Of a stretch of 31,638 bases of DNA, positions 1-31,638 are shown piece after piece (the stretch's first letter is position 1; every line of letters begins with the position of its first letter). Under the pieces are notes generated by a model, which was not told where the DNA came from, did not search any database, and was given only the letters and a program-made list of their open reading frames with translations. The position numbers and the translations under genes were made by a program. Source of the stretch: a virus; the IMG/VR virus record IMGVR_UViG_3300030085_000110, positions 10,107 through 41,744 of that record, one strand, 5' to 3'.

Positions 1-125
1 AATAACCGCCGATGCGTCCATCAACGGTAGCAGTCAAGAAGGATCCCACTTCTCTCTCACATGGGTTGGATTTCCGATTCTTTTTACTCTCGGAGATGTG
101 AGCACGGGTGTCGCCATCCCGTCTA
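1..125. other. Unresolved left edge, possible partial gene on minus strand
   Basis: No gene can be assigned here with confidence. On the minus strand one frame is open from inside the tRNA-Thr to the window edge. It reads ...TRAHISESKKNRKSN... and ends ...FLTATVDGRIGGY, with phage-like codons but no ATG; a TTG at about position 42 is the only start-like codon. A second minus frame gives a 27-residue ORF starting with ATG at 115 (MATPVLTSPRVKRIG...) and ending at 34, with a poor ribosome binding site. An ATG at 21 could open another gene leaving the window. The open plus-strand frame runs into the tRNA and is probably a shadow. Confidence 0.25.
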
Positions 126-199
126 AGCCAAACAACGGACTTGAACCGTTGACCTACGGTTTACAAAACCGTTGCTCTATCCAGCTGAGCTAGTTTGGC
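126..199 (-). tRNA. tRNA-Thr (anticodon UGU)
   Basis: The minus strand folds as a complete cloverleaf. The seven-base acceptor arms GCCAAAC and GTTTGGC pair at 193-199 and 127-133. The D arm carries AGCTCAGCTGGATAGAGC, the anticodon stem is ACGGT/ACCGT, and the T arm contains GGTTCAAGTCC. The anticodon TGT lies at 163-165, so it reads ACA threonine codons. The 3' CCA is not encoded; position 126 is the discriminator. The upstream small gene runs 23 bases into the tRNA. Phage tRNAs of this kind are generally thought to offset codon-use differences from the host; that role is inference here. Confidence 0.95.
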
Positions 200-395
200 G
201 TTTCTCTTCCTTATTGGTTTTGAAGTAGAGACTATAGTATCTCTTCTTCATGTTGTCAATAGTTGTCATGTCTTCCTCGAATCCCATGTATTTGAGATGC
301 TGGTAGACACCTTCCATTTCACCAATAAGGAGGAGAAGGTTGATCGCTGTCCGAGGTCTTCCACCAAAAGTATATTCAATCGGGTATTTCGGCAT
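177..395 (-). CDS. Small conserved-type phage protein, unknown function
   Basis: This encodes 72 residues starting MPKYPIEYTFGGRPRTAINL. I do not recognise a domain. The sequence is mixed alpha/beta with a central IGEMEGVYQHLKYMGFEEDM stretch, a Lys/Arg-rich tail and no signal peptide or membrane segment. I chose the ATG at 395 because a longer version starting at 512 would overlap the upstream gene by more than 130 bases; from 395 the overlap is 20 bases. The 3' end (TAG at 177-179) lies inside the D-arm side of tRNA-Thr, so mRNA and tRNA share sequence. Codon use matches the neighbours. Function unknown. Confidence 0.6.
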   Translation of the reverse strand: MPKYPIEYTFGGRPRTAINLLLLIGEMEGVYQHLKYMGFEEDMTTIDNMKKRYYSLYFKTNKEEKRQTSSAG

Positions 396-660
396 AGTTT
401 TCAACCAACCAAGAGAGGTCAAACAAGACAGGGTGGCATTCCTCAGAGATGAGGTAGTCACTTGCCTTGTATAACTCTTCCATAGTATAACGTCTTTGAG
501 TTTCTGCGTCAAGCTTTACTTCTTCTAACTCTTGGACAGATTCGGGCAACTCTTCAAAGGTGAATGGCATTCCCATTATAAACCACATCTCAACAATCAT
601 GTCTTCCCCTTCTCTTACATCCAGGTAACAACAACTGTGAGTGATGCGGATTTTCTTCAT
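376..660 (-). CDS. Hypothetical acidic phage protein (94 aa)
   Basis: This is an acidic protein of 94 residues starting MKKIRITHSCCYLDVREGED. The N-terminal half looks like beta strands (a charged strand followed by EDMIVEMWFIMGM), the C-terminal half like helices rich in Glu (PESVQELEEVKLDAETQRR). No signal peptide or membrane span is seen and no family is recognised. Its start codon shares base 660 with the stop of the Phd-like gene upstream, so the two are probably translated together. By position it could be the partner of that antitoxin-like protein, but nothing in the sequence resembles a known toxin, so this stays open. Confidence 0.7.
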   Translation of the reverse strand: MKKIRITHSCCYLDVREGEDMIVEMWFIMGMPFTFEELPESVQELEEVKLDAETQRRYTMEELYKASDYLISEECHPVLFDLSWLVENYAEIPD

Positions 661-911
661 TAGAAGTCTTGCGTCATTTCATTCAGAGATTCTGACACAT
701 AACCTGCGACAAATGCGGGATCTGGCACAAATTCTTCAGGATCTGGAATATTTATCTTGGAACCCTGATTTGGTGTTGCAATTGGTGTCATTAACACAAT
801 GTGACCAGACTCGCTAATGAGTTTGATTGTATGTCCTCGCTCTACAAGAGAGAAGACAAAATCAAAGTTGTCTTGTGCCTCTTGGACAGTAAGGGTGATG
901 ATACTAGACAT
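660..911 (-). CDS. Phd/YefM-type antitoxin-like protein
   Basis: The 83-residue product begins MSSIITLTVQEAQDNFDFVF and continues with a LVERGHTIKLISESGHIVLM stretch. This matches the Phd/YefM N-terminal DNA-binding fold, in which a T/S-x-x-E-A-x-x-N/H-F helix is followed by a G-x-T/E-V-x-I hairpin and a valine-rich strand ending in P. Residues 50-83 are acidic and Pro-rich, where family members carry the toxin-neutralising tail. Members usually repress their own operon and bind a ribonuclease toxin. No recognisable toxin (Doc, YoeB, PIN) sits next to it. It could be an orphan that counters a host toxin or a plain DNA-binding regulator; that is inference. It overlaps the upstream gene by 8 bases. 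Confidence 0.6.
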   Translation of the reverse strand: MSSIITLTVQEAQDNFDFVFSLVERGHTIKLISESGHIVLMTPIATPNQGSKINIPDPEEFVPDPAFVAGYVSESLNEMTQDF

Positions 912-1089
912 AGGTAATCAATTCAGAGGGGACGTTTTCATTAAAGGTCGTCAGAGTCTCAGAGAAACCCTCGGATCCTTCTTCGTCAAACTTCCACTGC
1001 ACCACCTCGTCAACACCTTCGCTGTCCATGATTTTCACGGTGCGGCGGGAGATGTCAACCCAGATGTGCTCAAGATAGGTATCAGACAT
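904..1089 (-). CDS. Small conserved-type cyanophage protein (61 aa)
   Basis: The 61-residue acidic protein begins MSDTYLEHIWVDISRRTVKI and contains the run WKFDEEGSEGFSETLTTFNE. It reads like a small beta-sheet protein: a strand-rich N-terminal part, then an acidic loop. No domain, signal or membrane segment is recognised; I recall similar short proteins from T4-like cyanophage genomes, but this is unverified. The ATG at 1089 is preceded directly by a 6-bp hairpin that contains the only good Shine-Dalgarno (GGAGG), described separately. It follows gp5 by 31 bases and overlaps the next gene by 8. Confidence 0.7.
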   Translation of the reverse strand: MSDTYLEHIWVDISRRTVKIMDSEGVDEVVQWKFDEEGSEGFSETLTTFNENVPSELITYV

Positions 1090-1109
1090 GAGGTCATAAC
1101 GAGGACCTC
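1090..1109 (-). promoter_or_regulatory. Hairpin hiding the ribosome binding site of the 61-aa gene
   Basis: On the minus strand GAGGTC (1104-1109) pairs with GACCTC (1090-1095) across an 8-base loop, ending one base before the ATG at 1087-1089. The GGAGG at 1106-1110 is the only strong Shine-Dalgarno here and would be within the stem. There is no U-run, so it is a weak candidate for a terminator behind gp5 and a better one for translational control or mRNA processing. Confidence 0.4.
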
Positions 1110-1120
1110 CATATCATACC

Positions 1121-3820
1121 TCAATTCAGCAGCAATGGCAAGCCGTAGACTTGGTGAGGACCGAAAGCACAACCAGTTGCCATGAAACCAGCACCCACAG
1201 AGTAGGACGCCATGCCCGACACCACTTGGTTGACAATAGATCCAGAGGGTGTGAATTCTGTGATCACACCAGTAGGACATGCAATGAAGGAGTTAATCAC
1301 ACCTGACGTGGTGCCCAAACAGATATCGTGAATAGATCCAGGGACCATGGTGCTTGCAGTTGCTCTCACAATCATAGGAGGTGACACTGATGGGAAGGGA
1401 GTATCAGTTGCCAACTCAAGGATGGTGCCCTTGACTACACGGAAACTACCAGTCAGTGCAGCAAATGGGTTAAAGACCGCAATACATTCCAGTCTTCCTG
1501 CATTCAAGAAAGATGTAATCCAGTTTGCCTCTTGCATGATCTCACCATCAGCAACCAACTCAATGGAGTTTGCTTCAACCCTGGTTACCTGTGAGTTGAT
1601 ATTCACTGATTCAATACCAGTGATTTTCACCTTGTTACCCTGAATAGTAACGTCACCAGTGTAAGAAATGTTGTGGTCGCCTTCCAAACGTTGACCAGAC
1701 TTCTGCTCCTTATCATCTTTCAACTCAGTAGAGAGTTGAGGACCCCAAGGTGTGCGACCCATCTCGTCAGCATCAGGGTGATAAGGAATCTTATCTACTG
1801 GATAGAATCCACCACCTTGAATCTTCTTGAAGTATTGTGCTCTACGCTCTTTCTGCTTAGCAGGGAAAGTAGCAATATCATACTTAGAAGCGGTGGTGTT
1901 TGTATCACCAAAGTCAGGATCAGGGTTTGCTGCCTTCACATTAGATGTGGCAGATCCAGATGCAACAGAGTCAGACTGTTGTGCCTTAGACATATCAGGT
2001 GCAGAAGATGATCCCTCGGACTCAGACTGAGGACCGTTGGACTTGTTTTCATTCTTAGCACCCACGATCTCCTCGTGGTAGTTACCCATGACTTTCAGAT
2101 AGAAGTCACCTTCTACTGTCAGCACATAGTTACCCTTGATAGTTTCACACTTATCTCTACCAATGATCTTGGTGGAGTTGTTGGGGACGTTTTGGTGTTG
2201 GTTACCAAAACTATCTTGGAAGTTGGTTTGACCACCAGGACCAGACTCGATTGCCTTTTCCTTGCCAGGTGTTGCGTCAAAGATCTTTTTAGCACCATTC
2301 AGGAAGGTTTGCACCTCCATCATGTAGGGATTGATGTCAGTAAACATCTGGTCGATGTAACTGCCACCCAGACCGCTGCCATCAACAGGGTTACCTGTCT
2401 TCATCAGAGAAGCATAATTGCTACCCTGCACAGCATCATCAATATTTGTACATGTCGTGGTCCCTAACAACGGGAACCACGATTTCGCTTTCGGTCGTTT
2501 AATCTTCCTCCCACAATCCTTCTTGAAGAACATGCCCAGGATTGCCAGGATGAATGCAATCAGTGATCCCCAGTCAAGACTGGTGAAGTCAAACTCCATG
2601 ATCATGGAGACAGTATCACCCAATCGTGATGCTGCCTGACCCATTGCACGAGCAGTATTAACAGCAGAGATGATGTCGCCAGTAATACCTGACATACGAT
2701 TCATCGCAGACTGAATACCCTCCAGGATACGATTGGTGATGCCTTCAACTGCTTCACCGATTGCAGACTGAATCACACTGGTGATCTTATCTACCGCTAG
2801 TGTTGCAATTTGGTTTGCAAAGTTTGCTGTATCCGCTAGTGCCGCTTGGACTAATCCTAACCATGCAGGGACAGGAGCACAGAAGATAGCAAAGATCTGC
2901 TCAAGGAATCCCAGGATTGCAGTAATCACACCCATGGGAATGAAACTGGAGATGATCTTCACCAGTGCGTTGATGATCGTAGCAATCGCCTGTGCCAGGA
3001 TCTCTTTTAATGGTGCCAGCACACCAGCAATAGCACCAGATAGGTAGTTAGCAATCTTACCCAGGTGCTCTAGGACCTTATCACCTGCCAGTCTTGCACC
3101 ATTGACCAGTGATACAAATGAATCGCCAGCATTACCAATTGATGCTGCCATGTTGCCCATCTCTGTGAGCATTCTTTTGATGTCAGTCTCAAAACCTTCA
3201 CCAGCAGATGCAGCAACACCATCACCAATACCCTGCTTCTCGACAGGAGGTTTAATAGGGTTAGTTACAGCGTTACCAGGAAGTGCTTCTTCCAGTGCAG
3301 AGATAGCACCACGAGCATTATCTTGACCACCAACAGGACTGCTAGGTGATGATTGCTGCGTCTTAGCAAATGAAGCACCATCCAATGCATTGGTGCCGAG
3401 TGGAGTCTGCTGCTGTTTAGCATTAGCAGGAGCATCCTTATCAGCAACCTTAGGATCTGCCACAGTAGTGCGCTTGTTTGCACCCTCTACTTGGAAACCA
3501 CGGAATGCACCGAGGACGATAGGTAACTGTGCTTCATCTCCATCTAGGAAGAAACCCAATACCCATGATCCACACTGCAACTCTGACATAGTGCCAGTGT
3601 TTTTAGTCTGTGGTTTATCAGTAGGAAGCAAGACATTTGCCCAAGGCAGCACCTTAGTAGGGACTTCCTTAATATAGTCTTCCTTCGCTTTATGTCCTGT
3701 ATACCACCCTAGAATTCTGACACGGACTCTACCTAGTTTAGATGGGTCGTTGTTGTCTTCAACTTCACCCACCCACCAAGTGTATCCGTCTCTTCCTAGG
3801 ATATCGGTGCGTTCTCTCAT
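1121..3820 (-). CDS. 5: Baseplate hub spike protein gp5, without lysozyme domain
   Basis: This 899-residue protein is the tail spike at the centre of the baseplate. Residues 1-110 (MRERTDILGRDGYTWWVGEV...) match the gp5 OB-fold: WVGEVEDNNDPSKLGRVRVR, then a strand ending PIVLGAFRG. In T4 a lysozyme domain follows; here I see no E-8-D-5-T signature. Instead there is a Gln/Pro-rich linker (about 120-210) and a long hydrophobic helical part (about 230-440). From about 555 short valine-Gly repeats (ETIKGNYVLTVEGDFYLKV) resemble the triple-stranded beta-helix needle of T4 gp5. The C terminus is Gly/Val-rich, ending YSVGAGFMATGCAFGPHQ, perhaps a PAAR-like tip. A late-promoter-like box lies about 22 bases upstream of the ATG. 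Likely forms trimers with the gp27-like protein at 4,595-5,941. Confidence 0.88.
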   Translation of the reverse strand: MRERTDILGRDGYTWWVGEVEDNNDPSKLGRVRVRILGWYTGHKAKEDYIKEVPTKVLPWANVLLPTDKPQTKNTGTMSELQCGSWVLGFFLDGDEAQLPIVLGAFRGFQVEGANKRTTVADPKVADKDAPANAKQQQTPLGTNALDGASFAKTQQSSPSSPVGGQDNARGAISALEEALPGNAVTNPIKPPVEKQGIGDGVAASAGEGFETDIKRMLTEMGNMAASIGNAGDSFVSLVNGARLAGDKVLEHLGKIANYLSGAIAGVLAPLKEILAQAIATIINALVKIISSFIPMGVITAILGFLEQIFAIFCAPVPAWLGLVQAALADTANFANQIATLAVDKITSVIQSAIGEAVEGITNRILEGIQSAMNRMSGITGDIISAVNTARAMGQAASRLGDTVSMIMEFDFTSLDWGSLIAFILAILGMFFKKDCGRKIKRPKAKSWFPLLGTTTCTNIDDAVQGSNYASLMKTGNPVDGSGLGGSYIDQMFTDINPYMMEVQTFLNGAKKIFDATPGKEKAIESGPGGQTNFQDSFGNQHQNVPNNSTKIIGRDKCETIKGNYVLTVEGDFYLKVMGNYHEEIVGAKNENKSNGPQSESEGSSSAPDMSKAQQSDSVASGSATSNVKAANPDPDFGDTNTTASKYDIATFPAKQKERRAQYFKKIQGGGFYPVDKIPYHPDADEMGRTPWGPQLSTELKDDKEQKSGQRLEGDHNISYTGDVTIQGNKVKITGIESVNINSQVTRVEANSIELVADGEIMQEANWITSFLNAGRLECIAVFNPFAALTGSFRVVKGTILELATDTPFPSVSPPMIVRATASTMVPGSIHDICLGTTSGVINSFIACPTGVITEFTPSGSIVNQVVSGMASYSVGAGFMATGCAFGPHQVYGLPLLLN

Positions 3821-3840
3821 TGTGTGTAACTTTTCGTGTG

Positions 3841-3850
3841 ATTATTTATC
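3841..3850 (-). promoter_or_regulatory. Late-promoter-like box upstream of gp5
   Basis: The minus strand reads GATAAATAAT, one base off the T4 late consensus TATAAATA. Its TAA (3846-3848) is the stop codon of cpeT. It lies about 22 bases before the gp5 ATG. The same arrangement recurs upstream of cp12, gp26 and the 24.6-kb gene. Confidence 0.55.
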
Positions 3851-4304
3851 CGATTCTCTTAAACATAAATTCTCCTTCCGATGGGTCTTTACCCCATATG
3901 AAGTTTCCTGTTTCTAAATCGATACCTGTATCAATCGCACGATACTCCTCACCGTTAAATCGTGCCTTGGATAATACTTGCACATCACCATGGACACAAT
4001 CTCCATGAGTAGTGCCATTCCACCATTCACCATCCCATTTCCAAATATAAGGACAGACTTCTCTTTCAAAGAGAAGATCCTTAGTAATGAATACTACTGT
4101 AGTGTCTGATGTGTATTCCCAAGTGTGCTCTGAATGCTTGTATGCATTCGCCTCACTTCTATACTTATACCAAGATTTTGATTGGAGTTTCTTCTCTCCA
4201 ACTCTTGTGAATCTCAAATCAATCTGAGGCCATTTAGCAGGATTCGACATCGCTTGGATCTGATTCCTGTAATGACCCAGTATTAGTTCTTCAAAGCTAT
4301 TCAT
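3846..4304 (-). CDS. cpeT: CpeT/CpcT-type phycobiliprotein lyase homologue
   Basis: The 152-residue product resembles T-type bilin lyases, which attach or chaperone phycoerythrobilin on phycobiliprotein beta subunits. Matching blocks include HYRNQIQAMSNPAKWPQIDL (host form: NQAQAFENPPFYAHI), a CPYIWKWDGEWWNG strand pair, and the C-terminal EYRAIDTGIDLETGNFIWG, close to the host signature S-L-D-R-G-x-D-x-E-T-x-x-x-I-W-G. It is shorter than host CpcT/CpeT (about 190-200), mainly in the middle, as reported for phage CpeT proteins. A consensus sigma70 promoter lies 20-48 bases upstream, with AAGG seven bases before the ATG. Presence of this gene points to a host with phycoerythrin. Whether the phage protein has lyase activity cannot be read from sequence. 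Confidence 0.88.
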   Translation of the reverse strand: MNSFEELILGHYRNQIQAMSNPAKWPQIDLRFTRVGEKKLQSKSWYKYRSEANAYKHSEHTWEYTSDTTVVFITKDLLFEREVCPYIWKWDGEWWNGTTHGDCVHGDVQVLSKARFNGEEYRAIDTGIDLETGNFIWGKDPSEGEFMFKRIG

Positions 4305-4323
4305 TGCAACCCTTACATGGTTG

Positions 4324-4352
4324 ATTATAATAAATTATCTAGGTCTTGTCAA
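4324..4352 (-). promoter_or_regulatory. Consensus sigma70 promoter for cpeT
   Basis: On the minus strand the -35 is TTGACA (4347-4352) and the -10 is TATAAT (4324-4329), with a 17-base spacer: both hexamers and spacing are at consensus. Predicted start of transcription is near 4317, giving a leader of roughly 13 bases that holds AAGG before the ATG at 4304. The -35 overlaps the cp12 stop codon. It would let unmodified host polymerase read cpeT, and gp5 behind it if there is no stop in between; I see no terminator between them. Confidence 0.85.
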
Positions 4353-4564
4353 ACGTCGTAGACTCGACACTCATCTGCTTCAGGATTTGAGTCACAAAAC
4401 ATCTCAAATGGTGTAGGATCGTGATGATCACTTGGGTTGTTTTTATGATACTCTTCTAGATCGTGCAGCTCTGATTCGATGTGCCGACGTTGTTGAGGCG
4501 AGATTGTAGGATTTTCAAGGATATCCTTATCCTTTGCGATATGATCTTCGATTGACTTTTCCAT
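4349..4564 (-). CDS. cp12: CP12-like Calvin cycle regulator
   Basis: The 71-residue acidic protein ends with the CP12 signature EMFCDSNPEADECRVYDV; C57 and C66 are the C-terminal cysteine pair. CP12 is a small disordered protein that clamps GAPDH and phosphoribulokinase under oxidising conditions and so shuts the Calvin cycle. The N-terminal cysteine pair of full-length plant and cyanobacterial CP12 is missing; residues 1-42 are a charged helix (IAKDKDILENPTISPQQRRH). That leaves the GAPDH-binding tail. In cyanophages CP12 is thought to act with TalC to direct carbon to the pentose phosphate route; talC is at 26,089-26,739. A late-like box lies 26 bases upstream, so it may be expressed late, unlike cpeT downstream. 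Confidence 0.92.
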   Translation of the reverse strand: MEKSIEDHIAKDKDILENPTISPQQRRHIESELHDLEEYHKNNPSDHHDPTPFEMFCDSNPEADECRVYDV

Positions 4565-4589
4565 AATAGTGATGGATTAAGTGTGTAAA

Positions 4590-4599
4590 GTTATTTAGT
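4590..4599 (-). promoter_or_regulatory. Late-promoter-like box upstream of cp12
   Basis: The minus strand reads ACTAAATAAC. Its first TAA is the stop codon of the gp27-like gene (4595-4597). It lies about 26 bases before the cp12 ATG. Two mismatches to TATAAATA make it weaker than the gp4 and gp48 boxes. Confidence 0.45.
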
Positions 4600-5941
4600 A
4601 GGACTGACTCTTGACTGAATCTCGTGTTAACTTTAATTCTGTAGTTAAACCCTCACGTTTGTAAGTATGTGTAAGTCCTGCAATGATATACTTACCGCTA
4701 TATTTGCGGTCTTCTAAGACCTTACCGTTGTCGCCAGCGGTTTGCTTAGATGCAGGAATACTTACTTTGAGGATCTGACCGACAGTTAGTGCTGGATTAC
4801 CAGGAATAACGATTGTCAATTGCACAGACTTAAGCAGACTGTAGCGTGCTGAAGCATACATGCCAACAGATAGTGTATCTTTGTTACCTTCAACACCTGC
4901 TTTATGATTAGCACTCTGCTGATTCTTCATATCAGGCAAGTTTCTGATATGCAGTCTTGTTGGTGCAATCTTATCAACATCAATGTCCTCTGGCAAAACA
5001 TATGGTGGTTGCTTCTCAATCGTAGATGCCATAGCAAACACCTGCATATAATTCACTTCTCTTGGTGGAGAAATAGTGCCTCGTTTGTTACTATTACCAG
5101 AGTCTGTGGTTGCTGAGTCTGTAGTGATAGGTAAGGAGATACCGATAGAAAGCGCCTTATAAGTCCCTAGACGCATGTTTCTGAGGTGATCTGCCTTATC
5201 GGGATACATTACAGATTCGATAGCATACATGCCATCATCTTCTGGATCTGATCCTTGCTGGACCAGTGTATATACAAACTTCTCAGCACCATCTATCTGC
5301 CCCTCACACAGTCCATCAATAGATTGGAAGCAGAATCCCTTCTTGTTTTCAAAAAAGAGAAAACCACTCTGTTTCAGACTTGCTTTACTGCCTTTCTTTC
5401 TGACAACTTTGTCACAGATATGACTGATTGCATCTGTAACTTTCCAGTTGGGTGAGATGAAGTTAATGGTGCTGTGAGGCTCCATATACTTACTCTTCAT
5501 CTTGTCAGTTTCCCAATACTTTTTAAGGAGATGCTTGGGAATATGATCTGGATTCTTAGCACCATCCATTGGTCCAAATGATTTGAAGACCTTCTTCATC
5601 TCATTGCTGTAAATCTCAGGCGTTGCAGTATGGAGGATATACATCTGACCACGCTCAGACTTGATGATGCTACCAATCTTATACACACGGAATTTCATAT
5701 CCATGTCATCACCTTTCGATGATTCACACTCAAGTTTTACATGGATGGTCTCACCACCCATCAACGTCTTGTTAAAGTCAACAGCGTCAGCGATGGTAAA
5801 ATCACACCTGATGAATGGTGATTCAATCGACTCGTAGTATGTGAAGTCAACGACAATCTCTCTGATGTCATACGTCTCACCACCGACGAGCTCGATCTCA
5901 ATCTTTTTTAATTCGTGTAGTCTTGATCTTCTATTTGCCAT
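4595..5941 (-). CDS. Baseplate hub protein, gp27-like
   Basis: The 448-residue protein has the character of T4 gp27 and phage Mu gp44 hub subunits, which form the trimeric ring that seats the gp5 spike and joins the tail tube. The N-terminal part is a beta domain (IEIELVGGETYDIREIVVDF), followed by the strand-rich second domain around VDFTYYESIESPFIRCDFTI; a middle region with NPDHIPKHLLKKYW; and a C-terminal beta domain with TIVIPGNPALTVGQILKVSI and YIIAGLTHTYKREGLTTELK, typical of hub proteins that bind late. Slightly longer than T4 gp27 (391). It sits one base after the giant tape-measure-like gene and two genes from gp5, as expected for a hub set. The gp27 name rests on pattern and position. 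Confidence 0.7.
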   Translation of the reverse strand: MANRRSRLHELKKIEIELVGGETYDIREIVVDFTYYESIESPFIRCDFTIADAVDFNKTLMGGETIHVKLECESSKGDDMDMKFRVYKIGSIIKSERGQMYILHTATPEIYSNEMKKVFKSFGPMDGAKNPDHIPKHLLKKYWETDKMKSKYMEPHSTINFISPNWKVTDAISHICDKVVRKKGSKASLKQSGFLFFENKKGFCFQSIDGLCEGQIDGAEKFVYTLVQQGSDPEDDGMYAIESVMYPDKADHLRNMRLGTYKALSIGISLPITTDSATTDSGNSNKRGTISPPREVNYMQVFAMASTIEKQPPYVLPEDIDVDKIAPTRLHIRNLPDMKNQQSANHKAGVEGNKDTLSVGMYASARYSLLKSVQLTIVIPGNPALTVGQILKVSIPASKQTAGDNGKVLEDRKYSGKYIIAGLTHTYKREGLTTELKLTRDSVKSQSY

Positions 5942-5942
5942 T

Positions 5943-8825
5943 TTACATCAGGTCGGTCATGTCGTTTTTGAAGTCTGCTACCAGACCAAACTTAGGAGTG
6001 AGGAAAGGCTCTGCATCTTGAGGTTGCCAGTTAGGAATAACAATAGGTTGCTCTTCACCAGCAGATCCAACACTAATTGGTGGCATGTTGAGTGCCTCAG
6101 CAAACGTTGTGCCACTACCAGCAAGTTGGAATGCTTCAGTAAACATCTTGTTTTTGTCTTCTTCCTCCTTCAATTTTGCTTCATTGATCTTGGCACCAGG
6201 GGCGTGCTCAGCATCTGCCATCATGCTACCGAATTGACCCAGTGCTTTCTCCAGCGATTCCATCGCCAGATCCATACCACCCTTCTTAGTCTCACCAGAA
6301 TCCTTACCTTCATTACTAGCAGGTGGTGTGACTTCCACTTCCTTCATTGCTTCTGGTGCCACCCCTGCGAGAGTCTCGCCAGTTACATCATCCTTTGCAC
6401 CAGGGAGTGCAGTGATGACATCACCCTGAGAATCAGTAGTAGTGAGTGCAAACTCTTGGGCAGCACGGGCAGCATATCCTCTTGCCTGCTCATCAGTAAC
6501 ACCTTGTTTCTTCCAGGCGTTGTAGTTGTCTTGATATGATCTATTGTAGAAGAATGCGATCTCTGCTTGCTTAGCAGTGGTCATCTTCTTCAGATCATAC
6601 TTATGAGATTTCGATTGACGGTGATACTTACCATGCTTCTTAGCAAGGTATTTCTTCCATGCCTCCGACTCTGTGACTGCTTTCCACTCAGCAGATGTAG
6701 GATTGACACCCGTCAGATCATCAGGTTTCCAGAAGTTGTCACTGACAATCTTATTCATCTGGAGCATGGTGACATTACCAGCATCCTCTTTATAACGTAT
6801 GATGTAACTCTTCTCACCAACAGTCACCTTGTCGCTGCTGATTGAGTCCTTGTTATACTCTGTGGGACTAAACTTGACCTTACCGCCCTCTGCATATCCC
6901 TTCATGGTAGGTCTCAATGCGCCACCCATAGAGAAACCAGGCATACCATATCCACCTGCTGCTGCCTGACGCATCCTCAGACCTGTCAGACCAGGAGACT
7001 TTCTAGTTGCAGGAGTATCAAATGGGACAACGAATGCACCACCTCTAGCAAATCCTTTGTAACCCACCCACTCTGTGCCATGACCAATGAATGAAGTAGA
7101 TCTACCACCATCCAGTGATACAGGATATCCACTCTGAGGACCAGAGATCCACCCACCACGAGCGAATCCTCCTCCAGGGACTTGTCCACCCTCAGAGAAT
7201 CCGAAGAATCCTGTTACTGCATTCCATGCACTACCAATAAAGGACCCTGCTACTTTCATAGCAGATCCCAGAGGATTCTTGATAATCTCAACAACAATAC
7301 CGAAGACTTCTTTCAGCAGTGGAATGATGCCATCTTGCTCCATCAGAGCATTGATCAGATCTTCAAAGAATCCTTCCTCACGACGGAAGAAATTCTTCGC
7401 TTGCATCATCATCTCACCACCAGCAGATGCTTGTGGGAGGACTACAGGTGCTTTGACCTTGCCACCTGCTGCTTTACCTTCTGGTGCATCCTCACCCTTC
7501 TTAGGTGTGAAGAATTTAAGGACAGCAGTCAGTGCTTTCATACCCAGCAGCAGGGGTGCAAATGCAACTTGGAATCCAATACCGACTATCTTCTTGATAA
7601 ATGGCAAGTGGGGTTTAACCATCTCCAACATGCCACTCATGAATCCTCCAAGCACCTTGAAGAATTCAGTAGCGTTGTCCTTCAGGGGTTGGATCACCGC
7701 CATGAAGACATCGCCAACCTGCTTAAAGAAGTCGCCAATGGGTTGGACAAGAGGCTCCAGCATGGGACCAATTGTCTTACCAATAGCACCACCAGCAAGA
7801 CCGCCGACAGCACCACCGATTGCTGATCCAGCAGGACCAAACTTACTACCTAATGCCTGACCAATAGCAGTGCCAGCACCAGCGCCAACGCCACCACCAA
7901 TTGCTTCTGCATCACTACCACCAGTTGCTTTGATCGCCATGGCGGTAGCAGTGCCTGCACCGAGGACACCAGCGACCTTACCAAACTTACCACCAAAGAC
8001 AGCTTTACCTGCCTTCAGCATATTCATCATGCCGCCACCGATGAGTTTCAGCAGTGAGAATACTGCCGATACGGTAGCTCTTGGACTCTTGAGGAATGCC
8101 ATCCCAATGAATAGTGGGGCGGCAGACAATACAAACTGGACAGCACCAAAGAATCCCTTCAGACTAATCGGATTCTCCAGAAACTTAACGAGTCCATCGA
8201 AAGCGGATCCGACGAGAAAGCTGGAAACTTTGAAAATGAATTTACCAAGGGCGGCGAGTCCCTTCGCAAGTCGTTGGACTTTCTCTGGATTCTTTGATAA
8301 CCAGTCCAGAAGACCGAAGATGACAAAGTATTTGAGAAAGAATCCAGCGAGCCTAGCGAGAGCACCGAAGAGACCACCGAATGCTTTCTTAGTTTGCTCT
8401 TTGAATTCTTTACGGATAACCTGAAATTTCCCAGGTTTCTTCTTACTTTTAGCCTCCGCTGCATCACGGAGCTCGCGTGCCTGTTGCTTCTTCTTATCAG
8501 TTAATTCTTTTGCTTTGTCTTTCTTCTCGTCGGCACGAATCTTACCTTCTACTTTCGCAAGGTTATTTTGATTCCTGATCTGAGCATTGACAGATGCTGC
8601 CATTGACTCTGCAAGTTTCTCTGTAGTCAGAGCAACACTATTCAGCGTTGCACCCAGAGAGTTAATACCTGAGATCAGACTTTTAACACTGATCTGCACG
8701 TCACCCATTGCCTTAGCAGCAGTGAGTGGAGTGTATTTAGATCCACCCGAGCCAACAGATCCCTTATAAGATACCATCTTATAAAGTTTTGCCTTCGGGA
8801 TCTTGACTTGCCTAGTTTCTGCCAT
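5943..8825 (-). CDS. Tape-measure-like tail protein, 960 aa
   Basis: This long protein is built like a tail-length or hub-interior protein. Residues 40-145 form a charged coiled-coil (KKDKAKELTDKKKQQARELR), 150-260 are hydrophobic helices (FFLKYFVIFGLLDWLSKNPE), then a Gly/Ala-rich membrane-prone stretch (about 285-345), another helical block, a Gly-rich linker with GGQVPGGGFARGGWISG-type repeats (about 555-665), and a C-terminal globular part with HGKYHRQSKSHKYDLKKMTT that I cannot place. It shares the order and residues of the first 450 positions with the neighbouring 1,118-residue protein (for example IGPMLEPLVQPIGDFFK against IGPIIEPIMGPIGEFFK), so they look like an old tandem duplication. 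No lysozyme or peptidase motif is seen here. It may fill the gp29 role; assignment is inference. Confidence 0.75.
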   Translation of the reverse strand: MAETRQVKIPKAKLYKMVSYKGSVGSGGSKYTPLTAAKAMGDVQISVKSLISGINSLGATLNSVALTTEKLAESMAASVNAQIRNQNNLAKVEGKIRADEKKDKAKELTDKKKQQARELRDAAEAKSKKKPGKFQVIRKEFKEQTKKAFGGLFGALARLAGFFLKYFVIFGLLDWLSKNPEKVQRLAKGLAALGKFIFKVSSFLVGSAFDGLVKFLENPISLKGFFGAVQFVLSAAPLFIGMAFLKSPRATVSAVFSLLKLIGGGMMNMLKAGKAVFGGKFGKVAGVLGAGTATAMAIKATGGSDAEAIGGGVGAGAGTAIGQALGSKFGPAGSAIGGAVGGLAGGAIGKTIGPMLEPLVQPIGDFFKQVGDVFMAVIQPLKDNATEFFKVLGGFMSGMLEMVKPHLPFIKKIVGIGFQVAFAPLLLGMKALTAVLKFFTPKKGEDAPEGKAAGGKVKAPVVLPQASAGGEMMMQAKNFFRREEGFFEDLINALMEQDGIIPLLKEVFGIVVEIIKNPLGSAMKVAGSFIGSAWNAVTGFFGFSEGGQVPGGGFARGGWISGPQSGYPVSLDGGRSTSFIGHGTEWVGYKGFARGGAFVVPFDTPATRKSPGLTGLRMRQAAAGGYGMPGFSMGGALRPTMKGYAEGGKVKFSPTEYNKDSISSDKVTVGEKSYIIRYKEDAGNVTMLQMNKIVSDNFWKPDDLTGVNPTSAEWKAVTESEAWKKYLAKKHGKYHRQSKSHKYDLKKMTTAKQAEIAFFYNRSYQDNYNAWKKQGVTDEQARGYAARAAQEFALTTTDSQGDVITALPGAKDDVTGETLAGVAPEAMKEVEVTPPASNEGKDSGETKKGGMDLAMESLEKALGQFGSMMADAEHAPGAKINEAKLKEEEDKNKMFTEAFQLAGSGTTFAEALNMPPISVGSAGEEQPIVIPNWQPQDAEPFLTPKFGLVADFKNDMTDLM

Positions 8826-8828
8826 TTA

Positions 8829-11800
8829 TTAGAAGGGGGCGACCATGGGAGAGGGCTTAGTCCAGACGACCTGAGGTCCTCCACCTTGATTATTTATTAC
8901 ATGTTGGACAGCAGTTTGCTGCTTCACAACAGGCACCACCGCTGGTGTCATCTCTTGATCCTTCTTACGCTGTGCCTGCTCTTTAGACTTCTTTTGGACC
9001 GAATACAGGTTGCCAGCAGTCACCTCAGGTGCAATCTGAGAGATTGTTGCTCTTTGCTTAATAGCATTCTCTGCTGCTTGTCCACGAGCACGACTCAGAC
9101 CCACTCTCAGGGATGCCTCACCACTGCCACTCATACCAATACCCTTAGCAAAGGCATCTCTGAAGGTGGTCTCGAATCCCTTGACGAGAGCATCCATTGC
9201 CTGCTCTAGGGTCTGTGGTTTAGACTCTGAGCTATCTGAAGTCTGTCCATCTGGAGATGATGAATTATCTGGTGATGTCTGAGGAGATGATCCCTCACCC
9301 TGTGTCTTTACATCACCAAGTTTCTTAGATGGTCTGATAGATCTAGGTGCTTTCCACATCCAGACATCGCCATCGGGCAACTGATTCTGGAAGAGATTCT
9401 TGTCCATGAAGTAATACTTACCAGGACCATCAGTCTTGTTACCAGCACTGTTAGTCTTCTTCCAGGTGCCGCCAAAACCCAGTTGTCCGAATGGATCATG
9501 GACTACGAATCCATTATCCTTCATGCCAACAACCATACCCCAGTGACCCGATCCCTTATATTTGAATCCAACGGGCACAGGATATCCTGCTTGAATCTCA
9601 TCACGGAGTGCATTCCAACTCATTCCAGTTTGCAGAGATGAGTTAATACCAAAGTCGGCAAGTGCTTTCTTCTGAGGATATGCTTCTGTAGAGATACCAT
9701 ACTCACTACGGACCTTGTTATAGTCCTCAGCAGTCATAGGTTTACCAGTGAGTTGTGCTACCCACATTGCCATTGTGGTTGAATAGCACTGAGTATCACC
9801 AGGGCGACCATACTTATCTTGCTTATTCGCTCTCTGGTTGATGTATGGCACATCTTGGATGATCTTGCCACCCTCAGCAGCAAACTGAATGCTAGGGACT
9901 CTCTTGCCACTACCACTCTCCATGATATCTGCTTCGTCATTACGACGCCAGCTATTGATACCACCGTTGTGGTTTGCAAGTTTCTCTCTATACGCTGCAA
10001 TTACAGGAGCAAAGTCACCTGTCTGAAGGGCATTCTTAACTGTGCTCTTAATGCCAGCACCATCCAGAGATCCATAGTTGAAAACTACGGACTCAAGTCC
10101 TACCTTCTGTCTTTCAGTTGCTTTAGAATAAAGATCACCACCTACCTCACCAATGAGACGCTTACGGTGATCCTCAATATGCTTTGCCTTGATCCAATAT
10201 GCTTCCTCTTCGGTGATAGTATCACCTCTCTTCACCTTACCTGAGAGACGGAAACCAGGAGGATAGTATGTTGCACCAATACCAATGGTAGGAATCTCCC
10301 ATCCATAGTTGGCATCTTTGTATGCTTCCAGTCTCAGACCTTCATAGTTACCCAAGACTGCTGCAAACTTCTCATCAAAGTCTCCACTTACTGATGGAGC
10401 ACTCCCTGCTCTTGCGGGTGTAGCACTCGCTGGTGTCCTTCCGTCAACTGGGACTTGACCAGCATTGGGTTTGTTCTTAGCATCATTCTGCTTGAGTTTC
10501 TTGTCACGGATACCAAGCGCCTTCTTCATGATGCCGACTGACTTGATCATGATGCCACGAAGGCTCATGTCATCCTTATTTGTGACTAACTCAAGTAGTT
10601 TTATCTTGAGTTTATCAATCTCTCTCTTGGGACCAACTGGAGGTGGTGGACCAACCATACCACCTGCTGCTCGACCCATACCATCGAAGTCAGTCAGACC
10701 AAACGTCAATGCATCCAGGAATCCAGCACCCACGCTGGCAGGATTCATCAATCTTTTGGCATTGCTAATAACAAACTGAATTGTCTTACCGATGACATCC
10801 ATGATGCCACCAGCAATGAAACCAATGAAGTCACCAAGGACTTTCGCTCCATCTAGGATGAGTTGAATCATCCCACCCAAGAATCCAAAGAGTGCTCCAA
10901 ACATCTCTTTCATGGGCTCAAAGATGGGCATCAAGGCATCCTTGATGACATCAAAGGACATCTTAAAGAATTCACCGATAGGACCCATGATGGGCTCGAT
11001 GATGGGTCCAATAGACTTACCTACCCATTCACCCAGGAAACCACCAACGGCACTACCAATCATAGGTGCCAGGGGTCCCAACCAGGGAGCAACTGCTGTC
11101 AGAGCAGCAGCACCAGCGACACCACCGACTGCTTGTCCAACACCAGCACCGACTGCTGTGCCTGCACCCTCACCACTAGACAGACCCGCTGCAATACGAG
11201 CACCACCGCCGAGTATAGACATTCCTGCCATACCCTTCATGCTCATCATGCCACGACCCATGCGACCTAGAGTCGTCGATCCTTTGAAGGATGCTCGTCC
11301 ACGGACTCTGGTTGCGAATCTATTCTTTGCTGCCTTACCACCATAACGGCGAGCATATCTCTGTCTTACCGCCTTAGATGCGTTGCTAGATCTAACACCT
11401 CTAGGTGGTCTAGCATTAGGATCTGTACCTGCTTGCTTTGATGAATTAAATACACCCTTAACCCAGTTGATGTCCTGCATCAACTTCCATGGCATCAGGA
11501 TATACTGTGCTGCCCTAAATGTAGCAAGTCCACCGAGGAGTTGGAATGCACCGAGAAGGAATCTCAGTCCTCTTCCTACCTTACTCTCGTTTAGATCACT
11601 GAAGTCACCAAACATATTGGTGAGACCATCCATGATGGAGCCCACACTAAATTTGACAAGATTGAATGCAAACTTACCAATAGCAAATGCTAGTTTGAAT
11701 ACCTTGACGAATGCCTCTGGATTCTTCTCCATGACATCCAAGACACCAAACATGATAAAGTATTTGGCAACAGTGCCAAGAATACCGCCAAGTGCCTGCA

Positions 11801-12185
11801 AGAAACCCTTGACTGGTTTCTTGACCTTCTCTGCTAGTTCTTTTTTATCTTCTTTTGCGTCTTCTACGCCCTTTTCTGCCTGCTCCTCAGAATCGTCTCT
11901 CTTGTCTCTCTGGAAGAGTTTCTTAGCAAACTTCTTCATCTTAGCGCCGAAGGTTAGTTTCTCCTTACGCTCTGCTTTGACCTCTTCGATCTGCTCTTGA
12001 GTGTTTGTCTTGAGAAACTCTCTTTCAAACTCGATTAACTTTCTCGCTTGATCCAGATTGACGCCAATACCTTGGACCGCAACACCAGTACGATTGATGC
12101 CCTTCCGAAGCTCCTGAAGGTTTTTACCTACGGGAGACTTTACGGCGGTCGGTTTGATTTTGACGAAACTACGGATAGCAGCCAT
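8829..12185 (-). CDS. Tape-measure-like protein with lysozyme and C39-like peptidase domains
   Basis: This 1,118-residue protein has a coiled-coil N terminus (about 40-125), hydrophobic helices (125-240), a basic Arg-rich stretch (258-310) and Gly/Ala-rich helices (320-500). Residues about 602-765 match GH24 phage lysozyme: EGLRLEAYKD then PTIGIGATYY, giving E615, D624 and T633 in T4 lysozyme order E11-D20-T26; the T4 His31 position is Ala. Residues about 777-947 match the C39-like papain fold: a GDTQCYSTTMAMW box (C800), KGSGHWGMVVG (H881) and VVHDPFG (D897). The tail is Ser/Gln-rich. A virion protein with both a glycosidase and a peptidase could open the cell wall during DNA entry. The GH24 call is firm, the peptidase call good, and the location inferred. 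Confidence 0.85.
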   Translation of the reverse strand: MAAIRSFVKIKPTAVKSPVGKNLQELRKGINRTGVAVQGIGVNLDQARKLIEFEREFLKTNTQEQIEEVKAERKEKLTFGAKMKKFAKKLFQRDKRDDSEEQAEKGVEDAKEDKKELAEKVKKPVKGFLQALGGILGTVAKYFIMFGVLDVMEKNPEAFVKVFKLAFAIGKFAFNLVKFSVGSIMDGLTNMFGDFSDLNESKVGRGLRFLLGAFQLLGGLATFRAAQYILMPWKLMQDINWVKGVFNSSKQAGTDPNARPPRGVRSSNASKAVRQRYARRYGGKAAKNRFATRVRGRASFKGSTTLGRMGRGMMSMKGMAGMSILGGGARIAAGLSSGEGAGTAVGAGVGQAVGGVAGAAALTAVAPWLGPLAPMIGSAVGGFLGEWVGKSIGPIIEPIMGPIGEFFKMSFDVIKDALMPIFEPMKEMFGALFGFLGGMIQLILDGAKVLGDFIGFIAGGIMDVIGKTIQFVISNAKRLMNPASVGAGFLDALTFGLTDFDGMGRAAGGMVGPPPPVGPKREIDKLKIKLLELVTNKDDMSLRGIMIKSVGIMKKALGIRDKKLKQNDAKNKPNAGQVPVDGRTPASATPARAGSAPSVSGDFDEKFAAVLGNYEGLRLEAYKDANYGWEIPTIGIGATYYPPGFRLSGKVKRGDTITEEEAYWIKAKHIEDHRKRLIGEVGGDLYSKATERQKVGLESVVFNYGSLDGAGIKSTVKNALQTGDFAPVIAAYREKLANHNGGINSWRRNDEADIMESGSGKRVPSIQFAAEGGKIIQDVPYINQRANKQDKYGRPGDTQCYSTTMAMWVAQLTGKPMTAEDYNKVRSEYGISTEAYPQKKALADFGINSSLQTGMSWNALRDEIQAGYPVPVGFKYKGSGHWGMVVGMKDNGFVVHDPFGQLGFGGTWKKTNSAGNKTDGPGKYYFMDKNLFQNQLPDGDVWMWKAPRSIRPSKKLGDVKTQGEGSSPQTSPDNSSSPDGQTSDSSESKPQTLEQAMDALVKGFETTFRDAFAKGIGMSGSGEASLRVGLSRARGQAAENAIKQRATISQIAPEVTAGNLYSVQKKSKEQAQRKKDQEMTPAVVPVVKQQTAVQHVINNQGGGPQVVWTKPSPMVAPF
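8890..8897 (-). promoter_or_regulatory. Possible late-promoter box inside the lysozyme-TMP gene end
   Basis: Minus strand ATAAATAA, 65 bases before the ATG of the 960-residue gene, within its upstream neighbour's coding end. It matches seven of eight positions of TATAAATA, but such AT-rich strings can arise by chance here. Confidence 0.3.
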
Positions 12186-12370
12186 TAGAGAGACATACGA
12201 TTTTTCTCTGCGGATTGCCGTCTTTCCTCTTCAGCAATGTATGCTAATAGGAGATTCACATATACATCTCTTTCCCACGGCATAAGATTCTCAATTTCAG
12301 TTAGAGAATACTTGTGGTGTTGTGCAAGTGCAAAATTAGTCTTGTAATAGTTTTCAAGACTATTATGCAT
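12185..12370 (-). CDS. 51: Baseplate hub assembly protein, gp51-like
   Basis: The 61-residue protein begins MHNSLENYYKTNFALAQHHK and holds the run YSLTEIENLMPWERDVYVNL, all helical. Short proteins of this pattern lie between gp26 and the tape-measure gene in T4-like cyanophages and are annotated as gp51-type hub assembly factors. They resemble tail-assembly chaperones in size and in position directly before a tape-measure gene. It is much shorter than T4 gp51, so the name rests on recalled cyanophage annotation and synteny. The end base is shared with the start of the next gene, and it starts 6 bases after gp26, indicating translational coupling. Confidence 0.6.
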   Translation of the reverse strand: MHNSLENYYKTNFALAQHHKYSLTEIENLMPWERDVYVNLLLAYIAEEERRQSAEKNRMSL

Positions 12371-12375
12371 TAGGG

Positions 12376-13080
12376 CTACTCGAAAAAAGATGCGAGACCC
12401 TCAAGCACAATCTCGCTGGTGACACCAGTTTTGGGATTGTTGATAGGTAAGGTATACTGCAGTTTGGGCATGGTCTCAAAGAATTCTTGAATCTTTGCAA
12501 ATTGCTCAGAGTTAAGATTCTCTAGAAACTCCAATGCTTCCTTGGTGGTGAAGGAGTCATATACTTCTTCATCATCATATACTTGACCAATGCAGCTAGC
12601 AGCAAGTTTGAAGACATCATCCATAGTAGGATTGTCTGACATATTCTGGTTGACGAAGACTTCCAAGGAAGGATACTTCATCACAACACCAACTTTATCG
12701 TCAAGTTTGATCTTCTGCTTGTGATTCTCAGGGACTACAACATCAACCATGTCCAGGGGGACACTGACTTCAACTTGAGTCTCTTCATCATCAGGGCAGG
12801 TGACCTTAAATTCACTGACCTCACCAACTGCCTTGCCACGAATCTTCAGGAAGATATATTCAATCTCAAAGGTAGCGAGATCTTCAACCTTATTCTTCAG
12901 GTTAGTGCAGTTTTTGATGATAGTCTTAACCGCTTTGATCATCTCTTTGTCATTCTGAGATTCCATTGCCAGATACAGCAACTTCTCTTCCTTGACCAGA
13001 AATGGACGGTATGCGACTTTGGTGCCCGAAAGGGGCATTGTCAATTCATATTCAGGAATTGCAAGTTTGGGTAAAGGCAT
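12376..13080 (-). CDS. 26: Baseplate hub assembly protein gp26
   Basis: The 234-residue product opens with MPLPKLAIPEYELTMPLSGT and YRPFLVKEEKLLYLAMESQN, the signature of the T4 gp26 family (T4_baseplate). It continues with helical stretches and a mid-protein Cys at TCPDDEET, and ends in a LPINNPKTGVTSEIVLEGL stretch. T4 gp26 (208 residues) is needed to assemble the hub and acts as a chaperone or hub-cap component rather than an enzyme. A late-like box TCTAAATAAT lies about 20 bases before the ATG. It is followed closely by gp51-like and the giant proteins, a typical order of hub genes. Length and start fit the family. Confidence 0.88.
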   Translation of the reverse strand: MPLPKLAIPEYELTMPLSGTKVAYRPFLVKEEKLLYLAMESQNDKEMIKAVKTIIKNCTNLKNKVEDLATFEIEYIFLKIRGKAVGEVSEFKVTCPDDEETQVEVSVPLDMVDVVVPENHKQKIKLDDKVGVVMKYPSLEVFVNQNMSDNPTMDDVFKLAASCIGQVYDDEEVYDSFTTKEALEFLENLNSEQFAKIQEFFETMPKLQYTLPINNPKTGVTSEIVLEGLASFFE

Positions 13081-13100
13081 GATATTCCATTACAGTTGGA

Positions 13101-13110
13101 ATTATTTAGA
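13101..13110 (-). promoter_or_regulatory. Late-promoter-like box upstream of gp26
   Basis: Minus strand TCTAAATAAT, preceded by GTG. The TAA at 13106-13108 is the stop of the gp54-like gene. It is about 21 bases before the gp26 ATG. The identical ten bases plus preceding GTG recur at 24,907-24,919. Confidence 0.5.
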
Positions 13111-13852
13111 CACCAAACTGCGAGACATCTGCCTGTTGTGTAGAGAATCCAAGTGCTTCTGCTGTTGCATCAAATGTATTGATAGTCTTATCCGATGATG
13201 CATTGGTATGGGGCATGACATCATCTGCAACAGTATCAAATCTATACCTCTCATAGTAGAAAGAGATATCCAGTTTAATCAACTGTGTAGGACCATTGTT
13301 GACATTGATAGCAGACATATCAAATGGGAATGCACCATACAAATCCCATACACCAGTAACTCTATTCAGTCTTTGTGAGTAGAGATCACCCTCGTTAGTG
13401 CGTCCTTGATATACGATAGGAGATCCAACTTCCCACTTCTTAATTCTAACAGTAGTCGTATATTCACTGTAGAAGGTAACTCTATTCTCAGCATCTGATG
13501 CTGTGTAATTCATCCACTTCTCAAACATATCTCTATGGTAGAGATCCTTGGGGAGAAGGAAAGATACACTCATCTCAGAGAATGAGGTGTCAGTAGCAAA
13601 ACGACGCATTGCACCCACACTTCTAACCTGACCAGTGGTAATTCTTCTACCAGGAATGGTCACATCATCAGCGAGAGCATTGACATAATCGTAATGATTA
13701 CGTTGATTTCTTCTTACGTTATCATCATTCGCTGCCAACACAGGAGGGATAGCGATTTCGACACCGTAAAGGTTGGATCTGGCAGGCTCAAGACGCCCAG
13801 ACCCTACTAGGTCCATAAACCTAGTGAAACCATTATCGGCTCTGAATGCCAT
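13106..13852 (-). CDS. Tube-fold baseplate protein, gp54 candidate
   Basis: The 248-residue protein shows the tail-tube fold pattern: SNLYGVEIAIPPVLAANDDN at the N terminus, then DDVTIPGRRITTGQVRSVGA, EMSVSFLLPKDLYHRDMFEK, and a C-terminal LIKLDISFYYERYRFDTVAD strand block. In T4 this fold is shared by gp19 (tube), gp48 (cap) and gp54 (initiator). Since gp48 is elsewhere at 14,755-15,645, this is the likely gp54 that seeds tube growth on the hub. T4 gp54 is longer (320). It could alternatively be a different tube-like hub protein. Its ATG overlaps the stop of the upstream gene at base 13852, so translation is coupled. Confidence 0.6.
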   Translation of the reverse strand: MAFRADNGFTRFMDLVGSGRLEPARSNLYGVEIAIPPVLAANDDNVRRNQRNHYDYVNALADDVTIPGRRITTGQVRSVGAMRRFATDTSFSEMSVSFLLPKDLYHRDMFEKWMNYTASDAENRVTFYSEYTTTVRIKKWEVGSPIVYQGRTNEGDLYSQRLNRVTGVWDLYGAFPFDMSAINVNNGPTQLIKLDISFYYERYRFDTVADDVMPHTNASSDKTINTFDATAEALGFSTQQADVSQFGV

Positions 13853-14325
13853 TACAGTCTACTCCAAATAAAGCTAGAAGGGACATCAATCATTCTCCCT
13901 ACTCTAGGCATCGTAAACTGCTCAATTGGTAGTGGAGTCATGTCTGTGAGATCTTCCTTAAGGATAGTCTTCACAGCAGATACATTAGACATGAAGTATT
14001 TATGATGACACCGCCTCGGATAGGCAAGACTTCCTGCTGCCCAATTCTTACAAATTGACTTTCTAGCATCAGGTCTCAGATAGTGGACGTTACCACCAGA
14101 GAATTGCATATTCTGAGTATCCTTATCAGTGATTAACACCATAGGAAACCTGTCATAGAAGGGCAGTTTATCTGCTGTAGCAGCACCGTAGGAAAACAGA
14201 ATAATATCACCTACATCAAAAGTGCCAGTATAGTCCTGCAGTCCATACATCAACTGCTCTCTATACCACTCCTTAGATTGCTTTGTGCCTCCTGCTAAAT
14301 CTTTAACGTCTGTAAAGATGCTCAT
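13852..14325 (-). CDS. Unknown virion-cluster protein (157 aa)
   Basis: I do not recognise a family. The 157-residue product begins MSIFTDVKDLAGGTKQSKEW, then a short helix and beta-rich region (TFDVGDIILFSYGAATADKL, then RFPMVLITDKD) that looks SH3-like, followed by an LRPDARKSICKNW stretch. The C terminus is Pro/Met-rich (MTPLPIEQFTMPRVGRMIDV). It has no signal peptide or membrane span. It lies between the gp54-like gene and gp4 with 1- and 4-base overlaps, so it is co-translated with structural and completion proteins. Its job may be virion assembly, but that is inferred only from position. Confidence 0.7.
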   Translation of the reverse strand: MSIFTDVKDLAGGTKQSKEWYREQLMYGLQDYTGTFDVGDIILFSYGAATADKLPFYDRFPMVLITDKDTQNMQFSGGNVHYLRPDARKSICKNWAAGSLAYPRRCHHKYFMSNVSAVKTILKEDLTDMTPLPIEQFTMPRVGRMIDVPSSFIWSRL

Positions 14326-14756
14326 ACCTTCAATTCTACTTCGGTGAGTATCATGAATTCCATCTTACGATCATTACAGTATTCTCTTGCTGCCTTCCAC
14401 TTCGCATCATTGACAGCATATGTCTTAACTTCACTCAGATATTTTCTAGTAACTCTTCCCTTCTTTTTAGGGGGCGCAGTCTGCGACTTCGGTTTAACCT
14501 CAACAATGAACCTCTGAGTCCTTCCGCTCCTGGTTCGTGCTCTGACGTAGAAATCGGGGAAATAGCGATGAACCCGATTGTCAACAGGACTGACGTATGG
14601 AATAACGATCTCTTCACTTCCCCACTCCAAGACGTTTTCATTCTTGTCGCACCATACCATAAACTTTCTTTCCCACAAACTTCGATAAATAATATTTGTA
14701 GGATCACCCTTATACTTATGTCTATTTGATGGTCGGAATCTTCCAGAATAACTCAT
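14322..14756 (-). CDS. 4: Head completion protein gp4 (nuclease-fold)
   Basis: The 144-residue product (MSYSGRFRPSNRHKYKGDPT...) matches T4 gp4, a protein that finishes DNA-filled heads before tail joining. It also carries a TnsA/PD-(D/E)XK-like core: E in LWERKFMVW, D in RYFPDFYVRA and ExK in FIVEVKPKSQ, so a nuclease fold is likely. I chose the ATG at 14756 because family members begin with M-x-Y-S-G; an ATG at 14765 would add three residues. The start codon is nested with the gp48 start in a single CATG (14754-14757). A perfect TATAAATA box sits 155 bases upstream on the minus strand, inside gp48. Confidence 0.9.
   Translation of the reverse strand: MSYSGRFRPSNRHKYKGDPTNIIYRSLWERKFMVWCDKNENVLEWGSEEIVIPYVSPVDNRVHRYFPDFYVRARTRSGRTQRFIVEVKPKSQTAPPKKKGRVTRKYLSEVKTYAVNDAKWKAAREYCNDRKMEFMILTEVELKV
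14684..14691 (+). promoter_or_regulatory. Late-promoter-like box for gp48-gp53
   Basis: Plus strand GATAAATA (then ATATTTG), one mismatch from T4 TATAAATA, about 64 bases before the gp48 ATG and inside the gp4 coding sequence. It is the only late box I see in the plus direction, as expected for the only plus-strand genes. Confidence 0.6.
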
Positions 14757-15645
14757 GGCACTCATTTATCCAAGGGCAAAGCCTTACGGGGCGAATTCAT
14801 CAAACAGTGGCAACTCGGTCAGAGATGATTCCAAGTTTCCTACAGAGGTTATTGATTACCTCAAGTTTGACATATATGATCCCATTAACGACAGTCTAAC
14901 AAAGACGTTATATTTATATTTACCCAACAAACTTAGTGAAAACTACACTGCTAAGTATAACGGTGTTGAGTTGGGTGCGACTGGTGCTGCCGCAGTAGGT
15001 GCTGCTCGTGATGCAATCGCTGCTGGTGGTATCGGTAATGGTTTTGGTGAGCAAGTCCAGGCATTTGCTAAAGCAGCAAAACCACAACTTGGTTATTCTC
15101 TCGGTGCTGGTGCAATCAACCAAGTTGTGAGTGCAACTGGTGGATCTGGTAGTCTGAATGCTAACTCACTGTCAGCACTGACTCAAAAGAGGATCTTTAA
15201 CCCCTATGAAGAGGCAATCTTCCAGGGCACCACATTCAGAGATCACAACTTCGACTTTAAGATGGCACCTAAAGATAAGTCGGATGTTGACACAATTATT
15301 GAGATTGTCGATACCTTCAGAAAGGCAATGCTGCCTGGTAAGGACGGTGATCAGTGGTTGACTCTTCCCAACTACTTCAGAATGGCAGTTATGCGCCATA
15401 CGAGTCAAGGTGATGAAGAGAAGATTGACGCACCTGATTCTGGTGGTTATCTTGCAAAGATTATGCAGTTTCCTACCAATCTGGTCCTGACAGACATGAA
15501 TGTTGACCTGTCACCCGATGGAAACTACGCATCTCTCCAAACTCGTCTTGGTGGAGATCAAACCTATGATTATGGTCCTGTTTCTTACTCAATGCGTCTT
15601 GCATTCAAAGAAACTTCTTACCTTACTAGGGAGTCCTTTACCTGA
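14755..15645 (+). CDS. 48: Baseplate tail tube cap gp48
   Basis: The 296-residue product begins MALIYPRAKPYGANSSNSGN and includes FPTEVIDYLKFDIYDPINDS, LYLYLPNKLSENYTAKYNGV, a Gly/Ala-rich variable middle (about 75-135), and FRDHNFDFKMAPKDKSDVDT. These resemble T4 gp48, the tube-fold cap on the baseplate that starts tail tube growth. The C-terminal part ends YDYGPVSYSMRLAFKETSYL, typical of tube-fold strands. T4 gp48 is 364 residues. It starts in the CATG shared with gp4 and its stop overlaps the gp53 start by 1 base (TGATG), giving a two-gene plus-strand operon. No clear Shine-Dalgarno is seen before the ATG. Confidence 0.8.
   Translation: MALIYPRAKPYGANSSNSGNSVRDDSKFPTEVIDYLKFDIYDPINDSLTKTLYLYLPNKLSENYTAKYNGVELGATGAAAVGAARDAIAAGGIGNGFGEQVQAFAKAAKPQLGYSLGAGAINQVVSATGGSGSLNANSLSALTQKRIFNPYEEAIFQGTTFRDHNFDFKMAPKDKSDVDTIIEIVDTFRKAMLPGKDGDQWLTLPNYFRMAVMRHTSQGDEEKIDAPDSGGYLAKIMQFPTNLVLTDMNVDLSPDGNYASLQTRLGGDQTYDYGPVSYSMRLAFKETSYLTRESFT
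14911..14918 (-). promoter_or_regulatory. Perfect late-promoter box for gp4
   Basis: Minus strand TATAAATA, an exact match to the T4 late consensus, within gp48 coding sequence and 155 bases before the gp4 ATG. It lies in an AT-rich patch; chance is possible, but it is the only exact match I found and the gp4 start has no intergenic room for a promoter. Confidence 0.6.
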
Positions 15646-16649
15646 TGGCTGGTTATTTCTCTTATTTACCCCAAGTATATGTAAGGACATCAAGTTATCG
15701 CACAAATAACGTTGATCCTTACATCCTTGCTAAGAATATCTTCCGTAGAATTAAAATTCGGGAGAATCTTGATGATGTAATCTTGGGATTCAGTCAATAT
15801 ACCATTAGCAACAATCAGAGACCTGAGCAGGTTGCATATGACTTCTATGGAAGAATGGAGTATGACTGGGTTGTGTTGCTCTGCAATAACATCATCAACG
15901 TATACGAAGAATGGCCAATGACAGAGCACGAGCTCTATTCATATATGGTCAGAAAGTATGGCGAATCTGAAGTTGATGGAGTGCATCACTATGTCACTCA
16001 GGAGCAAAGAGACTCTAAGGGTCGTGTTGTCCTGAAGGGTGACATTCAAGTCCCTCAAGACTTCTATTACATGAAGTATGATGGCACTGTAGTCCCTACT
16101 GAGTTGCTTACTAGACCTGTTAGTAACTATGACTTTGAATCGGAGAATAACGACTTCAAACGTAATATCTACCTTTTGAGAAAAGAGTATATTTCTCAAT
16201 TTATCGAAGAATTTGAAGAATTGGTCGGTTACCTGCCTTCTACTGAAACTGATCCAGATAGTCAGGCGAAGAGATCTTACAATACTGTCCAGGAGCAGTT
16301 TATTCCCGTCAAACCCACATATCAGACTCTGGTTGGTCAGACCTCATCTATCGAGTTTGCTTCTACAGCAGAATACACCTCACGCACTGTTACCCTTTCA
16401 GGTCCAACAATTGAGCAAGGTGATGTCTTGGCAGATGGCACTACAGTAGCAGTTACATTTGGTGCAGCGGGCACTTCTGCTACTGTGGTTGCTGGTCAAA
16501 CTGATGAAGAAGTGGTTAACTCCTTCGGTAGTGCTGGATCCTCTAGTGGTCAAACTAGCGGATCTTCGGGAAGCAGCAGTGGATCTTCTGGATCTAGCGG
16601 ATCTTCTGGATCCAGCGGCGGTGGCGGATCTTATGGTGGTGGATACTAG
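15645..16649 (+). CDS. 53: Baseplate wedge protein gp53 with Ser/Gly-rich extension
   Basis: The 334-residue protein joins baseplate wedges around the hub. The family core is residues 1-200: FSYLPQVYVRTSSYRTNNVD, DVILGFSQYTISNNQRPEQV, YDFYGRMEYDWVVLLCNNI and NVYEEWPMTEHELYSYMVRK, with the hallmark R-P-E-x-x-A-x-x-x-Y-G-x-x-x-Y-x-W. T4 gp53 has 196 residues. The remaining 130 form an extra beta-like stretch (TVTLSGPTIEQGDVLADGTT) and a low-complexity tail of Ser and Gly (about 295-334) ending GGGGSYGGGY. The tail is coded by a short tandem DNA repeat. Its TAG stop overlaps the stop of the convergent glutaredoxin-like gene. Core identification is strong; extension function is unknown. Confidence 0.88.
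   Translation: MAGYFSYLPQVYVRTSSYRTNNVDPYILAKNIFRRIKIRENLDDVILGFSQYTISNNQRPEQVAYDFYGRMEYDWVVLLCNNIINVYEEWPMTEHELYSYMVRKYGESEVDGVHHYVTQEQRDSKGRVVLKGDIQVPQDFYYMKYDGTVVPTELLTRPVSNYDFESENNDFKRNIYLLRKEYISQFIEEFEELVGYLPSTETDPDSQAKRSYNTVQEQFIPVKPTYQTLVGQTSSIEFASTAEYTSRTVTLSGPTIEQGDVLADGTTVAVTFGAAGTSATVVAGQTDEEVVNSFGSAGSSSGQTSGSSGSSSGSSGSSGSSGSSGGGGSYGGGY
16560..16620 (+). repeat. GGATC-rich tandem repeat in gp53 tail
   Basis: About six imperfect 9-base units (GGATCTTCT, GGATCTAGC, GGATCTTCT, GGATCCAGC and two diverged) encode Ser-Gly-Ser triplets. Units keep the reading frame. Slippage between copies would lengthen or shorten the Ser/Gly tail without breaking the protein. Confidence 0.7.
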
Positions 16650-16888
16650 AAAAGATCGTGATCTTTTCCATACTGTAGCAATTCTTTCAGATGACCCACA
16701 TGTTGCGCTCCAAGTGCAATTTGTGGGTATTCTGCTTCTGGTCCAAATTCTGTTTCAAACGCTCTTTGCGAAAAATGCTGATTTAGGCGATATTCCAGAT
16801 ATTCGCCTCCAAGCGATTTGAGCAGTGCTGCTGCTCTTTCACATTCTTGACTGCCATTGCTGTAAATGACTGCTGTCTGTGGGATCAT
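16646..16888 (-). CDS. Degenerate glutaredoxin-like protein
   Basis: The 80-residue product (MIPQTAVIYSNGSQECERAA...) has a glutaredoxin outline: beta strand TAVIYS, the active-site loop, helix, strand, then YPQIALGAQHVGHLKELLQY with the cis-Pro of the family. The active-site pair is degraded to NGSQEC, so only C16, equivalent to the second cysteine, remains, and the second GG becomes GH. It aligns along its length with the intact glutaredoxin at 25,262-25,516. I chose the ATG at 16888, whose ATGA overlaps the stop of the upstream gene; a TTG at 16906 is possible. It may bind a partner or a metal rather than reduce disulphides. It is convergent with gp53. Confidence 0.6.
   Translation of the reverse strand: MIPQTAVIYSNGSQECERAAALLKSLGGEYLEYRLNQHFSQRAFETEFGPEAEYPQIALGAQHVGHLKELLQYGKDHDLF
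16649..16668. terminator. Bidirectional hairpin between convergent gene ends
   Basis: An 8-bp perfect stem, GAAAAGAT (16649-16656) with ATCTTTTC (16661-16668), closes a CGTG loop. It overlaps the last codons of the glutaredoxin-like gene and the final base of the gp53 stop. U-rich stretches are within the stem, not after it, so termination in either direction is plausible but unproven. Confidence 0.45.
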
Positions 16889-17019
16889 TGGTCGCGTTGT
16901 CTCCAATCGTCGATTTCTTCTTGAGTAGGGACTTTGATACTGAAGGCAAGACCTTCTTCTTCAAATTCCTTATTCATTTGTTCGTATGTCTCTGGCGTAA
17001 TCTTTTCAAACTCAGTCAC
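16885..17019 (-). CDS. Small acidic phage protein (44 aa)
   Basis: With a GTG start at 17019 this encodes 44 residues, (M)TEFEKITPETYEQMNKEFEE..., ending EEIDDWRQRDQ. The GTG has GGAG five bases upstream and overlaps the upstream stop by eight bases. An ATG at 17034 would add five residues but lies upstream of the only good Shine-Dalgarno. The product is acidic and helical, with the C-terminal heptad DDWRQRD shared with the upstream gene. No domain is recognised. It is one of four close-packed small genes (17,552 to 16,646). Confidence 0.6.
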   Translation of the reverse strand: MTEFEKITPETYEQMNKEFEEEGLAFSIKVPTQEEIDDWRQRDQ

Positions 17020-17035
17020 GTTGTCTCCAATCATC
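16891..17035 (-). repeat. Duplicated 21-base gene junction
   Basis: Two direct copies, 16891-16911 and 17015-17035, match at 19 of 21 bases. Each encodes DDWRQRD at the end of one gene and contains GGAG, which serves as ribosome binding site for the next gene. Confidence 0.75.
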
Positions 17036-17326
17036 AGGTTTGTCTCTACCAAACCATTCGTTAATATCGTCGGCACCATCAAATCCAGTCTTGTAGTTGG
17101 ATGGGTCAGGATCCCCTAATCCCATTTTATTCATAAAATCATCCATACTACCCTCCTCAATGTCTTGAGCAGCCTGGCGACGTGCCTTATTTAACCAATC
17201 TCTGGCAGTTGTATGCCTTTTTGCTAATTTCTCCGCCCAAATCATATCTTCCAAGGGCACTTGCTCTTTATTTGCTATGCAGCGACAGATCGACTCTAAT
17301 CTGAGTCGGTAGGCAGTAGAAAGCAT
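17012..17326 (-). CDS. Conserved-type cyanophage protein (104 aa)
   Basis: The 104-residue protein begins MLSTAYRLRLESICRCIANK, then a helical QVPLEDMIWAEKLAKRHTTA and ARDWLNKARRQAAQDIEEGS, and a conserved-looking acidic tail MDDFMNKMGLGDPDPSNYKT ending DDINEWFGRDKPDDWRQRD. Predicted all-alpha first half, disordered second half. I recall this organisation from T4-like cyanophages but know no function. It starts one base after the stop of the upstream gene and shares its 3' junction with the next. No signal or membrane segment. Confidence 0.75.
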   Translation of the reverse strand: MLSTAYRLRLESICRCIANKEQVPLEDMIWAEKLAKRHTTARDWLNKARRQAAQDIEEGSMDDFMNKMGLGDPDPSNYKTGFDGADDINEWFGRDKPDDWRQRD

Positions 17327-17327
17327 G

Positions 17328-17552
17328 TTAGTCTCGCAGTTTTAACTCTAGATCTTCAAGTTTGTGATATTCAGCATGTGCTCGCTCTTGGCGGTCACAG
17401 ACGATACTGAGAATATCCTTCATAATGATATCATTGTCAACATAGTCGTCAAGGTAGGTATCGATGGCTTCCTTGAGATAACGATATCTATGCCATTCGG
17501 GAGAATACGGTTTATACATGATTAGGGGAATGTTGACAAAACTATCATACAC
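17328..17552 (-). CDS. Conserved-type cyanophage protein (74 aa)
   Basis: The product starts (M)YDSFVNIPLIMYKPYSPEWH and continues RYRYLKEAIDTYLDDYVDND, a helical, acidic protein. No domain is recognised. The start is uncertain: the first possible codon is GTG at 17552, giving 74 residues; an internal ATG at 17519 gives 63. The choice matters because a sigma70-like -10 box (17544-17549) overlaps the GTG, so a transcript from it (start near 17537) can only use the ATG, while a transcript from the late box just upstream can use either. Neither has a good Shine-Dalgarno. Confidence 0.7.
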   Translation of the reverse strand: MYDSFVNIPLIMYKPYSPEWHRYRYLKEAIDTYLDDYVDNDIIMKDILSIVCDRQERAHAEYHKLEDLELKLRD

Positions 17553-17580
17553 GCGATCCAGGGATCTGTCAATTATTTAT
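17544..17580 (-). promoter_or_regulatory. Overlapping sigma70-like and late promoter boxes
   Basis: Minus strand TTGACA (17567-17572), 17-base spacer, then TATGAT (17544-17549): a good sigma70-type promoter. Immediately upstream is ATAAATAA (17573-17580), a late-box match. Both lie just downstream of a terminator (17597-17626), so they start the small-gene cluster that follows. Confidence 0.65.
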
Positions 17581-17596
17581 GAAAAACCCTGGGGAC

Positions 17597-17626
17597 AAAA
17601 AAATACCCCGAATTTTTTTTCGGGGT
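17597..17626 (-). terminator. Intrinsic terminator after the His-rich secreted gene
   Basis: On the minus strand ACCCCGAA (17619-17626) pairs with TTCGGGGT (17605-17612) across a six-A loop, followed by A and seven U (17597-17603). It ends the transcript carrying gp32 and the secreted protein. The opposite strand lacks a U-run. Confidence 0.9.
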
Positions 17627-17659
17627 CTCTGTGAACTGAAAGTCAAATAATATATGAGG

Positions 17660-17929
17660 TCAGCAGGGTCTCCTGCGGATGTGGTCGCGTGTCTCGTAGT
17701 GTCCTTCAACATAGTTGTAAGGACCTAACCAGTAACCATCTACCCAGTGTCTACGGGTCACCACATACTCACACATCCTCCTACGAGGTCGTCGATAGTA
17801 ATCCCTATGCACATGTCCGTGATAGTGGTGATGGTGATCATGTGTGAATGGCTCCCAAAACTCTCCCCATGTCAGAGCATTTGCTGGGGCAGCAGTTAGA
17901 AGTAACAGGGGGAGAGCAAGGAGTTTCAT
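17660..17929 (-). CDS. Secreted His/Arg-rich small protein
   Basis: The 89-residue product has a clear signal peptide: MKLLALPLLLLTAAPANA, with an ANA cleavage site after residue 18. The mature part starts LTWGEFWEPFTH and carries DHHHHYHGHVHRDYYRRPRR (31-50), seven His in a dozen residues, and then aromatic/Arg-rich repeats (RRHWVDGYWLGPYNYVEGHY). Two Cys, C53 and C89, could pair. The His cluster suggests metal binding in the periplasm or cell envelope; the aromatic/Arg pattern resembles small host envelope proteins with W-V-x-G-Y-W motifs. Its ATG overlaps the stop of a possible tiny upstream ORF (ATGA), and a strong terminator follows. Role unknown. Confidence 0.75.
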   Translation of the reverse strand: MKLLALPLLLLTAAPANALTWGEFWEPFTHDHHHHYHGHVHRDYYRRPRRRMCEYVVTRRHWVDGYWLGPYNYVEGHYETRDHIRRRPC

Positions 17930-18000
17930 TTGAAGATCAGTGCGTAGTAGGTAGCGATGACTAAGAGGGTGAGACAGACCCTCTCATATGTCCATCTCAA
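17926..18000 (-). CDS. Possible 24-aa membrane peptide
   Basis: A TTG at 18000 opens 24 codons, (M)RWTYERVCLTLLVIATYY ALIFK, predicting one transmembrane helix. Its start overlaps the gp32 stop (TTGA) and its stop overlaps the next ATG (ATGA), which is typical of coupled phage genes. Against it: GAGGA touches the TTG with no spacing, and TTG is uncommon here. Confidence 0.35.
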   Translation of the reverse strand: MRWTYERVCLTLLVIATYYALIFK

Positions 18001-18917
18001 TCCTCTGCGGCGAGAGAAGCGAAGTAGGACAGGTCGGGCTCGTCTGACTCCTCAATCTTACTGCCGAAACCACTCGGAGTGGGGTCTGCTTGGACCACTG
18101 GATCAGGTGCCACAATGTCGGACCCGTTGAAGTCCATACCCTCATCCTCTGCTTCGATCCGACGACCCTGAGTGGGGCGTGAGGTCTTACCGAGGACCAG
18201 ATTCAGACGCTCTTCCAGTTTCTCAAAGGACTTGAATGCACTGGGGTCAGTGAATTCCTTGAGAGAATACTGGGACTTCCAGATCTCTTCCAGTCGCTCG
18301 TCACTGAAGTTACCGAGCGTAGAAGGTGCAGCGAAGTCAGACTTATCATAATTCCAGTAACCACCAATGGTCTGGATCTTGATACGGAAGTCAGCACCCT
18401 TCCAGAGATCGAAAGGATTGATAGGCTCTTCATCCTCAAACTGAGGTTGCATGGAAGACACGATCTTATCGTGGATCTTCTTACCATACTTGTAGAGGAA
18501 AACTTTACCCTCATTCTCAGGGTTGAGTTGATCCTTCACGACATAGACATTGCTGTAGTAAGACAGTTTACGCTTCTGCTTACGAGCGATCTCTTTGTCA
18601 GAATCAATACCACTATTCCAGAGAGTCCGATTCAACTCACCGACAGGATCCTTCTGACCCAGAGTCGTCAGGGAGTTTTCAATATACCAGCCACCAGGAC
18701 CTTGGAAAGCGTGGGACCAAACCTGTGCCCAGGGCAGATCTTCCCCGTCAGGCTCGGGCAGGAAACGAATGACGGCATAACCGTTGCCGCTCTTGTCCAC
18801 TCCAGGTTTCCAGAGACGCTCATCAGGACCTGCACCCTGAGGCTTGGACATCTTCTCAATCTGTTGAGTCAGTTTAGCAAACTGTCCAGACTTGGACTTC
18901 ATACTTGCAAATGACAT
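17997..18917 (-). CDS. 32: Single-stranded DNA-binding protein gp32
   Basis: The 306-residue protein coats ssDNA during replication, recombination and repair. The N terminus (MSFASMKSKSGQFAKLTQQI) carries the basic cooperativity region, followed by the OB-fold core with GNGYAVIRFLPEPDGEDLPW, the structural match to T4 R-F-L-P, SYYSNVYVVKDQLNPENEGK and KVFLYKYGKKIHDKI. The C-terminal tail is acidic (EESDEPDLSYFASLAAED), as in T4. The four T4 zinc ligands are gone: there is no cysteine in the whole protein, and the T4 C-P-V-C site reads D-P-V-G. Shine-Dalgarno GGAG eight bases before the ATG. It has its own promoter. Length matches T4 (301). Confidence 0.93.
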   Translation of the reverse strand: MSFASMKSKSGQFAKLTQQIEKMSKPQGAGPDERLWKPGVDKSGNGYAVIRFLPEPDGEDLPWAQVWSHAFQGPGGWYIENSLTTLGQKDPVGELNRTLWNSGIDSDKEIARKQKRKLSYYSNVYVVKDQLNPENEGKVFLYKYGKKIHDKIVSSMQPQFEDEEPINPFDLWKGADFRIKIQTIGGYWNYDKSDFAAPSTLGNFSDERLEEIWKSQYSLKEFTDPSAFKSFEKLEERLNLVLGKTSRPTQGRRIEAEDEGMDFNGSDIVAPDPVVQADPTPSGFGSKIEESDEPDLSYFASLAAED

Positions 18918-18947
18918 TTGTGTTTCTCCGTTGTGTTTTGTTTAAGC

Positions 18948-18993
18948 GTTGGGTCTTACGTCCGAAGCAGTCTCCCACTCCCATCTGCCCAAC
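18948..18993 (-). promoter_or_regulatory. Structured 5' leader of gp32 mRNA
   Basis: In the leader GTTGGG (18988-18993) can pair with CCCAAC (18948-18953), closing a 34-base loop with GC-rich inner pairs such as GCAG/CTGC. The first stem base coincides with the predicted transcription start. T4 gp32 represses its own translation through its leader; whether this stem serves that purpose is inference. Confidence 0.4.
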
Positions 18994-18999
18994 AAAAGT

Positions 19000-19028
19000 A
19001 TTATGGCATCACTCAGCGCCTTTGGCAA
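19000..19028 (-). promoter_or_regulatory. Sigma70-like promoter for gp32
   Basis: Minus strand TTGCCA (19023-19028), 17-base spacer, CATAAT (19000-19005). One mismatch in each hexamer. It lies in the last codons of the 52-residue gene and predicts a start near 18993 with a 75-base leader. Confidence 0.6.
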
Positions 19029-19167
19029 GCTGCTGTGTGCGGTTTATGATCAGGACCCTCTCTCCATCGTGAGTGAATTGCAACTCATCGTCAGGGTCCC
19101 AGAGCAGCTCCTCGTATAAGTCATCGAGTTTCTGCATGTCTTCGTATAGTGCATTAGGATTGGGCAT
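19009..19167 (-). CDS. Small phage protein (52 aa), strong ribosome binding site
   Basis: The product begins MPNPNALYEDMQKLDDLYEE and continues LLWDPDDELQFTHDGERVLI, ending RTQQLAKGAE. It is acidic and helix-plus-beta-hairpin in outline. Reality is supported by AAAGGAG seven bases before the ATG, a 14-base overlap with the upstream gene end and clean codon use. No domain is known. It sits between gp33 and gp32, where T4 has dsbA (a dsDNA-binding transcription factor); there is no sequence similarity I can claim. The gp32 promoter lies in its 3' end. Confidence 0.7.
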   Translation of the reverse strand: MPNPNALYEDMQKLDDLYEELLWDPDDELQFTHDGERVLIINRTQQLAKGAE

Positions 19168-19531
19168 TTTTGATCTCCTTTCTCCACGACTGTAGTTTGT
19201 CTTCCATAGTCTGAAGGATCATCATGAGATCCATACCACCAGAGTATTGCTTGGACATAGTATCTATACGCTCCTTAACAAAGGACGCTTCCTCGTTTCC
19301 ATCCTCAGGATCTAGTCCGTGAGAGGCGAGAGCAAGACGTGCATAGAATACTTTTTGCTTCGCAATTAACTCAAGAGTTTTCTCGATGTGATCGAGTCTC
19401 TCTTCAGGTGTGAAATCAGAAAGACCCGCCGACATCTTCAGCAGGTCTGTGTATGTTTGTTGGATGTCTTCTAACTCAGTTTGCACTGCTTCTGACTTGA
19501 AGAATTCATCGTCTACTGGTCGGTCACTCAT
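19154..19531 (-). CDS. DUF1825-like protein
   Basis: The 125-residue protein begins MSDRPVDDEFFKSEAVQTEL and is all-helical (EDIQQTYTDLLKMSAGLSDF, EERLDHIEKTLELIAKQKVF). The pattern FF-x-S-E-x-V-Q-x-E, followed by L-x-x-Y-x-x-L and a later K-x-x-F-Y-x-R, resembles the cyanobacterial DUF1825 family of small helical proteins, which suggests a host origin. Function unknown. It overlaps gp33 by four bases (ATGA) and runs 14 bases into the 52-residue gene, so it belongs to the gp33-gp32 operon. A role with the transcription machinery is suggested only by location. Confidence 0.65.
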   Translation of the reverse strand: MSDRPVDDEFFKSEAVQTELEDIQQTYTDLLKMSAGLSDFTPEERLDHIEKTLELIAKQKVFYARLALASHGLDPEDGNEEASFVKERIDTMSKQYSGGMDLMMILQTMEDKLQSWRKEIKNAQS

Positions 19532-19773
19532 AGCGGTAGGACTCCTCTACTTGTTCGTTTCATGTAATTCAATTGTTGTGCATCCCATTTGATTTTATCT
19601 TTCAGTGGTTTCGAGATGAGTTTGCCCACTGTTTCAACTTCGATCTCAAACTCTTCACAGATGGAAGTTACTGCCTCTATGTAGTTGATGAGACCCTTGC
19701 TTTCTTTGACTCTGTGCTCAACCAAAGACGTAAACTTTCCTTGTGTCATAAACTTTTCTTCAATCTCTTTCAT
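19528..19773 (-). CDS. 33: Late transcription coactivator gp33
   Basis: The 81-residue product (MKEIEEKFMTQGKFTSLVEH...) has the motif layout of T4-like gp33: short basic start, SLVEHRVKESKGLINYIEAV, then CEEFEIEVETVGKLISKPLK and a tail ending VLPL. In T4, gp33 bridges the sliding clamp gp45 and host RNA polymerase carrying gp55, so that late promoters (TATAAATA) fire from replicating DNA; the C-terminal acid-hydrophobic tail holds the clamp-binding motif. The late boxes in this window would be its targets. An alternative ATG at 19749 gives 73 residues. T4 order 33, dsbA, 32 is mirrored here. Assignment rests on pattern and synteny. Confidence 0.75.
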   Translation of the reverse strand: MKEIEEKFMTQGKFTSLVEHRVKESKGLINYIEAVTSICEEFEIEVETVGKLISKPLKDKIKWDAQQLNYMKRTSRGVLPL

Positions 19774-19774
19774 T

Positions 19775-20398
19775 TTACAATACCTTCACATTCAGATGGG
19801 ATACACCAGATGCATTTGTTAGCCCATCTGGGAAAGCATTAGCAGCGATAGTGATACGATCTTCTTCTGAAAGATTAGGCTCTGCTCTATGCCTGAGCAT
19901 AGGAGGAAACACAATATACTTGCCCTCTTCTGTGGGCTCGTGATGTGTGATGAAGAATTTCTCTTCTGAAAACTCACCCCATGGCCAAATGTTTGTCTCA
20001 TTAAACCATGGGTTGGGGAGTTGCCAGATTGTATGTGTGCGTGAGTCACCATTCACATAGTAATTGCTACTTGCAAAACAGTTAGCGTGTGTATGGTTGA
20101 AAAAGAAATCACCTGTCTTATTTAGATTGGACCAGGAGGAGCAGATCTTTAGATCATTGTCCATTCCAATGTCACGGGCAACTTCATTCAAGCACTCTTG
20201 TATCCAGGAAAAAAGATCAACAAACTCAGGGAGAGTATGCAGATCACTGCCACCAATACCATCAGAGTTTACACCATCCCAGATCCAGTTGCACTTGTTA
20301 TGACTGTAAGACAATCTCTTACATGCCTCGTGGACTGCTTGTCTATCACCTGGGTAATAGAATCTGTAGATGGGGATTCCTAAGAAGGTATCTTTCAC
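19775..20398 (-). CDS. 2OG-Fe(II) oxygenase, TIGR02466 type
   Basis: The 207-residue protein has the fold of 2-oxoglutarate/Fe(II) oxygenases. Conserved points are GDFFFNHTHANCFASSNYYV (H102, H104), a PNPWF loop, and GKYIVFPPMLRHRAEPNLSE with H170 and R181, as in the TIGR02466 family found in marine phages and bacteria. Iron ligands would be H102 or H104 plus H170; R181 binds 2-oxoglutarate. Such enzymes hydroxylate proteins, nucleic acids or small molecules; the substrate here is unknown. It starts inside the exonuclease end (4-base overlap) and stops two bases before gp33. Phage 2OG oxygenases may support repair or nitrogen sensing, but nothing here decides. Confidence 0.78.
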   Translation of the reverse strand: MKDTFLGIPIYRFYYPGDRQAVHEACKRLSYSHNKCNWIWDGVNSDGIGGSDLHTLPEFVDLFSWIQECLNEVARDIGMDNDLKICSSWSNLNKTGDFFFNHTHANCFASSNYYVNGDSRTHTIWQLPNPWFNETNIWPWGEFSEEKFFITHHEPTEEGKYIVFPPMLRHRAEPNLSEEDRITIAANAFPDGLTNASGVSHLNVKVL

Positions 20399-21072
20399 TT
20401 AATGCCTCCGACATAATAGTGATAGTCTTCGATCCACTCACAGAGTGTATCGATGTAAGGTATCTTATCATACTTTTGGACAACTTGAGTCTCTCCATTC
20501 TCAGCAACAGAGATAGTCACAAGTTTAGTTACCTCAACACCAGTCAATTCATAATACATGTAAGCATATGCTGCTTCCTGCACAAAGAATTTCTCTAGAT
20601 GCTCCTCTTTCTTGAGTCTTGTTGTGGTCTTGAAGTCGATTATAGCAAGCTCGCCATCATACTTAGCAATACAATCAACGCGCCCAGCAATGCCAAGGCG
20701 ACGAGAGTAAAGAGGGGCTTCAAGAACGTGAATATCAGAAATAAGATCAAGATCCTTACGAGCAAACCCAAAGAGGTACTTGGGAAGACCCTCGCTCGCT
20801 TCAACTTTTTCCAATTCATTTTTTAGATAGTGCTCCACGATAGTGTGATACTTTGTGCCACGCCATGATGCAGCACGACGAATCTTTTCCGCCTCAGTGT
20901 AACCAACTTTCTTTTCCCATGCAAGGATGCCCTGCTTGGATTGATGACCGACGACAGTGGTGACACTAGGCATCCACACATCATCGATCTTATAAAAGCG
21001 TCCATGATCTAACGTCCTGCTCTCATACTCAACGAGATCAGCAGCAGGACCCACAATGTTAAAAGGCATCAT
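20395..21072 (-). CDS. PD-(D/E)XK exonuclease
   Basis: The 225-residue product carries the RecB/Cas4-like nuclease core: H76 in GTKYHTIVE, D133 in GRVDCIAKYD, D146-x-K148 in LAIIDFKTTT, and the Q165-x3-Y169 motif in FFVQEAAYAY. These match the PDDEXK_1 pattern and mitochondrial MGME1-type exonucleases. N-terminally, MPSVTTVVGHQSKQGI resembles the entry of that family. No helicase domain or Fe-S cysteines (Cas4) are visible. The likely role is processing of ssDNA ends or flaps in phage replication or recombination, or host DNA breakdown. Start: two in-frame ATGs (21072 and 21069); the stop of phoH overlaps. Confidence 0.8.
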   Translation of the reverse strand: MMPFNIVGPAADLVEYESRTLDHGRFYKIDDVWMPSVTTVVGHQSKQGILAWEKKVGYTEAEKIRRAASWRGTKYHTIVEHYLKNELEKVEASEGLPKYLFGFARKDLDLISDIHVLEAPLYSRRLGIAGRVDCIAKYDGELAIIDFKTTTRLKKEEHLEKFFVQEAAYAYMYYELTGVEVTKLVTISVAENGETQVVQKYDKIPYIDTLCEWIEDYHYYVGGIK

Positions 21073-21812
21073 CCAAATCCGAGATTGATTTTACTGATCA
21101 GATACTCTCGACAGAGACCAGATCTAACGATGTCTTCAATACCAAACTCAACACAATCAAAGGAGGGCATAGACTGAAGAATCTTCATGAAGTCTAGCAC
21201 ACCTGTCCTCTCATTGCTCTTAATCAGGTCAGACTGTGTGTAATCACCAGAGAAAATGATCTTACAATCCTCACCAACACGAGTGATAATAGAATCCAAC
21301 TCGTGGAAGTTGAGGTTAGAGAATTCATCAACAATAATGATGCACTTATCCATGGTGACACCACGGATGAATGATGTAGACCAGAAGGAGATAGTTTCCT
21401 GTGCTCTCAGATTGTCATAGAGACTCTCGAAAGCAGCATCGTCTGGCATCTCAAACATATACTTCACCATATTCTTATAAGGAATCTGGTAAAGGTTACT
21501 CTTATCCTCATGGTCTCCAGGGAGGAAACCAATCTCTCTGGTAGGGACCAGGGAGCGGACCATGTATACCTTCTCATAAGGAGAGGCAGGGTCCAGCACC
21601 TGCTGTAGTGCTAGGTAGAGACTAATAAAGGTCTTACCCGTGCCAGCAGCACCGTGCAAGACCAAATTCTTTCCTTCAGCATAGGAATTAAACACCTGCT
21701 CCTGATTGTCAGTGAGCGGCTCAATGATCTTAAGATGGTCTAGGTTAATAGGCTTCTTACGACGCATTTGCTTCGGGGTCATTCCGTTGGGTGACTTCTT
21801 GGCTCTTGGCAT
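21069..21812 (-). CDS. phoH: PhoH-like P-loop ATPase
   Basis: The 247-residue protein begins with a basic leader (MPRAKKSPNGMTPKQMRRKK) and contains the Walker A GAAGTGKT (54-61), Walker B CIIIVDEFSNLNFHELDSI and the GDYTQSDL motif of the PhoH family. Members are cytoplasmic ATPases, related to helicase superfamily 1, whose function in phages is unknown although the gene is widespread in marine phages and used as a marker. Length fits. It overlaps the exonuclease by four bases. It may assist RNA or DNA handling; this is inference. Phosphate-stress control is not visible here: no Pho box was recognised. Confidence 0.93.
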   Translation of the reverse strand: MPRAKKSPNGMTPKQMRRKKPINLDHLKIIEPLTDNQEQVFNSYAEGKNLVLHGAAGTGKTFISLYLALQQVLDPASPYEKVYMVRSLVPTREIGFLPGDHEDKSNLYQIPYKNMVKYMFEMPDDAAFESLYDNLRAQETISFWSTSFIRGVTMDKCIIIVDEFSNLNFHELDSIITRVGEDCKIIFSGDYTQSDLIKSNERTGVLDFMKILQSMPSFDCVEFGIEDIVRSGLCREYLISKINLGFG

Positions 21813-21813
21813 A

Positions 21814-22044
21814 TCAGGTATAACGAGAGAGGTTGGCGCGGGGATGCTCCTTCTGGACTTTGGACATGACTTCTTTGAATCCGTCCGACTGCTTGGGTTG
21901 TCCGTAGGTTACTCCACCGACTCCTTCCATCCAATCTTTATCCCAGTCTGGGTTAGCATCTTTCCAATCAGAGTATTCTTTCATGGTCATGGAGAGAGTC
22001 TTCTTCTCCCCTGTGGTCTTATTTATTACGGGGTAGGTAGGCAT
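21814..22044 (-). CDS. Conserved-type small cyanophage protein (76 aa)
   Basis: The product starts MPTYPVINKTTGEKKTLSMT, a strand-turn-strand start like FmdB-type small regulators but without their zinc cysteines; there is no cysteine at all. It continues with an acidic aromatic stretch (DANPDWDKDWMEGVGGV) and a Lys-rich end. I recall similar proteins downstream of thyX in marine phages; function unknown. Its ATG overlaps the thyX stop by one base (TAATG), and its stop is one base from phoH, so they form one translational string. Confidence 0.7.
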   Translation of the reverse strand: MPTYPVINKTTGEKKTLSMTMKEYSDWKDANPDWDKDWMEGVGGVTYGQPKQSDGFKEVMSKVQKEHPRANLSRYT

Positions 22045-22772
22045 TATTCTATTAGGATAGAGGGTTGATCATAGCAAATACTGTTGCAACCACAGTCTTC
22101 ATCTTCACATTCCCACTCAAGTGCTTCAGCAATCTGAGGGAATTGACAGACGAAGTGTTGCTTACAGAGTTTGGCAATCTCCATGTGCTCTAGTTGTGTG
22201 CCGTTAGCAGATCTCAGAGTGATGTAATGGATCCATGAACGCACAGAGCCCGTCATGTAGATTTTGGTAGGCGTTGCCAGGGGAAGCACAAAACGAGCAC
22301 ACTCCTTAGCAATCCCTTCACGCAGCAACTCATTATAAAGATCCATACCTTCGATAAAGTATTGGTGGATCCTTCCTTGGAGAAACGCTTTCTTCTCCGC
22401 TTCAACATCATCAATAGAATTCTGACGATTCTTAGAATCTTGAGAGCGTAGATCAGGGACAGGGATCTGTGGAGTGAGGAGATTGGTGTCAGCATATCGT
22501 TGGGAGAACTCTTGATATGTGAAGGACCTATGGCGCAGTATTTGAGCCGCGATACCCCGAGTAGTGTTGATCTCCAGGGTCATGAATGCTTGCTCAAACA
22601 CAGACCAGTGACCATGCTTGATGCAATACGCCAAGAGTTTTGCAACCTTGGGGTTGTCCTGATTATTTGGATTGCTTACACGGGCAACATAACCCATGTG
22701 CTTCTCCGCATCAGGAGTCACAGAGATGAGGCAGACCTTTGCAGATGCAACCTCAGGATGAATATCAGTCAT
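22044..22772 (-). CDS. thyX: Flavin-dependent thymidylate synthase ThyX
   Basis: ThyX makes dTMP from dUMP using FAD and NADPH, supplying DNA synthesis. The hallmark RHRX7S is seen as RHRSFTYQEFS (80-90), followed by QRYA. Flanking motifs fit: GHWSVFEQAFMTLEI with substrate-pocket residues, and C-terminal SWIHYITLRSANGTQLEHME containing the H/R contacts. The 242-residue product is near the family's usual 220-250. I chose the ATG at 22772 since the longer form starts with TTG at 22793; from the ATG, overlap with the upstream gene is 8 bases. The C terminus has an extra Cys/Asp-rich tail (CEDEDCGCNSICYDQPS) with four Cys; possible metal binding, untested. Confidence 0.95.
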   Translation of the reverse strand: MTDIHPEVASAKVCLISVTPDAEKHMGYVARVSNPNNQDNPKVAKLLAYCIKHGHWSVFEQAFMTLEINTTRGIAAQILRHRSFTYQEFSQRYADTNLLTPQIPVPDLRSQDSKNRQNSIDDVEAEKKAFLQGRIHQYFIEGMDLYNELLREGIAKECARFVLPLATPTKIYMTGSVRSWIHYITLRSANGTQLEHMEIAKLCKQHFVCQFPQIAEALEWECEDEDCGCNSICYDQPSILIE

Positions 22773-23049
22773 GCTTAAAAAGAATCCTCGCAATAATAAT
22801 AAGTGCTGCTGCCTTCAGGTATCCGATGGTTGCCAAACCAAACAGACCAGGCATTAACCAATTCCATAGTAGCAGAAGAATGACAGGATAGCATAGAGAT
22901 CCTACAAGGAATCCCAATGCTGCTGCACCTGTCATGATATTTTTCTGCTTCTGATCTTCTTCTTCATCTGCCTCTGCTTTAGCAGCAATGTCTTGCAACT
23001 TCTGCTCAAAGGCAGCCTTGGCATTGAAATAAACGTCGTCGTTACTCAT
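22765..23049 (-). CDS. Small membrane protein with charged N terminus
   Basis: The 94-residue protein begins MSNDDVYFNAKAAFEQKLQD, a charged helix (IAAKAEADEEEDQKQKN), then two hydrophobic stretches, MTGAAALGFLVGSLCYPVIL and LFGLATIGYLKAAALIIIAR, which predict two membrane helices in a hairpin with both ends inside. No signal peptide or known family is recognised. It sits between thyX and an unknown gene with overlaps of 8 and 4 bases. Inner-membrane or thylakoid location is likely; function unknown. Confidence 0.75.
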   Translation of the reverse strand: MSNDDVYFNAKAAFEQKLQDIAAKAEADEEEDQKQKNIMTGAAALGFLVGSLCYPVILLLLWNWLMPGLFGLATIGYLKAAALIIIARILFKHD

Positions 23050-23345
23050 TTCTTTTTCTTATCGAGACCCCAAAGTTTAGGATTACGGGTGCCCTTAGCG
23101 TAGTCCATCTTCTTCATGACATGTCCAAACATATCATAGTATGCATCGAAGATGTCTGCTTGCATACCCATAACAATATCGTGCCAAGTCTCTTCTCCTT
23201 TTACCAACGTGAGGAGGTAGGCATTATTGGGAAGAGACTTATCTTCGGCAGCGGCTTTACTACAACCCGTATGGATGACCTTACATCCATAGGAGTTGAT
23301 CACTTCGATTTGTTGATCATTCAATTTCAACCTCTGCCTCCCCAT
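23046..23345 (-). CDS. Hypothetical phage protein (99 aa)
   Basis: The product begins MGRQRLKLNDQQIEVINSYG and contains CKVIHTGCSKAAAEDKSLPN, EETWHDIVMGMQADIFDAYY and a Lys-rich end. It is alpha/beta, without membrane segments. No domain is recognised. Start: ATG at 23345 overlaps the upstream gene by 19 bases. A TTG at 23330 would overlap by four (TTGA) and has GGCAGAGG before it; then the protein is 94 residues starting (M)KLNDQQIEVI. Both are plausible. The last coding bases overlap the next gene by four. Function unknown. Confidence 0.7.
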   Translation of the reverse strand: MGRQRLKLNDQQIEVINSYGCKVIHTGCSKAAAEDKSLPNNAYLLTLVKGEETWHDIVMGMQADIFDAYYDMFGHVMKKMDYAKGTRNPKLWGLDKKKK

Positions 23346-23764
23346 TCAATGTTAGGGAATGCTTCCTTCACAACAGCGAGGGTAACACGATACTTCTTAT
23401 GCAGGGTCTTATTCACTGCCTTGATAAGGACTTCAGCCTCCTCTTGATGGAGTCCTTCCAGCATCTGAATAAACATATTCTCTACCTTCATACCAGGGAG
23501 ACGATCGTCACCACCCTTGAAGAAGCGATAGAGTTTCTTGCTCTCCTGCTCCAGGAGAGTGTGCTCTGTGCCCTTAGGAGCGTCGTTAGGACGGTAAGGG
23601 ACATCTTCACCCAGGGGGACGCGAGGCACGATGCTCTCGTCGAAGTTGATGATGAAGATAGAGCGGAGGGTAGGAGTGTTATTCTCCTGAAGGATTTTAA
23701 TCTTCGCTGCCTTTGTCTTAGCAGAGTGTGCCTTTTGAAGGACTTCAGAAATAAGCAATCTCAT
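23327..23764 (-). CDS. DUF6433-type cyanophage protein
   Basis: The 145-residue product begins MRLLISEVLQKAHSAKTKAA and has the run ILQENNTPTLRSIFIINFDE, YRPNDAPKGTEHTLLEQESK, LYRFFKGGDDRLPGMKVENM and a C-terminal IEWGGRG. I recall this as a conserved T4-like cyanophage family (DUF6433), always close to replication genes; no function is known. Predicted mostly helical, cytoplasmic. It starts one base after rnh, overlapping the 99-residue gene by 19 bases. It may have a late-like box CATAAATA about 100 bases upstream inside rnh (23862-23869), which is weak evidence. Confidence 0.75.
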   Translation of the reverse strand: MRLLISEVLQKAHSAKTKAAKIKILQENNTPTLRSIFIINFDESIVPRVPLGEDVPYRPNDAPKGTEHTLLEQESKKLYRFFKGGDDRLPGMKVENMFIQMLEGLHQEEAEVLIKAVNKTLHKKYRVTLAVVKEAFPNIEWGGRG

Positions 23765-23765
23765 C

Positions 23766-24641
23766 TCAAAATTCAGTAATGTGGTCTAGCATTTCATTCA
23801 ACGCATGTCTCATGAAATAGGGATACATCTTGCCCCGTGCTGGGGTCTCTGTATTCTCAAACGTATTTATGATGTTGTCATTGACCTCCTTTGGAATGAA
23901 TTCAAAGTCAATCAGTTTCTGATTACGCTCATAGTTTTTGAAGGTGATGTCATCAGTAAACATCTCAGGTGATTGGTCAACCCAACGTGCCAGTTTGACT
24001 TTGGACATGGGTCGCTGACGTTTGCCAGCAACAAAGGTGTCATCATCAGACAGGAAGTTAGGGATGCCATCAGAGCGATCACCCTTCAGGATGTGCTCAG
24101 CAATGTATTGCTTTGGATCTTCACACTGGACAAACTTCTTCTGGATAGGATTGTATTGATCAACAAACTTATACTTCTGAAGTTGTTGGAAGTCTTTATC
24201 ACCTGAGAGGATGAGGACCTTGCGGGGAGGTTGCATATTATTCTGCAACCTGATGTTAGCAAGACCTTGATCCTTTACCAGTGTAGCAATGATATCATCT
24301 GCTTCAGCACCATCAACCTCAACAACTTTGTAAGGGAGGTGCTCACGAATCTCGTCCCGAATCTTATTCAGGACCTCAAAGATCTCATGCCAATCGAAGT
24401 TGGACTTCTCTCGATCTTTCTTGCGAGTCCCCTTGTAATGAGGAAACTCTTTCCGTCGCCAGTAATGCTTGCTGTCATAGCAAAGGACCAGCTCGCCGTA
24501 ATCTTTGTAAAACTTATTCCGATAAGATCGGAGTGAGTTTAAGACCATGTGGCGGACCAGTCCTTCACTGATGTCAGTCGTGTGTGCTAGTGAAACCATC
24601 AGGTTGCTGATGCAAACCTGATTCATATCGACAAGGATCAT
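23766..24641 (-). CDS. rnh: RNase H / 5'-3' exonuclease (FEN family)
   Basis: The 291-residue product matches T4 RNase H, which removes RNA primers and adjacent DNA from lagging-strand fragments. Metal ligands appear in order: D5 (LVDMNQ), D56 (LCYDSKHYW), DGAEADD (110-116), and GDKD (147-150, from LSGDKDFQQL); downstream a GDRSDGIPN motif resembles the helix-clasp region. The helix-hairpin-helix region that follows is typical. Length is close to T4 (305). It works with gp32, which lies in the same window. Six bases separate it from the upstream membrane gene. Start ATG at 24641. Confidence 0.92.
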   Translation of the reverse strand: MILVDMNQVCISNLMVSLAHTTDISEGLVRHMVLNSLRSYRNKFYKDYGELVLCYDSKHYWRRKEFPHYKGTRKKDREKSNFDWHEIFEVLNKIRDEIREHLPYKVVEVDGAEADDIIATLVKDQGLANIRLQNNMQPPRKVLILSGDKDFQQLQKYKFVDQYNPIQKKFVQCEDPKQYIAEHILKGDRSDGIPNFLSDDDTFVAGKRQRPMSKVKLARWVDQSPEMFTDDITFKNYERNQKLIDFEFIPKEVNDNIINTFENTETPARGKMYPYFMRHALNEMLDHITEF

Positions 24642-24647
24642 CAGACC

Positions 24648-24887
24648 TCAATCATCTTCATCGTCAATCATATCATCATCGTTGTCAATACGCAAGTATA
24701 AAAGGTCTGCGGGGTCTACATATCCATCTTCAGTTTGCATCTCAGGATGCATCACGATTGCTGAATACTCAGCACGGTCCTTCCACTCATCAAAAATCCC
24801 CTTGAGATTCCATGCTGCGATGAGTCCCAAGAGGAATGATCCGATTGTGAGGAAGAAAGCGATGTATAGAAAACTTAGGTCTGCCAT
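24648..24887 (-). CDS. Small membrane protein with acidic tail (79 aa)
   Basis: The protein starts MADLSFLYIAFFLTIGSFLL, one long N-terminal membrane helix continuing LGLIAAWNLKGIFDEWKDRA, and ends with an acidic tail IDNDDDMIDDEDD. The hydrophobic stretch could be a signal anchor. No family is recognised, though the type is usual in T4-like cyanophages. It has a good Shine-Dalgarno AAGGAGAG before the ATG at 24887, and a late-like box overlaps the upstream gene's stop. Function unknown. Confidence 0.75.
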   Translation of the reverse strand: MADLSFLYIAFFLTIGSFLLGLIAAWNLKGIFDEWKDRAEYSAIVMHPEMQTEDGYVDPADLLYLRIDNDDDMIDDEDD

Positions 24888-24906
24888 AACGCCTCTCCTT
24901 ATGTGT

Positions 24907-24919
24907 AATTATTTAGACA
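24907..24919 (-). promoter_or_regulatory. Late-promoter-like box upstream of the 79-aa gene
   Basis: Minus strand GTGTCTAAATAAT, the last TAA being the stop of the 24,909-25,262 gene. The first 13 bases equal those at 13,101-13,113. About 23 bases before the ATG at 24887. Confidence 0.45.
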
Positions 24920-25262
24920 CTTTCTTCTTGCGTCCAGGTTTGCGATCTGCATGATACTTCCAGGCGTCTTCAAGGATTCCATAGAAATACTTCTCTAGTT
25001 TCCTTGCCTTGGGTTTACCAAGGTGCCCGTATGCCTCACGCAGGGTCTTGTCTCCTCCCTTAATGTATGCTCTCAACTCTTCCACAATGAAAGAGATCTG
25101 TGCAGCAGAGGATGATTCAATAAATTCATTCGTCTCACGACGAGTCCACTTACCGAGTTTCAAATAGTCATACATTCTGAAGAGGTATCGATCGTTGACC
25201 ATCGCTTCATCGATAGCACGGTCAACGATTTCATAAAGCTCAGTTAGTGAAGAGTCTTTCAT
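24909..25262 (-). CDS. Hypothetical helical phage protein (117 aa)
   Basis: The product begins MKDSSLTELYEIVDRAIDEA, all-helical, with a basic C terminus (YHADRKPGRKKKVSK) and middle IKGGDKTLREAYGHLGKPKA, suggesting nucleic-acid contact. No family is recognised. Start chosen at ATG 25262; a TTG at 25265 is possible. The ATG overlaps the glutaredoxin stop by one base (TGATG). It is followed 21 bases later by the 79-residue gene. Cytoplasmic; function unknown. Confidence 0.7.
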   Translation of the reverse strand: MKDSSLTELYEIVDRAIDEAMVNDRYLFRMYDYLKLGKWTRRETNEFIESSSAAQISFIVEELRAYIKGGDKTLREAYGHLGKPKARKLEKYFYGILEDAWKYHADRKPGRKKKVSK

Positions 25263-25516
25263 CAAAGAAGTTGTTGCTCACGCAGGTATTTAACAGTCTC
25301 GGTGCATCCACCCATCTTCCGACCACCAATGATGACCTGAGGGAAGGTAGATCCTTGTCCAAACTCAGCATAGAATTGCTCTTTGGTGAAGTTTGTCCCG
25401 AGGACATACTCACTATACCCCCAACCCTTTGACTTGTAAACCTCTTTGATCTTTGTGCAGAAGGGACAACCAGGACGAGAATAAATTGCTGTTGCTCTTG
25501 GTGATGTGGGTGCCAT
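25262..25516 (-). CDS. Glutaredoxin
   Basis: The 84-residue protein is a dithiol glutaredoxin. Active site C17-P-F-C20 sits in RATAIYSRPGCPFCTKI; the cis-Pro is P59 in FPQVIIGG, followed by GG (69-70) and C71. It reduces disulphides and can serve ribonucleotide reductase, aiding dNTP supply. I chose ATG 25516; a longer frame from 25564 would cover a terminator hairpin, so it is rejected. It lies 18 bases downstream of that terminator. The degenerate paralogue at 16,646-16,888 shares its outline. Cytoplasmic. Confidence 0.92.
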   Translation of the reverse strand: MAPTSPRATAIYSRPGCPFCTKIKEVYKSKGWGYSEYVLGTNFTKEQFYAEFGQGSTFPQVIIGGRKMGGCTETVKYLREQQLL

Positions 25517-25534
25517 AGTTATAAAAGTAGAGAG

Positions 25535-25557
25535 AAAAAAAGGGACCCGAAGGTCCC
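25535..25557 (-). terminator. Intrinsic terminator after the barrel-protein gene
   Basis: Minus strand GGGACC (25552-25557), loop TTCG, GGTCCC (25542-25547), then seven U (25535-25541). UUCG tetraloop with GC stem is among the strongest intrinsic terminators. It isolates the upstream gene from the glutaredoxin operon. Confidence 0.95.
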
Positions 25558-25590
25558 AAAGCATCAGATTCCGCTTCTGAATTATGTATA

Positions 25591-25962
25591 TCAGAAACTC
25601 CAGGTCACACCGACCTTAGTGCCATAACCGTTATCAGCATCATCCACGCCGCCAGCGAAGGAGAGCTCACCGTAGATGTCCAGGGACTCGGTTGCAGCAA
25701 CGCTACCATAGACCTTACCCGACAGCACGGTGTCAGACTCACCACCGTCAGTTACGACGAAGGAAGGACCGATCTGAGCGCCGTAGGACACAGCACCAGC
25801 AGAGCCAGCGTAGCCCACATGAGCGTCTGTCGTCGTCCCAGTGTAGTCCGAGCCCGTGAATCCTGAGTTTGCCTCTACGTTAACGTAGGGACCTGCCAGG
25901 GCAGCACCAGGAGCAGCGAAAGCGACGGCTGCAGCGGCAGCAGCGAAAGCAGTTTTGATCAT
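25591..25962 (-). CDS. Outer-membrane beta-barrel-like protein
   Basis: The 123-residue product has a signal peptide (MIKTAFAAAAAAVAFAAPGA, ALA cleavage after residue 23). The mature part begins GPYVNVEANSGFTGSDYTG, with alternating strands (AHVGYAGSAGAVSYGAQIG, VYGSVAATESLDIYGELSF) and a terminal strand ending VGVTWSF, with C-terminal phenylalanine as needed by the barrel assembly machinery. The pattern is that of small porin-like outer-membrane barrels, about eight strands. It has its own sigma70-like promoter and a strong terminator, so it is expressed on its own. Possible jobs are changing envelope permeability or masking receptors; neither is shown. Shine-Dalgarno AAAGG nine bases before the ATG. 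Confidence 0.8.
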   Translation of the reverse strand: MIKTAFAAAAAAVAFAAPGAALAGPYVNVEANSGFTGSDYTGTTTDAHVGYAGSAGAVSYGAQIGPSFVVTDGGESDTVLSGKVYGSVAATESLDIYGELSFAGGVDDADNGYGTKVGVTWSF

Positions 25963-26039
25963 TGTTGTTTACCTTTTAGTTACTTGCGGAATGGTTACCC
26001 GCAGATGGATAGGGACTCGACATGCCCCGTGTTAAGTAT

Positions 26040-26056
26040 CGTTACTTAGCGTAACG
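26040..26056 (-). promoter_or_regulatory. Hairpin in barrel-protein 5' leader
   Basis: CGTTAC (26051-26056) pairs with GTAACG (26040-26045) across a 5-base loop, 9 bases after the -10 box, so it would form the very 5' end of the transcript. A second GCGG/CCGC stem lies closer to the start codon. mRNA stability at the 5' end is a plausible role. Confidence 0.45.
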
Positions 26057-26064
26057 ACATATGT

Positions 26065-26092
26065 ATAATAGCACAGAGTTGAAATTTGTCAA
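26065..26092 (-). promoter_or_regulatory. Sigma70-like promoter for the barrel-protein gene
   Basis: Minus strand TTGACA (26087-26092), 16-base spacer, TATTAT (26065-26070). It starts within the last codon of talC and predicts a leader of about 95 bases. The -35 is consensus. Confidence 0.75.
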
Positions 26093-26739
26093 CCGTGTGA
26101 CAGTTGCTGGAAATCTTTCTCAAAGATGTCCAAACCCTCACGAGTGAGGACGTGATCATACATCTTGTCGAAGACCTTGGTGGGCAACGTGACTACGTTA
26201 GCACCATACAGCAGGCAGCGAGACACATGGTGGACATCTCGCAAACTGGCTGCAAGGATCTGGGTCTCGACACCATGGGTCCGATACAGACCAGAGATTC
26301 CTCGGACCAGCTCAACTCCACTGAAGGAGTTGTCATTGCAGCGTCCCACGAAGGGAGAAATATATGTTGCTCCTGCCTTTGCTGCCATCACTGCCTGAGC
26401 AGCAGAGAAGCAAAGGGTTACGTTAGTCTTGATGCCACCCAAAGCAAGATCTCGACATGCGATGAGACCATCTCGCGTAAGAGGAAGTTTGATTGTGACT
26501 TCTGACCCAATAGCAATATACTGTTGGGCATTCTCAAGCATAGCGGCAGCGTCATCTCCCTCAACCTCAGCTGAGATACTCTCAAAGTTAAACTCTGAGG
26601 AGAGTCTGCGAATGAAATCAAAATAATCTACACCTGCCTTACGCACCAGGGTAGGGTTAGTTGTAATACCATCGACCAGACCTGTTTCATAACGGTCTTT
26701 GATCTCACGGTAATCTGCTGTGTCCAGAAAAATCTTCAT
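26089..26739 (-). CDS. talC: Transaldolase TalC
   Basis: The 216-residue product is the short transaldolase type common in cyanophages. It transfers a dihydroxyacetone unit in the non-oxidative pentose phosphate pathway through a Schiff-base lysine: K84 in VTIKLPLT; D6 (FLDTAD) and N28 (TTNPT) complete the classic site. Other family stretches are LALGGIKTNVTLCFSAAQAV and SPFVGRCNDN. Length fits the short class (about 215-220), unlike long cyanobacterial host transaldolase, so it was probably acquired from elsewhere. It may act with phage CP12 to supply pentoses and NADPH. No clear Shine-Dalgarno; tRNA-Ser lies 21 bases upstream. Confidence 0.95.
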   Translation of the reverse strand: MKIFLDTADYREIKDRYETGLVDGITTNPTLVRKAGVDYFDFIRRLSSEFNFESISAEVEGDDAAAMLENAQQYIAIGSEVTIKLPLTRDGLIACRDLALGGIKTNVTLCFSAAQAVMAAKAGATYISPFVGRCNDNSFSGVELVRGISGLYRTHGVETQILAASLRDVHHVSRCLLYGANVVTLPTKVFDKMYDHVLTREGLDIFEKDFQQLSHG

Positions 26740-26760
26740 GATACTGTTAGGCGTGGACCA

Positions 26761-26845
26761 CGGAGAGTCAGGGATTCGAACCCTGGGATGCTTTCACATC
26801 GCTGGTTTTCAAGACCAGTGCCATAAACCACTCGACCAACTCTCC
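26761..26845 (-). tRNA. tRNA-Ser (anticodon UGA)
   Basis: On the minus strand GGAGAGT (26839-26845) pairs with ACTCTCC (26762-26768). The anticodon stem is CTGGT/ACCAG around loop CTTGAAA; anticodon TGA at 26809-26811. A long variable arm (GATGTGAAAGCATC) identifies a class II Ser tRNA, and the T arm has GGGTTCGAATCCC. It reads UCA codons. CCA is not encoded. It is 21 bases upstream of talC on the same strand. Confidence 0.96.
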
Positions 26846-26855
26846 AAGGAGGTCC

Positions 26856-27053
26856 TCACCGTGCCTCCAATTTAATAAATGCTTCGTTGAGATTATAGTG
26901 CAACTTATAATTCTCTGTCAAGACATAGTATCCAACGATGTCGTTTCCATCACAGGACCAACCGTATGCCTTGACTGTTTCCTCTAGACCATCAATCCTG
27001 AGTTTCTTGTGTCCTTTCAGATACTCCAGGTATCTCTGGTCCAGATTGATCAT
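26856..27053 (-). CDS. Hypothetical phage protein (65 aa)
   Basis: The product begins MINLDQRYLEYLKGHKKLRI and runs DGLEETVKAYGWSCDGNDIV to YKLHYNLNEAFIKLEAR; a small alpha/beta protein. No family is recognised. The ATG at 27053 lies 62 bases inside the end of the upstream gene, unusually far; a GTG at 27089 would give 77 residues and a longer overlap. The Shine-Dalgarno is weak either way. The stop is 11 bases from tRNA-Ser. Function unknown. Confidence 0.6.
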   Translation of the reverse strand: MINLDQRYLEYLKGHKKLRIDGLEETVKAYGWSCDGNDIVGYYVLTENYKLHYNLNEAFIKLEAR

Positions 27054-27426
27054 TGGCGGTGTCCCCTGTGTCTTTAGATAGCATATCACGGATCGCAGAC
27101 ATATCCTGCTCCGTAAGAGTATCTATAGAATCTCCTTCGGTTTCACGAGGGTCTTGAAGATTCTTTACGTCTTCAGTCAATCCCTGAAGATCATTGATCA
27201 ATTGTTGATCAGGACGCCATGCCGATCCCTTAGGTTTGTAATCAAGATTCTTAACAGCAGCAAGATTGCTACTCCAATACCTCTTCATCTTCTTCATCAT
27301 CTTGGCACGACCCTTAGGGTCATCCTTGTATTGCTCGATGACCTTACGAAGCATCCTCAATTCACGAGTGGACTTCTCCAGGGATCTCTCCGCTGCAGAG
27401 TCACTCTTCTTTCCAAAACCTGCCAT
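26992..27426 (-). CDS. Hypothetical charged phage protein (144 aa)
   Basis: The product begins MAGFGKKSDSAAERSLEKST, then a basic helical region (RELRMLRKVIEQYKDDPKGR) and a run of Lys/Met (MMKKMKRYWSSNLAAVKNLD). From residue 80 it becomes acidic and disordered (TEGDSIDTLTEQDMSAIRDM), ending with Gln/Glu/Thr. No domain is known. It follows the fibre gene by two bases, so it could be a structural or chaperone partner of it; this is inferred from position only. Probably cytoplasmic or virion-associated. Confidence 0.65.
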   Translation of the reverse strand: MAGFGKKSDSAAERSLEKSTRELRMLRKVIEQYKDDPKGRAKMMKKMKRYWSSNLAAVKNLDYKPKGSAWRPDQQLINDLQGLTEDVKNLQDPRETEGDSIDTLTEQDMSAIRDMLSKDTGDTANDQSGPEIPGVSERTQETQD

Positions 27427-27428
27427 AG

Positions 27429-30400
27429 TTAGCTCGCTTCCGTAATGATAATTCTAAACCTCAGTCTATCACGGTTTCTGTCAGAGCAGAAATACCAGAT
27501 GGGTGAGTTTGTATTGTGGGACTCTTGGTATATAGCCTCCTTAGCAACTCGTCTTGCTTTCTCTTTGTCTTCATACCAAGCAACAAGTTTTTTGTTAGGT
27601 AACTTGAAGTTGTTTTGGTAGTCAGGATAGTAAGGAGTCGCTGATTTATTCTCATCGTCCTCACGACGATTAGGTGGCCATTGCAAATCAAATGACATGC
27701 CTTCCTGATAACCTTGACCAGGATAAATGATTTGAATTACATGAATGATTGCCTGCCAATAATATCTAGTCCTACTTGCTTGTCCTACTCTCGCAGGATA
27801 GAAAGTAATACCGATCCTAATCTTAGCAGCAACTGCTGTGTTACCAGCATTCTCAAACGCATCACCATCCAAGACATAATCATGGATGAATGTAGTAGGA
27901 GCATAGTAATCTACTGCTCCAGGTCCAGCAGTCCATTCAGACTGGAGGACATTACGATAAGAGTCTCCTCTAGATGCAATGCCTGCTTCATACCAGGGTA
28001 GATACCCTTTAGCAAAAGCAGTAGGTGCTACGTCCTTGATCTCTGACCCGCCACTGATGTTGAGACCATCAAATCTAGTGACTAGGAAATTCTCAAGAAG
28101 GTTATTATAACAACCAGTGGTCTGTCTGTAAAGGTGCGTTTCTCTATCACCATACTCATACTCACTAGCAGGATACGCGATGTAACCCGTATCAATATAC
28201 CCACCACTGATGTTAGGTAAGAATCTATTATTCTCACTACGGACATGCCCACCCATGTGCTCAGGATTTGTTTGCAATGTCCCATGCATCTGGACAGGGA
28301 GACTATTTGTATACACCTGAGTGTATGGACTCAAATTGATCTGCTCAGGGATCCTATGCCAGGAGTCAGTGCCCTTAGATCCTGCTTGGAAGGATGCATT
28401 CTTACGATTGTAAGGTTTGAATTGCATACCGAAGGACTGGATAGCACCGACAGTACTCTGAATAGGATTAGTCCAACCAGATCCACCAGCAAATGCCATG
28501 ATGTCATCGTCTGCCATGACAGCAGACATGTTGATAGCAAAGGAAGAATCAAAAATTCCCTTCTCCGTATCATACAAAGCAATGTGTGGTGATACTGTGC
28601 CTGTCTGTGGTCCAGTAATCAACTCCATGAATACAAATTGCAGCACGTCACCAACGTTGAGGCTGATGTCCTGATTGTGAATGTCCTTACCAATTGCTGG
28701 CCATCTCTCTGCAGTCCAGGTGCCCTGGTAAACTGTCGATCCATTCTTAAGGAATTTGAATTTGAATTTCATGCAGGATGCCAGAGTGCCACCTGTAATG
28801 CCACCCATGGAAACGATCCTGTAAGTGCCAGCACTCTTCACTCGAATGCTCTGATCATTATTAAGACGAGCACTGTAACTACCCACACATCTCTTACATT
28901 CGTGATCATTTAGATGATCCACAGAGATCGTAGAGGGTGTGTCACCACCACAACCAGTCCTAGCAATAGTTACATCCTTAAATGATGTTTCAATAATTCT
29001 AGACTCACAACCAGAGGGAGCAAGGTTTCTGTAAACAGGAGGTGGTGCATCATCTTCATACACATAGCATTGGATACCCTCAAGGTGGTAACCATTGCTC
29101 TGCCACTGCACCTTGTGCCAGAATTTCAGGTCATCATAATCATCGTCCCCATTCATGAGGTCTTCCCACATCTGGCGGTTTCTACCATGCCACTTGGTTT
29201 GATCCTTGTCATTAGGATTCCACCTGTGGTCAGAGAAGAGGCAGTAGTTACCTTCCGCAGTGCTGATACCACTACCACGGAAACCATCACCCTGTGATTG
29301 GAAGTTGATCTGTTGTCCTCTACTCAGACTATTCTGATCACCACCATCAGGGATGATAAAGAATCCCATGCTGCCACCCCTGTATGAATTCAGTTGTGAC
29401 TGTGTGATAGTGACACGATTGATATCAGATCCTGACTGTGCAGATGGCACAACAACATAACCAACCTGAGGACCATTCTCATTCGCGAGATAATATCCTA
29501 GGGCATTGTCGTAACCAGCAGATCCTTTCTCAGTGTCAGTAGTGACCAAAAGATTTGCAGTGATCTCACCTCTAGGGATTCTGTAAGCATTCAGTTTCTT
29601 ATATGTCTGAGGAAACTCCTGCAAGAATTCAGGGTCAATGGTATACATGTGATCGCTACCATTGTAGAAACGATACAGAGCATTGGCCTGCTCGTCATCA
29701 CCCAACCAGGAAATCATATCTGATCCTGTGGTAAAGACATACCCCAACAGAGCATTAAACTGCATACCAGCAGAATTCATAGTGGGTCTCTCGCCCTGTC
29801 CAGGAGAGTCAGGAGCACCTGGGTTGGTGGTCATGAAACCATCACCCGAAGAGTTGGTGTAATAGAAGAGAGGAGCAGTGACTAATCTATCTCCAACCTC
29901 TAGAGGATCTTTCAGGACATAGAATGCTGGGTCACCACTGCCGACTGTGCTGTAGGTGTGCTTACCGCCACTCTTGGTCTCATAGATGGGGACTCTGGGT
30001 GGGAAGCAATTCTTGACACAGACCCTATCCCTGTTTGCACTCCAGTTGTTGGGGTAGTAGGTGTCGCTATTCTGTTTGGGTGGCGTCCACCTACCGCCAA
30101 TGTAGGGACGGAAGAAACAATCCAGCGAGCTTCTAACGCAACGCTCCCAGTCAAGGTCCTGGTCACGGTTGGTGTCTTTACAGTAGAGGATTTCACCTGT
30201 TAGTTTATTTCTCCAACGATAGTTACCAATACTTTCTATCTGACCACGGACTCTGAGTCTCATGACCTCAACACAATCATCACCGTCGCCAAGATAGACA
30301 ACAGATGAAGAGTCATTAGGATCAGGTGTCTTAATGATCAGACCACCATCAATCCATGGCAGGTCTGGAAAGAAATCTTTCAACCAATCCAGGAAGTCGA

Positions 30401-30791
30401 AGTCGATGCTAATAACATTGTCATCCACCTCAGGGACTGTCGCAGGGACCTGTAGTGGAGGGAGACCAGGGTAACAACGTCCAACCAAATCCTGAATAAC
30501 TTCAGCAGGTGTTGGTGCTGGTGGCTCTACAGCAGGGATCTCAGGGATGACAGGATTCTGCTGGTCAAGTGGGTTGGGCTGCAGTGGAGGGACGCCTGCA
30601 TAGCATCTACCAACCAACTGTTGCACTACCTCAGCAGGTGTCGGTGTGGGCACAGGACCCACAGTAGACCCACCCAGTGCAGCAGATGCAGGATTGCTAC
30701 CATCGAGAGCATTGGGTTGATTGGGTATCATATACCCAGAAGTGCCGATGTAGCACCTATCAACTATGTTCCTTATATCCTCTGCAGACAT
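27429..30791 (-). CDS. Large tail fibre or structural protein with DUF5648- and DUF4114-like parts
   Basis: The 1,120-residue protein starts with three repeats of the pattern A-E-x-I/V-x-x-L/I-V-x-R-C-Y-x-G, with C13, C63 and C106, and with P-P-L-Q after the second and third, linked by Pro-rich stretches. Around 265-400, the run LYRFYNGSDHMYTIDPEF and similar lines resemble DUF5648 sugar-binding-like repeats. Around 475-580, GFFIIPDGG then WEDLMNGDDDYDDLKFWHKV resembles DUF4114, a C-terminal domain of many cyanobacterial secreted proteins. Later parts are beta-rich with EYEYGDRETHLYRQTTGCYN. It likely decorates or forms fibres that contact the host. I do not recognise a T4 homologue. A late-like box lies about 23 bases before the ATG. 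Confidence 0.75.
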   Translation of the reverse strand: MSAEDIRNIVDRCYIGTSGYMIPNQPNALDGSNPASAALGGSTVGPVPTPTPAEVVQQLVGRCYAGVPPLQPNPLDQQNPVIPEIPAVEPPAPTPAEVIQDLVGRCYPGLPPLQVPATVPEVDDNVISIDFDFLDWLKDFFPDLPWIDGGLIIKTPDPNDSSSVVYLGDGDDCVEVMRLRVRGQIESIGNYRWRNKLTGEILYCKDTNRDQDLDWERCVRSSLDCFFRPYIGGRWTPPKQNSDTYYPNNWSANRDRVCVKNCFPPRVPIYETKSGGKHTYSTVGSGDPAFYVLKDPLEVGDRLVTAPLFYYTNSSGDGFMTTNPGAPDSPGQGERPTMNSAGMQFNALLGYVFTTGSDMISWLGDDEQANALYRFYNGSDHMYTIDPEFLQEFPQTYKKLNAYRIPRGEITANLLVTTDTEKGSAGYDNALGYYLANENGPQVGYVVVPSAQSGSDINRVTITQSQLNSYRGGSMGFFIIPDGGDQNSLSRGQQINFQSQGDGFRGSGISTAEGNYCLFSDHRWNPNDKDQTKWHGRNRQMWEDLMNGDDDYDDLKFWHKVQWQSNGYHLEGIQCYVYEDDAPPPVYRNLAPSGCESRIIETSFKDVTIARTGCGGDTPSTISVDHLNDHECKRCVGSYSARLNNDQSIRVKSAGTYRIVSMGGITGGTLASCMKFKFKFLKNGSTVYQGTWTAERWPAIGKDIHNQDISLNVGDVLQFVFMELITGPQTGTVSPHIALYDTEKGIFDSSFAINMSAVMADDDIMAFAGGSGWTNPIQSTVGAIQSFGMQFKPYNRKNASFQAGSKGTDSWHRIPEQINLSPYTQVYTNSLPVQMHGTLQTNPEHMGGHVRSENNRFLPNISGGYIDTGYIAYPASEYEYGDRETHLYRQTTGCYNNLLENFLVTRFDGLNISGGSEIKDVAPTAFAKGYLPWYEAGIASRGDSYRNVLQSEWTAGPGAVDYYAPTTFIHDYVLDGDAFENAGNTAVAAKIRIGITFYPARVGQASRTRYYWQAIIHVIQIIYPGQGYQEGMSFDLQWPPNRREDDENKSATPYYPDYQNNFKLPNKKLVAWYEDKEKARRVAKEAIYQESHNTNSPIWYFCSDRNRDRLRFRIIITEAS
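30447..30785 (-). repeat. Triple RCYxG repeat at fibre N terminus
   Basis: Three copies in protein at residues 3-20, 53-71 and 96-115, each about 45 residues apart, with AEDIRNIVDRCYIG, AEVVQQLVGRCYAG and AEVIQDLVGRCYPG. DNA of copies two and three is also similar (CAGCAGGTGTTGG and CAGCAGGTGTCGG on plus). Confidence 0.75.
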
Positions 30792-30993
30792 TATCTAGTG
30801 AAGTGCTTTCGTTATATTTATTGTCATCCCAATGTCTTACTGCGTTGGCTACAATAGCAACGTTAGTGACCATATAAGAAACAAGTATAGCAGTGCGTAT
30901 GATAGCCACTGTGTCTGCCTCTCTGTCATTTTTACCTGCCTTTTCTCCTAATGCTTTCGCCCAGATTCTCCAGGCACTCTTTTTTCTTGACAT
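30760..30993 (-). CDS. Small membrane protein upstream of the fibre gene (77 aa)
   Basis: The product begins MSRKKSAWRIWAKALGEKAG, a basic amphipathic start, then KNDREADTVAIIRTAILVSY and MVTNVAIVANAVRHWDDNKY, giving one membrane helix around residues 30-50. Family unknown, though the basic start is one I recall from cyanophages near psbA/psbD. The ATG at 30993 directly abuts the U-run of a terminator, so any Shine-Dalgarno (GGATCC) is within its stem. The 3' end overlaps the fibre gene by 32 bases. Expression should need read-through from psbD or a promoter I do not see. Confidence 0.65.
   Translation of the reverse strand: MSRKKSAWRIWAKALGEKAGKNDREADTVAIIRTAILVSYMVTNVAIVANAVRHWDDNKYNESTSLDNVCRGYKEHS
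30814..30822 (-). promoter_or_regulatory. Late-promoter-like box upstream of the fibre gene
   Basis: Minus strand AATAAATAT, with ATAAATA matching seven of eight positions, about 23 bases before the fibre ATG at 30791 and inside the 77-residue gene. Confidence 0.5.
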
Positions 30994-31016
30994 AAAAAAA
31001 GGATCCCGAAGGATCC
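30994..31016 (-). terminator. Intrinsic terminator after psbD
   Basis: Minus strand GGATCC (31011-31016), loop TTCG, GGATCC (31001-31006), then seven U (30994-31000), six bases after the psbD stop. The U-run directly joins the ATG of the next gene. It has the same TTCG design as the terminator at 25,535. Confidence 0.92.
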
Positions 31017-31022
31017 AGTATA

Positions 31023-31638
31023 TCAGAGAGCGTTGCCTCTTGGCAATACTTCTTCTGGGAAGATAAAGTTTTCGTGTGGTTGATCCACTGATGCCATCCA
31101 GTTGCGAAGACCCTCATTCAAGAGGATATTCTTCGTGTAGAAGGTCTCAAACTCAGGATCCTCCGCAGCTCTGATCTCTTGAGATACAAAATCATAGGCA
31201 CGAAGATTAAGGGCAAGACCGATAATGCCAATGGATGCAGTCCAGAGCCCCATAACAGGGACAAACAACATAAAGAAATGAAGCCACCGCTTGTTGCTAA
31301 ACGCGATGCCAAAAATCTGCGACCAAAAGCGGTTTGCCGTAACCATTGAATAAGTTTCTTCTTCTTGCGTTGAATCAAACGCCTTAAACGTGTTTGCTTG
31401 CTCACCATCTTGATACAAAGTATTCTCTACTGTAACACCATGGATCGCAGAAAGCAATGCCCCACCCAGGATGCCTGCTACTCCCATCATGTGGAAGGGA
31501 TTCAGGGTCCAATTGTGAAATCCTTGGAGGAAGAGTAGGAAGCGGAAGATTGCTGCAACACCGAAGGATGGAGCAAAGAACCAACTGCTCTGCCCCAGAG
31601 GATAGATGAGGAAAACAGAAACAAAGACAGCAATGGGA
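31023..31638 (-). CDS. psbD: Photosystem II D2 protein, 3' part
   Basis: The last 204 residues of D2, one of two core reaction-centre subunits, are seen; the 5' end lies beyond the window. It contains [11 protein letters not shown] (tyrosine D region), [20 protein letters not shown] (chlorophyll and iron-ligand His), [23 protein letters not shown] (second iron His) and ends [12 protein letters not shown]. Residues are almost identical to host D2, pointing to acquisition from a cyanobacterium and strong purifying selection. Phage-made D2 would replace damaged subunit and keep electron flow during infection. It is D2, not D1, because of the [12 protein letters not shown] end. Terminator follows directly. 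Confidence 0.98.

Follow-up and report, generated by a model that had tools for sequence, protein, structure and literature searches.

A long protein encoded at the baseplate hub locus of a T4-like cyanophage carries a GH24 lysozyme domain and a C39-like cysteine peptidase domain, and the gp5 spike protein of the same virus is free of lysozyme. We consider it probable that this protein, here called X, is a carrier in the tail interior or baseplate hub that would deliver a glycan-cutting enzyme and a probable peptide-cutting enzyme at entry. In our best reading, X belongs with the tail-associated lysins, a known kind.

The window (the whole stretch analyzed, 31,638 nucleotides, positions 10,107 to 41,744 of IMG/VR record IMGVR_UViG_3300030085_000110) has a hub locus in which gp26 and gp51 are followed by X and Y, then by a 448-aa tail protein that is conserved, a pair of small genes of which one is CpeT, and gp5; psbA is near this locus. 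The order from gp26 to gp5 together with psbA indicates that the window comes from a T4-like cyanophage of the family Kyanoviridae. T4-like cyanophages rank among the most abundant viruses in the ocean. The features discussed below are as follows.

1121..3820, minus strand: gp5, with an OB domain and a trimeric beta-helix part, lysozyme free
2570..3199, minus strand: gp5 residues 208-417, helical and hydrophobic, separating the OB part from the beta-helix part (phrog_305, 1.8e-6)
4595..5941, minus strand: tail protein at the gp27 position (T4-GC15 family), 448 aa (phrog_350, 7.9e-92)
5943..8825, minus strand: Y, paralogue of X, 960 aa, with no recognized enzyme in the window and a near-invariant motif at residues 554-623
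8829..12185, minus strand: X, hub-locus protein with GH24 and C39-like domains, 1118 aa
8832..8918, minus strand: X residues 1090-1118, conserved C-terminal tail (VINNQGG..VVWTKPSPM)
9492..9857, minus strand: C39-like cysteine peptidase domain, X residues 777-898 (Peptidase_C39_2, PF13529, E 2.9e-9)
9495-9497, 9543-9545, and 9786-9788, minus strand: C39 catalytic codons D897, H881, and C800
9888..10496, minus strand: X residues 564-766, exchangeable segment (GH24 in the window, GH104 in locus L014)
9990..10349, minus strand: GH24 lysozyme domain, X residues 613-732 (Phage_lysozyme, PF00959, E 2.9e-11)
10287-10289, 10314-10316, and 10341-10343, minus strand: GH24 catalytic codons T633, D624, and E615
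10497..12185, minus strand: X residues 1-563, conserved helical Gly/Ala-rich carrier, paralogous to Y (structure of low confidence)
12185..12370, minus strand: gp51-like baseplate hub assembly catalyst, 61 aa (phrog_634, 5.5e-28)
12376..13080, minus strand: gp26 baseplate hub protein (PF12322, 4.7e-70)

Small genes aside, this order is common to S-ShM2, P-TIM40, Syn19, S-SZBM1, S-SCSM1, and other kyanoviruses; S-CRM01 and Melnitz-2 have a single long gene in place of X and Y. The identity of the 448-aa protein as gp27 is positional, since a profile search against the PDB returned no match for it. Elsewhere in the window, positions 27429-30791 encode a 1120-aa protein of a family whose function is not known (phrog_26996, 9.7e-208).

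X and Y are paralogous over X residues 19-462 (hhalign probability 100, 1.5e-39). A 70-residue motif of Y, at residues 554-623 (GGWISGPQSGYPVSLDGG..FIGHGTEWV), is near-invariant across kyanoviruses, and identity in the rest of the protein falls to 24-29%. We take this motif to resemble one found in other tape measure proteins.

Two enzyme domains on X

The reading frame of X is real, running on the minus strand from 12185 to 8829. Both Pfam matches in the protein exceed the curated cutoffs, and the catalytic residues that the initial annotation had assigned to a GH24 site and a C39-like triad lie exactly where they had been placed. E615, D624, and T633 are identical in all GH24 rows that cover them in an alignment of relatives. 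C800, H881, and D897 are each conserved in 26 of 26 covering C39 rows, and Q799, an oxyanion-type residue directly preceding C800, is conserved in 24 of the 26.

In an AlphaFold model of X residues 590-960, most of the C39 part has a pLDDT of about 74-91, the C-lobe of the GH24 domain is confident, and its N-lobe is poor. Foldseek matched the C39 part to C39 and papain-like peptidases (3erv and the peptidase domains of PCAT1 and ComA; TM 0.54-0.68 by target, with 0.64-0.68 for the PCAT1 and ComA domains, probability 1.00, E 3e-3 to 3e-2) and the GH24 part to T4 lysozyme and gp5 (TM about 0.5 by target for lysozyme). The structural comparison proposed for these domains supports a papain-like fold for the peptidase; for the glycosidase, with its poor N-lobe, a two-lobed T4 lysozyme fold is possible. 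The E values all exceed 1e-3 (best, 1.2e-3).

X had also been described as containing coiled-coil and membrane-prone helices. Gly/Ala-rich hydrophobic stretches are present, and a single segment of 19 residues has a Kyte-Doolittle value exceeding 1.6; a full-length model is mostly helical over residues 18-560, but its confidence is very low (pLDDT 46) and we took it as no more than a hint. Pfam detected no ABC transporter domain, of the kind fused to C39 bacteriocin-processing peptidases, in the 1118 residues of X. MA10 (L103:40853-42121) and S-H34 (L106:42352-43620) have a separate C39-containing gene, annotated as endolysin and located away from the hub locus.

Absence of a lysozyme from gp5 and reported presence of X proteins in virions of relatives

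A T4-type lysozyme had been reported as missing from gp5, and our searches agree: of the OB and lysozyme domains, the window gp5 has only the OB domain. No lysozyme match was found in any of 15 kyanovirus proteins at the gp5 position (that of the window and 14 others), in a search that recovered the T4 gp5 control at 1.3e-12. Residues 208-417 of the window gp5, which give weak matches to PHROG tape-measure families, occupy the place of the lysozyme in T4 gp5. Two short genes following gp5 that are annotated as tail or base plate lysozymes (S-CREM2, L104:18231-19046; S-PM2, L097:12571-13665) also had no Pfam lysozyme match. Many gp5 records of T4-like cyanophages are labeled tail lysozyme, yet none of those tested has a detectable lysozyme domain. 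The wall enzyme has moved off gp5, as initially suggested, and is now on the neighboring protein X; this arrangement is not peculiar to the window phage but is common in the kyanoviruses sampled.

Evidence for X in the virion comes from relatives. Mass spectrometry of S-CREM2 virions detected X (73 unique peptides) and Y (71 unique peptides), both of which the authors listed as lysis proteins (PMC10665884). A glucosaminidase and a D-Ala-D-Ala carboxypeptidase were detected in S-SCSM1 virions, for which the authors thought a structural role unlikely (PMC9602691). According to the S-SCSM1 record, the carboxypeptidase is Y and a virion protein labeled lysozyme is X; Pfam places GH73 in X and VanY (M15) in Y. 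The text on the S-SZBM1 virion proteome names gp5, gp26, and the gp27-position protein and leaves X and Y unnamed, which speaks against the carrier reading. By analogy with the same-position proteins of S-CREM2 and S-SCSM1, a virion location for the window X is supported indirectly.

Exchange of enzyme modules among kyanoviruses

Across the family, the X/Y slot holds GH24, GH104, GH19, GH73, Phage_lysozyme2, SLT, C39, M23, M15, and amidase domains. A lambda-type GH104 occupies it in L014 (1am7 at 1.2e-9); GH19 occurs in L023, MA10, S-H34, and S-CREM2; GH73 in L016 and S-SCSM1; Phage_lysozyme2 in L029, S-ShM2, S-PM2, and L070; SLT in L080, with weak matches in L021 and L027; M23 in L025, S-PM2, and ACG-2014f; M15 in L028 and S-SCSM1; and amidase_2, slightly below its cutoff, in L033. 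No recognizable enzyme was found on X or Y in Syn19, P-TIM40, L042, L058, and L081, a further point against the carrier reading. The second slot of L027, L029, and P-TIM40 looked by eye like a cysteine amidase; it gave zero Pfam matches and was left out of the counts. A GH104-like reading of the first slot of L033 was likewise unsupported. The suggestion that X had gained a peptidase is too specific, for the modules that can be exchanged are several and the peptidase is only one of them.

In those nearest relatives of X that have two recognized modules, the glycan-cutter comes first and an amide- or peptide-cutter second, and the two kinds of enzyme are split across X and Y in S-SCSM1 (GH73 and M15) and S-PM2 (Phage_lysozyme2 and M23). 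The pairing describes the loci sampled and is not a statistical result; some phages have one kind only.

The exchanges are clean. Between the X genes of L011 and L023, DNA identity is 99.3% in the opening 1831 bases and 97.1% in the final 1064; the stretch separating these encodes GH24 in L011 and GH19 in L023, and the loci flanking X are 98-99% identical. For the window and L014, the corresponding identities are 94.7% and 92.8%, on the two sides of a GH24 that is replaced by GH104. The GH24 domain of S-ShM2 is 73% identical to that of the window but sits on Y, after C39, whereas identity is 39% between the two C39 domains and 26-50% for gp26, gp5, and the protein at the gp27 position, as expected from horizontal transfer of the module. 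GC content gave no sign of a foreign origin, since the swapped modules are similar to their flanks. In the literature searched, which mostly excluded subscription papers, we found no account of the relocation or swapping of wall enzymes in T4-like cyanophages.

The X protein of S-PM2 (L097:2357-5860) has, in addition to Phage_lysozyme2, an ADP-ribosyltransferase-like domain at residues 66-218 (PF01129, 1.3e-5). Judged from its sequence, this domain is a candidate for delivery into the host, and its presence implies that wall enzymes are not the only cargo open to the X family.

Discussion

We propose that X has a structural role, either inside the tail or in the baseplate hub. Its N-terminal helical part would anchor it in the tail or hub, and its C-terminal half would be a cargo cassette in which a GH24 muramidase acting on glycan strands is followed by the C39-like peptidase. 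Tail contraction would drive the lysozyme-free gp5 spike through the outer membrane, X may then be freed along with the contents of the tube, and the two enzymes would together open the cyanobacterial wall locally so that DNA can pass. The cassette appears to be modular, such that relatives exchange either enzyme for a family of like chemistry and keep the carrier, with modules on X, Y, or both. Joint action of the two X enzymes is likely, given that most close relatives of the window pair a glycan-cutter with an enzyme that cuts amide or peptide bonds; the two-step action of the initial annotation is putative.

Known systems resemble this arrangement in part. As in T4, a GH24 enzyme would be brought by the baseplate hub of a contractile tail; in T4, however, it is fused into the gp5 spike between the OB and beta-helix parts, whereas here it is on a separate long protein with a peptidase. 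The tape-measure lysins (TM4, T5 pb2, phiIPLA35, and an enterococcal tape measure protein with GH23) are, as X would be, long proteins of the tail interior with an embedded wall-cutting domain. X differs from them in that its tape-measure role is putative, two tandem enzymes are on one of two paralogous carriers, and the enzymes are swapped between close viruses. In Anabaena phage A-1(L), likewise a cyanophage, the hub protein gp15 bears a lysozyme domain together with endoglucanase and peptidase domains, and the endoglucanase and the peptidase act on host cells (PMC10966104); there the enzymes are fused to the hub barrel itself, and the phage is of a different lineage. Further parallels, S-CREM2 ORF208/209 and S-SCSM1 ORF213/214, are X and Y genes by position, with products found in virions by mass spectrometry; they carry GH19, GH24, GH73, and M15, and their authors labeled them lysis or nonstructural proteins.

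That label raises an alternative hypothesis, in which X is an endolysin working from inside the cell at lysis. It agrees with the PHROG names (phrog_90, phrog_7, and others are labeled endolysin) and with the placement of S-CREM2 X and Y under lysis proteins (PMC10665884). We regard it as very improbable: some 560 N-terminal residues would have no role in a soluble lysin, X is encoded in the hub operon, the S-CREM2 proteins are represented in the virion peptide data given above, and in both MA10 and S-H34 the annotation endolysin is also given to a gene separate from X. A different objection concerns only the peptidase, which might process a virion protein during assembly or be injected to act on a host protein. 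Processing peptidases and effectors are found among C39 and C70-like folds, and the ADP-ribosyltransferase-like domain of S-PM2 X makes non-wall cargo possible in the family; C39-like folds also occur in toxins, and the target is therefore unproven. We nevertheless think this unlikely. In close relatives the second-module position holds amidase_2 or M15, wall-enzyme families that suggest a wall substrate, and the fold matches of the C39 part include the pseudomurein endoisopeptidase PeiR. From sequence, the most likely substrates of the C39-like domain are stem peptides or cross-links.

The carrier explanation also has a stronger form, compatible with it, in which X by itself or together with Y serves as the tail tape measure and bears the enzymes C-terminally, much as the tape-measure lysins of siphophages do; we give this about even odds. 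The hub locus contains no other tape-measure candidate, the RefSeq label of S-SCSM1 Y is "tail length tape measure protein," and the low-confidence model of X is mostly helical over residues 18-479. (S-CREM2 ORF124, considered as a competing tape measure, matches DUF4815.) The summed length of X and Y in residues also rises with published tail length in nanometers (S-SZBM1, 1673 and 72-114; S-H34, 1671 and 129; S-SCSM1, 2081 and 173; S-CREM2, 3021 and 418), although four tails are too few for a simple rule. At 0.15 nm per residue, 418 nm exceeds the span of either S-CREM2 protein alone, and S-CRM01 has a single such gene of 864 aa with a tail of 140-170 nm; both misfit a one-protein rule. The corresponding proteins of Syn19 are 1548 and 1212 aa. 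Profile comparison gave no match to T4 gp29 for X (hhalign probability 1%) and at most a weak one for Y (10%), and the tape-measure role suggested in the initial annotation is plausible but putative.

The wall-opening enzymes of these phages appear to be on two neighboring proteins that are commonly labeled hypothetical or endolysin. We speculate further, and tentatively, that X and Y are a paralogous tape-measure pair forming a two-slot carrier of wall enzymes, a set that recombination would reshuffle within short times; such rapid reshuffling of the enzyme set would make the wall chemistry of entry a fast-changing host-range trait. The clean exchanges seen in near-identical viruses suggest that the chemistry of entry evolves as modules are exchanged, and they allow this to be tested directly against host wall type.
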